Shown piece by piece: positions 1 to 64,000 of a DNA stretch of 64,000 nucleotides (the stretch's first letter is position 1; every line of letters begins with the position of its first letter). The notes beneath the pieces are model-generated. The model saw nothing but the letters and a program-made list of their open reading frames with translations, had not been told where the DNA came from and searched no databases. The DNA comes from Alphaproteobacteria bacterium (GTDB lineage: Bacteria > Pseudomonadota > Alphaproteobacteria > Micavibrionales > Micavibrionaceae). The translations under genes and the position numbers were made by a program. The stretch lies in assembly GCA_017999645.1 (NCBI GenBank), contig JAGNLJ010000001.1, forward strand, positions 124,001 through 188,000, in the 5' to 3' direction.

Positions 1-459
1 GCGCACCGCCTCTTCGGCGGCCATGATGATGCCTTCGCCGACGCCGGTGCCCATCGAGCCGCCCATGTAGGAGAAATTGAAAGCGGCGACGATGGCGTTC
101 TGGCCGCCGATCGCGCCCTTGGCGACTGTGAGTGCGTCTTTCAGGCCCGTTTCATTGCGGGCTTCGCGGATGCGGTCGGCATATTTTTTGCGGTCCTTGA
201 ATTTCAGCGGGTCGGCGGCGACGTCAGGCAATTCCATACGCGTATATTTGCCGCCGTCGAACATGATGGGCAGGCGTTCCTTGACCGTCAGGCGAAGGTG
301 ATGATTGCAGTGATTGCAGACGTTGAGGTTCTCGGCGAGGTCGCGGCTGAATAGCATGCCGTCGCATTTCGGGCATTTCTGCCAGAGATTGTCGGGAACC
401 TCCTTGGGTTCGACGAGCGAACGGATTTTGGGACGGATGAAATTGGTCAGCCAGTTCAT
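1..459 (-). CDS. accD: Acetyl-CoA carboxylase carboxyltransferase subunit beta (partial, C-terminus off window)
   Basis: AccD is the beta half of the carboxyltransferase that moves CO2 from biotin on AccB to acetyl-CoA, giving malonyl-CoA for fatty-acid synthesis. The 153 visible residues start MNWLTNFIRPKIRS and show the family's N-terminal zinc ribbon: CPKC at residues 29-32 and CNHC at 48-51. The crotonase-like part follows (FNFSYMGGSMGTGVGEG). The rest of the gene lies beyond base 1. The start is the ATG at 459 because the family begins just before the zinc ribbon. It follows trpA in the same direction, the usual alphaproteobacterial trpBA-accD order. The 124-bp spacer before it contains a perfect palindrome. 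Confidence 0.95.
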   Translation of the reverse strand, partial: MNWLTNFIRPKIRSLVEPKEVPDNLWQKCPKCDGMLFSRDLAENLNVCNHCNHHLRLTVKERLPIMFDGGKYTRMELPDVAADPLKFKDRKKYADRIREARNETGLKDALTVAKGAIGGQNAIVAAFNFSYMGGSMGTGVGEGIIMAAEEAVR

Positions 460-520
460 AAGGGTCTATATGCCGTTTGTTTTTATTTATCTTTAAGTGG
501 CTCTTTTGCTTTTTTAAAGC

Positions 521-539
521 CGTTTTGCAATGCAAAACG
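521..539. promoter_or_regulatory. Perfect 19-nt palindrome upstream of accD
   Basis: CGTTTTGCA and TGCAAAACG are perfect inverted arms around one central base, 62 bp before the accD start. The sequence could be an operator or a hairpin in the trpA-accD transcript. No T-run follows on the minus strand, so a terminator is less likely. Confidence 0.4.
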
Positions 540-583
540 TTGGGCGGAAACTATCGCTGATGGGGGCGGAAAGTCAAGCCGGT

Positions 584-1375
584 CTAACCCTTGAGACCAG
601 TGGAAAGTCCTGAAACTTGTTTTGAAACAATGGTTTGCAGGTCTTTGGCGTCATGGTTGGCGGCGATGGTGTTGATGATGGCCGAGCCGACCACGACGGC
701 ATCGCCGATCTTCGAGAGGGCCTTAACGTCTTCCGGGGTTTTGATGCCGAAACCGATGGCGATGGGCAGTTTCGTGTGCTTCCTGATCTGCTCGATGTGC
801 GGGCGGATGGAATCCGGGCTGGCTTTTGCTGCGCCGGTGATGCCGGTGACGGAGACGTAATAAAGAAAGCCGCTGGCGTTATTGACAACGGTGGGGATGC
901 GGTCGTCTTTCGTCGTCGGGGTGAGCAGGCGGATGAAGTCCAAGCCGTTCTTTTTTGCTGCGGCTTCGAGGTCAGCGGATTCTTCCGGCGGCAGGTCGAC
1001 GATGATGAGGCCGTCGACGCCCGCTTTTGCAGAATCAACGCAGAATTTTTCGTTGCCGTATTGCAGGATTGGGTTCGCGTAGCCCATGAGAACAATGGGA
1101 GTCGTGGAATTACCTGCGCGGAATTGCTGCACCATTTTCAGAGTTTGCTGCATGTCTGCGCCGGTCTTCAATGCGCGAAGGCCTGCGGCCTGGATGACCG
1201 GTCCGTCGGCCATCGGGTCGGTGAAGGGCATGCCGAGCTCGATAATGTCAGCGCCTGCGGCGGGGAGAGATTTCAGAACCTCTAAACTTCGTGCAGCATC
1301 GGGGTCGCCCGCCGTGATAAAGGTGATGAGAGCCGGACGTTTCAGCGCAGCAAATGTCTGGGAAATTCTCGACAT
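584..1375 (-). CDS. trpA: Tryptophan synthase alpha subunit
   Basis: TrpA cleaves indole-3-glycerol phosphate to indole and glyceraldehyde 3-phosphate and passes indole to TrpB. The 263-residue protein has the usual TIM-barrel length. The active-site block IIELGMPFTDPMADGP holds the catalytic Glu46 and Asp57. The phosphate-binding end (GFGIKTPEDV and VVVGSAI) is intact. It lies between trpB and accD on the same strand. The 120-bp gap from trpB is unusual, because trpB and trpA normally touch or overlap; here a palindromic repeat fills it. Confidence 0.97.
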   Translation of the reverse strand: MSRISQTFAALKRPALITFITAGDPDAARSLEVLKSLPAAGADIIELGMPFTDPMADGPVIQAAGLRALKTGADMQQTLKMVQQFRAGNSTTPIVLMGYANPILQYGNEKFCVDSAKAGVDGLIIVDLPPEESADLEAAAKKNGLDFIRLLTPTTKDDRIPTVVNNASGFLYYVSVTGITGAAKASPDSIRPHIEQIRKHTKLPIAIGFGIKTPEDVKALSKIGDAVVVGSAIINTIAANHDAKDLQTIVSKQVSGLSTGLKG

Positions 1376-1382
1376 CCTAACT

Positions 1383-1482
1383 CCTCACCCAGCCTCGGCT
1401 AAGCTCACATCCGTTCGTTAAGCCTCGGCAACCCTCTCCCTCAGGGAGAGGGTGATGGAGCGAAGCGACAGCGGCTGAGGGG
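1383..1482. repeat. Palindromic intergenic repeat between trpB and trpA
   Basis: The spacer holds the hairpin ACCCTCTCCCT-CA-GGGAGAGGGT, flanked by CCTCACCC and GGCTGAGGGG blocks. The same CCCTCTCCC/GGGAGAGGG core occurs near base 9590. It looks like a dispersed REP-type element inserted between two genes that are normally coupled. Confidence 0.6.
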
Positions 1483-1495
1483 TTATGGTGTCTCA

Positions 1496-2710
1496 TTATA
1501 ATTTCACGCCCAGTTTTTCAGCGACGGTGAAGATGTCCTTGTCGCCGCGGCCGCACATATTCATGACGAGGATATGGTCCTTCGGCAGTTTGCCCGCGAT
1601 TTTGCAGACATGCGCGAAGGCGTGGCTGGGCTCCAGCGCCGGGATGATGCCCTCAAGCTTCGAGCATAGCTGGAATGCATCAAGGGCCTCCGCATCGGTG
1701 ACTGACACATATTCGACGCGTTTCTGGTCGAACAGCCAGGAATGTTCGGGGCCGATGCCGGGGTAATCGAGGCCTGCGGAAATAGAGTGCGCCTCCTGTA
1801 TCTGCCCGTCTTCATTTTGCAGAAAATAAGATTTCATCCCATGAAGTATACCAGGTTTACCCCCAGTTAAACTCGCAGCATGTTTGTCGGTGTCAACGCC
1901 GTAACCGCCCGCCTCGACGCCGATCAGTTTAACGTCGGTCTCGTCAAGGAAAGGATGGAAAAGGCCCATGGCGTTGCTGCCGCCGCCGATGCAGGCGACG
2001 AGCGTGTCAGGCAGGCGGCCTTCGCGCTCCTGCATCTGTTCGCGCAGTTCTTTGCCGATGACGGACTGGAAATCGCGGACCATGGCCGGGTAGGGATGCG
2101 GGCCTGCTACCGTGCCGATCAGGTAGAATGTGTCGTGGACGTTCGACACCCAGTCGCGCAGGGCCTCGTTCATGGCGTCTTTGAGCGATTGGGAGCCGGA
2201 GGTAACAGGGCGGACTTCCGCGCCCAGCAGTTTCATGCGGAAAACGTTCGGGGCCTGGCGCTCGATATCCTTGGCGCCCATGAAAATTGTGCAGGGAATT
2301 TTGAAGAGGGCGCAGACGGTCGCGGTCGCGACGCCGTGCTGGCCTGCGCCGGTTTCTGCGATGATGCGGGTCTTGCCCATGCGTTTTGCGAGCAGCCCCT
2401 GGCCGATGCAGTGGTTGATTTTGTGCGCGCCGGTATGGTTCAGCTCATCGCGTTTGAAGTATATTTTTGCGCCCTTCAGATGCTTCGTTGTTTCTGCAGC
2501 AAAATAAAGCGGCGACGGGCGGCCGATATAGTTTTTTGCGAGATCGTCGAACTCTGCCCAGAATTTCGGGTCATTCTTTGCTGCGTTCCAGGCCTTCTCT
2601 ACACTCAGGATCAGCGGCATCAATGTTTCCGCGACATAACGGCCGCCGTAGGGGCCGAAATGGCCTTTTTCGTCGGGTGCGTTTTTCAGAGTGTTGGGCT
2701 TCGAATTCAT
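1496..2710 (-). CDS. trpB: Tryptophan synthase beta subunit
   Basis: TrpB is the PLP enzyme that joins indole to serine to make tryptophan in the alpha2-beta2 complex. The PLP lysine is Lys97 in [10 protein letters not shown], and the phosphate cradle GGGSNAMG is present. The length of 404 residues is normal. The frame stays open 36 codons further upstream, but the ATG at 2710 (MNSKPNTLK) is chosen because the extension has no family similarity and would run into the divergent regulator's promoter. A TrmB-like regulator starts about 150 bp away on the other strand. Confidence 0.97.
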
Positions 2711-2861
2711 GCGCGTTGTTATAGCTTTAATAGGCCTTCCTTGAAAAGGATTGATTTCGGGGCCGATTTTTGGAACCCTGAAGACACCATCTTCATTGTC
2801 TGATCTGCGTACGTACAAAACGAGTCGCCCAAGCGCGACACATAAACACTGGGATTCATCA

Positions 2862-3680
2862 ATGATTCAGGACATTTTCGACGTACTTGGTTTCAAACAG
2901 GAAGAGGCGAAAACCTACCTTGCCCTCGTCGAATCGGGCCCCAGGACGGCGACTGAATTATCAAAGCTGGTTGGCGCGCCGAGGCCGACGATTTACGGAT
3001 ATTTGGAGAGGCTGCTGGCGGCGGGACTGGTTTCAGAAAATGCCACGCGCGGGACGAAGGTTTTCATGGCGGCAGCGCCGACGCGCATCCGCACGCTGTA
3101 CCGGAACAAGATTCGTGAATTGCGCGGCCGTGAAGATTCGCTGGAATCATTGATTACAGATTTAGAAAACAAGACGGGCGGCGATATGCTGAAGCCGCGC
3201 CTGGTGAATTTCGAAGGCCGCAAGGCGCTGCAGGGCGCGATGGAAGAGATTTTGTTGACGCGTCCCGGCACGGCGACGTGCGCTTTCTGGCCGGTGCGCG
3301 CCGTGATGACGATGCTCTCGCCGGAATACCTCGCCTATCACAACAAGAACCGCATCCGTAAAGGCATTCACCTGCAGGCGGTGTGGCCGCGTTCGCAGGG
3401 TATCGATATCGGTCAGCACCCGTCGATGGCGTGGGGCCCGGAATTCAAGGCCGAGCTGCGTTATGCGCCGATGGGTGTCGACTCGCCGATGGCGTACTGG
3501 GTTTACGGCAACAAGACGTTGTTCCTGACCTCGCGCGAGGAGCCGACCGGGTTTGTGATCGAGAGCGCCGATATGGCGCAGCAAATGCGCGCGCAGCATA
3601 GCCAGATCTGGCAGCGTTCGGAGCCCGTGCCGTTCGACCGGAACGCGGCAAATGAATTCATCGCGCAGATTGCAGCATAA
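2862..3680 (+). CDS. TrmB-family transcriptional regulator (copy 1)
   Basis: The N-terminal 100 residues form a TrmB-type winged helix ([20 protein letters not shown], then the recognition-helix region [13 protein letters not shown]) followed by a coiled stretch. The C-terminal effector region carries blocks shared with the second copy downstream ([26 protein letters not shown]). The ATG at 2862 is used because the second copy aligns from there; the frame is open upstream. It is divergent from trpB and could control trp genes, but nothing in the sequence proves this. TrmB proteins often bind sugars in archaea; the ligand here is unknown. It has 272 residues. Confidence 0.8.
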
Positions 3681-3682
3681 AA

Positions 3683-4027
3683 TTATCCCGGTGCAGGGAT
3701 CGGTATTGCTGCGGGCGTGATTGCTGCAGCATGCGATACGGTGTTGAACGCGGTCATGGCCATGTGGCCGATTTCACCCAGGATGATCGAGCCGCCGGGC
3801 GCAGCGAATTCTACAAGCGTTTTTCCCATCATGCCCCAGAGCGTGAAGACCATATCGAGCAGCCCTGCGCCCGGGTCGGCGGCTTTAGCCAGTACCGCCG
3901 CCTTGGGCAGGAAGGCATACATCGCCGGGATGCCGAACAGGCCGACAAAGGGCGCGACGGTGCTGTGCGCTTTCCACAGTTTCGACAGGAAGTCTTTTTC
4001 TTTGGGCGATGGTATTTCATTTGCCAT
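3683..4027 (-). CDS. Small hydrophobic protein of unknown function between two TrmB-like genes
   Basis: This 114-residue protein was not assigned to a family. It starts MANEIPSPKEKDF and has two or three hydrophobic stretches (TVAPFVGLFGIPAMYAF; GLLDMVFTLWGMMG; IGHMAMTAFNTVSHAAA), so it is probably an inner-membrane protein. It ends 2 bp from the end of the first regulator (convergent) and is divergent from the second, sharing a promoter region that contains repeated CGACAAC motifs. That arrangement suggests it may be a target of the second regulator. The downstream ATG was chosen over one 21 codons upstream because the extension overlaps that promoter region. Confidence 0.6.
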   Translation of the reverse strand: MANEIPSPKEKDFLSKLWKAHSTVAPFVGLFGIPAMYAFLPKAAVLAKAADPGAGLLDMVFTLWGMMGKTLVEFAAPGGSIILGEIGHMAMTAFNTVSHAAAITPAAIPIPAPG

Positions 4028-4073
4028 GGGCGGGAATTTGACTGAAATCGGGAAAACGTGCAAAATAGTGTCA

Positions 4074-4111
4074 CGACAACTCGACAACATGTGTCGTAGT
4101 TTTCCGACAAC
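4074..4111. promoter_or_regulatory. Cluster of CGACAAC motifs, candidate operator
   Basis: CGACAAC occurs at 4074-4080, 4082-4088 and 4105-4111, with an inverted TGTCG at 4092-4096. The cluster sits between the small membrane protein and the second TrmB-like gene. Its place between divergent starts suggests a binding site for an autoregulating repressor. Confidence 0.4.
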
Positions 4112-4134
4112 ACGGACAGAAGTGCTTTAAAACC

Positions 4135-4959
4135 ATGATTGACGAGCTTTTTCAGACGCTGGGATTCAAGGAAGAAGAGGTTAAAACCTACCTCGCTTTG
4201 TTAGACCACGGGGCCCGCACGGGCGGGGATCTTGCCAAAATCATGGGTGCGGCGCGGCCGACGACCTACGGCTATTTAGAGAGGCTGATGGCCGGGGGGT
4301 TAGTCACGCAGAGCCAGAGGCGCGGGGTGAAAATTTTTATTCCCGAACCGGCGGAGAAAATCCGCCTGCTGTACCGCCGCAAGATCGAGGAGTTGCGCGG
4401 GAAGGAAAAAAGTCTGGATGCCGTCATTCCCGAACTTGAAAAACGTTCGGGCGCAAATTTATTCCGCCCACGCATGCAGTTCTTCGAAGGGCGCGAGGGA
4501 ATCGAGTCAGCGCTGACCGATATTCTGAACGTTCCGGCGGGGACGATGACTCTTTCATTCTGGCCGATCAAGGCGACGATCGATGCAACGTCGCCGGAAT
4601 TTTTCCATTACCTAAACGCCGAGCGCATCCGCCGCGACATTCACGTGCAAGCGATCTGGCCGCGCACGCAGGTTGTTTATGTGCGCAACTTCCCGTTCAT
4701 GGGCGCAGGCAAGGGATTTAAACGTGAAATCCGCATCGCACCCGAAAGCGTCGAGTTCAAGATGGGTTACTGGATCTGCGGCAACAGGGTCGTTTATATT
4801 TCGTCGCGGGCGGAAAGTTACGGCTTCATCATGGAAAGCGCGGAGCTGGCGCAGACGATGGCAACGCAGCATCAGGTCATCTGGGGTATTTCAGAAAAAC
4901 TTGAGTTTGACGAAAAGCACACGAAAAATTTTCTCCGCGAGATCGAGGAAGAATTCTAG
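4135..4959 (+). CDS. TrmB-family transcriptional regulator (copy 2)
   Basis: This 274-residue protein is a paralogue of the regulator about 450 bp upstream. The N-terminal winged helix (TLGFKEEEVKTYLALLDHG, ARPTTYGYLERL) and the effector-region blocks (LSFWPIKA, HVQAIWPRTQ, GYWICGN) align along the whole length. It ends inside the last codons of trpF, which runs the other way (4-bp convergent overlap). Both copies interrupt the trpF-trpB order normal in Alphaproteobacteria. The effector is unknown. Confidence 0.8.
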   Translation: MIDELFQTLGFKEEEVKTYLALLDHGARTGGDLAKIMGAARPTTYGYLERLMAGGLVTQSQRRGVKIFIPEPAEKIRLLYRRKIEELRGKEKSLDAVIPELEKRSGANLFRPRMQFFEGREGIESALTDILNVPAGTMTLSFWPIKATIDATSPEFFHYLNAERIRRDIHVQAIWPRTQVVYVRNFPFMGAGKGFKREIRIAPESVEFKMGYWICGNRVVYISSRAESYGFIMESAELAQTMATQHQVIWGISEKLEFDEKHTKNFLREIEEEF

Positions 4960-5582
4960 CGCTTCGCGGCCTTGATGAAGGCGCGGATTTTTGCGGCGTC
5001 TTTTACCCCGCGTTCGATCTCAACGCCGGAGGACACATCGACGGCTTTGGGCCGCAATATGCCGAGCGCGGAGGCGACGTTGCCCGCGTTGAGGCCGCCC
5101 GATAACATCCACGGTTTTTCGATTTTGCGACGGCGGAGCAGCGACCAGTCGAACGATTTTCCGGTGCCGCCATGTTCGCCTTCGACTTTCACATCGAACA
5201 GCAGCCAGTCGGCGACGGGCAGGAATGCGTCGAGTTGTTCGAGGTCGGTTTTATCGCCGATGCGGATGGCTTTCATGACGGGAATGCCGAATGCCCTTTT
5301 GATATCCATGATGCGGTCGGGCGTTTCATCGCCGTGGAGCTGGATCATGTCGAGCCTGAGGCCGACGGCGAATTTTTCTAGGTCTGCGTTAGACGGGTTG
5401 ACGAAAAGACCAACGGCTTTGACGTTTTCAGGCGTGAGCTGGCGCAAATTCGCGGCCGTGTGAAAATCGATGTTGCGCGGCGAGCCTTCGAAAAAGACGA
5501 AGCCGACGAAAGCGGCCCCGGCCTCGATGGCGGCTTTGAGATTTTCGGAGTCTTTGAGGCCGCAGATTTTGACTTCGGTCAT
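4956..5582 (-). CDS. trpF: Phosphoribosylanthranilate isomerase
   Basis: TrpF converts phosphoribosylanthranilate to CdRP, the third step of the tryptophan branch. The 208-residue TIM barrel has the catalytic Cys in VKICGLKD near the N-terminus, the catalytic-acid region (LDMIQLHGDE), and the phosphate-binding ends (MLSGGLNAGNV and VDVSSGVE). Its ATG overlaps the stop of the membrane-protein gene before it (ATGA), so the two are probably translationally coupled. Confidence 0.96.
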   Translation of the reverse strand: MTEVKICGLKDSENLKAAIEAGAAFVGFVFFEGSPRNIDFHTAANLRQLTPENVKAVGLFVNPSNADLEKFAVGLRLDMIQLHGDETPDRIMDIKRAFGIPVMKAIRIGDKTDLEQLDAFLPVADWLLFDVKVEGEHGGTGKSFDWSLLRRRKIEKPWMLSGGLNAGNVASALGILRPKAVDVSSGVEIERGVKDAAKIRAFIKAAKR

Positions 5583-6379
5583 GGAACGGTGCGCGGGTTA
5601 TTGATCGCCCATTGGTAATAGTTTGAGAGCACGGTTACTGTTATGACGCCTATCAAAGGTGAGAAAAAACCGACAACCGGTAACATGCATATGGTCAGAA
5701 ACAAGTTAAACCCAAGGCTGCTATTTCCAAACATAACTGCGCCCACAATTCCGCCAACAACGATGGAAGCCATTATGTAAGCGAAGGCCACCAGCATGAC
5801 CCGCCACCATGAAAAAAAACTTGCGGCAAAAATTTTCCATACATAACCGGTCGTCATTCTCCATGATTTAGACAGGGTTATGTCCGCATCAATGGCTTTT
5901 GCCGGCAGATAGAAGGCAATTTTTAAACCCGCGATGGTGGCGAAAATTACAAGGATCATCACCAGGATGAACGCGAGACCCGCGTTGCCGATTTTCAACG
6001 ACAAAAAGAAGGTGAGGGATGCTACCAGCATATACAACACGATAAGTCCCAGCGGCACGAATATAAATGCCAGTTCATTTCTTTTGGGTTTGAACGGATT
6101 CATAGGCACGTACCGGTCGGCCCCGTGAATGACAACGCGATGCCATGAAATCATCAGCGCGGCCATGAAATAAGACGATATGAGCGCACCAAGCGGCATT
6201 ATTTTTCCTTTACCTGGGAAAAGTAAATGATTGATGAAAACATCGAGTAACTCAAAACCAATCAGAAAAGGCAGCAGTGGTTTCAGGATGTTCCAGAACG
6301 AATCCTGATTGTCTTTGATAAAACTGCGGACGTTTTTTGATGTTTCTCCGGCGGGCAGGGTGGGTGTGAAATGTTTCAT
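5579..6379 (-). CDS. Polytopic inner-membrane protein of unknown function
   Basis: The 266-residue protein has about six hydrophobic segments (near residues 35-52, 83-100, 110-130, 135-155, 190-215 and 225-250). No catalytic motif was recognised. It is located 12 bp after pyrF and overlaps trpF by 4 bp, so it is part of the ihfB-lapA-pyrF-trpF transcript. Its base composition looks more AT-rich than its neighbours, which may mark a later insertion into the pyrF-trpF order. Confidence 0.75.
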   Translation of the reverse strand: MKHFTPTLPAGETSKNVRSFIKDNQDSFWNILKPLLPFLIGFELLDVFINHLLFPGKGKIMPLGALISSYFMAALMISWHRVVIHGADRYVPMNPFKPKRNELAFIFVPLGLIVLYMLVASLTFFLSLKIGNAGLAFILVMILVIFATIAGLKIAFYLPAKAIDADITLSKSWRMTTGYVWKIFAASFFSWWRVMLVAFAYIMASIVVGGIVGAVMFGNSSLGFNLFLTICMLPVVGFFSPLIGVITVTVLSNYYQWAINNPRTVP

Positions 6380-6391
6380 GGGCTTCTCCTC

Positions 6392-7099
6392 TTATAAGGT
6401 GTCCAGAATTTTGCGCGCGGCGGCGGCGGGGTCGGGCGCGCCGGTGATCGGGCGGCCGATAACGAGATGCGTTGCGCCTGCGCTCATCGCTTCCTTCGGT
6501 GTCATGACGCGTTTCTGGTCGTTTTTGTCGGAGCCTTCAGGGCGGATGCCGGGGACCATGAAAACAAAATCTTTATTAAAATTATTGTCGCTTTTTATAA
6601 GTTCAATTTCGTAACCGGAGCAAACAACACCATCAAGGCCACTCTCATGCGCGAATACTGACAAGTCAAAAACTTGTTGTTCAAGCGAAAGTTTTTTGAG
6701 GTTGTCATCATACATTACTAACGTTTTTTGATTAACGCTGGTTAAAATCGTAACGGCTAGGAGTTTGGTTTTTTTGGCACAGGCTGCTTTTGCCGCTTCC
6801 ATCATTTCATGGCCGCCCTGCGCGTGCACGTTTAAGTAGGCTGGCGCAATATTTTCAGAAACGGAGCGTACAACAGAGGCGACTGTGTTGGGGATGTCGT
6901 GGAATTTGAGGTCGAGAAAGATTTCTGCGCCGGGGCAAGCGTTCCGGATTTTTTCAACGCCCTGAGGACCGAAAGTACAGAAAAATTCGAGGCCGAGTTT
7001 CAGGCCGCGCGTTACGGGGCCGACCGATTTTGCCAGTTCAATGGCGCGGGGGAGGTCAGGCGTGTCGATGGCGCAGAAAATTACGGGGCGCGCGCTCAT
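6392..7099 (-). CDS. pyrF: Orotidine 5'-phosphate decarboxylase
   Basis: PyrF decarboxylates OMP to UMP, the last step of de novo pyrimidine synthesis. The catalytic Lys-Asp array is plain in FLDLKFHDIPNTV, the N-terminal Asp lies in FCAIDTPD, and the phosphate-binding loops GIRPEGS and LVIGRPIT are present. At 235 residues it is a normal group I enzyme. The start overlaps the lapA stop by 4 bp (ATGA). Confidence 0.96.
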   Translation of the reverse strand: MSARPVIFCAIDTPDLPRAIELAKSVGPVTRGLKLGLEFFCTFGPQGVEKIRNACPGAEIFLDLKFHDIPNTVASVVRSVSENIAPAYLNVHAQGGHEMMEAAKAACAKKTKLLAVTILTSVNQKTLVMYDDNLKKLSLEQQVFDLSVFAHESGLDGVVCSGYEIELIKSDNNFNKDFVFMVPGIRPEGSDKNDQKRVMTPKEAMSAGATHLVIGRPITGAPDPAAAARKILDTL

Positions 7100-7473
7100 A
7101 GATCATCCGTTCCATTGCGGGGGAGCGAGGTCCAGTCACGCGGCGGGGATTCAATGGTTGGCGGCAATTTCGCAGCTACCAATGACTCTTTCGTTTCCTT
7201 TTCCTTCGCGGCGCCGAGTTGTTTCTCGAGTTTTTTGATTTTCCGGGACTGGACGGTTTTCTGGACGCGGACGGGAACCGATTTCAGCCAGGCCATGAAA
7301 CCGCCGAGAATAAATCCGATCGCGAGCAAGCCGAGCGCGACGATATAAAGGGGCAGGCTGACGGCCGGGAGGACGGGATGCCAGACGATGTCGACGTTCT
7401 GGCGGTTCGCGACGGCGAAGATGGCAAACAGAACGGCGAAGATAAGACCAATGATGCCGCGGATGAAACCCAT
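7096..7473 (-). CDS. lapA: LapA-domain membrane protein
   Basis: LapA-domain proteins are small inner-membrane proteins with two N-terminal helices and a cytoplasmic coiled tail; in E. coli LapA works with LapB in LPS assembly control. This 125-residue protein shows that plan: MGFIRGIIGLIFAVLFAIF, then the typical ANRQNVDI, a second helix at about residues 42-65, and a charged coiled segment (KIKKLEKQLGAAKEKETKE). It sits between ihfB and pyrF, a common alphaproteobacterial order. No lapB was seen in the window. Confidence 0.85.
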   Translation of the reverse strand: MGFIRGIIGLIFAVLFAIFAVANRQNVDIVWHPVLPAVSLPLYIVALGLLAIGFILGGFMAWLKSVPVRVQKTVQSRKIKKLEKQLGAAKEKETKESLVAAKLPPTIESPPRDWTSLPRNGTDDL

Positions 7474-7508
7474 CGACGCGATTCCTTTTCAGAGCAGGTT
7501 AAAAAATT

Positions 7509-7817
7509 CTATTGGTACTCGCTGCCACCCTGGGGCGCGCCGCCGTTGAGGCGCTCGCGCAATGCCTTGCCGGTTTTGAAGAAGGGCAGGCGCTTGGCGT
7601 CGACGCTCACGGTTTCGCCGGTGCGCGGGTTGCGGCCGGTGCGCGCGTCGCGGCTCTTGACCGAGAACGCGCCGAAGCCGCGAAGCTCGACCCGGTCGCC
7701 GCGTGCGAGGGCGCCGGTGATTTCATCAAAAACGGTCTCGACGATTTTTTCGATGTCGCGCAGGTAAAGATGCGGGTTGCGCTCGGCAAGGCGTTGAATA
7801 AGTTCGGATTTCGTCAT
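7509..7817 (-). CDS. ihfB: Integration host factor beta subunit
   Basis: IhfB pairs with IhfA to bend DNA at specific sites and helps sigma-54 promoters, recombination and replication. At 102 residues it shows the HU/IHF fold, with the dimer core [11 protein letters not shown] and the beta-arm tip RNPRTGE that carries the intercalating proline. It heads the ihfB-lapA-pyrF-trpF run. In the relatives rpsA usually comes directly upstream; here an insert of hypothetical genes separates them. Confidence 0.95.
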
Positions 7818-8185
7818 TGCTCAGATTCTCCCCTTAGGATTGCGCGAAAAGCAGCTTTTCGCATTTTTCTGTGCCTTTTCAATGAATAGGACTCAACATT
7901 GCCCCAATCCGGGCGGGGGCGTCAAGCGAAAGTCATTGAAGGGAAAGGGAAATTAGATTTGAGCATGCGCGGATTACGGGGAGGGGGTGCTGGCGCGGCG
8001 TTTCTTATCAGTTTGTTCGGCGTTTTTGAGGGGAGGGGGTGGGGTGATGTGTTTTCATAAGGCGAACGAGAGGACGGAGAAATGGCGGGGAGGCGCGGCT
8101 TCTGATGAACGATGGTGTAAGGATTTTATGATGGATGGGCGGGAGAATAAAGGAATTTAATCCTAAATTCTATTCTTTGATAAAA
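7818..8185. other. Intergenic region upstream of ihfB without recognised gene
   Basis: This stretch of about 370 bp holds the presumed ihfB promoter. It has G-rich patches (GGGGAGGGGGTG and GAGGGGAGGGGGTGG) followed by an AT-rich section. No coding frame, RNA gene or clear repeat was seen in it. Confidence 0.5.
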
Positions 8186-8214
8186 TTGACATAATCATAT
8201 TGGCTCTGTAAGAC
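8186..8214 (+). promoter_or_regulatory. Candidate sigma-70-type promoter for the two coupled hypothetical genes
   Basis: TTGACA at 8186-8191 is followed after 17 bp by TAAGAC at 8209-8214, about 16 bp before the first small ORF. The -35 box is perfect but the -10 box is weak. Confidence 0.35.
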
Positions 8215-8229
8215 TGCGCTTACAAAAAA

Positions 8230-8358
8230 ATGGACTTCATCAAGACCCAGAAGGAAACCGATGAGCGCGAGCGGTCCGACATACGCTTGTTACAGATGGT
8301 CCTTCGTTGCGTTAATCAAAAGCTGCGGGAGAGTTTCCGCAAAAGGAAAAAAATATGA
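8230..8358 (+). CDS. Small charged ORF coupled to the next gene
   Basis: The 42-codon frame MDFIKTQKETDERERSD... is rich in Lys, Arg, Asp and Glu and looks helical. Its TGA overlaps the ATG of the following gene in an ATGA junction, the classic sign of translational coupling. A promoter-like sequence lies just upstream. It could be a leader peptide or a small partner protein. No family was recognised and no strong ribosome-binding site is visible. Confidence 0.45.
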   Translation: MDFIKTQKETDERERSDIRLLQMVLRCVNQKLRESFRKRKKI

Positions 8359-8885
8359 GTACGCCTGATGAGAATTTTACTTATAAAGATTTTATCCTGC
8401 CGGAGCAGTTAAAAAATCTGCAGGATAATGAGAATAGAGAAAGTACGATTCCTATTATATTTACATTGGGAACTTTAGCCGATTTGTTCAACATGTCCGC
8501 GGATGATCTGACCCTCGACATTCAGGCGCGGAAGCAGATCAAAGAGGGTGACATGCAAAAAGCTCCTGTACATGAGAGCATGAAAAAGCGCCTTCTGAGC
8601 ACACCTGAAAATAAATTCTACAGTGGCACGCTGTTAACGTCTTTTTGTCTATTGGGCATCAGTTCAAGGACGGGAAGGTCGATTCGCTTCGAAGCAAGCG
8701 GTGTTGACGGGGATGGAAAACGAATCGGGAAAGGTTTCTCTGCGGGGATGCCCCCTGCTTTTTTTGAAAAGTTTGAATCCGATCCGCTGACGGGCGCGCA
8801 ATGTTATTTTGGACAAATATGCGAAGAGCTCGGCTTTCCTGAAAGAGTGATGGTGTATCATATTTTTACCCCGACATTGCATTGA
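8355..8885 (+). CDS. Hypothetical protein (176 aa)
   Basis: This soluble protein starts MSTPDENFTYKDF and was not recognised. It has no signal peptide or membrane segment and contains one motif-like stretch, SGTLLTSFCLLGISSRTG. It is preceded by AAAGGAAAAAAAT, a usable ribosome-binding site, and overlaps the small ORF before it by 4 bp. A strong terminator follows. Its base composition is more AT-rich than the ihfB and rpsA genes around it, consistent with acquisition, and it sits in an insert between those two genes. Confidence 0.7.
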   Translation: MSTPDENFTYKDFILPEQLKNLQDNENRESTIPIIFTLGTLADLFNMSADDLTLDIQARKQIKEGDMQKAPVHESMKKRLLSTPENKFYSGTLLTSFCLLGISSRTGRSIRFEASGVDGDGKRIGKGFSAGMPPAFFEKFESDPLTGAQCYFGQICEELGFPERVMVYHIFTPTLH

Positions 8886-8896
8886 AGAGGATAATA

Positions 8897-8930
8897 AAAA
8901 AACCCGGAAGATGATCCCGGGTTTTTTGTA
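8897..8930 (+). terminator. Rho-independent terminator
   Basis: AAAAAACCCGG pairs with CCGGGTTTTTT around a 9-nt loop, directly after the hypothetical gene. The A-rich and T-rich flanks could make it work in both directions. Confidence 0.85.
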
Positions 8931-8981
8931 TTTTTTTATGGATCCCCCGGACAAGCCGGAGGATGACGAAGTGGAGGCGTG

Positions 8982-9515
8982 TTAAATAATAACGCCGCTG
9001 CGGTCGATGTTGGTGGCGTCCTTGCGGTCGGAACGAGCGCCGTGCGTTTTGGCTTCGTCGAGGATGCGCTTCACCTCTTTTTTCTGCGCGCTGTCGGCGG
9101 GTTTTACGGCGATGAGGTAGCTGCCGTGGCCGAGCTCCTCCTCGTAAACTTTCGCTTCGTTCTCGGGGAAGCCGAGACCGGCGAGCGCGCCGAGAATACC
9201 GCCGCCTGCGGCGCCGAGACCGAAACCGGCAACGGCCGCAACGAGATAACCTGACACGACGAGGTTAAGACCCGGAATGACGACGGCGCCTGCCGAGGTC
9301 AGGCCGGCCAGAACTGCGCCGGCCAGACCGCCGAGAGCTGCGCCGGTGGTGGCGCCTTCTTCAGCCTTGGTGTTGTTTTCGATGACGAAATCGCCGCGCG
9401 TTTCCTCGGTAGCGAGAACGCTGGTCTGGGCGGCGGTGACGCCGATTGATTCGAGCTGGATGAGGGCGCGTTCGGCGTCCTCGCGGGTTTCAAAGATTGC
9501 TGTGATGTGGTCCAT
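8982..9515 (-). CDS. General-stress-protein-like membrane-associated protein
   Basis: The first 60 residues (MDHITAIFETREDAERALIQ...) resemble the general stress protein 17M/YflT-type domain. A long Gly/Ala-rich hydrophobic stretch follows (residues about 65-120, many small residues), probably one or two membrane helices, and then a conserved tail (EELGHGSYLIAVKP). It has 177 residues. The ATG at 9515 is chosen because AAAGGAGA stands just before it; the frame runs open upstream through the repeat and terminator. Induction by stress is known for the family but cannot be seen here. Confidence 0.75.
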   Translation of the reverse strand: MDHITAIFETREDAERALIQLESIGVTAAQTSVLATEETRGDFVIENNTKAEEGATTGAALGGLAGAVLAGLTSAGAVVIPGLNLVVSGYLVAAVAGFGLGAAGGGILGALAGLGFPENEAKVYEEELGHGSYLIAVKPADSAQKKEVKRILDEAKTHGARSDRKDATNIDRSGVII

Positions 9516-9576
9516 GGGGGTCTCCTTTGTGAGCTTGTAGGAGACAAACAAGGGAGGGCGCGGTTGGTTCCGTAGT

Positions 9577-9609
9577 CCCTCACCCCGGCCCTCTCCCGGA
9601 GGGAGAGGG
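9577..9609. repeat. Short palindromic repeat (CCCTCTCCC/GGGAGAGGG)
   Basis: A 9-bp perfect stem with a 3-nt loop (CCCTCTCCC-GGA-GGGAGAGGG), preceded by CCCTCACCCC. It has the same core as the element between trpB and trpA. Confidence 0.6.
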
Positions 9610-9613
9610 AGAA

Positions 9614-9643
9614 AAAAAGCCGGACATTTCTGCCCGGCTTTTT
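9614..9643 (-). terminator. Terminator behind rpsA
   Basis: AAAAAGCCGG pairs with CCGGCTTTTT around a 10-nt loop, 24 bp after the rpsA stop. It is flanked by A/T runs, so it may work in both directions. Confidence 0.85.
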
Positions 9644-9666
9644 GTTTTCTCAAGAAGAGGAGGAAA

Positions 9667-11499
9667 TTATTCCTCGTCCTTCTTCTTTTTCTTTTTCGGC
9701 TTCTCTTCGCCTTCTTCGGCGTCGTCAGCCTTTTTCTTCGAGGCCTTTTTCGCTTTCGGCTTTTCTTCGGAGGCTTCCGATTTCTTGCCGAGCGCCGCAC
9801 CGAGAATGTCGCCGAGCGATGCGCCGGATTCGGTAGAGCCGAATTCCTTCATCGCCTGCTTGTCTTCGTCGATTTCGCGAGCCTTGATGGAGAGGTTGAG
9901 CTGGCCTTTCTTGTCGGTGCTCATGACCTTGGCGTCGATCTTCTCGCCGACTGCGAAACGGTCGGAACGCTGTTCCGAACGCTCACGCGACAGATCGGAC
10001 TTCTTGATGAAGCCTTTCTGGTCGCCGACGGTGACTTCGATGCCGCCCGAAGTAATGGCGGAGACGGTCGCAGTGACCACCTCGCCCTTGCCTTCGGCGC
10101 CGCCCTTGGAAGCAGCCGATTTTTTCGGGCGCTTGCCTTCGTGCGGGTCTTTGGTCAGTTGCTTGATGCCGAGCGCAACGCGTTCCTTCTCAGGAGACAT
10201 GTCGAGGATTTTCGCCTTGACCTTGTCGCCCTTGTTGAACGCTTTGAGCGTCTCTTCGTTGTTGTCTTCCCATGAAATGTCGGACAGGTGAACCATGCCG
10301 TCGATTTCATCGGTGAGGCCAACGAACAGGCCGAACTCGGTAACGTTGCGCACTTCGCCCTCGATCTCATCGCCGATCGATTTGGAATCGGCGTATTTCT
10401 TCCAGGGGTTTTCCTGCGCCTGTTTCAGGCCCAGGGAGATGCGGCGTTTGTCCGGATCGACGTCGAGCACCACGACTTCCACTTCCTGAGATGTGGAAAT
10501 GATTTTGCCGGGGTGGACGTTTTTCTTGGTCCAGGACATTTCCGAGACGTGAACGAGGCCCTCGATGCCTTCCTGAAGTTCGACGAACGCGCCGTAATCG
10601 GCGATGTTCGTGACGCGGCCCTTGAATTTTTCACCAACGGTGAATTTCGCGGCAACGTCTTTCCAGGGGTCATCCTCGAGCTGTTTCATGCCCAGAGAAA
10701 TGCGCCCGGTTTCTTCGTTGAAACGAATAACCTGGACGTCGATGCTCTGGCCGATCTGCAGCACTTCGGAGGGGTGATTGACGCGCTTCCACGAGATATC
10801 TGTGACGTGGAGCAGGCCATCGACGCCGCCGAGGTCGACGAACGCACCGTAATCGGTGATGTTCTTGACGACGCCCTGCAGGATCTTGCCTTCTTTCAGC
10901 GTGTCGAGCAGGTCGGAACGCGCGCTCTCGCGGCTTTCCTCGAGCACGGCACGGCGCGAGACAACGATGTTGCCGCGCGCGCGGTCCATTTTCAGGATAA
11001 GGAACGGCTGCGGCGCGCCCATCAGCGGGGAGACGTCTCTTACGGGACGAATATCCACTTGTGAGCCAGGCAGGAACGCAACGGCGCCGCCGAGATCGAC
11101 GGTGAAGCCGCCTTTCACGCGGCCAAAGATAATGCCGGTGACGCGCTCGTTCTTCTTGTGGGATTTTTCAAGCTCGATCCAGACTTCCTCACGGCGCGCT
11201 TTTTCGCGGGAGAGGACGGACTCGCCGTCGCGGCCTTCGATTTTCTCAACGAAGACCTCGATGCTGTCGCCGATCCGGACTTCCGGATCTTCGCCAGGCT
11301 TGGAGAATTCCTGGACCGCGATGCGGCCTTCGGATTTCAGACCAACGTCGACGATGACGAAATCATCGGTCAGACCGACGACCGTGCCGGTGACGACATT
11401 GCCTTCAAATTTAGTGGAACCGCCGAGTGATTCAGCGAGAAGTTTCGCGAAGTCATTCGACTCGGTTCTGTCTTGTAGTTTTGCAGCTGTGCTAGCCAT
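9667..11499 (-). CDS. rpsA: 30S ribosomal protein S1
   Basis: S1 helps mRNA bind to the 30S subunit. Six S1 RNA-binding domains are visible; the middle ones show the repeated pattern GxVxNITDYGAFVDLGGVDG, GRVTNIADYGAFVELQEG and GEVRNVTEFGLFVGL. The 610-residue protein ends in about 50 highly charged residues (KPKAKKASKKKADDAEEGEE and a final KKKKKKDEE), a longer tail than in E. coli S1 (557 aa). GAAAGGAAAA precedes the start. It follows cmk, as in most proteobacteria. Confidence 0.97.
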   Translation of the reverse strand: MASTAAKLQDRTESNDFAKLLAESLGGSTKFEGNVVTGTVVGLTDDFVIVDVGLKSEGRIAVQEFSKPGEDPEVRIGDSIEVFVEKIEGRDGESVLSREKARREEVWIELEKSHKKNERVTGIIFGRVKGGFTVDLGGAVAFLPGSQVDIRPVRDVSPLMGAPQPFLILKMDRARGNIVVSRRAVLEESRESARSDLLDTLKEGKILQGVVKNITDYGAFVDLGGVDGLLHVTDISWKRVNHPSEVLQIGQSIDVQVIRFNEETGRISLGMKQLEDDPWKDVAAKFTVGEKFKGRVTNIADYGAFVELQEGIEGLVHVSEMSWTKKNVHPGKIISTSQEVEVVVLDVDPDKRRISLGLKQAQENPWKKYADSKSIGDEIEGEVRNVTEFGLFVGLTDEIDGMVHLSDISWEDNNEETLKAFNKGDKVKAKILDMSPEKERVALGIKQLTKDPHEGKRPKKSAASKGGAEGKGEVVTATVSAITSGGIEVTVGDQKGFIKKSDLSRERSEQRSDRFAVGEKIDAKVMSTDKKGQLNLSIKAREIDEDKQAMKEFGSTESGASLGDILGAALGKKSEASEEKPKAKKASKKKADDAEEGEEKPKKKKKKDEE

Positions 11500-11598
11500 T
11501 TTAGATTTTCCTTTCGTGATGAACGCGGGCCATCCTTGCTTTTTGAAGGCTATGGGGCGGTCATCTGTTCCAAGGGTTTTGATTTATGCGCGCTCTGG

Positions 11599-12279
11599 TC
11601 AGAGGCGAGAGCGGATATAGTCCATTGCCTTTTGAAAGGCTTGATCCGGGTTTAGATCGGTGGTGTCCAATTCGAGGGCATCACCGGCCGGCTTCATGGG
11701 GGCTATTTTCCGTTCAGCGTCGCGGGCGTCCCGCTCACGCATATCCCTTAAAACGGCCTCATATGTAGTGGTAATGCCCCGTGATTGCAACTCTTTTAGG
11801 CGGCGCTGGGCGCGGGTTTCGACCGCTGCCGAGACGAATAATTTGGCCGGGGCGGCGGGGCAGATGACGGTGCCGATGTCGCGGCCATCCAGTACCGCAC
11901 CTAAGTAACTGTTTCCATTAGGAGATTTTCCGGGATTTTGGGCGAAATCACGCTGGAGCGCGAGGATGACGGCCCGCACATCCTGCATGGAGGCGACGAG
12001 GGAGGCGGATTCCGAGGCCGCATCGGTGCGTAGGTCGGGGTTCTGGAGGAAGGCCGGGTCTGCGTGAATCTGGCCGGGCAGGGAACGTGCGATGGCAAGC
12101 GCTGTTTGCAGATCGGAGGGGTTGCCTCCGGCCGATGTTACGCCATAGCCGATGGCGCGGTATAAAAGGCCGGTGTCGAGGTAATTGAAATCCAGCGCGG
12201 CGGCGATTTTACGCGCGATGGTGCCCTTGCCGCTGGCAGCGGGACCGTCGATGGCTATGACTGGTCTGGTATTGGTCAT
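11599..12279 (-). CDS. cmk: Cytidylate kinase
   Basis: Cmk phosphorylates CMP and dCMP to the diphosphates. The P-loop is IDGPAASGKGTIARKIA at residues 10-26; the NMP-binding region YLDTGLLYRAIG and the LDGRDIGTVICP segment follow. At 226 residues its length is normal. It lies directly upstream of rpsA. A lipoprotein gene starts 22 bp away in the opposite direction, so the promoters must reach into the coding regions. Confidence 0.95.
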   Translation of the reverse strand: MTNTRPVIAIDGPAASGKGTIARKIAAALDFNYLDTGLLYRAIGYGVTSAGGNPSDLQTALAIARSLPGQIHADPAFLQNPDLRTDAASESASLVASMQDVRAVILALQRDFAQNPGKSPNGNSYLGAVLDGRDIGTVICPAAPAKLFVSAAVETRAQRRLKELQSRGITTTYEAVLRDMRERDARDAERKIAPMKPAGDALELDTTDLNPDQAFQKAMDYIRSRL

Positions 12280-12301
12280 GCTTCGCTTCTAACATGCGGT
12301 G

Positions 12302-12928
12302 ATGAAGTTGAAAAAAGAATTTTTGATCCTTTCCGTCATTCTTTTGGCAGGCTGCGCGAAGGGCAACGGCATCAGCATGATGCCGTATTCGAGCAAGAGC
12401 GACTGGCCGGGCGAATTCAAACTGTGCCACGGTTTTTCATGTTCGGAAAAAAGCCTGGTGACGCTGGATGAAAAACAGTGGAACAAGGTGGCGGCGGTTT
12501 TTAAAAAGCCTGCGAAAACACCCGAGAAGGAACGCGAGCAGATCACGAAAGCGGTAGCGATACTGGAGACAGAATCGACGAAGGACGCGAAGCTCGCGCC
12601 CGATTTCGGCGAGGCGAATACGTTCGAAAACGATCAGGCGCAGATGGATTGCATTGACGAGGCGATCAACACGACGCATTACCTGGAGTTTCTGGATGAG
12701 GCGGGGCTGCTGAAATACCACGATGCCGCGCCGCCGATTCACCGTGGATTTCTGGTTGACGGTCAGTGGCCGCACAATAGCGGGGCGGTGAAGGAAAAAG
12801 CCAGCGGCGAAATTTACGCGATCGATTCCTATTATTTCGACAGCGGTAAGCCACCCGCGATTGTTCCCATTGATGTGTGGCTGGATGAATGGCGGCCCGC
12901 CAACCTGCCACCACGCAGACGGTCCTAA
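12302..12928 (+). CDS. Putative lipoprotein of unknown function
   Basis: MKLKKEFLILSVILLAGC is a lipoprotein signal peptide with lipobox LAGC; the lipidated residue is Cys18. The mature part (about 190 residues) has several conserved-looking stretches (MDCIDEAINTTHYLEFLDEA, AIDSYYFDSGKPPAIVPIDV) but no family I can name firmly. A GTG one codon upstream is an alternative start. It is divergent from cmk and followed within 10 bp by the first 116-bp repeat. Confidence 0.8.
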   Translation: MKLKKEFLILSVILLAGCAKGNGISMMPYSSKSDWPGEFKLCHGFSCSEKSLVTLDEKQWNKVAAVFKKPAKTPEKEREQITKAVAILETESTKDAKLAPDFGEANTFENDQAQMDCIDEAINTTHYLEFLDEAGLLKYHDAAPPIHRGFLVDGQWPHNSGAVKEKASGEIYAIDSYYFDSGKPPAIVPIDVWLDEWRPANLPPRRRS

Positions 12929-12936
12929 TCTCAATT

Positions 12937-13052
12937 ATCGTCTTTTGGGCTGCAAATGCCGGTTTTCTGCGCTTCCGTTTCTCAAATACCACAACGTATT
13001 CTGCGATACGGTTCTCGAAAACCGGCATTTTCGCCACAAAATCCTTCAATTG
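12937..13052. repeat. 116-bp palindromic repeat, copy 1
   Basis: This 116-bp sequence recurs near 48.3 kb with no gaps and about nine mismatches by eye. Its ends form the perfect inverted repeat ATGCCGGTTTTC/GAAAACCGGCAT, and an inner hairpin AATAC/GTATT lies in the middle. On the minus strand it reads through without a stop, with peptide FVAKMPVFEN...IAEYV and EKRKRRKPA. It lies 8 bp behind the stop of the lipoprotein gene. Confidence 0.85.
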
Positions 13053-13158
13053 AGGATGAGACCTAAATATTGAAAGCCACGGATTTTTCGTTCTATGATG
13101 CGGCAAGCGCACCAGTAATTTTATCGACCGCTTTTTAGATTCACCGGATTCCCGCCTT

Positions 13159-13362
13159 ATGGCGAAATTCGGCACTGCAGCGGGTGCGGCGTTAATGATA
13201 GGACCTGCTGTCGTGGAAACTTTGCGTCAATTGCACGTATTGGAAGGCCACCAGCCGGAACTTACTATTGTTTTCGGTTTGGTCGGCGGCGCAGTGGCCG
13301 TTTATTTACTAAACAAAGCAAAAGCCAGGTCTTTGCCGGGGCTGGAAGCGGGCCAGTCTTAA
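13159..13362 (+). CDS. Small membrane protein of unknown function
   Basis: A 67-residue frame with one or two hydrophobic segments (AAGAALMIGPAVVETL and LTIVFGLVGGAVAVYLL) and a basic end (NKAKARSLPG). The ribosome-binding site is weak. It is located between the repeat and the helical-paralogue genes. It could be a small inner-membrane protein; a chance frame cannot be excluded. Confidence 0.45.
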   Translation: MAKFGTAAGAALMIGPAVVETLRQLHVLEGHQPELTIVFGLVGGAVAVYLLNKAKARSLPGLEAGQS

Positions 13363-13452
13363 ATCCTCCAGCGTTTTCATTGACATAATCGTAAATCTCC
13401 ATTAAAACCAGATTTTCCAAAAGATTAACCGGTTTTAGAGAGAGATTTTGAA

Positions 13453-14163
13453 ATGAGCATTACCGATTTGACGAGTGAATTGAATGCGCACGGCCAAGGC
13501 CATATCAAGCAATTGCTGAGGGCGGTTCACGATTATGATGCCGCTCATCAGAAATTTACGCTGGATGGGAAAAAACATTTAGCCACCCTATTTCAACTTC
13601 CCGCAAACCAAGGTCCGGCCATAACGGAAGAGACGTTACGCGGCCAGTTGATAAGGGTGTATGAGGCGGCTGATGCCGTGGTTAGCAATGCCCCGCTTTT
13701 TGCGGATATCCAGGGCGACAATCCGGTTGTTGATTCAATCGTGACGCGAACCACCCTTGTGCTGAAAGGTCCCTTTGATAAATTTTCTATCTACGATTTC
13801 ACGCACGAGCTGAGAAAGGCGGCAGCAGCACATGCAGCGCAGGGGGATAGTTTTTTCGCGAAGCCTGAGAATGCCATTTCGAATGAATCTCACAAGGCGC
13901 GTAACGACGAATACAGGGGCGAGCAGGTGACGAAGTACGCTCAAGGGCTGCTGGCTGTTGCTGCGGAATGTAATGCCATTTTTGATCACGCAGAGACCCA
14001 GGACCCTACGCTCAGCGATGGTTTCGACAACAAAAGGTTAATGCAGGTTACGGCTGATGAATACAACGAGCAGGATGTACTGTTTTTCCATGACCCAGCG
14101 AATGTGCTGAAATTTAACCCGGTCCGTTCACCGGCGCACGAACTTCAAAATCTGGACATTTGA
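13453..14163 (+). CDS. Helical-repeat protein of unknown function (paralogue 1)
   Basis: This 236-residue soluble protein is built mostly of predicted helices. Residues 17-130 hold a domain with the pattern LLRAVHDYDAAH, then NPVVDSIVTR, then GPFDKFSIYDFTHELRKAA. The same pattern (helix, NPVVxSIV, GxFD, ELxKA) appears in the next large gene. AGAGAGATTTTG precedes the start. It has no signal peptide. It lies in an insert between cmk and aroA. No known family was recognised. Confidence 0.7.
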   Translation: MSITDLTSELNAHGQGHIKQLLRAVHDYDAAHQKFTLDGKKHLATLFQLPANQGPAITEETLRGQLIRVYEAADAVVSNAPLFADIQGDNPVVDSIVTRTTLVLKGPFDKFSIYDFTHELRKAAAAHAAQGDSFFAKPENAISNESHKARNDEYRGEQVTKYAQGLLAVAAECNAIFDHAETQDPTLSDGFDNKRLMQVTADEYNEQDVLFFHDPANVLKFNPVRSPAHELQNLDI

Positions 14164-14214
14164 GATGGACAATTCACCTCAAATGGATAAAAAAACGAGC
14201 GCGCGCTTCAACAC

Positions 14215-14334
14215 ATGAGCCATGACATGCTGCGAAAAGTAGAGGAGCTGCTGATTATCGTGCACGCCTATCACCGCACCGAGGAAAATTCTGCGCCGCG
14301 CAATGTGAGCGACGCGCCGGGTCCAAACACGTAA
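14215..14334 (+). pseudogene. Remnant of a third helical-repeat paralogue
   Basis: The 39-codon frame MSHDMLRKVEELLIIVHAYH resembles the domain start in the next gene (ACVEELLENVQEYHATR), then breaks off at a stop. It sits between two members of the family, so a truncated paralogue is the simplest reading. It could still be a short expressed peptide; no ribosome-binding site is obvious. Confidence 0.4.
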
Positions 14335-14358
14335 AAATTGCTGAGTAAGGGGTTTACT

Positions 14359-15762
14359 ATGAGTGATGATAAGCTGACAGGGATATCGGCCCAGGCAAGG
14401 TGTTTGCTGAGTTATGTGGGCGATTATCACAAGGCGACGCAAACCGCACCTCTGAGCCTGGAAGAGTGTCGTCTCCTGTTTTCCCGATTGAACAATATTA
14501 AAGATGCAGCCAGAGCGCTCAGCGCTTCTACAGTAGAGGGATACTATTCACGCGAGCGCAATCCGGTGGTCAATTCAATCGTGCTTCATGCGCGAGGTCT
14601 TTGTACGGGAAAATTCGATGCCGTAGAATTTGTGCAAAGGCTGGAAAAGGTGTCGCTCATATTTGTAGATAATGAACGATGGGATGATTTCATCAAGAAT
14701 GATGCCCATGTGATTCCGGCGAATGTGACGATTTCAAACGAAGGATGTGGCCGTCCGGAAAGTCAGGATCCAAGATATTGGGGCGACAGCAGGCGCGCGC
14801 AGGCCTGTGTCGAGGAGCTGCTCGAAAATGTCCAAGAATATCATGCAACCCGGACCCGGTTTAGACAGCTGAGAGAAGAAGATTACGATTCCGAATGCGG
14901 CATGGCGTACTATGTGCTGGATGAAAACAGAGCGCTTGCCGAGCATGCTAAGGAAGTGAAACAGAATATAGCCCTGCTGTATAAATATGCGGCGCGGTAT
15001 GAGGGCATTAAAGATAAAAACTACGTTGTAGATGGAATTATCAGGTATGTCTTCAAGGCGCAATCCGAAGGCATCGATGTCAGTGACATGATTGAGGAAA
15101 TGAAAAATGCGGCGTTTGAATATAATCGCCACGGCGCAGCGTATTTTAATTTTTCCGGCATGGAATCAACGTTTCCGCGCATTCCAACCACCGGCGTTTA
15201 TGTGCGCATCAATTACCCCCATTCTGTCAGGGTCAAGGATAGAGCCGCCCACAGCGAAAAAATGCAGGCTGTTTACAAAGACATGATTGCTGAAAATTCA
15301 GATCTTCCCGGCGGCAGTGCCGATTCTTCCGGCTTTTTTTTGAGAGTTGAGAATGAGAAAAAAGCCCGGGAAATCGCCGTGGCGGATAAATATTGCCAGA
15401 CTTTTTTCATCTTTGAGGCGAAATATCTAAAGTTCAAGCTGGTCAGTGAAATACTCGGTGAACTTGAGAAACAGCAAAAAGAAGAGTTTGTGGGCACGGT
15501 GACGCCATTCAGCCGATTGGAACCAGGCACTGAACTATACAAGGATTTTGTGGATTGCGGCGCAAAGGTGACTCATGTCGTTCATGCACAATATGCCAGC
15601 AGGGAAATGTTTTTCGGACCTAACGACCAAGGCATGGTTCATGACTCCACCGGAAAAGTATTATGGCCCGTATCGGCAGAGGAGTTGCAGGCGGAAGCGG
15701 CGGCGGTGGCCGCGGCGAGGCAGGCATTGCGTGCGCCATCGCTTCAATTGGACAAAATTTAG
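14359..15762 (+). CDS. Helical-repeat protein of unknown function (paralogue 2, two domains)
   Basis: This 467-residue protein contains the family domain twice. The first (about residues 10-110) has LLSYVGDYHKAT, NPVVNSIVLHARG and GKFDAVEFVQRLEK. The second (about 145-255) has VEELLENVQEYHAT, NYVVDGIIRYVF and DVSDMIEEMKNAAFEY. The C-terminal 200 residues differ and end in an Ala-rich helix. AAGGGG stands before the ATG at 14359; the frame is open 7 codons further up. The stop overlaps that of aroA by 3 bp (convergent). It has no signal peptide. Confidence 0.75.
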   Translation: MSDDKLTGISAQARCLLSYVGDYHKATQTAPLSLEECRLLFSRLNNIKDAARALSASTVEGYYSRERNPVVNSIVLHARGLCTGKFDAVEFVQRLEKVSLIFVDNERWDDFIKNDAHVIPANVTISNEGCGRPESQDPRYWGDSRRAQACVEELLENVQEYHATRTRFRQLREEDYDSECGMAYYVLDENRALAEHAKEVKQNIALLYKYAARYEGIKDKNYVVDGIIRYVFKAQSEGIDVSDMIEEMKNAAFEYNRHGAAYFNFSGMESTFPRIPTTGVYVRINYPHSVRVKDRAAHSEKMQAVYKDMIAENSDLPGGSADSSGFFLRVENEKKAREIAVADKYCQTFFIFEAKYLKFKLVSEILGELEKQQKEEFVGTVTPFSRLEPGTELYKDFVDCGAKVTHVVHAQYASREMFFGPNDQGMVHDSTGKVLWPVSAEELQAEAAAVAAARQALRAPSLQLDKI

Positions 15763-17081
15763 CCGATTTCCATCCCGAGATCGTTCATCAGGATTTCGAA
15801 ATTCGGGAACGAAGTTTTGATCGGCGCGGAATCGTCGATTGTGATCGGTTCATCCGTCACGCTTCCTAAAACCAAGAACGACATGGCGATGCGGTGGTCG
15901 AGCGCGGTAGCGATTTTCGCACCGCCTTTGGGCGGTTTGCCGTTGCCGTGAATGGTGAGCGAGTCTTCGCCCATCTCTAATTTTACACCGCAGGATTTCA
16001 GGCCTTCGGCAATCATCAGCAAGCGGTCGGATTCCTTGACGCGCAGTTCCTCGAGCCCGGTCATTTTTGTCGTGCCGTCGGCGCACGCAGCGGCCATGGC
16101 GAGGACGGGGAATTCATCGATCATCGAAGGCACGCGCGCGGTGGGAACGTTGACGCCTTTTAATTTGCCGTTCGAAGTGACGACGATATCGGCGACCTGT
16201 TCGCCAGCCTCGACGCGCTGGTGCTCAAATTTTACGTCTGCGCCCATTTCCTGAAGCGTCAGGTAAATTCCGTTGCGGCGTTCGCCGATACATACTCTTT
16301 CTATGCGGATGTCGGAGCCTTGTTGCAGCAGCGCGGCGACGACGGGGAACGCGGCGGAGGATGGGTCGCCCGGCACGTCGACGGCGCAGGGCTGCATTTC
16401 CTGCTGGCCCGTGACGCTGATGGCTATGGCGCCGCCCCCAAGTTTTTCGGTTTTCACAGCGAGGCCGAAATGACGCAGCATATTTTCGGTGTGATCGCGC
16501 GTGGGTGTTGCTTCGATGACTGTTGTAATGCCGCGCGCGTTGAGGCCGGCGAGTATAATCGCGGATTTGACCTGAGCACTCGCCACGGGAAGTTTGTATT
16601 CAATCGAGAGCGCGTCCTGCGGCCCGTGCAGGGTGAGGGGCAGGCGGCCGCCTTCCGTGGATTCAAATTTTACGCCCATCAACTCTAACGGCGTCATGAC
16701 GCGCTTCATCGGGCGTTTCGAAAGCGAGGCATCGCCCGTGAAGGTTGCGGAAATATTGTGGCCGCCGACAAGGCCCATGAGCAGACGCGTCGAAGTGCCG
16801 GAGTTGCCCATCTCTAACGTGGATTTTGGTTGCGCGAGGCCGCCGATGCCGACGCCGTGAATGCGCCAGAGGCCGTCGCCGCCTTTTTCGATTTTCGCGC
16901 CGAGTTTACGCATGGCTTCGGCGGTGTGGAGGACGTCTTCGCCTTCGAGCAGCCCGGAGATCATGGTTTCGCCCACGGTAATGGCACCCAGCATAAGGGC
17001 GCGGTGGGAGATGGATTTATCGCCGGGAACCCGGATGGTTCCTGTCAATTTGCCGGATTTCGATGAGGTTAAAGGACGCAT
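15759..17081 (-). CDS. aroA: 3-phosphoshikimate 1-carboxyvinyltransferase (EPSP synthase)
   Basis: AroA joins PEP to shikimate 3-phosphate in the shikimate pathway. The 440-residue protein has the two-lobe signatures VPGDKSISHRAL at the N-terminus, MGNSGTSTRLLMG near residue 92, and RVKESDRL in the last third. The motifs RPMKR, SAQVK and GDPSSAAFP are those of class II enzymes, which are known to tolerate glyphosate; this assignment is inference. In relatives it is followed directly by cmk; here about 3.5 kb of unknown genes lie between them. Confidence 0.96.
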   Translation of the reverse strand: MRPLTSSKSGKLTGTIRVPGDKSISHRALMLGAITVGETMISGLLEGEDVLHTAEAMRKLGAKIEKGGDGLWRIHGVGIGGLAQPKSTLEMGNSGTSTRLLMGLVGGHNISATFTGDASLSKRPMKRVMTPLELMGVKFESTEGGRLPLTLHGPQDALSIEYKLPVASAQVKSAIILAGLNARGITTVIEATPTRDHTENMLRHFGLAVKTEKLGGGAIAISVTGQQEMQPCAVDVPGDPSSAAFPVVAALLQQGSDIRIERVCIGERRNGIYLTLQEMGADVKFEHQRVEAGEQVADIVVTSNGKLKGVNVPTARVPSMIDEFPVLAMAAACADGTTKMTGLEELRVKESDRLLMIAEGLKSCGVKLEMGEDSLTIHGNGKPPKGGAKIATALDHRIAMSFLVLGSVTDEPITIDDSAPIKTSFPNFEILMNDLGMEIG

Positions 17082-17205
17082 GGAGAAGGAATATAGAAGG
17101 CGGGCCGGGCAATCAATTATTTTTGCTGTCCTTTTCTCTTGACGATGGTTATGGAAAGGTTTTAATAGGGTTATTCAAACAATAAAAAGAGTAGGAAGAA
17201 CAGAA

Positions 17206-17403
17206 ATGTCCCATACATACGCATACGCCATTGCTCTTAATAACCCGGATTTGCTTCCGGAAGTTACAAGAGATTTTCGAAAAGCTCACGTAAAAGTTCT
17301 AAGTAGTGAGCCAGTGCTTGTTGTGAAAAGCACCCCTGCACGCATAGACCAAATTTTGGGCACACGCGGCGATTATGCCCTTGATGGTATTGTGCCGGAC
17401 TAA
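17206..17403 (+). CDS. Small hypothetical protein (65 aa)
   Basis: A soluble 65-residue protein, MSHTYAYAIALNNPDLLPEV..., with a possible beta-alpha-beta-alpha arrangement. AGGAAGAACAG precedes the ATG. It was not recognised. It is convergent with the EAL-domain gene and ends 10 bp from it. Its composition is AT-richer than aroA. Confidence 0.5.
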   Translation: MSHTYAYAIALNNPDLLPEVTRDFRKAHVKVLSSEPVLVVKSTPARIDQILGTRGDYALDGIVPD

Positions 17404-17412
17404 TAGCTGGAT

Positions 17413-19596
17413 TTAAGTTTGATCGAAGCTTGAGAGCTTGCCGTCGTAGTTCTGCGCGAACTCGACGAACTTGTCATGCGGGACGGGGCGGGAATAGCGG
17501 TAGCCCTGAGCTTCATCGCATCCTTCAGCGAGGAGGAATTTTTCGTGTTCCTTGGTCTCGACGCCTTCAGCGATAACTTTCAGATTGAGTGAATGTCCAA
17601 GCCGCACGATGGTGCGGGCGATGGAGGCGTCGTTCTGATCGTTCAATGCATTGCGGATGAAGGACTGGTCGATTTTCAAACGATCGATCGGGAACTGGCG
17701 CAGATAAGAGAGCGAAGAATAGCCGGTGCCGAAATCGTCAATCGCCAGTTCGACGCCGATGGCGTGCAGGCTCTGGAGCGTGCGGATCGTGTGCTCGATA
17801 TCATGCATGAAGACGCTTTCGGTGACTTCGAGCTCCAGCTTGTTGGCGGCGAGGCCGGTCTGGCGCAAAACTTTCTGAACATAATTGACGATATCGCCCT
17901 GCACGAATTGCGCGGCGGCGACGTTGACGGCGATGCGCAAGTCCTTCCCGAGTTTCTTGTTCCAGTTGACGGCGGCCTGGCAGGCGACTTCCATGACCCA
18001 TTCGCCGATGGGAACGATGAGGCCCGATTGTTCGGCGACGGGGATGAATTCGTTCGGCGGGATGAAGACGCCGCCTTGCTTGCTTGAATCAGGTTTCCAC
18101 CAGCGCAGCAGCGCCTCGGCACCGATGATCTCGCCGGTTTTGAGATCGAGCTGGGGCTGGAAATAAACGCTGAGCTGTTTTTGCTCCATGGCGTCGCGCA
18201 AGTCGCGCAGCATCTGGAAGCGTTGCTGCACGGCGCGGTCGAAATCCTCGTTGTATTCTTTAATCCTGTCGCGGCCTTCTTCCTTGGCGCGGTTGAGGGC
18301 GATGTCGGCGTTCTTCAGCACGCCGTCGGGATCGGTACTGTCGCTGGGAAAGGTGGACGCGCCGATGGATGCGCGGACCTGGAAATTTTCGTTGAAGACC
18401 TTGAACGGTTCGGAGCGGATGACGCCCAGAACGCGCTCGGCGACATCGCGCGCGGTGTTGATGTCAGTCGAGAGCGGCATCATGACGGCAAATTCATCGG
18501 CGTCCATCCGCGCGACAACAGCGGTTTCCGGCATCGCGGCGCGCAGGCGCTTGCCGACGCCTTTCAGAATCGCGTCGCCGACATTGTGACCCATGGAGTC
18601 GTTGATGTCCTTGAAGTGGTCGATATCGATGGTGACGACGGCAAAGCGCGGCACTTCCTCGTCGTCATAATGCTCCGCTTTTTGAGCTAGATTTTGCAAG
18701 AATAAAGTGCGGTTGGGGAGCGACGTCAGCGTGTCGTAATAAGCGAGTTTGTGAATCTGGCTCCTGGCTTCGTGCTTGAAATGACGAAGATTGGCGGCGT
18801 TCTGGTTGATCAGATCTTGAGCTATCTTGATGGCGCCGCCGATCTCATCGTTCGGGTCGAACGGCGAGGGCTGGATTTTCGGATCCTCCGGATTTTTACT
18901 CGCGGCCAGAAGATTGGCGCGCATGAACAGGATCGGCTCCAGCAGCCAGCGACCGAGCGCGATCATGAGAACGGTGGTGACTAAAGCCGACATCAGCATC
19001 ATGACCCAGATGGTCTGTTTGACGAATTCGAGCATGTCGGCCCGCACAGCGGAAGCGTCGAGGCGCGCGACGATGACGTAGGGGCGGCGGAGGTCGCTGC
19101 TGCGGTAAATGACTTCGAAAGATGTGCCGTCGGCGCTGCGGTAAGTGCGCGACAGGCTGTCAGAACCAGCGATGAACAAGGCGAGTTGCCCGCCGTAGGT
19201 CTTGATCAGGTCGAGCTGGTTGGAATAGACGGCGATGGCGCTGATGCTGGTGGCGGAGAAGAGGCGCTCGATGCTTTCGTCGGTGAAAGGGGAGGCCAGC
19301 GTATCGGGACTGGAAACGATGAGTGGCGCGATCGCGGCGCGGCCATTTTCACGCAAGGTGTCGAGGAGTCCCATTTCAAATTCTTTCAGGCGGAAGTTGA
19401 GAATGATTGCCTGGACGGTGAGGATGGTCAAGAAGACTGCGAGAATGATGCGCCAGCTGATCCGGCTTTTCCAGATTTGCCCTGACGACGAGACAAGCAG
19501 ATTGCTCAGCATCGATGATTTTGCTTTTTGTGTATCCACTGTGTCGGCTGAATCCCCTGTCCGATCGGAGAAAATCAAATCTGAAGCACGTGCCAT
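17413..19596 (-). CDS. Membrane sensor with degenerate GGDEF and intact EAL domain
   Basis: The protein probably breaks down cyclic di-GMP. It has an N-terminal membrane helix (IILAVFLTILTVQAIILNF), a periplasmic sensor region of about 130 residues, a second helix (VMMLMSALVTTVLMIALG), a HAMP-like linker, then GGDEF and EAL domains. The GGDEF site reads MDADEF, so cyclase activity is doubtful. The EAL domain keeps GAEALLRWW (about residue 497), LEVTES, DDFGTGYSSLSYLRQFPID and AEGVET. The ATG at 19596 is preferred (AAGGG just before it) over one 13 codons upstream. Confidence 0.88.
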   Translation of the reverse strand: MARASDLIFSDRTGDSADTVDTQKAKSSMLSNLLVSSSGQIWKSRISWRIILAVFLTILTVQAIILNFRLKEFEMGLLDTLRENGRAAIAPLIVSSPDTLASPFTDESIERLFSATSISAIAVYSNQLDLIKTYGGQLALFIAGSDSLSRTYRSADGTSFEVIYRSSDLRRPYVIVARLDASAVRADMLEFVKQTIWVMMLMSALVTTVLMIALGRWLLEPILFMRANLLAASKNPEDPKIQPSPFDPNDEIGGAIKIAQDLINQNAANLRHFKHEARSQIHKLAYYDTLTSLPNRTLFLQNLAQKAEHYDDEEVPRFAVVTIDIDHFKDINDSMGHNVGDAILKGVGKRLRAAMPETAVVARMDADEFAVMMPLSTDINTARDVAERVLGVIRSEPFKVFNENFQVRASIGASTFPSDSTDPDGVLKNADIALNRAKEEGRDRIKEYNEDFDRAVQQRFQMLRDLRDAMEQKQLSVYFQPQLDLKTGEIIGAEALLRWWKPDSSKQGGVFIPPNEFIPVAEQSGLIVPIGEWVMEVACQAAVNWNKKLGKDLRIAVNVAAAQFVQGDIVNYVQKVLRQTGLAANKLELEVTESVFMHDIEHTIRTLQSLHAIGVELAIDDFGTGYSSLSYLRQFPIDRLKIDQSFIRNALNDQNDASIARTIVRLGHSLNLKVIAEGVETKEHEKFLLAEGCDEAQGYRYSRPVPHDKFVEFAQNYDGKLSSFDQT

Positions 19597-19636
19597 GGCG
19601 CCCTTATTATTCCCGATTATTTCCGAGCTGTACATG

Positions 19637-19937
19637 CCGCGCGACTTTTATGCACAGTTGCAAGCCAATCATGAAAGTCTCCCCTAGTATAATATTAGAG
19701 GGTAATGATTAATAAGCCGTAATAATCCGAAAAATCATCATTCGCTTTGATCTCAGCCCCTTGAATTTCCTTAATTAAAACTCTTCATGATTTTTTAAGA
19801 ATTATAAAAAAAGAGGCATTCGCGTTTCATGTTATGATTCTCGCGTGGGTGCATAAAAAGATTACCAAAAATTAACGATTTTTCGCGAGAATTGGCACGG
19901 CAATACCTGCGTATTTCACGTCGTTTTTTAGGGCTTC
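19637..19937. other. AT-rich intergenic region between divergent signalling genes
   Basis: This 300-bp stretch is markedly AT-rich and must carry the promoters of the EAL protein and the receiver-domain protein. No coding frame, RNA or repeat was recognised. Confidence 0.5.
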
Positions 19938-20831
19938 ATGAAACTGATTAAGGACAGCGCCGAGCATCATTTCGTCACCACGCTTGAAAAGCTGAAGGAC
20001 AATCCGAAGGGCTGGGTTGTGCTTTATTTTGCGTTGTCGCGCATGCTGGATCACAACGAGTTGGTCAGCGTCCTGGACGAGATCCAGGTGAAGATCGCCA
20101 AGGCGCGCACGACGTCGTCGCATTTCGCGGATGAGCTGAATAACCAGGCGCAGAATATCGGCAAGGGATTTGTCTATCTGTTTTCCGATAATGACGTGTT
20201 GATGCTGGTGCAGCCTGAAAACGAACAGGAAATGACGCTGATTTCATCGATCTACAAGGAGATGGGCAAGCAGGCGCAATCGGATTACGCCGACAGGTGC
20301 CTGCTGGGCGATGATTTATATAATTATCAAAAACTCGCCGATGCGAAATTGCTGTCGGCGAAATGTTTCGAAGCGTACGAAGCGATGGGCGACACGAACA
20401 AGGTGGCGAGCATTCCCGTCCGCCGCGCGCGCCATGACGTTTCAAAAGTGATGATCGTCGAGGATGACAGATTTACGGCGAGTTATGCGGCGAATATTCT
20501 GAGCAAGGAATATGAGCTGTCAGTCTGTCGCACGGGCGAGGAAGGCATTATCGCCTATATCGAGCACGCGCCGGACATAGTGTTCCTGGATATTCATTTG
20601 CCGGGGTTGAATGGCCATGACACGTTGCGCGCGATCAAGGCGGCGGACCCGAAAGCGTTCGTGGTGATGCTGAGCGTCGATACGGCGAAGACGAGTATTG
20701 TGGAATCAACCCAAAGCGGGGCGCATAGTTTTCTCAAGAAGCCGTTTTCGAAAGAGCGGTTGCTGAATACAGTCAAAGCGTCACCGTATGTTCGTGGAAT
20801 CCACGACGATAGCGATTCAAGTATCCATTAA
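19938..20831 (+). CDS. Response-regulator protein with C-terminal receiver domain
   Basis: Residues about 172-290 form a CheY-like receiver: acidic pair VEDD, phosphorylation Asp in IVFLDIHLPGLNG, Ser in place of the usual Thr (VVMLSVD), and Lys in FLKKPFS. The N-terminal 165 residues are helical and unknown (HHFVTTLEKLKDNPKGWVVL). Having the receiver at the C-terminus is unusual. It is divergent from the EAL gene, so both may act in one c-di-GMP or phosphorelay circuit. It has 297 residues and no DNA-binding domain. Confidence 0.8.
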   Translation: MKLIKDSAEHHFVTTLEKLKDNPKGWVVLYFALSRMLDHNELVSVLDEIQVKIAKARTTSSHFADELNNQAQNIGKGFVYLFSDNDVLMLVQPENEQEMTLISSIYKEMGKQAQSDYADRCLLGDDLYNYQKLADAKLLSAKCFEAYEAMGDTNKVASIPVRRARHDVSKVMIVEDDRFTASYAANILSKEYELSVCRTGEEGIIAYIEHAPDIVFLDIHLPGLNGHDTLRAIKAADPKAFVVMLSVDTAKTSIVESTQSGAHSFLKKPFSKERLLNTVKASPYVRGIHDDSDSSIH

Positions 20832-20834
20832 CCA

Positions 20835-20944
20835 CGTCATTGCGAGCCCCCGCCTACGCGGGGGTAAACTTCGCGAAGCAATCCATATCTCCGTTTGAAC
20901 AAAAAATGGATTGCTTCGTCGGCAAGTGCCTCCTCGCAATGACG
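20835..20944. repeat. CGTCATTGCGAG palindromic element, copy 1
   Basis: This 110-bp element has terminal inverted repeats CGTCATTGCGAG and CTCGCAATGACG and inner arms CGAAGCAATCCAT/ATGGATTGCTTCG. It carries a CCCCCGC-CTAC-GCGGGGG hairpin. It lies between the convergent receiver-protein and folE genes. Confidence 0.85.
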
Positions 20945-20953
20945 AAGGAGGGG

Positions 20954-21586
20954 CTATTTTTTGCCGATCATGGCGAGGAAACGCGCGCGCGCATCAGCAT
21001 CGGTTTTGAAAATTCCCGAAAATGTCGTGGTGACCGTGGACGAGCCCGGTTTATTGACGCCCCGGATCGACATGCATTGATGGTCGGCCTCGATGAAGAC
21101 AGCGGTGCCTTTGGGGCTCAGCGCCTGGTCGATGCATTTCACGATATGGCCGGTCATGTTTTCCTGGCTGACCATGCGCTTGGCGAAAATATCGACGACG
21201 CGCGCGAGTTTGCTGATGCCGACAATTTTTTCATTCGGCCAGTAGGCAACATGCGCCTTGCCGGTGATTGTTGCGATATGGTGTTCGCAATGCGAAACAA
21301 AATCGATGTCTTTCACGACGATGATGTCATCAAAGCCCTTGATGTCCTCGAACGTCTTGGAGAGCTCTTCGGATGGGTCCATCGCGTAGCCGGCGAAAAA
21401 TTCTTCGTAGGCGCGGACAACGCGGGCGGGGGTTTCAAGCAGGCCTTCGCGGCTAGGGTCTTCGCCAGCCCAGCGCAACAGGACTTCCACCGCTTTTTCG
21501 GCCTCGGCGCGGGATGGGCGCGGGATGACGCGGTTGCTGTTGCAGGCTGCCGGTGTTTCACCCGTTTTCGAGACTTCTTTGGCCAT
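20954..21586 (-). CDS. folE: GTP cyclohydrolase I
   Basis: FolE opens GTP to dihydroneopterin triphosphate, the first step to folate. The 210-residue protein has the zinc and active-site block SHCEHHIATITGKAHVAYWP and IVGISKLARVVDIFAKR, and the closing DHQCMSIRGV. The first 30 residues are variable. It is divergent from cysS with about 85 bp between the starts, and a palindromic repeat lies behind its stop. Confidence 0.95.
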   Translation of the reverse strand: MAKEVSKTGETPAACNSNRVIPRPSRAEAEKAVEVLLRWAGEDPSREGLLETPARVVRAYEEFFAGYAMDPSEELSKTFEDIKGFDDIIVVKDIDFVSHCEHHIATITGKAHVAYWPNEKIVGISKLARVVDIFAKRMVSQENMTGHIVKCIDQALSPKGTAVFIEADHQCMSIRGVNKPGSSTVTTTFSGIFKTDADARARFLAMIGKK

Positions 21587-21670
21587 CTTTTCCTCGTTTG
21601 ATTTAGGGCTTGGTAATAGCCGTTATTTACCTTATTTTCCAGTAAAATAACGCCTTCAAAATGGTGAAAT

Positions 21671-23056
21671 ATGCCGAACCTGCGGCTTTACAATAGTCTG
21701 ACCCGAAAAAAAGAGGAATTTTCCCCCCTCGACCCCCGGCATGTCCGGGTCTATGCCTGCGGGCCGACAGTCTATAATTACGCCCATATCGGCAATGCCC
21801 GGATGGCGGTTGTGTTCGATTTGCTGGCGAATGTCCTGCGCTCGATCTATCCGAAGGTGACGTATGTTTCCAACATCACGGATGTCGATGACAAGATCAT
21901 GGTGGCGGCGAAAGAAAGCGGCGAGGCGATTGACGTCATCACCCGCAAATTCGAGAAAATTTATAACGAGGATATGGCGGCGCTCGGCGTTGCGAAGCCG
22001 GACGTGCAGCCGCGCGCGACGGAGCATATTCCGGAGATGATTGCGCTTTGCGAGGCGCTGATTGCGCGCGGGCATGCGTATGAAGCCGAGGGGCATGTGC
22101 TGTTCAACGTGCCGTCGTTTGCGGCTTATGGCGGGTTGTCGGGCCGGAGCAGGGACGAACAGATTGCGGGCGCACGCGTCGATGTCGCGCCCTATAAAAA
22201 AGACCCGGCGGATTTTGTGCTGTGGAAGCCGAGCGCTGCGGACCAGCCTGGATGGGATTCACCGTGGGGTTTCGGAAGGCCGGGATGGCATATCGAATGC
22301 TCGGCGATGGCAGAGAAACATTTAGGATTGCCGTTCGACATTCATGGCGGCGGGGCGGATTTAAAGTTTCCGCACCATGAAAATGAAATCGCGCAGAGTT
22401 GCTGCGCGCATGGGAAAGATGAGGATTTATCGGCGTTCGCGAAGATGTGGGTGCATAATGGATTTGTGACGGTCGATAATGAAAAGATGTCTAAATCGAT
22501 TGGCAATATTCGTTTAGTGCATGAATTGATCAAAGAACATAAAGGTGAAGTTTTACGCCTTGCACTTTTATCAGCGCAATATTCGCAGCCTTTAGGCTGG
22601 TCCGAAGAAACAATAAATAATATGCGATCTTTGTTAGATACTATGTATCGAACACTTTATAATATGCAGGATGTAAATGTTGGAGATGTCAGAGGGGAAA
22701 TAGAAGTTGTTGAAGAAGCACTATTTGATGATTTGAATACTCCGTATGCAATTTCTGTCGTAAAAACTATCGAGCGGTCTTTGTACGGGGAAACGGATAA
22801 CAAAGAAAAAGAAAATCTTAAGGCAACTTTGTTGGAAGCAGGAAAGCTTCTCGGTATTCTCCAACAAGATCCAGCCAAATGGCTTGGCTATGATGTAAGC
22901 GGTGATGCTGAAGTTGAAAAACTTTTGGCCGAACGCACGAAAGCGAAAAAGGCAAAAAATTTCAAGCGCGCGGATGAAATCAGGGATGAGTTGAAGGCGC
23001 TGGGATACGCGATTGAAGATACCCCTGAAGGACCGAAGGCGCGGAAGATTTCCTGA
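21671..23056 (+). CDS. cysS: Cysteinyl-tRNA synthetase
   Basis: CysS charges tRNA-Cys. The class I signatures are present: CGPTVYNYAHIGNARM near residues 30-45 (HIGH motif as HIGN) and KMSKSIGN near residue 275; zinc-binding residues include GWHIECSAMA and HHENEIAQS. At 461 residues the length is normal. Bases about 22,500-22,900 are strikingly AT-rich with AT-ending codons compared with the GC-rich first 800 bases, while the reading frame stays intact. A hairpin in the repeat behind the stop may end transcription. Confidence 0.96.
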   Translation: MPNLRLYNSLTRKKEEFSPLDPRHVRVYACGPTVYNYAHIGNARMAVVFDLLANVLRSIYPKVTYVSNITDVDDKIMVAAKESGEAIDVITRKFEKIYNEDMAALGVAKPDVQPRATEHIPEMIALCEALIARGHAYEAEGHVLFNVPSFAAYGGLSGRSRDEQIAGARVDVAPYKKDPADFVLWKPSAADQPGWDSPWGFGRPGWHIECSAMAEKHLGLPFDIHGGGADLKFPHHENEIAQSCCAHGKDEDLSAFAKMWVHNGFVTVDNEKMSKSIGNIRLVHELIKEHKGEVLRLALLSAQYSQPLGWSEETINNMRSLLDTMYRTLYNMQDVNVGDVRGEIEVVEEALFDDLNTPYAISVVKTIERSLYGETDNKEKENLKATLLEAGKLLGILQQDPAKWLGYDVSGDAEVEKLLAERTKAKKAKNFKRADEIRDELKALGYAIEDTPEGPKARKIS

Positions 23057-23077
23057 AATAGTTGAGTTAACGTACGA

Positions 23078-23151
23078 ATGGACCCCCGCCTTCGCGGGGG
23101 TGACGATTTTTTATGAATGGATTGCTTCGTCACCGCGCTCCTCGCAATGAC
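23078..23151. repeat. Palindromic element, copy 2 (half element plus GC hairpin)
   Basis: GGACCCCCGCCTTCGCGGGGGTGACG contains a 7-bp CCCCCGC/GCGGGGG stem; it is followed by ATGGATTGCTTCG and CTCGCAATGAC, the right half of the 110-bp element. The hairpin with the following TTTTTT may also serve as the cysS terminator. Confidence 0.75.
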
Positions 23152-23156
23152 AGCGG

Positions 23157-23909
23157 TCAGCGCACAATCAAAACCTTGTAATAGAAATAACCAAGGCCCG
23201 GCGAGGCAGGCGCAGAGTTGTGGTAAATGCAAGCTGCGGTAACTGTCGGCATCTGCACATGTACGTGAACAGCTGACGGATAGGTGCCTGCGAATTTGGG
23301 GGCCGTGGTGTTGATCATGGTGCCGCCGATAGCGGGAGGCTCGTCACCGGGATTGGGGATGCCCAGCAGTTCGTTGATTTCAATACACACCTCGCGCCTG
23401 ACCCAGGGCAGCCAGACCATGAGTTCCGTATTGTCGCTGGTGTCAGCGTGACAATTGTCGCCGCCGGTTCCGACCTGCCAGACACAAGTGTTGTAAGGGA
23501 AATACCATTGCCCGATTAGCGCGCCTGGTTGCGCGAAGCCTGTGGCGGATGCTGCGGTTTCATCGAGCCATTGCATGTCGGGCGCGGAGTAGGTCAGGCC
23601 TGCGCCGCCGGGGTGAAAGAGTTTGCACGCATCGTCGATGCAATTGGCGTTGGGATAAGAAACGACCGGGTTGTCGAAATCGATTTCGGTATCGCGCACG
23701 CCGCGCAGGCGGAGCTGGGCGACACCGTTGGCCATGGTGCTGGTGTTTTGAAGAATTTCTGTCGCGAAAAGACGCGCTTTTTCCTCGCTGACCTGCTGGA
23801 TGTTGCCGCGTCCGCTCTGGGCGACGGCAAAGATCAGCGCCGCGAGCAGCGCGACGGCGATCAGGATATAAAACATGACGTTACCGCGCTCGGCGGCGTT
23901 GGTTCTCAT
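23157..23909 (-). CDS. Pilin-like N-terminus protein of unknown function
   Basis: The N-terminus AAERGNVMFYILIAVALLAA resembles a type IV prepilin: a short basic leader, Gly, then a hydrophobic helix of about 20 residues. The remaining 210 residues are probably exported and contain six or more cysteines (ANCIDDACKLF, NTCVWQVG, NCHADTS, REVCIEIN). No family was named. Its start overlaps the stop of the gene before it by 4 bp, so the two form a coupled pair. No prepilin peptidase or pilus gene is nearby. Confidence 0.65.
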   Translation of the reverse strand: MRTNAAERGNVMFYILIAVALLAALIFAVAQSGRGNIQQVSEEKARLFATEILQNTSTMANGVAQLRLRGVRDTEIDFDNPVVSYPNANCIDDACKLFHPGGAGLTYSAPDMQWLDETAASATGFAQPGALIGQWYFPYNTCVWQVGTGGDNCHADTSDNTELMVWLPWVRREVCIEINELLGIPNPGDEPPAIGGTMINTTAPKFAGTYPSAVHVHVQMPTVTAACIYHNSAPASPGLGYFYYKVLIVR

Positions 23910-24313
23910 GCAGGGGATTTTACATCAGCGCGGAAAGGTTTGAAATCGCTTTCGCTGGATTTGGGAATGTGCACGGGCATGGTTTCGATTCCGGTGGCGG
24001 CGAGGGTCAGAAGCTCGGCCCGGCCGACGCCGATCTCGACATTGTCCATCATGCCTATGCCAAGAATGGGCATGGGTATGGCGGCGCCGGACTGAATCAA
24101 TTGTTCGACCGCCTGGCGTTTTTCACGCTCTGTGGGGTTAAGTTCGGCGGCGGATTTGATTTTGCCGTCAGGGCGGAGCCATTCGAAGCTGAAGAGCGAG
24201 CCGCGCCAGCTTTTGACGATCTCCGGCACGCGCACATGCACTGACAGGTACCGCCCGGCTTCGTCGGCGGCGAGAGGGTTTTCAGTGAAATGTATATTCT
24301 TTTCTATTGGCAT
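23906..24313 (-). CDS. Hypothetical protein (135 aa), partner of the pilin-like gene
   Basis: A soluble protein beginning MPIEKNIHFTENPLAADEAG, not recognised. The central region has EWLRPDGKIKSAAELN and a glycine-containing stretch MPILGIGMMDNVEIG. It lacks a signal peptide. The ATGA overlap with the pilin-like gene suggests joint production. It is divergent from a small zinc-finger gene. Confidence 0.6.
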   Translation of the reverse strand: MPIEKNIHFTENPLAADEAGRYLSVHVRVPEIVKSWRGSLFSFEWLRPDGKIKSAAELNPTEREKRQAVEQLIQSGAAIPMPILGIGMMDNVEIGVGRAELLTLAATGIETMPVHIPKSSESDFKPFRADVKSPA

Positions 24314-24374
24314 GTGTCCTTCCGCTGTTATTTTATAGGGATCGATTTATCAAACCGTAAAAGGATTATGAAAT

Positions 24375-24560
24375 ATGCCGATTCCCGGCCCTAAGGCTCC
24401 CCAACCCGAAATCATCACGGTGGATGAAGATGCCGACCAGGTGAGTTGCGATGGCGGCGGCGGTGCGCTTGGCCACCCGAAAGTCTGGTACACATTTGAT
24501 GGTGCGGATGAGGTGGAATGCGGTTATTGCGACCGGCTGTTCACAAAAGGACGCGCCTGA
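24375..24560 (+). CDS. Zinc-finger (zf-CHCC) protein
   Basis: The 61-residue protein matches the zf-CHCC family, related to the NDUFS6 subunit of complex I: Cys in VSCDGGGGALGHPKVWY, the His in the same block, and two Cys in ECGYCDRLF. The spacing fits a single zinc site. In Alphaproteobacteria the protein is small and often stands alone. AAAGGATTATG precedes the ATG. Confidence 0.85.
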   Translation: MPIPGPKAPQPEIITVDEDADQVSCDGGGGALGHPKVWYTFDGADEVECGYCDRLFTKGRA

Positions 24561-24656
24561 AGATTAAATAATATCAATAGTTTAAATCAAATCCCGAGGG
24601 CTATTGAAAACCATGCAAAAAGAACAAAATTAATGAAACAGGGTGCTTATGCGTGG

Positions 24657-24662
24657 TATACT
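24657..24662 (+). promoter_or_regulatory. Candidate -10 box for the DUF1150 gene
   Basis: TATACT lies 22 bp before the ATG, with GGATCGAGGGG between them as a possible ribosome-binding site. No strong -35 box was seen at the right distance. Confidence 0.3.
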
Positions 24663-24683
24663 GAAAGGATCGAGGGGTGAAGC

Positions 24684-24917
24684 ATGATTAATAACAAAGA
24701 TATGAATTCCACTGCCTTCTTCAAAGGGCTGTCGTCCCAGGATTTCCGCAATTTCGGTGTTCAGCAGCTTGCCTATATCCGGCCTGTGCTGATTCAAAAC
24801 CGCACGGCCTATGCGATTCACGCGGCTGACGGCACGCCGCTCTCGGTAATGGATACGCATGACACGGCGATCATTGCTGTCAGACATAATGATCTGGAAC
24901 CTGTCACGGTTCATTAG
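24684..24917 (+). CDS. DUF1150 family protein
   Basis: The 77-residue protein has the DUF1150 plan: an N-terminal segment, then GVQQLAYIRPV, YAIHAADGTPLSVMDT and AVRHNDLEPVTVH. The family is restricted mainly to Alphaproteobacteria and often accompanies small heat-shock proteins; none is next to it here. Function is unknown. A terminator hairpin follows. Confidence 0.85.
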   Translation: MINNKDMNSTAFFKGLSSQDFRNFGVQQLAYIRPVLIQNRTAYAIHAADGTPLSVMDTHDTAIIAVRHNDLEPVTVH

Positions 24918-24942
24918 TTTCATTTGAATTTAGCTCTGAAAG

Positions 24943-24971
24943 ATCCCGGCTTTACGCCGGGATTGTCTTTT
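24943..24971 (+). terminator. Terminator between DUF1150 and ptsN
   Basis: ATCCCGGC-TTTAC-GCCGGGAT is a perfect 8-bp stem followed by TGTCTTTT. It lies between convergent genes and may serve both. Confidence 0.75.
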
Positions 24972-24972
24972 G

Positions 24973-25443
24973 TCAGGCGGCGATCTGCCATTCATCCGGC
25001 GTCATCAGTAATGCGTGGATGCCGTCTTCGTCACGCGCACTGCGCAGTTCGGCGCAGAGGCGCTCACTTCTGAAGATGCGCGAGACGTGGGCAAGACGGC
25101 ACAGATGCAGCGGCCCGTCTTTTTCCGGGGAAAGCAGCAGGACGACGAGGTCGACATGCTCGTTGTCGACGGCGTTGAAATCAATGCGTTCATGCAAACG
25201 CGCGAGCATCGTAAAAGGTTTGGTCAGGTGCGGTGTCTGAAGATGTAAAATAGCGACGCCGCCGCCAATGCCGGAAGGCGTGTGCGCTTCCTTGCGCACG
25301 AGTTCGTCATAAAGAAATTCCGCGTCGGCATTTACATGGAGCGAGGCTTCGGCTGCGACGAGTTGCAGAACCTGTTTGCTGCCGCCGACTTTCAGATCGG
25401 GCAGAACTACGTTTACTTCGATATCATCGTTTGCGGAGGACAT
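24973..25443 (-). CDS. ptsN: Nitrogen-PTS EIIA protein
   Basis: PtsN (EIIA-Ntr) is the last phosphate carrier of the nitrogen phosphotransferase system and regulates potassium, nitrogen and envelope functions. The phospho-accepting His is in GIGGGVAILHLQ; most relatives have a Pro before the His, here it is Leu. The domain continues with FNAVDNEHVDLVVLLLSP. It has 156 residues. The ATG at 25443 is chosen; the 46-codon upstream extension crosses a terminator. It lies downstream of hpf and rpoN, as usual. Confidence 0.92.
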   Translation of the reverse strand: MSSANDDIEVNVVLPDLKVGGSKQVLQLVAAEASLHVNADAEFLYDELVRKEAHTPSGIGGGVAILHLQTPHLTKPFTMLARLHERIDFNAVDNEHVDLVVLLLSPEKDGPLHLCRLAHVSRIFRSERLCAELRSARDEDGIHALLMTPDEWQIAA

Positions 25444-25580
25444 TATGACCCTCTTATAAAATCCGAATTTATAAATCCATTTGGCACACAGTTGGATAAC
25501 TAATAGACATCCGCAAAAAAACGCCAGTAAAAAAATTTTATTTTTTTTTGTGATGTGGAAGGAACCGAATTGCGAAAACA

Positions 25581-25615
25581 AAAACCCGCGGGAAAGGAGC
25601 GCCCGCGGGTTTTTT
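25581..25615 (-). terminator. Terminator behind hpf
   Basis: AAAACCCGCGGG pairs with CCCGCGGGTTTT, a 12-bp stem with a 9-nt loop. The A and T runs allow action in either direction. It separates hpf from ptsN. Confidence 0.85.
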
Positions 25616-25649
25616 ATTAATTAGTCGCTATAAAATAAGCGTTATTTTA

Positions 25650-26249
25650 TTATTTTATTTTCTTGGCCTTATTGTCCGGATCGACCCAGCCGACATTGCC
25701 GTCGGGACGGCGGAAGACCATGTTCAGGCCGTTATGGCTGGCGTTCCGGAACATGAGCGCCGGAAGGTCGGCAAGCTCGAGCCGCATGACGGCTTCGGAG
25801 ACGGTCAAGGTTTCGATGTTCGTGGTCATTTCCGCGATGACGGCGGGGCCCTCCTCAGGCGGAAGTTCCTTGTCGTGACCGTCGGTGGCGAGAACATAAT
25901 CGCGCGCCTTGGTGATTTCCGCCTCGGGGCTTTGCTCGGTGCGCTCATGGTGATCGCGCAGTTTGCGCTTGTAGCGGCGGAGCTGCTTGCCTGCTTTTTC
26001 GGCGGCGGAATCAAACGCGACATACGGGTCGGCCTCGACAGCGTCGGCGACGACCATGATATTTTTTCCGAGTTTGAGGGAAATGTGAGCGCGGGTGCGC
26101 GGGTGGCCGTGGCCTTCTTTTGAAAATGTGATATTCGCAAATGTTGTGTGGTTGAAATATTTTTCGCTTAAGTCCTCGATTTTCTCCTTTACATGACCGC
26201 GTAGTGAATCACCGACATCTATCTGTTTTCCATGAACTGACAGTTCCAT
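25650..26249 (-). CDS. hpf: Ribosome hibernation promoting factor, long form
   Basis: Long HPF pairs inactive 70S ribosomes into 100S dimers. The first 100 residues are the RaiA-type RNA-binding domain (MELSVHGKQIDVGDSLRGHV, basic KQLRRYKRKLRDHH). A variable linker follows, and the C-terminal dimerisation domain of about 55 residues (LTVSEAVMRLELADLPALMF, VFRRPDGNVGWVDP) is complete. It has 199 residues. It lies between rpoN and ptsN, the common proteobacterial arrangement. Confidence 0.95.
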   Translation of the reverse strand: MELSVHGKQIDVGDSLRGHVKEKIEDLSEKYFNHTTFANITFSKEGHGHPRTRAHISLKLGKNIMVVADAVEADPYVAFDSAAEKAGKQLRRYKRKLRDHHERTEQSPEAEITKARDYVLATDGHDKELPPEEGPAVIAEMTTNIETLTVSEAVMRLELADLPALMFRNASHNGLNMVFRRPDGNVGWVDPDNKAKKIK

Positions 26250-26363
26250 ATCGTTCTCATCCTGTTCTTAATTGATGGGTATAAGCACTATTATAACATA
26301 AATCTCCATAGCCCGATAACCATAGATTTCAGGTTAATTTTTAACGCAATTTTATAACTTTTT

Positions 26364-27830
26364 TTATGACTTCTTCTGGCGGCGGCGCAGGACGGAGGAG
26401 GGGATGTTAAGGCCCTCGCGGTATTTGGCGACGGTGCGGCGGGCAAGGTCGATGCCGTCAGCTTTAAGCATTTCCACGATTTTATCGTCGGAGAGTATTT
26501 TTTTCGGGTCTTCGGCGTCGATCATGGTCCTGATGCGGGCTTTTACGGATTCAGAGGAATGGGAGGTGCCGTCTTCGCCCTCAAGCGCGGTGGAGAAAAA
26601 GAATCTCAGCTCGAAAATGCCGCGCGGCGTGCCGATAAATTTGTTGGTGGTAACCCGGGAGACGGTGCTTTCGTGCATACCAATGACTTCAGCGATCTCT
26701 TTTCGCGTCAGAGGTTTTAAAAATTCGATTCCGTAATTGAAGAAGGCATCCTGCTGTTCGACGATTTCTGCGCCGACTTTCAGAATAGTTTGCGCGCGCT
26801 GGTCGAGGGCGCGTACTAACCAGTTGGCAGAGCTCAGCTGCTCAGAGAGATATTCCTTGTCCTTTTTCTGCGTCGCGCTTTTGGATACTTCCGTGTAGTA
26901 GGTCTGATTGACGAGGACCTTGGGAAGGGTTTCGGAATTGAGCTCGACGCGCCAGCCGCCGCCGACATTTTTCGGCAGGCGTTTCATAAGAACATCAGGA
27001 ATGGCGGTCTGTACAACGAGATGGTCGAATTCACCGGCGGGGCGGGGATTGAGCCGTTTGATCTCCTGGATCATGTCTTTCAGGTAGGTTTCATTGACGC
27101 CGCAGGCCAGCCCAAGTTTTTTCATTTCGTGCGCGGCGAGAAGATTTAAATTTTCGAGAAGTTTTTTCATCGGCGCGTCGAGCGCATTTTTCTCGGCGAG
27201 TTGCAGCGCCAGGCATTCGGAGAGATCGGATGCGAATACACCGCACGGATCGAAGGTTTTCATTTTGGAGAGGAGTTTTTCAACGCGCTCGAACGGCGCG
27301 CCGAGTTGTTCGGCCAGCGGTTTCGGGTCGGTGCGGAGATACCCGGCTTCATCGATCTGGTCGATGAGGAGCGCGCCGAGCACGCGGTCGCGGTTGTCCT
27401 CGAAAGCGATGTAGAGTTGTTCGGTCAAATGTTCGCGCAGGGTTTTTTCCGTGCTCATCCGGCTTTCGAAGCCTTCATCCATTTCATCGAAGGATGAATT
27501 GCCACCGGCGCCGACAGTGGCCATGGAGGAGCCGGCATCGAAATCGGGTGCTTCGTTCTCGCCTGAATCGCGTTGCATCGCGCCGTCGAATTCTTCCTGG
27601 ATGTTGTCGATTTCTTCTTTGGGTTCGGCGGGTGCTTCGGCGCTTTCGGACTCGGCTTCCGCTTTTTCAAGGAGCGGGTTTTGGGCCAGTTCCTCCTCGA
27701 TGAATTCGGCGAGCTCGATGTTGTTCAACTGCAGCAGCTTGATGGCCTGCTGGAGCTGGGGGGTCATGACGAGCTGCTGGGACTGGCGGAAGTCTAAACG
27801 CTGGCCCATTTTGGGAGGAGGACTGCTCAT
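26364..27830 (-). CDS. rpoN: RNA polymerase sigma-54 factor
   Basis: Sigma-54 directs RNA polymerase to -24/-12 promoters that need activator ATPases. Region I is Gln/Leu-rich (LDFRQSQQLVMTPQLQQAIK), region II is acidic (residues about 55-120), and region III ends with the HTH and the RpoN box ARRTVAKYREGLNIPSS. The 488-residue length is normal. It follows lptB closely (27 bp), so LPS transport and sigma-54 are likely co-transcribed. No sigma-54 activator gene was seen in the window. Confidence 0.97.
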   Translation of the reverse strand: MSSPPPKMGQRLDFRQSQQLVMTPQLQQAIKLLQLNNIELAEFIEEELAQNPLLEKAEAESESAEAPAEPKEEIDNIQEEFDGAMQRDSGENEAPDFDAGSSMATVGAGGNSSFDEMDEGFESRMSTEKTLREHLTEQLYIAFEDNRDRVLGALLIDQIDEAGYLRTDPKPLAEQLGAPFERVEKLLSKMKTFDPCGVFASDLSECLALQLAEKNALDAPMKKLLENLNLLAAHEMKKLGLACGVNETYLKDMIQEIKRLNPRPAGEFDHLVVQTAIPDVLMKRLPKNVGGGWRVELNSETLPKVLVNQTYYTEVSKSATQKKDKEYLSEQLSSANWLVRALDQRAQTILKVGAEIVEQQDAFFNYGIEFLKPLTRKEIAEVIGMHESTVSRVTTNKFIGTPRGIFELRFFFSTALEGEDGTSHSSESVKARIRTMIDAEDPKKILSDDKIVEMLKADGIDLARRTVAKYREGLNIPSSVLRRRQKKS

Positions 27831-27857
27831 GCCGCATTATAACACGGCAGAAATAAA

Positions 27858-28625
27858 TTAAATCTTGAAATTTTCGCCGAGATAAACGCGACGGACGTCT
27901 TCGTTGGCGACGATTTCCTCCGGCGAGCCTTCCATGAGGACGCGGCCGTCATGGAGGATGTAGGCTCGGTCAACGATTCCTAAACAGTCGCGCACATTGT
28001 GGTCGGTGATGAGCACGCCGATGCCGCGTTGTTTCAGATAGGTGATGAGCTTGCGGATGTCGCCGACGGCGATGGGGTCGATTCCGGCGAGCGGTTCATC
28101 GAGCAGCATGAATTCAGGGCGTGCGGCGAGGGCGCGGGCGATTTCAACGCGGCGGCGTTCGCCGCCTGAAAGCGCGAGAGCTGGTGTGCGGCGTAAATGT
28201 TCAATGCCGAATTCGCGGAGCAGGTCCTCGAGCAGCATGGCCTGGTCGTCGGGCTGGAGCGATTGCGCCTCGATGACGGCGAGAAGATTTTGCTCGACCG
28301 TGAGGTCGCGGAAGATCGAGGCCTCCTGCGGGAGGTAACCGATGCCGAGGCGCGAGCGGCGGTACATCGGGAGGCTCGTGATGTCCTGGCCATCCAGCTG
28401 GATATAGCCGCCGTCGGGGCTGATGAGGCCGGTGATGATGTAGAAACAGGTGGTTTTGCCCGCGCCGTTGGGGCCTAGCAGGGCGACGGCTTCGCCGCGC
28501 TGGATCGAGAAGCTGACGTTTCGTAACACGGGACGCTTTTTATAGCTCTTGGAGAGGTGCTCGGCGGTGAGGCCGCGGGGCACTTCCCTGATGCGCGGGT
28601 GCGGGTTGATTTTCATTTCGGTCAT
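27858..28625 (-). CDS. lptB: LPS export ABC transporter ATPase
   Basis: LptB powers extraction of LPS from the inner membrane with LptF and LptG, whose genes are near 46-48 kb. Walker A is GPNGAGKTT, the signature LSGGERRRVEIARALA, Walker B FMLLDEPLAGIDP, and the switch His is in ITDHNV. It has 255 residues, with about 15 extra at the N-terminus compared with E. coli. It lies between lptA and rpoN, the standard order. Confidence 0.97.
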   Translation of the reverse strand: MTEMKINPHPRIREVPRGLTAEHLSKSYKKRPVLRNVSFSIQRGEAVALLGPNGAGKTTCFYIITGLISPDGGYIQLDGQDITSLPMYRRSRLGIGYLPQEASIFRDLTVEQNLLAVIEAQSLQPDDQAMLLEDLLREFGIEHLRRTPALALSGGERRRVEIARALAARPEFMLLDEPLAGIDPIAVGDIRKLITYLKQRGIGVLITDHNVRDCLGIVDRAYILHDGRVLMEGSPEEIVANEDVRRVYLGENFKI

Positions 28626-28693
28626 GACTTTTTACCTGTCAGCCAATTTATACGAATTGGACCCGCGCGTCCATGCGAAAGGGTTTTTCCGCA

Positions 28694-29665
28694 TTACTGC
28701 ACCGTCAACAGCGGGCCGTTATTCGCGGGCGGCGGCGTTTGTGAAGCGGGCGCGGGCGCGGTGTTGCTTTTGATTTCAGGGCTTTTCTTTTCCGTGCCGG
28801 GATAGAAGATGCCGCGCACCTGGCCGCCGGTTTTCGCCATATTGGCGCCGCCGAAAAGCTGGCTGGTGTTGGTGTTGAGATCGACTTCGGCGCGCTCGCC
28901 CTCGAGCTTGTTGGGGCCGCGGTGGAGAATGACACCGCCGGTGAGCAGGGCCTTGTTGGTCTGCGCATTATAGATGCCGTGCTTGCCGGTGACTTTTTCG
29001 GCGGGCGTGGTGATGACGACATTGCCGTCGGCCTCGAGTGAGTGGAGTTCGCGTTTGCCAGCCGCATTGTCTTTCAGGATAGCAGAGATGACATCGGCCT
29101 CGAGCGTGTCGGTTTCGCCTTTGGCGTTTTTCTTGTCGACGCGGGCGTTGCCGATGGCGTTGATTTTGCCGTCGGTAACCCAGTATTCGAAACGCTCTTT
29201 CGCAGTCACGATCTGGTTCGGCGAAACCATTTTCAGATTGTCGCCGGTCATGATGGCAACACCCTTGGCGAGGTCGTAATCGGCGCGCTGGCCGTAGGCG
29301 ATGGAATCTTTCGAGCTGAGCTCGACATTTGAATCGGCTTCGACGCGGTGGATGTCCATGCCGCCGCCAGTTCCATCGCGGTAATGCGCGGTGAGTTTTG
29401 CGGCCGCGATGGAGGATTCACCCTGTTTGGCTTTGGCGTTATCACGCGCGATGAAAAGTTTTTCATTGCGGTTCCATTCGAGCGAACCGTCGGCAGTGAT
29501 TTCGACGGGTTCATCGCTGGAGGAACTTAATTCCTGTGCGGATGCGGGGATAGCCGTCATTGCGAGCGTCAGCGAAGCTATCCAGAAAAGAATGGATTGC
29601 TTTCCCCGCTTTCGCGAGGACAGGCTCGCATTCGCTCCTCGCAATGACGAGAGGATTTTTGTCAT
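28694..29665 (-). CDS. lptA: LPS transport periplasmic protein
   Basis: LptA forms the periplasmic bridge that carries LPS to the outer membrane. Residues about 50-290 form the OstA-like beta-jellyroll (VEITADGSLEWNRNEKLFIA, ARDNAKAKQG); the end is Pro/Ala-rich. At 323 residues it is much longer than E. coli LptA (185). The start overlaps the lptC stop (ATGA), which fixes it at 29665. From that start, residues about 6-37 are encoded by a copy of the CGTCATTGCGAG palindromic repeat, which supplies the basic part (RKRGK) and hydrophobic core (ILFWIASLTLAM) of the signal peptide; cleavage is likely after ASA (residue 43). Confidence 0.9.
   Translation of the reverse strand: MTKILSSLRGANASLSSRKRGKQSILFWIASLTLAMTAIPASAQELSSSSDEPVEITADGSLEWNRNEKLFIARDNAKAKQGESSIAAAKLTAHYRDGTGGGMDIHRVEADSNVELSSKDSIAYGQRADYDLAKGVAIMTGDNLKMVSPNQIVTAKERFEYWVTDGKINAIGNARVDKKNAKGETDTLEADVISAILKDNAAGKRELHSLEADGNVVITTPAEKVTGKHGIYNAQTNKALLTGGVILHRGPNKLEGERAEVDLNTNTSQLFGGANMAKTGGQVRGIFYPGTEKKSPEIKSNTAPAPASQTPPPANNGPLLTVQ
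29555..29649. repeat. CGTCATTGCGAG palindromic element, copy 3, inside lptA
   Basis: This 95-bp copy runs from CGTCATTGCGAG to CTCGCAATGACG. It lies wholly inside the 5' end of lptA and is read in frame. The inner TCCAG...TGGATTGCTT arms are partly kept. The other copies seen are intergenic, apart from copy 5. Confidence 0.85.
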
Positions 29666-30357
29666 GGTATGAACTCCTTTGGCCCGCCGGATGTGTTGGT
29701 GAGTATGAGTTTTGCCGGGCCGTTGAAAACGAGGTTGCCGGTTTCGGATGAACCTTCGAGGCCCTTCGCCGCCAGTGTGCCGTCGGGGCCGTGGCCCGCG
29801 ATATCGACTTTCGAGGACGCAGTGTTCTGCATCATATCGACATCGAGTTCTTCCATCTCGAGCTGGTAGCCCTTGTCGTGGTTGAGCTGGACCTTGCCCC
29901 GGAGGAGCAGGATTTTGCTGTCCTGGCGGAAGCTGCCGCGATCGGCGCGGACGGCGATTTTTTCGCCGCTGCTCAGCGTCATGTCACCGAGCGGTTCATC
30001 CAGCATGACGAGTTGCTCGTCGCTTTTATTCTGCACGGCGCGCTTGGCGGTGATGGTGAAGGGCTGGTTTTTTTCATCGACGCTTTCGAAGCGTGGGTTG
30101 ACCAGTTCATTCTGGCCGACATTGGTGGGCATCTTGGCGGCGTCGATGGAAGGCAGAATGTTGTTGCGCTGGACGTCGCTCCAGACGAAGACGATGGCAA
30201 AAAGCGCGAGCGCGATGACGGGCAGGATGAGGCGCATGCGGCGCACGAAGCGCGACCATTTCGGATTATGCGTGTCGCGGGTGGATGCGCCGCGCACGAG
30301 GCGGTCGTACTTACCGGCGCTTAAAGTGTTTTCCGGGTTTTCAGGGTCTATCGTCAT
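29662..30357 (-). CDS. lptC: LPS export inner-membrane bitopic protein
   Basis: LptC accepts LPS from LptB2FG and passes it to LptA. One N-terminal membrane helix (LILPVIALALFAIVFVW, about residues 43-60) is followed by a periplasmic OstA-like domain (VNPRFESVDEKNQPFTITAK, MLDEPLGDMTLSSGEKIAV). It has 231 residues. The 40-residue cytoplasmic head is longer than in E. coli. It sits 10 bp after kdsD and overlaps lptA by 4 bp. Confidence 0.92.
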   Translation of the reverse strand: MTIDPENPENTLSAGKYDRLVRGASTRDTHNPKWSRFVRRMRLILPVIALALFAIVFVWSDVQRNNILPSIDAAKMPTNVGQNELVNPRFESVDEKNQPFTITAKRAVQNKSDEQLVMLDEPLGDMTLSSGEKIAVRADRGSFRQDSKILLLRGKVQLNHDKGYQLEMEELDVDMMQNTASSKVDIAGHGPDGTLAAKGLEGSSETGNLVFNGPAKLILTNTSGGPKEFIP

Positions 30358-30367
30358 GGCGGCTTTC

Positions 30368-31372
30368 CTAGACGAGCCCGGCTTGCAGGCAATCCTGAAG
30401 CCGGATCATACCGACGAGTTTGCCGGAGTCCATGACAAGAAGAGAGGTGAGGTAGCGGCCTTTGACTTTGGTCATCATGTCGAGCGCCTCGGCGGCGAGG
30501 GCGCCCGGTTCAATCGATTTCGGTGACGTTGTCATGATTTCGGTTACGGATTTTTTCAGCAGGTCGTCGGACATGTGGCGCTTCAAATCGCCGTCCGTGA
30601 TAATGCCCCTGAGGTTTTTGTTCTTGTCGACGACGACAGCAGCGCCGAGATTTTTTTCTGCGAGAACAATGATCGCTTCGTTCATTTTTGCGTTATCTGA
30701 AACGAGCGGCATGTCATCCAGCGCGACCATGAGCTCGGAGACTTTCATGAGCTTGCGGCCGAGTTTGCCGCCGGGATGGAAGACCTTGTACTGCTCTTTC
30801 GTCAGTCCCATGCGATCCAGCAGTGCGACGGCAAGCGCATCGCCCAGCGCCAGCATCATGGTGGTGGATGTGGTGGGCGCAAGGCCATTGGGGCAGGCTT
30901 CGGGCGCCTGCGGCAGCTGCAGCAAAATGTCGGAGTGTTTCGCGAGGGTGCTGGTCTCGTTGCTGGTGATGGCGATGAGTGTCAGGCCATAACGGCGCGT
31001 GTAATGAATGAGGTCGGACAGTTCGGTATTCTCGCCGGAGTTCGAGAGCATGAGCACGACGTCTTTGTCCGTGATCATGCCCATGTCGCCGTGGCTCGCC
31101 TCGCCGGGATGGATGTAATAGGCGGGTGTGCCGGTGGAAGCGAGAGTAGCAGCGATCTTGCGCGCGACGTGGCCGCTTTTGCCGATGCCTGCGACGATCA
31201 AACGTCCGGCATTCAAGCCATCTTTCATGGTGTGGATGGCGGTGACGGCTTCGGTGAAATTGTTATCAATAGACTGGCTAAGTTTTTTCAGGCCGTCGAT
31301 CTCGGTTTCCAGCACGCGGCGGGCTGCGGCGATATCCGGGGAATTTTTTTGCTCGGGTTTCGCGGCTTTCAT
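30368..31372 (-). CDS. kdsD: Arabinose 5-phosphate isomerase
   Basis: KdsD turns ribulose 5-phosphate into arabinose 5-phosphate, the start of Kdo synthesis for LPS. The SIS domain spans about residues 40-190 (AGIGKSGHVARKIAATLAST, YIHPGEASHGDMGMI, LSNSGENTEL); two CBS domains follow (VSELMVALDDMPLV and VTEIMTTSPKSI). It has 334 residues. The ATG shares one base with the TGA of the exonuclease gene upstream. Confidence 0.95.
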   Translation of the reverse strand: MKAAKPEQKNSPDIAAARRVLETEIDGLKKLSQSIDNNFTEAVTAIHTMKDGLNAGRLIVAGIGKSGHVARKIAATLASTGTPAYYIHPGEASHGDMGMITDKDVVLMLSNSGENTELSDLIHYTRRYGLTLIAITSNETSTLAKHSDILLQLPQAPEACPNGLAPTTSTTMMLALGDALAVALLDRMGLTKEQYKVFHPGGKLGRKLMKVSELMVALDDMPLVSDNAKMNEAIIVLAEKNLGAAVVVDKNKNLRGIITDGDLKRHMSDDLLKKSVTEIMTTSPKSIEPGALAAEALDMMTKVKGRYLTSLLVMDSGKLVGMIRLQDCLQAGLV

Positions 31373-31983
31373 CAGTGCTCGAAAATATCAACGTTTGCCC
31401 AGCCGGCGAGATCGAGTTCGGCGCGGGCAGGCAAAAATTCGAAGCATTTTTGTGCGAGCTCGACACGGCTTTCGCGCACGAGCATGTCATCGAGTTTTTT
31501 CTTGAGTGCGTGCAGGTGCAGCACATCGCCTGCGGCGTAGTTAAGCTGTTCCTGGCTGAGCGTTGCCGCGCCCCAATCGGAGGATTGCTGCTGCTTGTTG
31601 AGATCGATGTTCAGGAGTTCCTTGCAGATGTCGCGCAGGCCATGCTTGTCGGTGTAGGTGCGTACGAGGCGCGAAGCGGTGCGCGTGCAGTACACAGGTG
31701 TGCAATCGATTTTCAGATAAGCTTTCATCACCGCGAGGTCGAAACGCGCGAAGTGGAAAATTTTCAGGATGTTATTATTCGAGAGAATTTTTTTCAGGTT
31801 GGGCGCGTCGTAGGTGTCGCGGTTGAGCTGGACGATGTGGGCGTTGCCATCGCCTTTTGACAGCTGGACGAGGCAGAGCGGGTCGCGCGCGGGGTTGAGG
31901 CCGAGGGTTTCCGTATCGATCGCGACGCTTGCGCCGAAATCAATGCCGTTCGGAAGGTCGTTCTTGTGCAGCGTTATGCTCAT
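31372..31983 (-). CDS. RNase D-like 3'-5' exonuclease
   Basis: A single DEDDy exonuclease domain with no HRDC domains, so half the length of E. coli RNase D. Motif I is VAIDTETLGLNP, motif II FHFARFDLAVM, and motif III LNYAAGDVLHLHAL with the diagnostic Tyr. Short RNase D-like proteins of this kind, about 200 residues, are typical of Alphaproteobacteria next to lptC/kdsD. Substrates are probably stable RNA ends; this is inference from the family. Confidence 0.9.
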   Translation of the reverse strand: MSITLHKNDLPNGIDFGASVAIDTETLGLNPARDPLCLVQLSKGDGNAHIVQLNRDTYDAPNLKKILSNNNILKIFHFARFDLAVMKAYLKIDCTPVYCTRTASRLVRTYTDKHGLRDICKELLNIDLNKQQQSSDWGAATLSQEQLNYAAGDVLHLHALKKKLDDMLVRESRVELAQKCFEFLPARAELDLAGWANVDIFEH

Positions 31984-31997
31984 CCATGCCTCTTAAA

Positions 31998-32083
31998 TGG
32001 TGCCCAGGAAAGGACTCGAACCTTCACAGCCGTTAAGCCACAGGTACCTGAAACCTGCGCGTCTACCATTCCGCCACCAGGGC
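31998..32083 (-). tRNA. tRNA-Leu (anticodon CAG), CCA encoded
   Basis: On the minus strand the cloverleaf reads GCCCTGG for the acceptor, GCGG...GGTAGACGC for the D arm, a CAGGT-TTCAGGT-ACCTG anticodon arm with CAG, a long variable arm typical of Leu, and AAGG-TTCGAGT-CCTT for the T arm, ending in CCA. The fifth acceptor pair is T-T (GCCCTGG against CCTGGGC), a mismatch. Confidence 0.93.
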
Positions 32084-32229
32084 TCACCATCAGGGGGTTT
32101 GTCTAAACCAGTATTACCGGAAAGTCAAACCAGCCAAGGGGGTTAGGGGATGGGGGAGGAGGGGTGAAATCGTTAAAATAAGGCTTCCCATTTACTCTTT
32201 TTTTAACGATCATGGATAGTATTAAAGCC

Positions 32230-32247
32230 GGGGTCTTTTCAGACCCC
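32230..32247 (+). promoter_or_regulatory. Leader hairpin before the receiver-domain gene
   Basis: GGGGTCT-TTTC-AGACCCC is a perfect 7-bp stem about 25 bp before the preferred start. It could be a translational or transcriptional control element. Confidence 0.4.
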
Positions 32248-32271
32248 TTGGCTCTTCAAAAGGATACATAC

Positions 32272-33096
32272 ATGAAAGTTCTGGTTGTTGATCGGGATGC
32301 GCTTGCCGGGCAGCTTATCAAGTCGCGCCTCGAGCCTATGGGCCATAAAGTGAGCCAGGAAGGTGCCAAAAACAATGCCGTCGAGCGTTTGTCCGGCGAG
32401 CAATTCGAGGTGATCTGCCTCGACCCCGCGCCTCTGACCAGCCCGCGCCCGGTGATCCTGAACATCCGCCGTTCGGTCAAAAATTACCCGTATATTTTCC
32501 TGCTTTCGGAAACGGCCTCGCGCCAGGAAGCGCTGAAGCTCGGCTGCAACGACGTCATGAACAAGCCATTAGACGTAACTACGCTCGATGAGCGGATGGG
32601 CAACTGCGAGCGGCTGACGACGCTTATGCGCCGGATCGGCGACGATTCAGAAGATTTCCCGAGCGCCGGGGGCGTCATCGCCAAGTCAGCGTTTAACCAG
32701 CTGTTTCTCTCGGCCGTCGACCGCGCCGACAGGTATGGCGAGCGCACGTACATGCTGTTTATTTCGGTCAGCAATTACAGCCAGATCCGCGAAATGGACG
32801 GGGCGTACGCCGCCGATTACGCGGTGGCGAAGCTTTCGCAATATCTCGTGCTGCTGCGCCGTCAATCGGACATTATCGGCCAGACGGCAAAGTACGAGTA
32901 CGCGCTGATGCTGCAAAGGCCGGTGTACGACACCGAACCCGTGGAAGCGGCGAACCGTTTCGCTGAATCGCTGGCGGGTTGCGAGGATATCGTTTCCTCG
33001 GGATCGTCGCCGGTGGAGATCACCGTGACGTTGCTTGATGTGCCGGTCGGCACGAAAATAGTCGAGCACGTCGTAAGGCCGGGTCCAAAAGCCTAG
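32272..33096 (+). CDS. Receiver domain with degenerate GGDEF-like domain
   Basis: Residues 1-115 form a receiver-like domain (MKVLVVDRDALAGQLIKSRL, LSETASRQEALKLGCNDVMN, then KPLD); the phospho-acceptor position is LDPAPL. Residues about 140-240 look like a GGDEF fold that has lost its signature: ADRYGERTYMLFISVSNYSQ and QSDIIGQTAKYEYALML, where GGDEF would be. It is probably a signalling scaffold or c-di-GMP-free effector. The ATG at 32272 (after AGGATACATAC) is preferred; a start 20 codons upstream would span the hairpin. It precedes the polysaccharide export genes. Confidence 0.75.
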   Translation: MKVLVVDRDALAGQLIKSRLEPMGHKVSQEGAKNNAVERLSGEQFEVICLDPAPLTSPRPVILNIRRSVKNYPYIFLLSETASRQEALKLGCNDVMNKPLDVTTLDERMGNCERLTTLMRRIGDDSEDFPSAGGVIAKSAFNQLFLSAVDRADRYGERTYMLFISVSNYSQIREMDGAYAADYAVAKLSQYLVLLRRQSDIIGQTAKYEYALMLQRPVYDTEPVEAANRFAESLAGCEDIVSSGSSPVEITVTLLDVPVGTKIVEHVVRPGPKA

Positions 33097-33223
33097 GCCT
33101 GTAGTCCCAGAAGTCGGGGGATTGCCTCAATCATACTGTTGTATGGCCCGCGTGCCGGGCATAAAATAATGACGTGGGCCTTGCCTGCGTCTGCGTTCCT
33201 AAGTCATTGATAATGTTGGATTT

Positions 33224-33754
33224 ATGAAGCATTTACGCAGCCTGATTTGCGCGCTTGCGATGATTGCATTTCTTATGGCTGCCGCCCCTTCGGTGCGGGC
33301 GGCTGGGGAACATGGCGCTCTCGGGCCGGACGATGTGCTGGAGATCGTGGTTTATGGGGAAAAGGATCTGTCGGGCAGTTACCGGATCGGGCCGGACGGC
33401 GCGATTGCAATGCCCTTGATCGGCGAGGTGAATGTTGGCGGCATGACCGCGCGCGCGGCGGAAAAAAGCATTGAGACGAAGCTGGCAGATGGGTACCTGG
33501 TGGAGCCGAGCGTGACCATGCAGGTGAAATCGTCGCGGCCGTTTTACATCATGGGCGAAGTGAAAAATCCGGGCAGCTACGCGTATGCGAGCAACATGAC
33601 GGTGCTCAATGCTGTGGCGCTGGCGGGCGGGTTCACGTACCGCGCGGCGGAGGGCAGCGTCGAGGTGACACGGGGCGGGGCGGAGAGGCAAATTTCGCCT
33701 GAGGAAAAAATCGCGCCGGGTGATGTGATCACCGTTAATGAGAGATTCTTCTGA
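33224..33754 (+). CDS. Polysaccharide export protein, Wza-like
   Basis: The protein has a signal peptide (MKHLRSLICALAMIAFLMAA) and a polysaccharide biosynthesis/export domain (GPDDVLEIVVYGEKDLSGSY, IGPDGAIAMPLIGEV), followed by an SLBB repeat (FYIMGEVKNPGSYAYASNMT). At 176 residues it is short: E. coli Wza is about 380 and carries more SLBB domains and a C-terminal helix that crosses the outer membrane. No lipobox Cys is visible. It shares one base with the next gene, so both are made together. Confidence 0.88.
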   Translation: MKHLRSLICALAMIAFLMAAAPSVRAAGEHGALGPDDVLEIVVYGEKDLSGSYRIGPDGAIAMPLIGEVNVGGMTARAAEKSIETKLADGYLVEPSVTMQVKSSRPFYIMGEVKNPGSYAYASNMTVLNAVALAGGFTYRAAEGSVEVTRGGAERQISPEEKIAPGDVITVNERFF

Positions 33755-35820
33755 TGGAGCGAGTCGCGCAGGAAACAGATGTGCGCGGGTTGCTGCTGAT
33801 ATTATGGCGGCGGCGTTTAGTGATTTTCGGGGTGTTGTTGCTGGGTCTTGGGTTTTCCGGACTGGCGCTGGGTTTGACGAAGCCGCATTTCACGGCGCGG
33901 GCGATTATTCTGGTGAACACCGGTGCGCGCGATATCATTCCGCGTGAAGTCGCGCCGCAGGCTTCGTCGCGTTATGATGCGTCGCTGGTGCTGAACGAGG
34001 TGGAGATCATCCGTTCGCGCAGTATGGCTTCGTCCGTGATCGAGCGGCTGGGATTAAAATCTGACGCGGAATTTTCGCACGAAGATGTCGTGTCGGCATT
34101 CGGGCGGAAACTGGCGGTACGGCCGGTGCCGGGATCGTATGCGATACAGCTGGAATTCAATTCACTGGACGCGGAGAAGGCTGCGAAAGTCGCGAACGCG
34201 ATTGCGGATTCCTATGTCGAGAAAAGTTTAGAAAGCAGTTTCGCGGCGTCGCAGAAGCTGGCGGCGTGGCTGAATAAACGGTCGGCGTCTTTGCGTGCGG
34301 AAGTACAGGCGCAGGAATTAGCGGTCGAACGTTACAAGGAAGCGAATAATATCAGGCAGGATACAACGACGCTGTTATCGGGGGAGCAGGTGCGTTCGCT
34401 CAATGAGCAACTCGCGAAGGCGCGCGGTGAGCAGGCGGCGGCGGATGCGAAGTTGCAGCAGGTGAAGGCGATGCTGGAGTCGCCCTCGCGCATGGAGAGT
34501 TCGGGCGCGGTAATGAATTCTGAAGTGATCCAGAAACTGAAAATCGACCAGGCGCGGCTGGAGGCGGAGATGGCGGAATTGTCAAGCCGATACGGGCCAA
34601 AGCATCCGCAGATTTTGAATCTGCAATCGGAGATCGCGGGGACGCGGGATTCGATCCGCGCCGAGATCGCAACGATTGCGAAGGGAATCGGGGCCGAGAT
34701 GGACCTGGCGGCAGGGCGCGTGAATGCGCTGGAGCAGAGCCTGGATGTTTCGGGCGGCGTGAAAATGCGCGAGGATTCGCGGATGGTGGGATTGCGCGCG
34801 CTGGAGATGGAAGCGGAATCGACGCGCGAGACGCTGAACGGTTTTATGGAGGCGGCACGGCGCGGCGAGCGGCAGGAAGAATTGCAGGAGCCGCGCGCGA
34901 AAATGATTTCACATGCGAGCGTGCCGCGCGCGCCGAGCTGGCCGAACCAGATGCTGGTTTTGAGTTTGAGCGCGGTGGCGTCGTTGTTCGCGGGTCTCGC
35001 TATCGCGCTGCTGATGGAGAAGATGGATAATTCGTTCCGCAGCGCGAACCAGATTGAGAAGGCGATGGGCCTGCCGTGTTTTGCGCTGATCCCGTCGGCG
35101 GGAAAAGTGCGGATGCCGTTTCTGGGGCGTTACCCGCTGGCGGAGCCGACATCGGGGCTGGCGGAATCGGTGCGCACGCTCCGGATGGTGATGAATTTAC
35201 GCTCGGGCGAGAGAAAACCAAAAGTCGTGACGATGACGTCGTCGTTTCCGGCGGAAGGGAAGACGACGCTGTCTCTGTGGCTGGCGCGGAGCGCGGCGGC
35301 GTCGGGAGAAAAAGTTGTGCTGGTGGATACGGATTTACGCCGTCCGAACGTGCATAAATCATCGGGGCAGAAGGGGCCGGCGAATCTGGCGCAGTATTTG
35401 TCCGGTGAGAAGCAACTGAACGAAGTGATCTGCAAGGATGCGGATTCCCCGGCGCATATTATTTTCGGCAGCAGCGTGCCGAACGCGCTTGATTTACTGG
35501 GCACCGAGCGGATGAAGGAGTTGGTGGAGCATCTGCGCGGGATGTACGACCTCGTGATTTTGGATTCGCCGTCGTGCCTGGCGGTGCCGGATGCGCGGTT
35601 GCTGGCGACGCTGTCGGATTGTGTTCTCTACGCCGTGAAATGGGACAAGACGCCGCGCGAGGCGGTGGCAGGCGGTGTGAAACACTTCACCGATTTCGGG
35701 TACAGCGCGCTGGCGCTGGTGCTTACGAATGTGGATGTGAAGAAGCACGCGGAATACGGGTACGGCGATTCAGCGGCGTATTACGGGACGTATGCGAATT
35801 ATATGAAGAAGGCGGCTTAG
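33754..35820 (+). CDS. Polysaccharide co-polymerase with BY-kinase domain, Wzc-like
   Basis: Wzc-like proteins control the chain length and export of polysaccharide by cycling Tyr phosphorylation. This 688-residue protein has a Wzz domain between two membrane helices (VIFGVLLLGLGFSGLALGL near 25 and MLVLSLSAVASLFAGLAIAL near 405), long coiled coils between them, and a C-terminal kinase with Walker A SFPAEGKTTL, Walker A' VLVDTDLRRP and Walker B LVILDSPS. The tail is Tyr-rich (EYGYGDSAAYYGTYANY), the autophosphorylation cluster. No glycosyltransferases, Wzx or Wzy are adjacent. Confidence 0.93.
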   Translation: MERVAQETDVRGLLLILWRRRLVIFGVLLLGLGFSGLALGLTKPHFTARAIILVNTGARDIIPREVAPQASSRYDASLVLNEVEIIRSRSMASSVIERLGLKSDAEFSHEDVVSAFGRKLAVRPVPGSYAIQLEFNSLDAEKAAKVANAIADSYVEKSLESSFAASQKLAAWLNKRSASLRAEVQAQELAVERYKEANNIRQDTTTLLSGEQVRSLNEQLAKARGEQAAADAKLQQVKAMLESPSRMESSGAVMNSEVIQKLKIDQARLEAEMAELSSRYGPKHPQILNLQSEIAGTRDSIRAEIATIAKGIGAEMDLAAGRVNALEQSLDVSGGVKMREDSRMVGLRALEMEAESTRETLNGFMEAARRGERQEELQEPRAKMISHASVPRAPSWPNQMLVLSLSAVASLFAGLAIALLMEKMDNSFRSANQIEKAMGLPCFALIPSAGKVRMPFLGRYPLAEPTSGLAESVRTLRMVMNLRSGERKPKVVTMTSSFPAEGKTTLSLWLARSAAASGEKVVLVDTDLRRPNVHKSSGQKGPANLAQYLSGEKQLNEVICKDADSPAHIIFGSSVPNALDLLGTERMKELVEHLRGMYDLVILDSPSCLAVPDARLLATLSDCVLYAVKWDKTPREAVAGGVKHFTDFGYSALALVLTNVDVKKHAEYGYGDSAAYYGTYANYMKKAA

Positions 35821-35927
35821 AGCTTAACCTCTGATAGATATAGGAAAAAATTCCTTGACATTTAGCCAATAATATCAAAGAATAAGCGCTTCACAGGCCA
35901 TTTTTGCGCCTTTTTGCAACACATCAC

Positions 35928-36029
35928 CGTCATCGCGAGCCGACATCGTCGGCGCGGCGATCCAGTTTTTTCTGGATTGCTTCCCCCGCTTTCGTGGGGG
36001 CAAGCTTGCGCATGCTCCTCGCAATGACG
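35928..36029. repeat. CGTCATTGCGAG palindromic element, copy 4
   Basis: This 102-bp copy runs from CGTCATCGCGAG (one mismatch) to CTCGCAATGACG and has the inner ATCCAG/CTGGAT arms and a CCCCCGC-TTTC-GTGGGGG hairpin. It is intergenic, between the Wzc-like gene and a small unknown gene. Confidence 0.85.
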
Positions 36030-36051
36030 ATACACATATAAGGAGACTCCC

Positions 36052-36387
36052 ATGCCTACACTTTTACCACAGGACAGCGACTCGAACATCATTCCCGCGA
36101 TGCGCCTCATGCAGAGCGGCGCGCACAAAATCAGTGCGACCAGTTCGTCGGCGCGGAACTCGACGAACTTCAACGACAACACGCGCGTGGTGAGCGTTTA
36201 CGCGACCGAGCCGGTCTATATCAAGTTCGGCGATTCAAGCGTGACGGCGGCGGCGACCGATCATTATTTCCCGGCCGGGGTTTATTACGATTTTGCCATC
36301 GGCGGCGACCGCACGGGACATTACACGCGCCTCGCGGTTTTGCGCGTGACCGGCGACGGGGATGTTTATATTTCCGAGAAAGAGTAA
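36052..36387 (+). CDS. Hypothetical protein, possibly phage-structural-like
   Basis: This 111-residue protein starts MPTLLPQDSDSNIIPAMRLM and has a beta-rich look (RVVSVYATEPVYIKFGDSSV, GDVYISEKE). Small proteins with such a pattern occur among phage-related accessory proteins, but I cannot name a family and no other phage gene is near. ATAAGGAGACTCCC is a strong ribosome-binding site. It ends directly against recR, which is on the other strand. Confidence 0.7.
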   Translation: MPTLLPQDSDSNIIPAMRLMQSGAHKISATSSSARNSTNFNDNTRVVSVYATEPVYIKFGDSSVTAAATDHYFPAGVYYDFAIGGDRTGHYTRLAVLRVTGDGDVYISEKE

Positions 36388-37011
36388 TCAGGCCGTGCGG
36401 CGCGACTTGAGAGCCGTGGTGATGGTTCCGTCATCGAGGTAATCAAGTTCGCCGCCGACCGGCATGCCGTGCGCAAGGCGCGTGACGTTGAGGCTCGCGG
36501 TGTCGAGATGGTCGGCGATGTAGTGCGCGGTGGACTGGCCGTCGACGGTGGCGCTAAGCGCTAAAATAATTTCCTGCACTTCCTCGTTTTCGCTGCGGGC
36601 GACGAGACGCGGAATTTTCAAATCTTCCGGGCCGATGCCGTCTAACGCCGAGAGCAGGCCGCCGAGCACATGATAGAGGCCCTTATACGCGCCGGTGCGC
36701 TCGAGCGCCCAGAGGTCGGAGACTTGTGCCACCACGCAGATTTTGGCGCGGTCGCGCGAAGGATTGCGGCAGATATTGCAGGGCTGGATCATGTCGAGAT
36801 TGCCGCATTCGGGGCATTCCCTGATTTCCTCGGCGGCTTTTTTCAGCGCGTCGGCGAGGGGGATCATCATGTTCTGGCGCTTGCCGAGGAGATGCAGCGC
36901 GATGCGGCGCGCGGAGCGATTGCCGAGGCCGGGCAAACCGGCCAGCATGCGGATGAGGTGGTTGAGCGGGCCTTCGTCGTTACTCATTATTTTTTGGGGA
37001 ATTTTAGTCAT
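36388..37011 (-). CDS. recR: Recombination mediator protein
   Basis: RecR with RecO and RecF loads RecA on gapped DNA. The 205-residue protein shows the N-terminal helix-hairpin ([20 protein letters not shown]), the zinc site [19 protein letters not shown], and the Toprim domain ([33 protein letters not shown]). A start 8 codons downstream (MSNDEG) is possible. It overlaps lolA by 8 bp and forms a ftsK-lolA-recR run. Confidence 0.96.
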
Positions 37012-37621
37012 TCACGCCTTTTTTAACCGGGTCCTTGTAGACGAAGAGCGAGGACGGGTGTTTAACATCGGTCTTGAGATAGAACAGCTCGACCTCGGTG
37101 ATGAGGCCTTGCGCATCCACGATGCGCCATTTTTTCAGCGTGATGGGGTCTTCGGAAAAGCCGAGCGTAAGCGAGCCTGCCTCGGGGTCGGTGGTTTGCA
37201 CGATTTCGATCTGGATGAGATCGCCGCCGCGTTTGATGTCTTTCACAGTCAGATCGTCGCGCAGTTTCAATTCATCGCGCAGGATGAAATCGGCGAGGGT
37301 CTGGCCGATGGGAGCGTTGGTCTGCTCGCCCAATTGTGAATCGTAGAAATAAATGAAGAAGCCGTCGGCGACGACGAAGTCCTTGATGGGCGCGTCATAT
37401 TCGAATTTCAGCTTGCCGGGGCGCTGGAGATAGAAGGTGCCGACGAGTTGTGTGCCGTCGTGCGTGGTCTGGACGAAGCGCGCGCGGGCCGTGCGGAGGG
37501 TTTTGAGGTAATCCTCGGCGATCTTGATGTCGGCGTTCCAGGCCTCGTCGCCTTTCTTTGCAGAGGCGGAAAGCGGGAAGATCAAGGTGAACAGCGTCAG
37601 GGCAATAACAAAAAAGCGCAT
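37004..37621 (-). CDS. lolA: Outer-membrane lipoprotein carrier protein
   Basis: LolA carries lipoproteins across the periplasm to LolB. A signal peptide ([20 protein letters not shown], cleavage after ASA) is followed by the hollow beta-barrel domain, with [39 protein letters not shown] and [20 protein letters not shown]. It has 205 residues. It lies after ftsK, as in many proteobacteria. No lolB was seen in the window. Confidence 0.93.
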
Positions 37622-37704
37622 GGAATCAGGGGCCTTTTAAACGGGTTTATTGATTATACGCTTATATAGGCGATAACCCTGCCGATCCAGTTTTTTTAAC
37701 AGAT

Positions 37705-40233
37705 TTAAGCGTCGCTGAAGTGGTTGCCCACGAGCACTTCGCGTTTGCCGGTGGCATTGGCCTTGGAAATGACGCCCTGGCGCTCCATTTCCTCGATGAT
37801 CCGCGCGGCGCGGTTATAGCCGATTTGTAAATACCGCTGCACGAAACTGGTCGAGGCCTTGCCTTCGCGCGCAACGAGCGCCACGGCCTGGTCGTAGAGT
37901 TCGTCGACGCCGCTGCCGTCCCCGCCACCGCCGAACATGGCGTTCATGACTTCGTTATCGCCGAAATCGTCTTCGCCCTCGGTGACTTCGTTGATGTAAT
38001 CGGGCTCGCCCTGATCTTTGAGGAAGTCGACAACTTTCTCGACTTCGTTGTCGGACACAAACGGGCCGTGGACACGCGTGATGCGTCCGCCGGGCGCCAT
38101 ATAGAGCATGTCGCCCATGCCGAGGAGCTGTTCGGCGCCGGATTCGCCCAGGATCGTGCGCGAGTCGATTTTCGACGTGACCTGGAAGGAGATACGGGTC
38201 GGGAAGTTCGCCTTGATGACGCCGGTGATGACATCGACGGAAGGTCTTTGCGTTGCCATGATGAGGTGGATACCGGCGGCGCGCGCCATCTGGGCGAGGC
38301 GTTGAATCGCGTTCTCGACGTCCTTGCCTGCCACCAGCATAAGGTCGGCGAATTCGTCGACGATGACGACGATATAGGGAAGGTCGTTGAGATCTAGCGG
38401 TTGTTCCTCGAAAATCGCCTGGCCGGTGCCGGGGTCGAAACCTGTTTGCACCTTTCTTAGAATCGTCTCGCCTTTTTTCCTGGCTTCGCGCAGGCGCTCG
38501 TTATAGCCCTCGATATTACGCACGCCGAGTTTCGACATGGCGCGGTAGCGGTCTTCCATTTCGCGTACGGCCCATTTGAGCGCGACGACGGCCTTGCCGG
38601 GTTCGGTGACGACCGGCGTGAGAAGATGCGGGATGTCCTGATAGACCGACAGCTCGAGCATTTTCGGGTCGATCATGATGAAGCGGCACTGCTCGGGCGA
38701 GAGACGGTAGAGCAGCGAGAGAATCATTGTGTTGACCGCGACCGATTTGCCGGAGCCCGTGGTTCCGGCCACTAACAGGTGCGGCATTTTGGCGAGATCG
38801 GCCAAGATCGGCTGGCCGGAAATATCCTTGCCGAGCACGAGCGGAAGTTTCGCCGTGCCGGTTTCGTAAGTACGCGAGGAGAGAAGCTCCTGCATGTAAA
38901 CGATCTGGCGTTCCTTGTTCGGCAGTTCGATGCCGATGACGTTGCGGCCCGGGACGGTCGCGCAGCGCACCGAGACGGCGGACATCGAGCGCGCGATATC
39001 GTCGGCGAGGGAGATGACGCGAGATGTTTTCGTGCCGGGCGCGGGCTCTAACTCATAAAGCGTGACGACGGGGCCGGGCGAAATGCTGACGATGTCGCCC
39101 TGCACGTTGAAGTCGGCGAGAACGTTTTGCAACAGTTCGGCGTTCTTGCGGAGCGCGTCCTCGTTGAGATCGTTGTGCTCGGTATTTTTGGGCGGTGATT
39201 GAATGAGCGTGAGAGGGGGCAATTCCCAATCGCCTGACGCGAAGCTCATCTTGCGTTGGCCGCCGGTGCCGGCGGCCTTTTTCATTTTCTTCGCGACGAC
39301 GGGAATGGCGGGCGGGGCCGGGCCGGTGACGGCCTGGGCTAATGTACGAACCGTGCGCTCGGGTTTGTCGAAGCTGCCGATTTCTTCTTCGTCTTCTTCT
39401 TCGGATTCTTCGTCCTCTTCATCTTCATCATAAACCTCGCCGGTGTTGATGGCGGGTGCACGTTTGGGTTTGGCGGGTTCGGGGCGCAGGTTTTTCAGGA
39501 AGGTGAGCGGTCGCGGGCGATAGGACGGATCGTTGTGATGCAGAACCCAGTTCACGAAATTGGACGCGGCAGTCCATGCAAACAAAGCAGTTGCGGCGGC
39601 GAGCGCGCTGACGCCGTGAAATACCGCGCCGAGTTCGTCCGATGTGACGGCGATTGAAAATGAAAATGCGAGGGCGGCGACAATGGCGGCGGTGATGACA
39701 AAAAATCCGTGATCGAAAAACGGCGCAATGCCGGTACCGAATTGGCTGAGGTTCTCTAAAATCAAGGTGCCTGCGCTGCTGCCCAGAAACGGATGAACCA
39801 TCCAGCCGTTTGAAGAAACTTGCGCGGTGGCGACGGGCAGAGCAACGGCGGCGATGACGAGCGCAATGGCGCGGAGCCATGCAGGACTCAAAATTTCGCG
39901 GCGGAAAAGGCGAATGCTCCAGGCGATGATGCCGCCAGCGATAACAAAACCGCCGATGCCGATGGTTTGTAAAAGAAGATCGGAAAGCCATGCGCCGGGT
40001 GCGCCCATCCAATTGTTGACGGGACCTGCGGCAATCGTGCCTGCGGTGTTGGATGACGGGTCGGCGTGATCGTAGCTGGCGAGGGCGATGAAAAGGAACA
40101 GGCCGAGGCAGCCCAGCGTGCCTGCGAAAATATCGAGCAGCCGCCGGGCCGTGAAGGCCTGGACGGAGTCGGGCAGACGGAAGAGCGAGCGTTTTTTCCG
40201 CCGGTGGCGGTAAATGGTACGGGAGCGGGACAT
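37705..40233 (-). CDS. ftsK: DNA translocase FtsK
   Basis: FtsK pumps chromosome ends at the septum and activates XerCD. The N-terminus has four membrane helices (residues about 28-190), followed by an acidic linker ([18 protein letters not shown] near residue 270) and the RecA-like motor with Walker [11 protein letters not shown] near 495 and Walker [11 protein letters not shown]. The winged-helix gamma domain that reads KOPS sites is present at the end ([20 protein letters not shown]). It has 842 residues, shorter than E. coli (1329) because the linker is short. Confidence 0.96.
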
Positions 40234-40432
40234 GATTTCAACTAACAGTGGGGACAGAGGAGTGAAAATAACTATCCACAGCCTACCGCGCCTTGGTCAT
40301 AAAAACAAGGAAAGGAGGCGTTTTTTATTGATTTTTAGGATGCTTCAGCTGTGTTTAAGGAGGCCTTATTAACGATTTATTAACCATTAGGGGCGTATTT
40401 AGATAAAGCCAAAAAAATACGGAGAAACGCCC

Positions 40433-40810
40433 ATGACCATGTCAAAAGCGAACGAGGGAGAACGTGAAACGCCTCCCGACGAATATTCGGTCTATATTTT
40501 TCACAGACCTTTTCATAACGATAATCGTACCGATCCTTGCCCTAAATGGGAGAGGCGCCACACCACACGTACGGCGGAAGCCGCTTACCGCAAGGCTGAA
40601 AAACTTTTCAGGACGAATGAATATGACCGAGTCGAGATCAAGAAAAAATTTTTCGACCGCAGGGCAAAACGGCGCTTCGATAAAACTTTAAAAATTTACC
40701 GCGAAACTGAAGACAGACTGGTTGGTATGTTCATTTCATTCCTGCTGGTTTTGATGGCGGGATGCGCGCTGACGGGCATGGCGCTTTTGTTCATGTTGCC
40801 CGCGGATTAA
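40433..40810 (+). CDS. Hypothetical protein with one C-terminal membrane helix
   Basis: The first 95 residues are charged (WERRHTTRTAEAAYRKAEKL, KKKFFDRRAKRRFDKTLKIY), probably cytoplasmic and able to bind nucleic acid. The last 25 are one membrane helix (MFISFLLVLMAGCALTGMAL). GGAGAAACGCCC precedes the ATG. It ends directly against a convergent gene. No family was recognised. Confidence 0.65.
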   Translation: MTMSKANEGERETPPDEYSVYIFHRPFHNDNRTDPCPKWERRHTTRTAEAAYRKAEKLFRTNEYDRVEIKKKFFDRRAKRRFDKTLKIYRETEDRLVGMFISFLLVLMAGCALTGMALLFMLPAD

Positions 40811-41152
40811 TCAGTCAAGAATGGCCAAAGGATCTTTGGCAACGGCCTCGGCGACCTGGTCATAGATGTTGGCGTTATGCTCCATCTGCTCGCGGATCGG
40901 TTCGTTTTGAACGGCGAGTTTGCGGAACAGGTTCGCGGTGTCGTGCAGCAGGCGGGCGCTGAGCTGGCCGAATGTCTGGCCGCCGGGCGCGGCACCGCGC
41001 GGATCTTTTTCCATCATCTCGGCCATGCGTTCATAGATGGCGGCGTTGTCCGTCATTTCCTTTTTGACGCCTTCATTCTGGTCGGCCAGCGTCCGGAAAA
41101 AAGTGGCGGCGTCTTTCAACAGATCGACAGTAATGGCCGCATAAGTCGGCAT
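40811..41152 (-). CDS. Two-repeat helical protein of unknown function
   Basis: This 113-residue protein consists of two copies of a segment of about 43 residues: LLKDAATFFRTLADQNEGVK...NAAIYERMAEMMEKDP, then LLHDTANLFRKLAVQNEPIR...NANIYDQVAEAVAKDP. It should fold as helical hairpins, with no signal peptide. The ATG at 41152 stands right after the pheA stop (2-bp gap), so the two are co-transcribed; the frame upstream overlaps pheA and is not counted. No family was named. Confidence 0.75.
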   Translation of the reverse strand: MPTYAAITVDLLKDAATFFRTLADQNEGVKKEMTDNAAIYERMAEMMEKDPRGAAPGGQTFGQLSARLLHDTANLFRKLAVQNEPIREQMEHNANIYDQVAEAVAKDPLAILD

Positions 41153-41154
41153 GA

Positions 41155-42039
41155 TCAGAACTCGCTCTGGTTCTTCCTGTACGTACGGCGCAGGCCATGA
41201 GCCGGCCAGGCGCCGAGAAATTTCACATCCTTGGCATAAAATCCAAGTTCCTCCAGCGCGAGGCGGAAGGCGGTGCTTTCGGGGTGGCCCTCGATCTCGC
41301 AATAGAACTGCGCGCCCTGGAAATTCGGGTCGATATAGGATTCAAGCTTGGCGAGGCTCAAATTATTGGTCGCGAAGCCGCCGAGGCTTTTATATAAAGC
41401 GGCAGGAATGTTGCGGACTTCGAACAGGATGGCGCTCAGTGTGTCGACGTCTTTTTCATCCAGTTTCGGAATTTCGGGCTCGGGCGAAAGGATGATGAAA
41501 CGAGTGGTGTTGTGTTGTGCGTCCTGTACATCTTCCTCGATGATCTGTAATCCGTAAATCTGGGCAGCGAGTTCGGAGGCGATGGCGGCATGCGCCGGAT
41601 CGCTGTTTTGTGCGACTTCCTCGGCGGCACCGGCGGTGTCGGCATGGATGTGGGCTTTCAGTCCCAGCCTTTGAATCACCTTCCGGCACTGGGGAATGGC
41701 ATGCACGTGCGAGTGTACGTGCTTGATGGATTCCTTTTTTGCGCCTTTTATGCCGAGCAAATGATGGCGGATGGGGAGGAAATATTCCCCAACAATGAAC
41801 AGGTCGCCCTTGGGCATCAGATGGTGGACGTCGGCGACCCGCCCGGCCAGCGTATTGTCGATCGGAATCATGGCGAGGTCGGCCCCGCCTTCGCGTACGG
41901 CATTGAAGGCGTCCTCGAAGGTTGGGCAGGGGATGGTTTCCATGTCCGGGTAAACGGCCCGGCAGGCGAGATCGGAATAGGCGCCTTTCATACCCTGGAA
42001 GGCTATTTTACCTACGTTTTTTTGGGCCTTTTTACTCAT
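41155..42039 (-). CDS. pheA: Prephenate dehydratase
   Basis: PheA turns prephenate into phenylpyruvate for phenylalanine. The catalytic domain has FQGMKGAYSDLACRAVYP, IPIDNTLAGRVADVHHLM and the NTTRFIILS motif. A C-terminal ACT domain follows (VRNIPAALYKSLGGFATN, LAKLESYI), which in the family binds Phe as feedback inhibitor. It has 294 residues and no chorismate mutase domain. The ATG at 42039 is chosen; the 40-codon extension above it shows no similarity. Confidence 0.95.
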   Translation of the reverse strand: MSKKAQKNVGKIAFQGMKGAYSDLACRAVYPDMETIPCPTFEDAFNAVREGGADLAMIPIDNTLAGRVADVHHLMPKGDLFIVGEYFLPIRHHLLGIKGAKKESIKHVHSHVHAIPQCRKVIQRLGLKAHIHADTAGAAEEVAQNSDPAHAAIASELAAQIYGLQIIEEDVQDAQHNTTRFIILSPEPEIPKLDEKDVDTLSAILFEVRNIPAALYKSLGGFATNNLSLAKLESYIDPNFQGAQFYCEIEGHPESTAFRLALEELGFYAKDVKFLGAWPAHGLRRTYRKNQSEF

Positions 42040-42167
42040 AAGGGTTTTTCTGCAAAAATTTCGGTTGAATGAGTACTGACATTGGGTATAACACTCTCGA
42101 CAATCGCCCTCAACCGGGATATTTTCGAAAAACGTAAAGAAAACAGTATAGATAGCCACACCCGCCG

Positions 42168-42800
42168 ATGTCCCTTGAATCCAACAAAATTTTCGCTGCC
42201 GTTCTTGTTGCCGGAATTACCGCCATGCTCGGCGGATTCGTAGCTGAAGTGATGATTCACCCTCACGCGCTCGAGACCGATGTCGTGAGTATCGAAGGCG
42301 CACCGGAACCGGGCGCAGCCGCAGGCCCTGCCGGGCCTGAGCCGATTTTGCACCTGATTGCCACGGCAGACATTGCCAAGGGCGAAAAACTTTCGAAGGC
42401 CTGCGCCTCGTGCCACAACTTCCAAAAAGGCGAGCCCGCGAAAATCGGGCCGACTTTATGGGATACGGTCGGGCACAAGAAGGGCGGCCATGCGGGCTTT
42501 GCCTATTCCGAAGGCATGGTTGCCAAGGGCGGCACATGGACGTACGCTGACCTCAACAAATTCCTTTATAAGCCGAAGGCATTCGTAAATGGTACGAAGA
42601 TGAGTTTCATCGGCCTCAAGAAGCCGGAAGACCGCGCGGCCATTATCGCATGGCTGCGGACGCTGGAAGATTCACCGCCGCCGATGCCGTCACAAGGCGA
42701 GATCGATGCTGAAGCAGCGGAACTCGCGCCGCCAGCAACAGCGCCTGCGGCTGCTGCACCGGTTGAAGGTGCCGCGCCTGCGGAAGCGCCCGCGCACTAG
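42168..42800 (+). CDS. Membrane-anchored cytochrome c
   Basis: Similar to CycM/cytochrome c552 of Alphaproteobacteria, which carries electrons from the bc1 complex to terminal oxidases. An N-terminal helix (IFAAVLVAGITAMLGGFVAE) serves as the membrane anchor, then an Ala/Pro/Gly linker, then a class I haem domain: haem motif CASCH at residues 79-83, haem-proximal IGPTLWDTVG, and axial Met in TKMSFIG. The last 45 residues are Ala/Pro-rich. It has 210 residues. It is divergent from pheA and its stop overlaps that of holC. Confidence 0.9.
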   Translation: MSLESNKIFAAVLVAGITAMLGGFVAEVMIHPHALETDVVSIEGAPEPGAAAGPAGPEPILHLIATADIAKGEKLSKACASCHNFQKGEPAKIGPTLWDTVGHKKGGHAGFAYSEGMVAKGGTWTYADLNKFLYKPKAFVNGTKMSFIGLKKPEDRAAIIAWLRTLEDSPPPMPSQGEIDAEAAELAPPATAPAAAAPVEGAAPAEAPAH

Positions 42801-43246
42801 ATCTCTTTTTTCTCCCAGGATTTTTCGCCCTGCTGCCAGTAGGTGAGGGCGTGGCCGGAGTCTTTGTATGATTGCCAGTGCGCACGGGCCTGCGCGATTT
42901 GCGATTCATCGCGGCCATCCAGCAGTTCGCAGCAGAGTTTGAAATTGCCGATATCGTCGGCGCTGGTTCCGTTTGTGAGAATGAGAACGTCGGCACCGTT
43001 CGGATTGTCATTCGATGAAGTAAGATAGACAGGCTGCAATGCTGCGTGGCCGTCTTTTTTCGTGCCGTGCGGCAGGAAGATGTTGGTGTTGTAAATCCAG
43101 AGATGTTCGGCGAGACGCTCGGCCTCGGCTTCATCATTCGTTTTAACGAGAATTTTGTGGCCGTTTTCGAGGGCCTTCGTGAGGAGGCCGGGCAGGACCT
43201 GCTCGAGCGACTGGCGTTCCATGTGATAGAAGCGCACCTCTGTCAT
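42797..43246 (-). CDS. holC: DNA polymerase III subunit chi
   Basis: HolC links the clamp loader to single-strand binding protein at the replication fork. The 149-residue protein shows RFYHMERQSLEQVLPGLLTK, LVKTNDEAEAERLAEHLWIY, FLPHG and VLILTNGTSADDIGNFKLC, the conserved core of the family. The ATG overlaps the end of the aminomutase-family gene by 4 bp. In other Alphaproteobacteria holC follows pepA; here one gene lies between. Confidence 0.92.
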   Translation of the reverse strand: MTEVRFYHMERQSLEQVLPGLLTKALENGHKILVKTNDEAEAERLAEHLWIYNTNIFLPHGTKKDGHAALQPVYLTSSNDNPNGADVLILTNGTSADDIGNFKLCCELLDGRDESQIAQARAHWQSYKDSGHALTYWQQGEKSWEKKEI

Positions 43247-44346
43247 TTCGCATTTCCCTGCGGCGGGTAGTGATGTTTGAAGCCTTCGAAATCTTCGACG
43301 ATATATTCGTTTTCTTTTTCCTCGACAATGTAATCGCGCGTGACGGGCACCTTGCCGTGGCCGCCGGGGATGTCGAGCATGTAATGCGGCTGACAAATTC
43401 CTGATACGCGGCCCAGTAATTTTTTGACGATTGCCTTGCCCTCTTTTAACGAGAGGCGGAAATGCGATGTGCCGGGCGCGAGGTCGGGGTGGTGGAGATA
43501 ATAGGGTTTGACGCGCAGCGCCGCGAGTTTGCGGAAGAGGTCTTCCAGAATATGCGGGTTGTCGTTGACGCCCTTGAGCAGCACGGATTGCGAGAGCAGG
43601 ACGCAGCCCGCTTCGTGGAGTTTTTTGAGTGCGGCTTCGACTTCCGGCGTGATTTCCTGCGCGTGGTTGATATGCACGGCAATGTAAATAGCCTTCTCGC
43701 GTTTCAGCGCGGCGCAGAGTTCATCGGTGATGCGTTTCGGGTCGGCGGCGGGAATGCGCGTGTGAATACGGATGACTTTGACGTGATCAATCGCGCAGAG
43801 TTCGTCGAGCGTTTCGGATAACTGGCGGGCCGAGAGAACGAGCGGGTCGCCGCCGGTTAAAATAACTTCCCAGACGTTCTTGTTTTCGCGGATATAGGCG
43901 AAGGCGTTTTGTTTTTCTTCGGCGTTCAGAATGTCCGATCCGGGGCCGACCATTTCGCGGCGGAAACAGTAGCGGCAATAAACCGCGCAGACATTCGCGA
44001 GCTTCAAGAGGAGGCGGTCAGGGTAGCGGTGGACGAGGCCTTTTACGGGTGTGTGCGCGTAATCGCCGATCGGATCCGGGTTTTCTTCGGGCGTGGTTTT
44101 CAGTTCCTCGATTTGCGGGATGTATTGTTTTGCAACCGCGTCGATAGCGACAGAGCCCTGCATGGTTTCCAGCACATGCGGTGTAACAGCAATGGCGTAT
44201 TTTTCGCCGACTTTTTGAATAACTTCAGATTTCTGAAATTTCGTCATTGCGAGGAGGCCTTCAGGCCGACGAAGCAATCCAGCAATTTTTCTGGATTGCT
44301 TCGCTCCCGCAGGTCGCTCGCAATGACGTGATTTTAAATCGCTCAT
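43243..44346 (-). CDS. Radical-SAM lysine 2,3-aminomutase family protein (EpmB/KamA-like)
   Basis: The family moves the amino group of lysine; EpmB makes beta-lysine for elongation factor P. The radical-SAM site CxxxCxxC is in NVCAVYCRYCFRREM; ILTGGDPLVL and the PLP-region YYLHHPDLAPGTSHFR follow. The ATG at 44346 overlaps the pepA stop (ATGA), so it is the coupled start; residues about 7-35 are encoded by a copy of the palindromic repeat. An internal ATG at 44247 (MTKFQKSEV) would avoid most of it. No efp or epmA is in the window, so EpmB and KamA cannot be told apart. 367 residues from the upper start. Confidence 0.88.
   Translation of the reverse strand: MSDLKSRHCERPAGAKQSRKIAGLLRRPEGLLAMTKFQKSEVIQKVGEKYAIAVTPHVLETMQGSVAIDAVAKQYIPQIEELKTTPEENPDPIGDYAHTPVKGLVHRYPDRLLLKLANVCAVYCRYCFRREMVGPGSDILNAEEKQNAFAYIRENKNVWEVILTGGDPLVLSARQLSETLDELCAIDHVKVIRIHTRIPAADPKRITDELCAALKREKAIYIAVHINHAQEITPEVEAALKKLHEAGCVLLSQSVLLKGVNDNPHILEDLFRKLAALRVKPYYLHHPDLAPGTSHFRLSLKEGKAIVKKLLGRVSGICQPHYMLDIPGGHGKVPVTRDYIVEEKENEYIVEDFEGFKHHYPPQGNAK
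44242..44328. repeat. CGTCATTGCGAG palindromic element, copy 5, inside the aminomutase-family gene
   Basis: This copy is 87 bp, exactly 29 codons, from CGTCATTGCGAG to CTCGCAATGACG, with GCAATCCAG/CTGGATTGC inner arms. It lies between codon 6 and the start of the normal protein core and keeps the reading frame. It is read in a different frame from copy 3. Confidence 0.85.
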
Positions 44347-45854
44347 TTTTTCTCAAAATTATTGGCAATCAGGCGGTCCAATGTGCGAACGCCGAAGCCG
44401 GTGCCGTATTTCGGCACGGTTGCGCGGTCGGCCTTGATCCATGCCGTGCCTGCGATATCCATGTGCGCCCAGGGCATGCCCTTGTCGATGAAATGCTCTA
44501 GGAAGCCCGCAGCGGTGCAGGCACCCGCGAAGCGTCCGGATTTAGCGAGGTTCTGGAGGTCGGCGACAGGGCTTTCCATTTCCTTTTTCCAGACTTCGTC
44601 TAACGGCATGCGCCAGAGTTTTTCGCCGGTTTCCTTGCCCGCTTTTTCGATGTCCGCCCACAGTGCGTTGTCGTTGCAGAAGATGCCGCAATATTCCTGG
44701 CCGAGCGCGACCATGATCGCGCCGGTGAGGGTGGCGAGATTGACGATGGCGCGCGGTTTATATTTTTCCTGCACGTAGGTCAGGCAGTCGGCGAGAACGA
44801 GGCGGCCTTCGGCGTCAGTGTTGAGGACCTCAATCGTTTTGCCGGCATAGGATGTAACGATGTCGGAAGGGCGCGTTGCGTGGCCCGAGATCATATTTTC
44901 AGCGAGACCGACAACGCCGATGACGTTTACTTTTGCTTTTCTCCGGGCGAGGGTTTTCATGGTACCAATGACGGCGGCGGCGCCCGCCATGTCCATTTTC
45001 ATTTCTTCCATGCCGGCGGCGGGTTTGATGGAAATGCCGCCGGTGTCGAAGGTGACGCCCTTGCCGACCAGCGCGAAGGGTTTTTCCCTGGGAGATTTAT
45101 CGCCGTTCCAGCGCATGATGACCATGCGCGGCAGATTGTCGGAGCCCATGCCCACGGCCAAAATCGCGCCCATGCCGAGTTTTGCCATTTTCTTTTCGTC
45201 GAGGATTTCGATCTCGACGCCAAGAGGTTTGAGCTCTTTCACGATCCTGCGGACGAAGAGTTCTGGTACGACTTCGTTCGGCGGTTCATTGACGAGGTCG
45301 CGTGCGAAAAACACGCCTTCGGCGACGGCGTTAAGACGAGCGAATGTTTTTTCCGCGTCAGCGGGTTTGGAAACGACGATGTCGAATTTTACCGGTTTGG
45401 CCTTGCCGGACTTCTTGCCGGTTTTGTATTTGGTGAATTTATATGAGCGGAGCTGAAGGCCCGCAGCAAAACGCGCGGCGATTTCGCCAGTTTTTAAATT
45501 CGAAGCGTCTTCGTCGACGACGAGTGTGATGTGTTTCGCGCCGGATTTTTCGGCAGCGGCGTAAATTTTTCCGCCTGCATCTTCGGCCTGTACGGCGTTC
45601 AGCTTGGCGGCTTTGCCAAGGCCTGCCAGGATGACCTGCGAGAAGGATGCCTTGCCTGGGAGCGTTAACGTCAAGGACTCGCCGTTCTTGCCGGAGAAGC
45701 TCGGGTTGGTTTTCAGGACCTTGGCGATGTAGCCGTTCGCGGCGTTGTCGAGTTTTTTGCCGAACGCGCCTAGTTTGCCGCCTTCGAAAACGGGCAGGAT
45801 GGCGGCGTCGGAGCCTTTGCGGGGGGTTTTGGAGAAAGAAATCGCCAGTGTCAT
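44343..45854 (-). CDS. pepA: Leucyl aminopeptidase (M17)
   Basis: PepA removes N-terminal residues from peptides and in some bacteria binds DNA. The two-metal site shows in KGVTFDTGGISIKPAAGMEE and in the family signature NTDAEGRLVLADCLTY. It has 503 residues, with a variable N-terminal domain and a full catalytic C-terminal domain. The ATG at 45854 (MTLAISFSKT) is preferred; 26 codons of open frame lie upstream without similarity. Its stop overlaps the next gene by 4 bp. lptF runs the other way, separated by a repeat. Confidence 0.95.
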   Translation of the reverse strand: MTLAISFSKTPRKGSDAAILPVFEGGKLGAFGKKLDNAANGYIAKVLKTNPSFSGKNGESLTLTLPGKASFSQVILAGLGKAAKLNAVQAEDAGGKIYAAAEKSGAKHITLVVDEDASNLKTGEIAARFAAGLQLRSYKFTKYKTGKKSGKAKPVKFDIVVSKPADAEKTFARLNAVAEGVFFARDLVNEPPNEVVPELFVRRIVKELKPLGVEIEILDEKKMAKLGMGAILAVGMGSDNLPRMVIMRWNGDKSPREKPFALVGKGVTFDTGGISIKPAAGMEEMKMDMAGAAAVIGTMKTLARRKAKVNVIGVVGLAENMISGHATRPSDIVTSYAGKTIEVLNTDAEGRLVLADCLTYVQEKYKPRAIVNLATLTGAIMVALGQEYCGIFCNDNALWADIEKAGKETGEKLWRMPLDEVWKKEMESPVADLQNLAKSGRFAGACTAAGFLEHFIDKGMPWAHMDIAGTAWIKADRATVPKYGTGFGVRTLDRLIANNFEKK

Positions 45855-45899
45855 GTCTATGTTTTCCGTGATTAATTTAACGTCACTATAAGCAAGGCT

Positions 45900-46039
45900 G
45901 TCATCCCCGGCAAGCGACGCGTAGCGGAGCACCGACCGGGGATCCGGGAAATTATGTGCGGCGCTAGGCGCCGCTTTTTATGCCAGATCCCCGCTCTGCG
46001 TTCCGGCCTGTAGGCAGGCCTCCACTTGGCGGGGATGAC
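45900..46039. repeat. 140-bp palindromic element ending at lptF
   Basis: GTCATCCCCGG and GCGGGGATGAC are the inverted ends. Inside lie GCGGCGC-TAG-GCGCCGC followed by TTTTTA (terminator-like on the plus strand) and GGCCTG-TAGG-CAGGCC. It fills most of the pepA-lptF gap and reaches an ATG at 46035 that could serve as an lptF start. Confidence 0.8.
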
Positions 46040-46061
46040 AACACTCTATATATTTGCCGCT

Positions 46062-47192
46062 ATGTACGTGTTCGACCGGTATGTTTTAAGGAATTTGGCC
46101 ATGGCGACGGGCTTCATTGCCGTGACGCTGGCGGCCATCGTGTTCCTGACACAATCTTTGAGATTTTTGGAGCTGGTGATTGAATCCGGGGCGTCGGGTA
46201 CGTCGTTCTGGCTGCTGGCGTTTCTGGCTTTGCCGCGTTTCCTTGAGATTATCCTCCCCATTGCGCTGCTGGCCGGGATTATCTTCATCTATAACCGCAT
46301 GACCATCGATTCCGAGTTGGTGGCCATCAAGGCGGCGGGATATTCACCGATGCAGCTTGCCCGGCCCGCATTGATGCTGGCCGCTGTTATTACGCTGCTT
46401 CTGTGGTCGATCACGATGTGGGTGACGCCGGCGTCGTTATCGTCCATGCAGCATTTGCGGCAGGTGATCAAAACGCAATTTTCGGCCCTGCTGTTCCGCG
46501 AGGGCGTATTCAACCAGGCGGGCAGTGGCCTCACCGTTTACATGCGTGCGCGCACAAGCGAGGGCGAATTGCGGGGCTTGATGATTCATGACACGCGCAA
46601 TCCAGAGGTCAATCCATCCACCATCATGGCCAAGCGCGGCGTGATCGTGGCGCAGCCGGAAGGGGAGCAGGTTTTAGTGTTCGACGGATCGCGGCAGGAA
46701 TACGACCCGAAAAAAGGTACGCTGCACCGGCTGAATTTCGAGCGTTACACGATTGATCTGCCCGCGAGCGACCCGGTGCGCGCGCGCTGGCGCGAGCCGG
46801 AGGAGCGAACGATTTTTGAACTTGTGAATCTGGCACCCAATGACGAGGCACGCAGCGATCCGAAAGCGAGATACGAGTTTATCGTCGAGATTCACAGGCG
46901 CATCGTCGCACCGTTAATTGCGCTCGCCTATACATTCATGGCGTGCGCGTGCCTGCTGACGGGGCCGCTGGAGCGGCGCGGACAGGGCAAGAAAATCGCG
47001 TTTGCCATTGCCAGCGCGGTTACGCTGCAGGCGCTTTTTCTGATGACGTTCAGCCTCGCGCGCGACAGCGTGATCGGCTTGCCGCTGATGTATTTACTGG
47101 TGGCTGCGCCGTGCTTCATGGCGCTGTTTTTCCTGAGCGGTTCGGGCGAGAAATTCCGCCGCCGCGTTCTTTACCAGCAGGGGAAAACGTGA
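46062..47192 (+). CDS. lptF: LPS export permease LptF
   Basis: LptF and LptG form the membrane part of the LPS extractor with LptB. The protein starts MYVFDRYVLRNLAMATG, in line with family starts, then has three membrane helices, a periplasmic jellyroll (residues about 140-280; AGSGLTVYMRARTSEGEL, VLVFDGSRQEYDPKKG), and three more helices. It has 376 residues. ATG 46035 or the TTG at 46026 would add 9 or 12 residues encoded by the end of a palindromic repeat. It shares one base with lptG. Confidence 0.93.
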   Translation: MYVFDRYVLRNLAMATGFIAVTLAAIVFLTQSLRFLELVIESGASGTSFWLLAFLALPRFLEIILPIALLAGIIFIYNRMTIDSELVAIKAAGYSPMQLARPALMLAAVITLLLWSITMWVTPASLSSMQHLRQVIKTQFSALLFREGVFNQAGSGLTVYMRARTSEGELRGLMIHDTRNPEVNPSTIMAKRGVIVAQPEGEQVLVFDGSRQEYDPKKGTLHRLNFERYTIDLPASDPVRARWREPEERTIFELVNLAPNDEARSDPKARYEFIVEIHRRIVAPLIALAYTFMACACLLTGPLERRGQGKKIAFAIASAVTLQALFLMTFSLARDSVIGLPLMYLLVAAPCFMALFFLSGSGEKFRRRVLYQQGKT

Positions 47193-48286
47193 TGAAGATT
47201 TCACCGACACTCAGCCGTTATCTCGCGCGCACATACCTTATTAATACGCTGTTCCTGTTGCTAGCGCTGCTCGGCGTTATCTACCTGTTCGACACGGTTG
47301 AGTTGATGCGGCGCGCAGGAAAAATCGGTGAAGTGCCCTTGCCGGTTATTTTGCAAATGGGTTTGCTGAAGCTGCCGGAAGTCGGGCAGATGCTATTGCC
47401 CTTCGCGATTTTATTCGGCGCGATGTTCACGTTCTGGCAGATGACGCGGCGTTATGAATTGATCGTCGTGCGCGCGGCGGGTTATTCCTGCTGGCAGTTC
47501 CTGACGCCGATTATCGGGGTCGCGCTCACGATAGGTATATTGCACATCACGGTCATCAACCCGCTCAGCGCGTTGTTGCTCGGGCGGTTCCAGCAGATGG
47601 AGAATACCTATCTCACGCGGCAGGACAACCAGATCGCCCTGTTCAAGGAAGGTTTGTGGCTGCGGCAGGGAACGGAGAGCGGCTACGTGATTTTGCATGC
47701 TGCAAAAATCGAGCAGCCGTCATGGAAGCTGAAAAATGTCATGGCGCTGTTTTTCTCGAATGACGACCGGTTCCTCAAGCGGCTGGATGCCGGGATGGCA
47801 TCGCTGGAGGAGGGCGAGTGGTTGTTCCAGGATGTGAATGTCAGCAGTCCCGACGCCCAGCCCCTGAAAGAAAGCGTCTATATATTGCCTACCGAGTTGA
47901 CCGTGGCGGATATCGAGGAAAGTTTTTCATCTGCGGCGGCAATGTCATTCTGGAAACTTCCGGGCCATATACGCACATTGGAGAACACGGGGTTCGATGC
48001 AAGTCCGTTGAAAGTTTATTACCAGAACCTCCTGTCGCAGCCTTTGATGTTCGCGGCGATGGTGCTGCTGGCGGCGTCGGTTTCCATGCGCCCGCCCCGC
48101 AGCAGAGGGGTTCTGAATTATTTTGCAGCGGGGATTTTGATAGGGTTTGTCATATTTTTTATGTCGAGCTTTTTGCAGGCGCTGGGGGCTTCGCACCAGG
48201 TGCCCGTGATCCTGGCGGCCTGGTCACCAGCCCTTATAAGCCTGCTATTAGGCCTGACCGTTATGATGAATCTTGAGGACGGCTAG
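47192..48286 (+). CDS. lptG: LPS export permease LptG
   Basis: The partner of LptF, with the same fold: three helices, periplasmic jellyroll, three helices. MKISPTLSRYLARTYLINTL at the start, FWQMTRRYELIVVRAAGYS (coupling helix to LptB) near residue 80, and GVLNYFAAGILIGFVIFFMS near the end identify it. It has 364 residues. The ATG overlaps the lptF stop by one base (TGATG). The 116-bp repeat (copy 2) follows the stop within 10 bp. Confidence 0.95.
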   Translation: MKISPTLSRYLARTYLINTLFLLLALLGVIYLFDTVELMRRAGKIGEVPLPVILQMGLLKLPEVGQMLLPFAILFGAMFTFWQMTRRYELIVVRAAGYSCWQFLTPIIGVALTIGILHITVINPLSALLLGRFQQMENTYLTRQDNQIALFKEGLWLRQGTESGYVILHAAKIEQPSWKLKNVMALFFSNDDRFLKRLDAGMASLEEGEWLFQDVNVSSPDAQPLKESVYILPTELTVADIEESFSSAAAMSFWKLPGHIRTLENTGFDASPLKVYYQNLLSQPLMFAAMVLLAASVSMRPPRSRGVLNYFAAGILIGFVIFFMSSFLQALGASHQVPVILAAWSPALISLLLGLTVMMNLEDG

Positions 48287-48292
48287 CCAATC

Positions 48293-48408
48293 ATCGTCTT
48301 TTGGGCTGCAGATGCCGGTTTTCTGCGCTTCCGCTTCTCAAATACCGCAACGTATTCTGCGATGCTGTTCTCAAAAACCGGCATTTTCGCCACAAAATAC
48401 TTCAATTG
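48293..48408. repeat. 116-bp palindromic repeat, copy 2
   Basis: The same length as the copy near 12.9 kb, without gaps. End arms ATGCCGGTTTT/AAAACCGGCAT and the inner AATAC/GTATT hairpin are kept. It is placed 6 bp behind the lptG stop. The minus-strand reading FVAKMPVFENSIAEYV is open as in copy 1. Confidence 0.85.
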
Positions 48409-48577
48409 GGAAAGGGCATGGGGCTTTTGACTTAAATGCCACAGTTCCGGGGAAAACAACCGTATCCGGCTTGAAAGGTGTTGCCGAAAGGTTACACTAA
48501 AAATAGGACAAACCTTTGTTTTTTAAGATTCTGGTAACTTCGATCTGTTCTACTATAGATATCTTAAATCCGGGGAG

Positions 48578-48607
48578 TTGACTCGGGTAGGGATTTAAAA
48601 GATATAA
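48578..48607 (+). promoter_or_regulatory. Candidate promoter for mlaA
   Basis: TTGACT at 48578 is followed after 17 bp by GATATAA, 40 bp before the mlaA start. The boxes are near consensus. The stretch between the repeat and this site (about 170 bp) holds no gene. Confidence 0.4.
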
Positions 48608-48646
48608 GGGCTTTGAAACTATATTATACGGACGGCGTTATCATCC

Positions 48647-49390
48647 ATGACAAAAAATAATCTCGCAACAATCCTGCTGGTCGCTGGCACCAGCCTCGTT
48701 CTCGGCGCATGTTCAACAAACAGCGAATACCGCGAAGGGTCAATGACCGACCCGTTCGAGAGTTCGAACCGCACAATTTTCGCCTTTAACAAGGCCGTCG
48801 ATAAAGCCGTCATTCACCCTGTCGTGAAGGGCTACCGTTTCATCGTGCCCGAGCCGGGCCGCAAGGGCCTGCGCAATTTCCTGCGCAACCTGAAATCTCC
48901 CGTAACACTGGCCAACGAAGTCCTGCAGGGCGATGTTGACGGCGCGGGCAAGGTTGTTCTGCGCGCTGTCGTGAACACGCTGGTTGGCGTGGGCGGTGTG
49001 TTCGATGTTGCCGGTTCTGAAGGTTACGAATACGAGCAGGAAGATTTTGGCCAGACGCTGGGCGCCTGGGGTGTAGGCCATGGTCCGTACCTGGTTCTGC
49101 CGATCCTGGGCCCGTCTTCGGCCCGCGATTATGCCGGTTATATTGTTGATTCATTCGCAGACCCGCTGCGCTGGTACCTCTTCAATATCGATGAAGAGGG
49201 CTGGTATTACGCGAAAGTCGGCGTTGAATATCTCGACCTCCGTGAATCGCTGGTTGATGTGCTCGAGGAGCTTGAGAAGAGCTCGATCGATTACTATGCC
49301 GCAGTCCGCAGCACCTATTATCAGCGCCGCGAGGCTCTGGTGCGGGACCAGATGGCGACGCCTGACGGCGGCGAGGCCGATCACCCCTAA
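48647..49390 (+). CDS. mlaA: Phospholipid transport lipoprotein MlaA (VacJ)
   Basis: MlaA removes misplaced phospholipid from the outer leaflet of the outer membrane. The signal peptide ends in the lipobox VLGAC (Cys22). Family blocks are DPFESSNRTIFAFNKAVDKA, LRNFLRNLKSPVTLANEVLQ, EDFGQTLGAWGVGHGPYLVL and GPSSARDYAGYIVDSFADP. It has 247 residues. MlaC follows in the same direction; the MlaFED transporter is not in the window. Confidence 0.95.
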   Translation: MTKNNLATILLVAGTSLVLGACSTNSEYREGSMTDPFESSNRTIFAFNKAVDKAVIHPVVKGYRFIVPEPGRKGLRNFLRNLKSPVTLANEVLQGDVDGAGKVVLRAVVNTLVGVGGVFDVAGSEGYEYEQEDFGQTLGAWGVGHGPYLVLPILGPSSARDYAGYIVDSFADPLRWYLFNIDEEGWYYAKVGVEYLDLRESLVDVLEELEKSSIDYYAAVRSTYYQRREALVRDQMATPDGGEADHP

Positions 49391-49410
49391 GCTTGTTTTT
49401 AAAGCGCAGG

Positions 49411-49433
49411 GCGGTCGGGGGTTTCCCGACCGC
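49411..49433 (+). terminator. Hairpin between mlaA and mlaC
   Basis: GCGGTCGGG-GGTTT-CCCGACCGC is a perfect 9-bp stem. No T-run follows, so it may be a 3' stabilising hairpin or a factor-dependent stop rather than a full terminator. Confidence 0.5.
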
Positions 49434-49522
49434 AGGATCGGTATTGATAAATCCGTATAAAGTATATATAGAACAGGCATTCCAGCCTTAGGGGAATGTG
49501 CCTGTATTTTAAGAGGTTTAAC

Positions 49523-50155
49523 GTGCGCCATATCAATCTGATCGCTTTTTCCGTTGCTGCCCTGACGGGCGTATCTGCTGCTGCGCCTGCTGTGGCCATG
49601 GATTTGCGCGAGACACCGCGCGGTTCACTGGTTGTAACAGTTGCTGCGAATACGGAAGCTGCAAAAAGCTTCGTTGATAAAATGGCGCAGACCGGCATCG
49701 GGTTTCTCGGGAATGAAGGTTTGACCGACGAGCAGCGCACGGCTGAATTCCGCAAGCTCCTGAACGCGAATTTCGACATGGCGACGATCGGGCGCTTTGC
49801 TTTGGGACGTTACTGGAAAACGGCGACGCCCGCGCAACAGACCGAATACCAGAAACTGTTCAAGACCATGATCGTGAAAATATATTCACGCCGCTTCAAG
49901 GACTATAACGGCCAGAAACTGGAAGTGACCGCCGCGCGCGCCGACGGCGAGACGGATGTCATGGTTTCATCCTCAATCGTTCCCCCGAACGGCCAGAAGA
50001 TTTCCGTCGACTGGCGCGTGCGCAACAACAAGATCGTCGATATACTGGTCGAAGGCGTGAGCATGGCGCTGACGCAGCGTTCGGATTTCGCATCGGTCAT
50101 TCAGCGCGGCGGCGGTAATGTCGACGTTCTGCTTGAGCACCTACGCGCGCAATAA
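49523..50155 (+). CDS. mlaC: Periplasmic phospholipid-binding protein MlaC
   Basis: MlaC shuttles phospholipid between MlaA and the inner-membrane MlaFEDB complex. The protein has a signal peptide (cleavage near APAVA-MD), then FVDKMAQTGIGFLGN, FDMATIGRFALGRYWKTATP and KISVDWRVRNNKIVDILVEG, all typical. It has 210 residues. The start is probably the GTG at 49523, because AAGAGG lies at the right distance and a signal peptide begins there. It ends 24 bp from the convergent DotA-like cluster. Confidence 0.9.
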   Translation: MRHINLIAFSVAALTGVSAAAPAVAMDLRETPRGSLVVTVAANTEAAKSFVDKMAQTGIGFLGNEGLTDEQRTAEFRKLLNANFDMATIGRFALGRYWKTATPAQQTEYQKLFKTMIVKIYSRRFKDYNGQKLEVTAARADGETDVMVSSSIVPPNGQKISVDWRVRNNKIVDILVEGVSMALTQRSDFASVIQRGGGNVDVLLEHLRAQ

Positions 50156-50179
50156 AAGAAAAATCATTTCAGAAAATAG

Positions 50180-52900
50180 TTAGCTTCCGGTGCCCATAAG
50201 CGCGGCAAGTTTGCTCGCGTCTTTGGTGAAGCCGAGGCCGATATTTCCGCCTTTGAAGACTTTATCGATGAGCTGGCCGGCGGGGTCGCCCGCAGCTTCG
50301 CTGAAGGTCGAGACCGAGACGCCCATCCAGCGCAGGATGTTATTCGGCACCTGGTCGATCAGCTTGAAGAAACCGGTCGCCATCATATACACCATGATCG
50401 CATACATCATCGTGAAGAAAAATTTATCGACCGGCAGGCGGTAAAATTCAATCGAAGACGGGCCGAGGCCTTTGAATTCGGCCTCCATGTCGTAGCCCGA
50501 GACGTTTGAAACGACGAGGTCGAATACATCGTTCAGCACGCGTACGCTGGCGGCAAAAATTGTCAGACTGGCGACAAGGCCGAATACGATCAAAATCGGC
50601 CGCAGGAAAATTTCAAGCAGAAGGAAATAGCCATTGTTGGCTGCGGGACCGGGCATGCCCTGGCCGTCCATGCGGCTGATATGCGCGAGCGCCCAGAGTG
50701 GCATCGCCACAACTGCTTCGAAGATGCTTTTGACCCAGCCGCTCAGGGCGAACATGAAGTAAATGAACGGCAGGAACGGCAGCACGTAATAAAGAATAAA
50801 GCTTATGACCATCGTGAATTTTCCGATCTCTACGGCCATGTCGATGAGAGCCTTTAATGTCTGTTCATCGCCGCCCACGGCCTTGCCGAATATGGCAACG
50901 AGAGAGGTTCCGACCAGGCCACTGCCTATATTACGGACGGATGCATCCATCAGGCCTTTTCCGAGAACGCTGAGCTGCGCGAGGGGGTGGATATTTGTGT
51001 TTTCCCGCATGGCGAAGACACCCTCGGTGCCGAAAATCATATTGACGACGTCGTTGAACGTGTTGCCCGACGTTCCGCTCTGCAGTTTCGAGGCGTTGCC
51101 GCTTTTATCCCAGAACGTATAGGCGTTGTAGAGAACAGCGGCGATCATTTTATCCTTGTAGCGCGGGTAGTCTGATTCTTTTCTGCCGCCGAGTGCGGGA
51201 TCGAATAAATCTTCGGGGCTAATATTTTCATTCGTCGCTTTATTCTGTTGCCCGATATGCTCCATCAGGAAAGGGTATTTGTCGGCGAAGGGGATATTTC
51301 CGATTGCCGCGGTTATCTGGCCGTTTTGCTGCGCGATGCGGTTGTACCATATGGCGGCGCCTCCCCAACCCATTGCGCGCAACTCGGGCGTGACGGCAAA
51401 ATTGGTTGAAGCGGCTTCCTGCGCGACCGCGGCGGGAATCTGATTTTTAACGAAATTGGTCCATCTCTGGATTTCGTTATTGGCGAAATTGGTTGTCGGC
51501 CAGGCGTTGCAGTTCGGATCATGGTCGATCTGCATAATGCGTCCGCGCACGCATGCGGCATTGACGCTGCCTTGCGCGTCATCCCACATGGCCCTGACCA
51601 GTTCGTAATAAACTTCCTGCATGATCCAGGCGCCTGAAGTGGGATCGTTCGACGTTACAGGCAGGTTGACGACACCGCACACGGCTTTAACGTTGCCTTT
51701 ATCAAGCGGGTATCGTGCTTCGTTGAAGACACCGAAGCGGATTTCGATGTTACCGGCGTCGTTGAAATCAAGGGCGCCGGCAAAATCCACCGTGTCCAGG
51801 GGCAGGACGTTCGGGCCGGGCAGATTTGCGCCGGTCAGCGCATCGCGTACCAAATAACCCTGAACTCCATCGGGCGCGTGAAGCGTTTCGCCATAGGCGA
51901 ATTCCTCGGCGATCTTGCAGGTTTTCGCGACGAACATGAAACGCACAAGTGCGTTGATTTCGGGTGCGTTCGGCGTGGCGATAAGGTTTTCCTGCGGGCC
52001 AAGATAGGTTTCAACGAGGGACAAATTAAAGTGACCCCACGCATTAGTCGCGAAGTTCGATCCGAATTTCGCCGTCCAGAATGTGAGCATCTGGGCGGTG
52101 TTCATGCCGTAATGGTCGTCGTCGATATTGACCGGGATGAGAAGCGCAAAAAAGATAATCAGGCGGACGGGCCCCCATGTCCTGTTGAACCGCTGGCCGA
52201 AGGGCGTGCCGTTCACGGCGGTTTCGCCGATGATCGTCGTGACGAAATAAAGGATGACGATAACACCCACCATGAATATGCCGATGGAGTAATAATGAAA
52301 CAGCGTATGCAGAGCCCTGTGCATTGGCCAGGGGTAGGGGCCGCCAATGTTACCGATCTGCTGACCGTTCAGGCCCATGCAAGGGATCTGCAACGAAATG
52401 CAGGAGCCGTAAATGCGTGAGCCGAGGCCGAATACGCGATCAAGAATTATAAAGGCGATATCCTGTTCGCCATTTCCGAGGTTACCTCCATGGCCGAAAA
52501 TCGATTCTACGCCGAGAATATTATTGAGCGTGATGTCGGCAGGTGCGATGCCGGCCATGGCGGCAGGCGCCAGGACCGCCATAACAAGAAGGATGACCTG
52601 CAGCATCAGCATGATGGCGCCCGCAAGGATCGCGAAAAAAACGATGATCTGGTCGATGTTGCGCCGGGCGAAGACGAGATTGTTGGCGGCTTCGGCGATG
52701 ACGTGCCTCATGCCGTACCGGCCAATGTTGGCCGGATTCAAATAGGGGTGGCCATCGGGCAGCAGGCGAACAGAGTGATAGACGATTGCTATCATGTAGG
52801 CGACATGCATGAAGCCGGTGGCAAAAAACGCATGCAGCCGCGGCAGAAAGCCCGGCAGGAGCGTGTATTTTAGTACCTTTCCGGTGCTGAGCGTTGCCAT
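50180..52900 (-). CDS. DotA/TraY-like polytopic membrane protein, third of three
   Basis: DotA and TraY are inner-membrane channel-like components of type IVB secretion and IncI conjugation. The 906-residue protein has the family layout: helices near the N-terminus, HPYLNPANIGRYGMRHVI near residue 51, GTPFGQRFNRTWGPVR near 233, a large periplasmic region with GWGGAAIWYN near 511 and HPLAQL near 638, and a C-terminal bundle with MPLWALAHI near 737. It starts right at the stop of the gene before it (TAAATG). The actual substrate and system are unknown. Confidence 0.75.
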   Translation of the reverse strand: MATLSTGKVLKYTLLPGFLPRLHAFFATGFMHVAYMIAIVYHSVRLLPDGHPYLNPANIGRYGMRHVIAEAANNLVFARRNIDQIIVFFAILAGAIMLMLQVILLVMAVLAPAAMAGIAPADITLNNILGVESIFGHGGNLGNGEQDIAFIILDRVFGLGSRIYGSCISLQIPCMGLNGQQIGNIGGPYPWPMHRALHTLFHYYSIGIFMVGVIVILYFVTTIIGETAVNGTPFGQRFNRTWGPVRLIIFFALLIPVNIDDDHYGMNTAQMLTFWTAKFGSNFATNAWGHFNLSLVETYLGPQENLIATPNAPEINALVRFMFVAKTCKIAEEFAYGETLHAPDGVQGYLVRDALTGANLPGPNVLPLDTVDFAGALDFNDAGNIEIRFGVFNEARYPLDKGNVKAVCGVVNLPVTSNDPTSGAWIMQEVYYELVRAMWDDAQGSVNAACVRGRIMQIDHDPNCNAWPTTNFANNEIQRWTNFVKNQIPAAVAQEAASTNFAVTPELRAMGWGGAAIWYNRIAQQNGQITAAIGNIPFADKYPFLMEHIGQQNKATNENISPEDLFDPALGGRKESDYPRYKDKMIAAVLYNAYTFWDKSGNASKLQSGTSGNTFNDVVNMIFGTEGVFAMRENTNIHPLAQLSVLGKGLMDASVRNIGSGLVGTSLVAIFGKAVGGDEQTLKALIDMAVEIGKFTMVISFILYYVLPFLPFIYFMFALSGWVKSIFEAVVAMPLWALAHISRMDGQGMPGPAANNGYFLLLEIFLRPILIVFGLVASLTIFAASVRVLNDVFDLVVSNVSGYDMEAEFKGLGPSSIEFYRLPVDKFFFTMMYAIMVYMMATGFFKLIDQVPNNILRWMGVSVSTFSEAAGDPAGQLIDKVFKGGNIGLGFTKDASKLAALMGTGS

Positions 52901-55708
52901 TTATCCACCGCCGCCGCCGCCGCCGCCTCTGGCCATTTTTTCGGTTATATCTTTCATCTGGCCACCGATAGCTCCCGTTGCCTGGCCCGCGCCGACGGTG
53001 GTTGTGCTGACGAGGCTTTCAGCTGCATTCTCGCGGGCGTCGTTTTCGGTCGCGACGCTCTGGCCCATCCAGCGCAGGATGTTTGCCGGAATCAGGTCGA
53101 TGAGCTTGAATGACGAGAGGGCCATCATGTAGACGATGATCGCGTAAATCGCGGTGAAGAAAAGTTCGTCGACGGCCGAGCGGAAATACTGGCCCATTGA
53201 AGCGCCGATGCCCTTCGCTTCGCTGGGGACGTCGAAGCCCGACAGGTTGGAAACCACCAGATCCCATGTCTGGTTCAGGGCGAAGACCATTGCAGCGAAG
53301 ATCGAGATGCTAGCCAACAGTCCGAAGATGATCAGGATAGGTCGCAGGAATATTTCGAAAATGAGGAAGTAGCCGTTTACCGCGGCCGCGCCCGCCAGTC
53401 CGTTGCCGTCGATGCGGATGTGCGCGAGCGCCCAGAGCGGCGCACCGATCATGGCTTCGAAAATTGCCTTCAGCCAGCCGCCGACCGCGAAGAAGAAATA
53501 AATGAAGGGCAGGAAAGGCACGATGTAATAAAGGACGAAGCCCATCGTCAGGATGCCCATGCTGATTGAAATCAGGAACTTGGTGAGCGCGGCGGCGCCT
53601 GCGCGGCTGTTGTTGTCAAGCGCGGGCATGATAACCATACCGCCCCCCGCGAGGAAAAGATCGAGCGCAGCGCTTTCGACGAGCGATCGTCCAACACCAA
53701 CCAGTTGTGCAAGCGGGTGGATATCCGGGTTTTTGCGCATGCTGTAGAGGCCGCCGGTGCCGAAAAGTGCGTTGATTGTGTCCATGACGATGTTGCCGGT
53801 GGGTTCGGTATGCGATGTTGTCGCGAAGCCGCCGCGCTGCCAGTAGTTATAGGATTCCCACATCGCCGACGCAAAAGGAAGCGTGTAAGGTTCGCGCTCC
53901 TTAACAGGCACGCCATTGGCCAGCTGCGGATTGAAGCGTTCGGCTACAGGCACACTCTGGTCGCCCTGGCGTTTTTTCTCGTACACATATTCCATGATGC
54001 TCGGCCAGCGCGATACCGACGGGATGGCGCCGACCGCTTCAGTCAGCGAGCCGTTGATCTCTGCGACCTTGTTGTACCACATGCCTGCACCGGCCCAACC
54101 TTTGGCAAGGAGCTGCGGCGTGATCAGCCATGTTGCGGATTCAATTTGGGCGCGCACGGCGCCGCCGCCGCCGCCCAGCACACCGCCCAGACCGTTTCCG
54201 CCGCTGGTCAGCGCCGCTTCAACGTCGCCCCGATAAAAGTCCTGTATGGCGCTTCGGAAAGTATCGGGGGGCGGCACGAGGTCGTCTCTACTCGGCGGGC
54301 AGTCGCCGCCGAGGCGTTGACACGGGGTATGTTTGAGCGCGGTGTAAGACGCGTAATTATAAGGCGTCAGGAATGTACCGGTATAAACCGATTGCCAGAG
54401 TTCCTGGACGATGTAAATGTAATAACGCTGCATCATCTCGGTGCCGGGTTCCGCCAGGCCGGGCATGCGCGGATCGCTTATCGGGATAATGAGTTCGCCG
54501 CAGATTGGCGATACATAACCTTTGTTGAGCGTGGTTCTGTCGATGACGCCAAAGCGGATAACGAGATCCTGATCGCCGCGAAGAAAAGTCATGACGTCAT
54601 TATAACTTGCCTGCGTGCCGCCACCAGGCGGGCCGCCGGGCAATCCAGGCCAGTCGGCGAAGAGAAGGTTGGGCGGATTGCTGAGCGGATCGCGGACGGC
54701 ATAGGCGCGGATGTGTCTTCGTTCCTCTGCGGGTCTCAGCCACTCAAGCCACGCGCAAACCGAAGCGGAATACATGAACTGCAAAACACCGTGAATTTCA
54801 GGAACGTTCGGCGTCGAAACCAGGTTCCTGGTCTGGCCGATATAGCTTTCGGTAAGGCCCTGGTTGAAAAGAATCCAGCCGTTGGTGGCAAAAGCCGAAC
54901 CGAACTTCGCAGCGTAGAGAACGATATATTGCGACGAGTTGAGGCCGTAGCCGATCGGGATCAGGAGGCCGAAAGCGACAACAATACGTATGGGAGCCCA
55001 GAGCTTGTTGAAGCGTTTGCCGAAAGGCGTGCCGCTTTGCGCTGTTTCCATCACGATGGTGCTGATGAAGTAGCAGGTGATCAGCGTGGCAACGACCAGC
55101 AAGCCGATGCTGTAAAGGCGGAACATTTCATGCAGGGCGTCGTGAATGGCGTAAGGCCAGCTTGGCTGGACGAAAACCGACTGGCCGGCCATATCGAGGA
55201 TTCCACCGCCATAGTTATCAAGGCATGTTCCCTGCGCATTCACGCAGGAATTGAAAAGATCCGGCACGCCGAAGACAAGATCGAGCATGATATGGGCTAT
55301 ATCCTGACCGGGATTTGGCGTGACAAAAAATCCGGCGAAATTGGTCGGCATAGCCGCGCCCGCCAGCACGGGCTGGAACATAAGAGACGTGCCTAGCAGA
55401 AGAACCTGGAGGAAAATAAGAATTATGCCCACAAGCACCGCGCCGAACATGATAACCTGGTCCGCGTTTTTGGTTTTGAGTACGAGGTGATTGGCGGCTT
55501 CGGCGATGACGTGGCGGATTCCAAAGCGCCCTATATTTGCCGAGTCGAGATAAGGGTGCCCGGCGGGGAGCAGCCGCACCGTGCTGTAGACAAGAGCGAT
55601 GAAAAACGGGATATACTGGAAGCCCGAGAAAAAAAGATCCTGCAGCCGGGGACGAAGACCCGGCAGAACCGCATATCGGACAAATTGTTTTTTCGTTACA
55701 TTCAACAT
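52901..55708 (-). CDS. DotA/TraY-like polytopic membrane protein, second of three
   Basis: A 935-residue paralogue of its two neighbours. It shares HPYLDSANIGRFGIRHVI near the N-terminus, GTPFGKRFNKLWAPIR near 229, AKFGSAFATNGWILFN, GWAGAGMWYN near 537, HPLAQL near 664 and APLWALAHI near 759. The periplasmic loop between about 300 and 530 is the most divergent part and is Gly/Pro-rich. The protein ends in eight glycines encoded by CCG/CCA repeats on the plus strand. It follows the first gene by 23 bp. Confidence 0.75.
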   Translation of the reverse strand: MLNVTKKQFVRYAVLPGLRPRLQDLFFSGFQYIPFFIALVYSTVRLLPAGHPYLDSANIGRFGIRHVIAEAANHLVLKTKNADQVIMFGAVLVGIILIFLQVLLLGTSLMFQPVLAGAAMPTNFAGFFVTPNPGQDIAHIMLDLVFGVPDLFNSCVNAQGTCLDNYGGGILDMAGQSVFVQPSWPYAIHDALHEMFRLYSIGLLVVATLITCYFISTIVMETAQSGTPFGKRFNKLWAPIRIVVAFGLLIPIGYGLNSSQYIVLYAAKFGSAFATNGWILFNQGLTESYIGQTRNLVSTPNVPEIHGVLQFMYSASVCAWLEWLRPAEERRHIRAYAVRDPLSNPPNLLFADWPGLPGGPPGGGTQASYNDVMTFLRGDQDLVIRFGVIDRTTLNKGYVSPICGELIIPISDPRMPGLAEPGTEMMQRYYIYIVQELWQSVYTGTFLTPYNYASYTALKHTPCQRLGGDCPPSRDDLVPPPDTFRSAIQDFYRGDVEAALTSGGNGLGGVLGGGGGAVRAQIESATWLITPQLLAKGWAGAGMWYNKVAEINGSLTEAVGAIPSVSRWPSIMEYVYEKKRQGDQSVPVAERFNPQLANGVPVKEREPYTLPFASAMWESYNYWQRGGFATTSHTEPTGNIVMDTINALFGTGGLYSMRKNPDIHPLAQLVGVGRSLVESAALDLFLAGGGMVIMPALDNNSRAGAAALTKFLISISMGILTMGFVLYYIVPFLPFIYFFFAVGGWLKAIFEAMIGAPLWALAHIRIDGNGLAGAAAVNGYFLIFEIFLRPILIIFGLLASISIFAAMVFALNQTWDLVVSNLSGFDVPSEAKGIGASMGQYFRSAVDELFFTAIYAIIVYMMALSSFKLIDLIPANILRWMGQSVATENDARENAAESLVSTTTVGAGQATGAIGGQMKDITEKMARGGGGGGGG

Positions 55709-55731
55709 CAGTAAGCCTGTTTATAAATCCT

Positions 55732-58575
55732 TTATGGCCCCGGCGTGCCGTCACCCTGTACTCTTTGCCTGAGCGAAACCATCGCTTTTTCGAGATCGCC
55801 ACCAAAGCCGGCGGCAACATCGCGGAGGCCGGTTGTCGTTGTCTGCGCCATCTGATAGCCGCCGTAAGCCGCATATTTGGTGAGGCCTTCGGTCGGGTCG
55901 GCGTTGATATCGGAGAAGGCCGATACGCCCGCGCCCATATAGCGCAGAATTTGGTCAGGGATTTTATCAATCATTTTGAACGAAGCCGTCGCCATCATGT
56001 AGACGATGATCGCATAAACGACGGTATAGAAAAACTCGTCGATCTTGTTCTGCGGCAGAACCTTGTAAATATAGCCGGGGTAATTGACCTTTTGCTGCGC
56101 GCCCGGGCCGGTTTCCGTCCAACCTTCGAAGCCTGTGAGGCTGCTGGTGACGAGTTCCCACAGAACGTTCAGCATGCGCACCTGCGCTGTGAAAATAAGG
56201 ACGGCTGCGACCAGGCCGAACACCGTCAAAATCGGACGGACAAAAATTTCAAAAATCAGGAAATATCCGCTCGATGCGGAATCGCCGGGAAGCCCTTCGC
56301 CGTCGATGCGCAGGTGCGCCAGCGCCCAGAGCGGCGCGCCGACCATCGCTTCGAAAATGCTCTTGATCCATGTTCCGAACGCGAAGAAGAAATACAGGAA
56401 CGGCAGGAACGGTAAAACATAGAAGAGAATGAAACCAATGGTCATCGCCAGCATCGCGATCGTCATCATCATGCCGCTGGCGTAACCGGCCAGCGGACCC
56501 GTGTGGCTGTCCATCAGGCGCAAAAGACCGCCCGCGCCTGCCGTGATCGTGGAGCCACCGATATTGATGATGGCACTGTCGACCAGCGATTTGCCTACAG
56601 CTGCGAGCTGGGCGAGCGGGTGGATGTGGGCGTTGTCGCCACGCATTTCCATGAGGCCGCTCATGCCGAAAATCGCGCCGATGACGTCATTGATGACCGA
56701 GCTGCTCACGGTTTTGCTGGCCTTCTCCATGTCGGGATCGTCTTTGTTCCACCAGTTGAAGAAGTCGTTCATCAGCTTTGCAACTTCCAGGCAGTTCGTG
56801 GGGCAGGCGAGCGTCACAGGTCTGCCTTCCGCGAGGTTGGGGTTAAACTGCATTTTGCTGGAGAGATCGGCGTCCGCTTTTTTCCGCTCCCTGCGGGTTT
56901 GGTCCATCACGTCGGGATAGGTTTCAAAGTAAGGCATGCTGACGATGGATGTAGAGAAAACGCCGTTGATCTCGGCGATCTTGTTGTACCAGATTCCGGC
57001 GCCCGCCCAGCCGCGATCGAGAATATCGAGCCGCATCTGGATATCCTGGTTGTTGGTGTTGTAGACCATCCATGCCCAGTCTATTTCGGCTTCGTACTGA
57101 GGCTTGTAGACGCCAAGCAAAGTCTGACGGCCCTGGGCAGTGACTTGCGTATCATTGCAGGTTATCGGCCCTACAGCGCAAATGGGAAGCGATCCATGCC
57201 CGCACCCGATGGCGCATTGCAGGTGAGGCTCCCTGTTGATCGCGAATTCCATGTAACGGTGCGCGAGATCGACCATGAGCGTGCCGTCCGTGAACCACAT
57301 GGCCTTGACCAGGTTGAAATAAAACTCCTGAATCATGTCGGCGCCGCCCGGCATTGGGGGGCCGTTAGTCGGTCTTATATAGGTGATCGGAATACGGATA
57401 TCGCCGCAATATTTTCCGACCTGGCCTTTTTCCTTGTCGTAGCTGGTGTTATTGGGGTCGTAACGGCCGAAGCGGATGACGATGTCACTGTTGTTGTAGA
57501 AATTCAGCGCGGCTTCATAGCTCGTTCCGGCCTGAAGCTCCATTCGCGGCAAAGGATTCGGCATCCAGTCCTGCGGCTGTTTGACGAGATAAGGCCTGAT
57601 ATAAAAACCTCCTGACGGCGGCGGGGCGCCCTGATAGTTTGGATCTAGCTTCCAGTGTGCATAGGCGCAGGCGTGAACGAGGGACATGGCCTGGATGATC
57701 GGCATCAAACTTGGCGGGCTCGGTTTTGCGAGAAGACTTTCGCGCTCACCCGTCGGGTTGAAGCCAGCACCCATTCCAGCCTGCAGCGTGTCGTTGAACT
57801 GAATCCAGCCGTTGGTTGCAAAACCGGAGCCGAACTTCGCGGCGTAGAGCACGATGTACTGTCCGCTGTTGAGGCCATAGTTGATCGGCAACAGAAGACC
57901 GAGCGCAACGACAAGGCGGACGGGCACCCATGCGTTCTGAAAGCGCTGGCCGAAGGGATGACCGGTGGTGGCGGTCTCGCCGACGACAATCAGCACGTAG
58001 TACAGGAAGATGACGACGCCGACGATGAGCAGGCCGAGAGAATAGAATCTCAGCAACTCATGGAAGGCTGTGTGGAACGGCCACGGTAATTGGCCGTTGA
58101 TCGGTGGGCAGGCGCCAGCTTCCGTGCAGAAAAGATCTGGAATTCCGAAAACCTGGTCGAGCACGACGAAGGCCATATCGGTGACGGGGCCGCCACTGGG
58201 CGGATTCTGCGTGAGGAATATCGAGCCTGCGAAAGCGGGCTGGATTATGAAGATGTATATGATCATAACGAGCTGAATGAGCAGGATGATCACACCAGCC
58301 AGCAGTGCAAAGAAAATGAAAACCTGGTCGGCGTTTTGTTTTCTGAGCACCAGATTGTTGGCAGCTTCGCCGATGGCGTGACGGATTCCGAAGCGGCCGA
58401 TATTGGATGGATTGAGGTAAGGGTGATTGGGCGGCAGAAGGCGCACGGCGCCGTAAATGGTGGCCATCAAAAACGCGATATAGCCGAAACCGGACGCGAA
58501 AAGTGCCTTGGCACGCGGAATGATCCGCGGCAGCAACAAGATGCCAAGAACTGTCTTCGCTTTAACGCCGTTCAC
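55732..58575 (-). CDS. DotA/TraY-like polytopic membrane protein, first of three
   Basis: The first gene of the triplet, 947 residues. HPYLNPSNIGRFGIRHAI near residue 51, GHPFGQRFQNAWVPVR near 206, GWAGAGIWYN near 522, HPLAQL near 650 and APLWALAHL near 747 define the shared frame. A cysteine-rich part lies in the periplasmic loop (AIGCGHGSLPICAVGPITC). About eight membrane helices are visible. No dotB, dotC, icmE or other partner gene is adjacent, so a full secretion apparatus would have to be encoded elsewhere. Confidence 0.75.
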   Translation of the reverse strand: MNGVKAKTVLGILLLPRIIPRAKALFASGFGYIAFLMATIYGAVRLLPPNHPYLNPSNIGRFGIRHAIGEAANNLVLRKQNADQVFIFFALLAGVIILLIQLVMIIYIFIIQPAFAGSIFLTQNPPSGGPVTDMAFVVLDQVFGIPDLFCTEAGACPPINGQLPWPFHTAFHELLRFYSLGLLIVGVVIFLYYVLIVVGETATTGHPFGQRFQNAWVPVRLVVALGLLLPINYGLNSGQYIVLYAAKFGSGFATNGWIQFNDTLQAGMGAGFNPTGERESLLAKPSPPSLMPIIQAMSLVHACAYAHWKLDPNYQGAPPPSGGFYIRPYLVKQPQDWMPNPLPRMELQAGTSYEAALNFYNNSDIVIRFGRYDPNNTSYDKEKGQVGKYCGDIRIPITYIRPTNGPPMPGGADMIQEFYFNLVKAMWFTDGTLMVDLAHRYMEFAINREPHLQCAIGCGHGSLPICAVGPITCNDTQVTAQGRQTLLGVYKPQYEAEIDWAWMVYNTNNQDIQMRLDILDRGWAGAGIWYNKIAEINGVFSTSIVSMPYFETYPDVMDQTRRERKKADADLSSKMQFNPNLAEGRPVTLACPTNCLEVAKLMNDFFNWWNKDDPDMEKASKTVSSSVINDVIGAIFGMSGLMEMRGDNAHIHPLAQLAAVGKSLVDSAIINIGGSTITAGAGGLLRLMDSHTGPLAGYASGMMMTIAMLAMTIGFILFYVLPFLPFLYFFFAFGTWIKSIFEAMVGAPLWALAHLRIDGEGLPGDSASSGYFLIFEIFVRPILTVFGLVAAVLIFTAQVRMLNVLWELVTSSLTGFEGWTETGPGAQQKVNYPGYIYKVLPQNKIDEFFYTVVYAIIVYMMATASFKMIDKIPDQILRYMGAGVSAFSDINADPTEGLTKYAAYGGYQMAQTTTTGLRDVAAGFGGDLEKAMVSLRQRVQGDGTPGP

Positions 58576-58783
58576 TAAGATCCACCACTACCTATATTTT
58601 ACCGCCGGAATACTTAAAATTTTAGTAAATTTTGTCTCAGTTTTTATATTGTAACATCTTTTAATGCCTGAGCGCATATTGTGTCTAAGTTATTGAAATT
58701 AAATAATAATGTTCGCCGCCGCGACCTCGCGCTGCGACAGGTTTTTTGCTTAAGCTATTGAAATTATTGAATTAAGTAACTTT
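58576..58783. other. Intergenic region between ettA and the DotA-like cluster, with a direct repeat
   Basis: This 208-bp AT-rich stretch should hold the promoter of the triplet. TAAGTTATTGAAATTA (near 58,685) and TAAGCTATTGAAATTA (near 58,751) are near-identical 16-bp direct repeats about 66 bp apart. No coding frame was seen. Confidence 0.5.
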
Positions 58784-60463
58784 TTAGCCCGCACGCCGGA
58801 GAGGCTTGTATTTAATGCGGTGGGGCTGGTCGGCGGCAATCCCGAGGCGGCGTTTACGGTCGGCCTCGTAATCTTCATAGTTGCCCTCGAACCATTCGAC
58901 ATGCGAGTCGCCTTCGAAGGCCAGGATGTGGGTGGCCAGGCGGTCGAGGAACCAGCGGTCGTGGGAGATGATAACCGCGCAGCCGGGGAAGTTTTCGATG
59001 GCCTCTTCAAGCGCCGAGAGCGTTTCGGTGTCGAGGTCGTTGGTCGGTTCATCGAGCAGGATGACGTTGGCTTCGGTCTTGAGCATTTTCGCAAGATGGA
59101 CGCGGTTACGCTGACCGCCGGAAAGATTGCCGACTTTTTGTTGTTGATCGGGGCCGCGGAAGTTAAAGGCGGAGCAGTAAGCACGGGAAGGCATTTCGAC
59201 CTTGCCGAGCTTGATGATGTCTTCGCTGTTGGAAATTTCCTGCCAGACATTGTTGTCGGGATTGAGCGAGTCGCGGCTCTGATCGACATAGCCGAGCTTG
59301 ACGGATTCACCAACCGTGAATGTTCCGCTGTCCGGTTTTTCGGTGCCGGTGATCATGCGGAAGAGAGTCGATTTACCCGCGCCATTCGGGCCGATGACGC
59401 CGACCACGCCACCCGGCGGAAGGCGGAAGGACAGATTGTCGATGAGCAGATGATCGCCGTAACCTTTTGAAATGCCCTTTGCTTCGATGACGTTTTCGCC
59501 AAGGCGGGGCGGTGCGGGGATGACGATCTGCGCGTTGCGCTGCGTGTTGGTCTGCGATTCAGCGAGTAATGTTTCGTAAGACGCGATACGCGCCTTGGAT
59601 TTTTTGCGGCGGCCTTCGGGCGTTTTGCCCATCCATTCCATCTCGCGGGCGAGTGTTTTCTGACGCGCGGCTTCTTCTTTCGATTCCTGTTCCATACGCT
59701 TGGCTTTGGCTTTGAGATAACCTGTGTAGTTGCCTTCGTACGGGATGCCCTTGCCGCGGTCGAGCTCTAAAATCCAGCCTGTGACGTTGTCGAGGAAGTA
59801 ACGGTCGTGCGTGATCATGATGACCGTGCCCTTGTAGTCTAACAAGAAGCGCTGGAGCCACGCGACGGATTCGGCGTCGAGGTGGTTCGTCGGTTCGTCG
59901 AGCAGAAGGAGATCGGGACGTTCCAGTAGCAATTTGCAAAGCGCGACGCGGCGTTTTTCACCGCCCGAGAGATTGTCGATTTTTGCATCGCCCGGCGGGC
60001 AGCGCAGCGCGTCCATCGCGATTTCAATCGTGCGGTCGAGTTCCCAGCCATCGACAGCGTCGATTTTTGCCTGGAGTTCGCCCATTTCGTTCCCCAGTTT
60101 TTCGAAGTCGGCATCGGGCTCTGCCATCTCGGCGCTGATCGCGTTGTAACGGTCGACCATGTCCTTGATTTCCTTGAGGCCCATCAAAACGTTTTCGTGA
60201 ACGCTCTTGGTTTTGTCGAGCTGCGGTTCCTGCTCCAGGTAACCGACGCGCACGCCATCGGCGAGCGTGTAGTCGCCGGTGAATTCCTTGTCGCGGCCAG
60301 CCATGATGCGGAGCAGGGTCGATTTACCCGAGCCGTTCGGTCCGAGCACGCCGATTTTCACGCCGGGCAGGAAGCTGAGCGTGATGTTTTCGATGACTTT
60401 CTTGCCGTTGCCGTAGGCTTTGCCCAGGCCGTGCATGGTGCAGATATATTGATAGGCTGCCAT
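58784..60463 (-). CDS. ettA: Energy-dependent translational throttle protein (ABC-F)
   Basis: EttA binds the ribosomal E site and gates entry into elongation according to ATP/ADP. Two ABC domains: Walker A GPNGSGKSTL and GPNGAGKSTL, signatures LSGGEKRRVALCKLLL and LSGGQRNRVHLAKML, Walker B LLLLDEPTNHLD and VILLDEPTNDLD. The arm insertion in the first domain and the linker between domains match EttA. It has 559 residues against 555 in E. coli. It is upstream of the DotA-like genes on the same strand, but the 200-bp gap suggests separate transcripts. Confidence 0.95.
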   Translation of the reverse strand: MAAYQYICTMHGLGKAYGNGKKVIENITLSFLPGVKIGVLGPNGSGKSTLLRIMAGRDKEFTGDYTLADGVRVGYLEQEPQLDKTKSVHENVLMGLKEIKDMVDRYNAISAEMAEPDADFEKLGNEMGELQAKIDAVDGWELDRTIEIAMDALRCPPGDAKIDNLSGGEKRRVALCKLLLERPDLLLLDEPTNHLDAESVAWLQRFLLDYKGTVIMITHDRYFLDNVTGWILELDRGKGIPYEGNYTGYLKAKAKRMEQESKEEAARQKTLAREMEWMGKTPEGRRKKSKARIASYETLLAESQTNTQRNAQIVIPAPPRLGENVIEAKGISKGYGDHLLIDNLSFRLPPGGVVGVIGPNGAGKSTLFRMITGTEKPDSGTFTVGESVKLGYVDQSRDSLNPDNNVWQEISNSEDIIKLGKVEMPSRAYCSAFNFRGPDQQQKVGNLSGGQRNRVHLAKMLKTEANVILLDEPTNDLDTETLSALEEAIENFPGCAVIISHDRWFLDRLATHILAFEGDSHVEWFEGNYEDYEADRKRRLGIAADQPHRIKYKPLRRAG

Positions 60464-60527
60464 CGTTTTTTTTCCAGTCGTTTAAATTTAAAATGGTTTT
60501 ATAGGGTTTTTGCGTACCGATCAAATT

Positions 60528-61511
60528 TTATCGGTTTGATAGTATTTTGGTATGGGTGACACAACAATTGGCAAGAACGGCCAGGTTGTAGCCGCCTTCC
60601 AGCACGGAAATCAGCCTGCCTTGGCAATATTTATCGGCGAGAGTGATGAGTTTTGAGGTCATCAGGTCGAAATCCTCTTCCAGCAACATCTGGCGTCCCG
60701 GGGCGTCATTGAACAGGACTTCTTTGGGCGGGTCGTCACGGTGCGCGTCAAAGCCAGCCGAGATAAATATAAAATCGGGTTTCCATTCCACAAGAGCGGG
60801 GATGATCCGTTCGTCGAAGATTTTATGATGTATGGCCGGGTCGGCTTTAACGGGGACGGCGATGTTGTTGATGGTGCCGTGAGGGCCTTTGTCTTCATGA
60901 TGCATGTAAGGCCAAAGCGGCTCCTGATGAACTGAAAAGAAAAGAATGTCCGGGTTTTCTTTGACGATATCCTCTGTTCCATTGCCCTGGTGTACGTCGA
61001 AATCGACGATGGCGATTTTCCTAATACCTTTTTTTTGCAGGGCATAAAGCGCGGCAATCGCGAGATTGCTGAAAAAACAAAATCCCAGCGAAGAGTTTTT
61101 TGTCGCGTGGTGACCAGGTGGTCGTGTCACGCAAAACGCGTTGCGGTATTTTCCGGCGATGATGTCATCAACGGCCTGGCAGGCGGCGCCGACTCCGTAA
61201 CTGACCGATTCAAGCGAGCCAGACCCCATGCGCGTATCGGGGTCGATGGGGATCGGTACGTCACCGGGTTTGAGCTGCCGGTCTTTTTCCTTGAGATCAT
61301 CAAGATATTCTTTAGTGTGGCCGAGCAGGATTTCATCGTCGGTGCCCTTGCGCGCGGTCACCCATATGACGTTTTTTGAAACGTTTTCCGGAAATTCCTT
61401 TCTCATCGCCCCGAGGATAGAAGACAGGCGTTTGGGGGTTTCCGGGTGCCTGTCGCCGGGATAATGAGCCAGAAGTGCTTCATTCGTATAAATAGCTGTT
61501 TTCAATGTCAT
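60528..61511 (-). CDS. Histone deacetylase family protein (acetoin-utilisation type)
   Basis: A zinc-dependent deacetylase, probably acting on acetylated lysine or polyamines. The active-site blocks are RPPGHHATKNSSLGFCFFSN (tandem His), IVDFDVHQGNGTEDI (zinc Asp and His) and SAGFDAHRDDP (zinc Asp). It has 327 residues. The ATG at 61511 (MTLKTAIYTN) fits the family start; 14 more codons are open upstream. No strong ribosome-binding site is visible. It is divergent from the formyltransferase-like gene. Confidence 0.92.
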   Translation of the reverse strand: MTLKTAIYTNEALLAHYPGDRHPETPKRLSSILGAMRKEFPENVSKNVIWVTARKGTDDEILLGHTKEYLDDLKEKDRQLKPGDVPIPIDPDTRMGSGSLESVSYGVGAACQAVDDIIAGKYRNAFCVTRPPGHHATKNSSLGFCFFSNLAIAALYALQKKGIRKIAIVDFDVHQGNGTEDIVKENPDILFFSVHQEPLWPYMHHEDKGPHGTINNIAVPVKADPAIHHKIFDERIIPALVEWKPDFIFISAGFDAHRDDPPKEVLFNDAPGRQMLLEEDFDLMTSKLITLADKYCQGRLISVLEGGYNLAVLANCCVTHTKILSNR

Positions 61512-61626
61512 AAGGGACCATTCCATGCCGGGCCAGCCATTGTCAAAACCCATTTATTTTTATTGCTTTCAATAACATGCACGTGCTATCAACAATTTTC
61601 ATAAGATATAGATAAAGAGTATAATC

Positions 61627-62529
61627 ATGAAAGTCATTCCATTTACAGCGGCTGCAAAACTGCGCGAAGGATTTAATTTCTACGGCAGAAATTACGTCGA
61701 GCCGACCCGTCCTCTGCGCGTCATGATCGCCACATCCATACGCGATGTCGGTGTGGACGATAACGTTGGAAAAAATATCCTGATCGAAGGCCAGCCTGTT
61801 TACCTGAAAGGTGTGCTGGAGAATTTGCTTTCCGTCAGCAACGCAGACGGTATCGCCAGAGATCAATTTCAGATCGTCGGCATTGCCGTTGACGACGTTG
61901 TAGGCCAGGACAAGCTGGATGATTATACAGCTTTGCCGCAGCAGGATCAGCAATGGATTGTACCGACAAATACGACATATAACGGTGAGCCGCTAAAAGA
62001 GATGGTGCATTCGCATCCCAGCATGTTCCGGAAAATCGTCGGTAATAAAGAACTTAAAAAAGATGAAAAATTACGTTTTGAAAATGAACTGGTTGAACTT
62101 GCGAAAAAATTGAATGCGGATGTCATTCTCTCAGATCACTTCATGCTAAGATTCGAGCGTACACAACATCTGATGCCGACGATCAACATTCACCCAGCCG
62201 TGACCAATCCGGCAAACCCGGCATGCTGCCGCGGTAAAACCCCGACCAAGGACATTCTTGATCGGGCCGCGAAAGATGGCGGTACAAAGACGGGCGCATC
62301 GCTGCATTTCGTAAACGACGAATTCGATGACGGCGTGATCATCGCCGATACCGACGTAGTTGTCGTGCCGGACGGCTGGGACAGAAACCGCCTGAGGCTC
62401 GCGGTTTACGAGCAGGCTAAAAATCCGCTGGTCGAGCTGGGTCTCGCGCATCTGAGCGAGCACTTCGATTATCTTTATAATTTAAGCAAGCGGCCCCCGG
62501 AATTACGCGAAGAGTCCTTGCGTTTATAG
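61627..62529 (+). CDS. Formyltransferase-fold protein of unknown substrate
   Basis: Residues about 150-260 resemble glycinamide ribonucleotide formyltransferases: an Asn-x-His core in PTINIHPAVTNPANP and the Asp-bearing ASLHFVNDEFDDGVIIAD. The N-terminal 140 residues do not match PurN (MKVIPFTAAAKLREGFNFYG, PLRVMIATSIRDVGVDDN). A CC pair follows the His loop (NPACCRGKTPTKD). At 300 residues it is longer than PurN (212). It may transfer formyl groups to another amine. The ribosome-binding site is weak (AAAGAG). Confidence 0.6.
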   Translation: MKVIPFTAAAKLREGFNFYGRNYVEPTRPLRVMIATSIRDVGVDDNVGKNILIEGQPVYLKGVLENLLSVSNADGIARDQFQIVGIAVDDVVGQDKLDDYTALPQQDQQWIVPTNTTYNGEPLKEMVHSHPSMFRKIVGNKELKKDEKLRFENELVELAKKLNADVILSDHFMLRFERTQHLMPTINIHPAVTNPANPACCRGKTPTKDILDRAAKDGGTKTGASLHFVNDEFDDGVIIADTDVVVVPDGWDRNRLRLAVYEQAKNPLVELGLAHLSEHFDYLYNLSKRPPELREESLRL

Positions 62530-62560
62530 AGGACAATTTGCTGCGGGCTCTTGCCCGTCC

Positions 62561-62572
62561 GACCAGTTGGTC
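62561..62572. promoter_or_regulatory. Candidate TetR operator
   Basis: GACCA-GT-TGGTC is an inverted repeat with perfect 5-bp arms, 28 bp before the TetR-family start. Such arms are common in TetR operators and suggest autoregulation. Confidence 0.45.
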
Positions 62573-62599
62573 TATTCTATTGGGACGAGGAGAGCAGCC

Positions 62600-63187
62600 A
62601 TGGCCCAGCAAGCAACCCAGAAGAAAATCATCGCCACCGCCGAGCGCCTGATTTTGAGGCACGGATATGACGGGACGTCGCTGAACGACGTGGTCAGCGC
62701 CGCCGGGGTGAGCAAGGGCGCGTTCTTCCATTACTTCCCAAGCAAGCAGGCGGTCAGCCGGAACGTTCTGGAGAAATACGCGAAGGAGCAGATTTTCGCG
62801 CCGCTGGAGAAAAATATGAGCCGGGCGCCGAATGTGAAGCAGGGGCTGCTGGACTGGCTGCAGGAAACTTACAACGCCTATGCGCAGTGGAAATTTGCGG
62901 GTGGATGTTTGCTCGGGAATTTTGCGCTGGAGTTGTCCGACCGTGACGAGGAAATGCGCGAGCAACTGAAGGGAATTTTCCTGCAATGGGAAAACCAATT
63001 GGCGGGTTATCTGAAGCCGCTGGCGGCGGAGGGTAAGATAAAAATAGAGCCGAGGCAGTTTGCGCGGCTTTTGATTTCAGCCTATCAGGGCGCGACGATG
63101 ACGGCGAAAGTGCATAAGGACAATAACCGCGCAAGCCGTGAATTCCAAGCGATCGGACAGCTGATTGACGCCGTAATCGTAAACTAA
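62600..63187 (+). CDS. TetR-family transcriptional regulator
   Basis: The N-terminal TetR DNA-binding domain is clear: IIATAERLILRHGYDGTSLN, then DVVSAAGVSKGAFFHYFPSK (recognition helix GAFFHYFPSK). The ligand domain has a Cys in KFAGGCLLGNFALELSD, as in the NemR/YxaF-type regulators that answer electrophiles; this is inference. It has 195 residues. The ATG at 62600 follows GAGGAGAGCAGCC; 11 more codons are open upstream but would cross the operator. The pirin gene is downstream and may be a target. Confidence 0.9.
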   Translation: MAQQATQKKIIATAERLILRHGYDGTSLNDVVSAAGVSKGAFFHYFPSKQAVSRNVLEKYAKEQIFAPLEKNMSRAPNVKQGLLDWLQETYNAYAQWKFAGGCLLGNFALELSDRDEEMREQLKGIFLQWENQLAGYLKPLAAEGKIKIEPRQFARLLISAYQGATMTAKVHKDNNRASREFQAIGQLIDAVIVN

Positions 63188-63281
63188 TTCATACTTAGAA
63201 TTGTCAATTTGTTCATACTTTTGACTCTTGCTAAACGCGCACCATTTCTCTTTTATCTTCAACAAGGGAAAGGGATTTTAC

Positions 63282-63974
63282 ATGACATTCAAAATTCATG
63301 AACGCGACTTACGCGGTCGCACCAAAACGGGCTGGCTGGACAGTTATCACACATTTTCATTCGGCGATTTCCGCGACCCGGAGCGGATGGGGTTTCGTTC
63401 TTTGAGAGTCATCAACGAGGATTTTGTTATTCCCGGCGCGGGCTTTCCGACGCACCCGCATTCCGACATGGAGATTATTACTGTGATCCTAAAAGGCGAG
63501 CTGGCGCACAAGGACAGCACCGGCACAGGCGCGGTGATCAAGCCCGGCGAGATTCAGAAAATGTCGGCGGGCAGCGGCATCACGCATTCGGAGTTCAATC
63601 CTTCGAATGACAATCCCGTTCACCTGCTGCAGATCTGGATCAGGCCGGACACGCGCGGGATTGCGCCGGGTTATGAACAGATTACCGTCGCACCGCAGGA
63701 CGGCTGGACGCTGGTCGGCGACCGGGAAGGCAATGATACAGTCGTAAGCATTCACCAGGATGTGAAATTGTTCACTGCTGTTTTGAAAGCGGGCGAAAAA
63801 ATTTCGTATGAATTTTCGAAAGACCGCTATGGATTTTTACAAATCGCGCGCGGAGAGATTACGCTCGGCAGTGAGACAATCCGGCAGGGCGACGGCGTCG
63901 AAATTTCCGGCGAGGGAAATATCGAGATTACCGCGAAGGCGGATTCAGAGCTTCTCCTGTTTGATCTGGGGTAA
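63282..63974 (+). CDS. Pirin family protein (quercetinase-like cupin)
   Basis: Pirins are bicupins with one metal site in the N-terminal half; bacterial members such as YhhW act as quercetin dioxygenases. Metal ligands are visible in GFPTHPHSDMEIIT (two His), GITHSEFN (His, Glu) and the adjacent blocks IQKMSAGSG. The start is MTFKIHERDLRGRTKTGW and the length is 230 residues. AGGGAAAGGGATTT precedes the ATG. It is placed behind a TetR gene, a common pairing for stress-responsive pirins. Confidence 0.93.
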   Translation: MTFKIHERDLRGRTKTGWLDSYHTFSFGDFRDPERMGFRSLRVINEDFVIPGAGFPTHPHSDMEIITVILKGELAHKDSTGTGAVIKPGEIQKMSAGSGITHSEFNPSNDNPVHLLQIWIRPDTRGIAPGYEQITVAPQDGWTLVGDREGNDTVVSIHQDVKLFTAVLKAGEKISYEFSKDRYGFLQIARGEITLGSETIRQGDGVEISGEGNIEITAKADSELLLFDLG

Positions 63975-64000
63975 TGCGCGTATCTACGAGCAGCATGGCA

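Follow-up and report, generated by a model that had tools for sequence, protein, structure and literature searches.

Does a mobile palindromic repeat serve as the export signal of LptA? This question arises from a 64,000-nt stretch of DNA (the whole stretch analysed, hereafter the window) from a Micavibrio-like alphaproteobacterium, in which the initial annotation proposed such a recruitment. The nearest named genomes are likewise Micavibrio-like and not those of Rickettsia. Based on our comparisons with other genomes, it is very probable that the export signal of LptA takes both its charged stretch and its hydrophobic core from a REP in lptA. Sec export, cleavage after A43, and replacement (rather than mere lengthening) of an ordinary signal by the insertion are inferred, without SignalP or protein data. 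The features concerned are as follows.

28694-29665, minus strand: lptA, 323 aa (Pfam PF03968, E 3.8e-15, residues 55-157), with a predicted REP-encoded signal peptide
29662-30357, minus strand: lptC (Pfam PF06835), the TGA of which overlaps the lptA ATG
29674-29680, minus strand: Shine-Dalgarno sequence AAAGGAG, within lptC and 8 nt upstream of the lptA ATG
29555-29649, minus strand: 95-bp CGTC-tagged REP head-to-head dimer, in frame at lptA codons 6-37, with perfect 12-bp terminal inverted repeats
29537-29665, minus strand: signal peptide M1-A43, predicted cleavage ASA|Q after codon 43 (from sequence and from hydropathy compared with LptA orthologues and cytosolic proteins)
29600-29614, minus strand: basic stretch RKRGK, residues 18-22, translated from the inner hairpin of the element
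29558-29593, minus strand: hydrophobic core ILFWIASLTLAM, residues 25-36, in the 3' half of the element; peak 12-residue mean hydropathy 2.19

The operon order is kpsF/kdsD-lptC-lptA-lptB, in which LptB and KpsF are NCBIfam matches, and downstream of the operon is an ORF that we take to be rpoN from its own sequence. The lptA ATG overlaps the lptC stop codon as ATGA and is the earliest in-frame ATG, GTG, or TTG. Together with the Shine-Dalgarno sequence, this agrees with the earlier proposal that the overlap sets the lptA start. Two congeners (G001 and G002) were compared with this assembly (G000), and in G001 the sequence GAAGGAG is found at the equivalent position.

The reading frame, start, and fusion of the repeat with lptA can be read directly from the sequence. 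The element starts 12 nt past the lptC stop, its 12-bp ends (CGTCATTGCGAG/CTCGCAATGACG) match perfectly, and it encodes residues 6-37 as SSLRGANASLSSRKRGKQSILFWIASLTLAMT, in agreement with the extent of approximately residues 6-37 first attributed to it. The N-terminus of LptA is chimeric: the flanks code for MTKIL and AIPASA|Q, and the REP codes for RKRGK and ILFWIASLTLAM. The coding of RKRGK comes from an extra inner hairpin in the lptA copy, not from the conserved ends. The CGTC-1 family is characterised by an 8-bp stem and a 4-nt loop, and the left unit of the lptA copy is expanded and contains this extra hairpin. The sequence criteria for a Sec/SPI signal are met, with a basic n-region (RKRGK), a core within 7-15 residues (ILFWIASLTLAM), and small residues at -3 and -1 (ASA|Q). 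The n-region is unusually long, with ~23 residues here and more than 40 in G001. The peak 12-residue hydropathy is 2.19 for the REP-encoded core and 1.95 for G001, compared to 2.05-3.48 for LptA orthologues and 0.48-0.86 for cytosolic N-termini. Translation confirms that the repeat codes for the basic stretch and the core and that the predicted cleavage site lies just outside it. The broader proposal that a mobile repeat was recruited to export LptA stands for these two parts, which are signal-like in hydropathy, but not for the whole signal, since the start and the cleavage site are host-encoded; export itself is inferred.

The initial annotation also placed the element at four other sites in the window, which we found to be three dimers and one solitary half.

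20835-20944, no strand assigned: REP dimer of the same family as the lptA copy, found by dimer extraction
35928-36029, no strand assigned: intergenic REP dimer of the same family, with indel differences in G002 and G001
44242-44328, no strand assigned: REP dimer that forms codons 7-35, in frame, of the gene for a KamA/EpmB-like radical SAM enzyme (43243-44346, minus strand)
23141-23152: solitary REP half, a match to the 12-mer end

The KamA/EpmB-like enzyme (NCBIfam TIGR03822) has its REP 14 nt past the upstream stop and no signal peptide after it. The window has nine matches to the 12-mer end with at most one mismatch, compared to 0.71 expected in shuffles, and the 2.06-Mb assembly has 77 exact copies, compared to none for a reversed control pattern. 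From the regions around 77, 45, and 50 exact end matches in G000, G002, and G001, respectively, we extracted ~100 head-to-head dimers. These dimers are mosaics, in which the ends and the CGAAGCAATCCA..TGGATTGCTTCG inner arms are constant and the inner hairpins are variable. A CGTC (often TGTC) tag is present at the ends of the lptA element and of most of these dimers. The coding strand of the lptA element has the form CGTC-ATTGC..GCAAT-CCA, with a paired-AT stem and a CCA tail, and most copies are alike. By tag, stem, tail, and head-to-head dimer form, the lptA element is assigned to the CGTC-tagged REP superfamily.

A 121-bp palindromic element, the inverted arms of which are long but imperfect, also occurs twice in the window (12932-13052 and 48288-48408; 93% identical) and is unrelated to the REPs. 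Diverged copies of a ~2.8-kb unit were found at 50675-57957 (blocks 70-84% identical) and are probably tandem paralogous genes.

In G002, lptA encodes an identical signal peptide with two synonymous substitutions. In G001, the 3' half of the repeat is kept (FFWIASLALAMTAISAHA|Q) and a second palindrome has taken the place of the middle, with the frame kept. This second family (AACCACAG..CTGTGGTT) has tens of matches in G001, where it lies at about 20 places besides the in-frame position inside the lptA REP, and has no matches in G000 or G002. The LptA proteins of other genera (at most 63% identity) are without the repeat and have ordinary short signals, such as VNRFILLLIAVILCAAPVCAQ. Because all three species carry the repeat and the other genera do not, the insertion most simply predates the split of these three species. 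The recruitment proposal would have been refuted by element-free relatives having the same signal sequence, and this was not the case in these genera.

Use of such a repeat as a signal peptide was initially thought to be uncommon, which did not hold: lptA is one of many cases in this bacterial family. We found REP-derived N-termini ahead of a hydrophobic core in nine or more unrelated genes for exported proteins or lipoproteins (eight or more besides lptA), with the following cases.

EnvC-like M23 gene (G000 and G001): REP signal MKHETSLRAKRGNPGVFRLLLDCFVAMLLAMTVILPAHA|E
LptE-like lipoprotein: ..FLAMTIVGFSLFSLTAC; the LptE name is from a sub-threshold Pfam match (20 vs 23 bits)
Two further lipoproteins with a REP N-terminus: ..LAMTMMVSLLALTGC and ..LAMTMGLLLLAGC
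Lcl-domain protein with a REP N-terminus: FFWIASLLLAMTVMIIKPARA|E; no upstream gene
FliP with an in-frame REP (G000): MKKPLF[KVIARKPKADEAIQFFSGLLRSRCSLAMT]IILSLVFISSPALA|QTVNLDLG
Lipoprotein of G027 with a REP N-terminus: MSMWIASLTLAMTALIFLSAC
Gene after hisS, REP-derived signal: G062, G065, G067, G036, G064, G119, and apparently G013
Gene after hisS, signals from other CGTC-type palindromes (..PAFAGMA/..PAFAGVT/..PACAGVT): G107, G118, and G023

The M23, LptE-like, FliP, and Lcl-domain cases and the two further lipoproteins are from G000, G001, and G002, and those of the gene after hisS are from other genera. The gene that we take to be hisS was named from its own sequence, and the gene after it has no Pfam match. 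The repeat-peptide searches used a 31-aa query in 104 family genomes and a 19-aa version in 142 order genomes. The events are fewer than the rows because a single old insertion may underlie all five g35 cases, and a conservative count is ~14 events. A 24-aa query of the repeat plus cleavage site gave no clear extra case outside the order among 385 class genomes, where only the closest loci were considered and detection with such a short query is weak. Nearly all signal cases use the ..LAMT frame (or GMA, GMT, or GVT in the same phase), directly before or within the core. The insertions in BioA and TrpS use the hydrophilic RND frame, and the third frame contains TGA. The same internal site of bioA has REP dimers with different inner sequences in G002 (L166, codons 347-370) and G001 (L182, codons 348-376), both in the RND frame. 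Apparent N-terminal repeats before genes that are presumably argH (L125 and L153) and thiL-like (L170), as judged from their N-terminal sequences, were set aside as upstream sequence.

Two of these genes provide natural before/after pairs in close relatives. The FliP signal of G002 is MKKPLFRFFLALLPLIALLPGAAWA|QTVNLDLG, without a repeat, and in FliP of G001 another palindrome occupies approximately this codon position (..RMPAFAGMTMALFFLLSSPALA|QTVNLDLG); the mature proteins are 97-99% identical among the three genomes. For the M23 gene, G000 and G001 carry the repeat and G002 has MQRYLLLFLATAAFLPQPVMA|EPSL, with mature proteins that are 92-98% identical. Because near-identical mature proteins carry or lack the repeat, these signals appear to be interchangeable. 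For both proteins, G000 is nearer to G002 than to G001, such that G002 probably once had the repeat-bearing M23 signal and then lost it or exchanged it for another. Separately, one stretch with two REPs (L120/L140; G000:C20:44080-47280 and G002:C6:67020-70220) is 99.9-100% identical, compared to ~92% elsewhere, which may reflect either a recent transfer or an assembly issue.

The recurrence of these cases is accompanied by a preferred placement, both evident from comparison of the genome sequences. We found that 67 of the 99 REP dimers are at most 20 nt past a stop codon that faces the dimer. At a limit of 30 nt the number is 68, and nearly all of these stop-proximal dimers are at 0-17 nt; the distances rest on gene calls made roughly, by codon usage. 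For the majority of the signal-peptide cases, the start codon is overlapped or directly preceded by the upstream stop, and from this stop to the repeat there are 1-17 nt, which places the repeat at codon ~2-8. The usual landing zone of the REPs thus coincides with signal-peptide codons in these cases. We counted eight N-terminal insertions in the three genomes, and seven of them lie ahead of a hydrophobic core or make it up; only that in the KamA/EpmB-like enzyme does not. The probability of this outcome is 0.0013 if 30% of genes carry signals and 0.0085 if 40% do, although this background is assumed and the genes were picked by eye. A combination of stop-proximal placement, an overlapping next gene, and a signal peptide that tolerates inserts (at codon ~5-8) likely explains these cases.

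For lptA, we propose that a CGTC-tagged REP dimer inserted 12 nt past the lptC stop, which is the usual landing zone of these elements and, because the lptA start overlaps this stop, would fall within the lptA signal-peptide codons. The insertion would have been in frame, in the orientation-independent frame ending CTC GCA ATG ACG (L-A-M-T) that is open and hydrophobic. Ribosomes would initiate at the original ATGA start and translate the repeat as residues 6-37. These residues may provide a long n-region, made basic by RKRGK, and with ILFWIASLTLAM the hydrophobic core; signal peptidase I would then cleave at the retained original c-region AIPASA|Q.

We detected no purifying selection on the REP-coded peptide (pooled pN/pS 0.95 over REP-coded codons). 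The lptA repeat is 98% conserved between G000 and G002, and its substitutions are unexceptional beside those of orthologous intergenic repeats, which also have few; most of these differ by indels and several are without indels. Synonymous change in REP codons compared to the host gene is 3/21 vs 0.64 in the M23 gene, 4/29 vs 0.64 in the post-hisS gene, and 2/27 vs 0.26 in lptA. Because synonymous sites in the REPs also change little, it cannot be concluded from the low divergence of the lptA copy that the peptide is under selection, and the synonymous divergence far below that of host genes indicates that the REP DNA or RNA is constrained or homogenised. The lptA element also forms a strong RNA hairpin (-45 kcal/mol, z -4.45), so an additional RNA role is not excluded. 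Whether the repeat is kept mainly as a hairpin at the lptC/lptA junction, acting in mRNA stability or translation control with the signal coding as a tolerated by-product, is doubtful in our view. The strong hairpins (z -4.45 to -5.63), the low synonymous change noted above, the recurrence of several palindrome types at the same gene junctions, and the general location of REPs just past stop codons would all be consistent with it, but the repeat is missing at G002 fliP, at G002 M23, and in lptA of all other genera examined. Moreover, intergenic copies are also low in divergence, and gene conversion could explain this. The two roles of the lptA REP, as hairpin and as signal peptide, are not exclusive.

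If the repeat only lengthened the n-region and the original h-region still worked, the insertion would be neutral decoration. This fits the LptE-like protein, a lipoprotein, and FliP, in which the host cores (IVGFSLFSLTAC, MMVSLLALTGC, and IILSLVFISSPALA, respectively) come after the repeat. It is improbable for lptA, in which the core is repeat-encoded and the AIPASA that remains after the repeat has neither the length nor the hydrophobicity of a core; the repeat also supplies most of the core in the M23 gene (..LLAMTVILPAHA) and the post-hisS gene of G062 (..FWIASLTLAMTLFIFPSYA).

A start elsewhere would also have undone the initial annotation, and the possibility that the repeat is an untranslated leader, with lptA starting at the ATG in its conserved 3' end (GCA ATG ACG), has some appeal from the warning that most N-terminal REPs may be extragenic owing to misannotation (Di Nocera, De Gregorio and Rocco, 2013; PMC3733652), but is hardly credible here: this ATG has no Shine-Dalgarno ahead of it while AAAGGAG precedes the ATGA start, its product MTAIPASAQ.. 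is without the core (peak 12-residue hydropathy 0.39) and incompatible with a periplasmic LptA, and the upstream start and frame are kept in three species, one of them with a nested second insertion.

Our preferred reading therefore remains that the lptA repeat is translated as part of the signal. More tentatively, REPs in this bacterial family may represent a standing supply of signal peptides. Such signals would repeatedly be acquired, give way to other REP types, and disappear, with modules swapped while mature proteins stay constant and some copies being dual-purpose (RNA hairpin and signal). These patterns bear on the origin and turnover of signal peptides. Stop-proximal insertion, overlapping genes, and a tolerant target also add up to a rule, which can be tested, on the conversion of selfish repeats into working parts of proteins.

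The intercistronic REP of E. coli malE-malF lies just past a stop codon within an operon and is an untranslated spacer. The lptA copy is also just after an operon stop, but is translated since the next gene overlaps the stop. The CGTC-tagged REPs described previously share with ours the tag, AT-starting stems, CCA tails, a predominance of head-to-head dimers, a location just 3' of ORFs, within ~20 bp, and some intragenic copies, and Micavibrio aeruginosavorus is listed as a CGTC-1 host (PMC3733652). In contrast, signal peptides are unmentioned there, and many N-terminal cases are deemed likely misannotation; in the present cases, the start, the operon overlap, and congeners with empty and filled sites favour real coding. 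Automatic start-site correction at such "misannotated" N-terminal REPs would wrongly remove real signals, such as that of LptA.

The comparison with rickettsial palindromic elements made in the initial annotation is apt in that CGTC-1 and CGTC-4 of Rickettsia conorii have been equated with RPE-6 and RPE-4 (PMC3733652), which places the lptA element in the same superfamily, but it is a REP of a Micavibrio-like host and not rickettsial as such. As far as Ogata (2000) is reported in PMC2229807 and PMC3733652, RPE-1, RPE-4, and RPE-6 are likewise palindromes in frame within conserved proteins. They belong to another alphaproteobacterial lineage and, according to these secondary accounts, are spread throughout proteins, whereas the present insertions cluster in signal codons and have one preferred frame.

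In the literature searched, we found no report of CGTC-tagged REPs as signal peptides, the nearest being Delihas (2007). It was already known that palindromes can code for protein (Rickettsia), and a signal peptide derived from a repeat had been predicted in one case (Yersinia; PMC2759123); the repeated occurrence in conserved export genes, the rule on the frame, the explanation by stop overlap, and the repeat-bearing and repeat-free signals in close relatives were not found in that literature and appear to be new. The Yersinia example is YPAL/RU-2 in YPO1552, a predicted signal peptide of a putative exported protein (Delihas, 2007; PMC2759123). This is a weaker precedent, as it concerns a single putative exported protein and an unrelated element, whereas the REPs described here have entered conserved core genes in many independent events, and both a rule on the frame and a mechanism of placement can be given for them.
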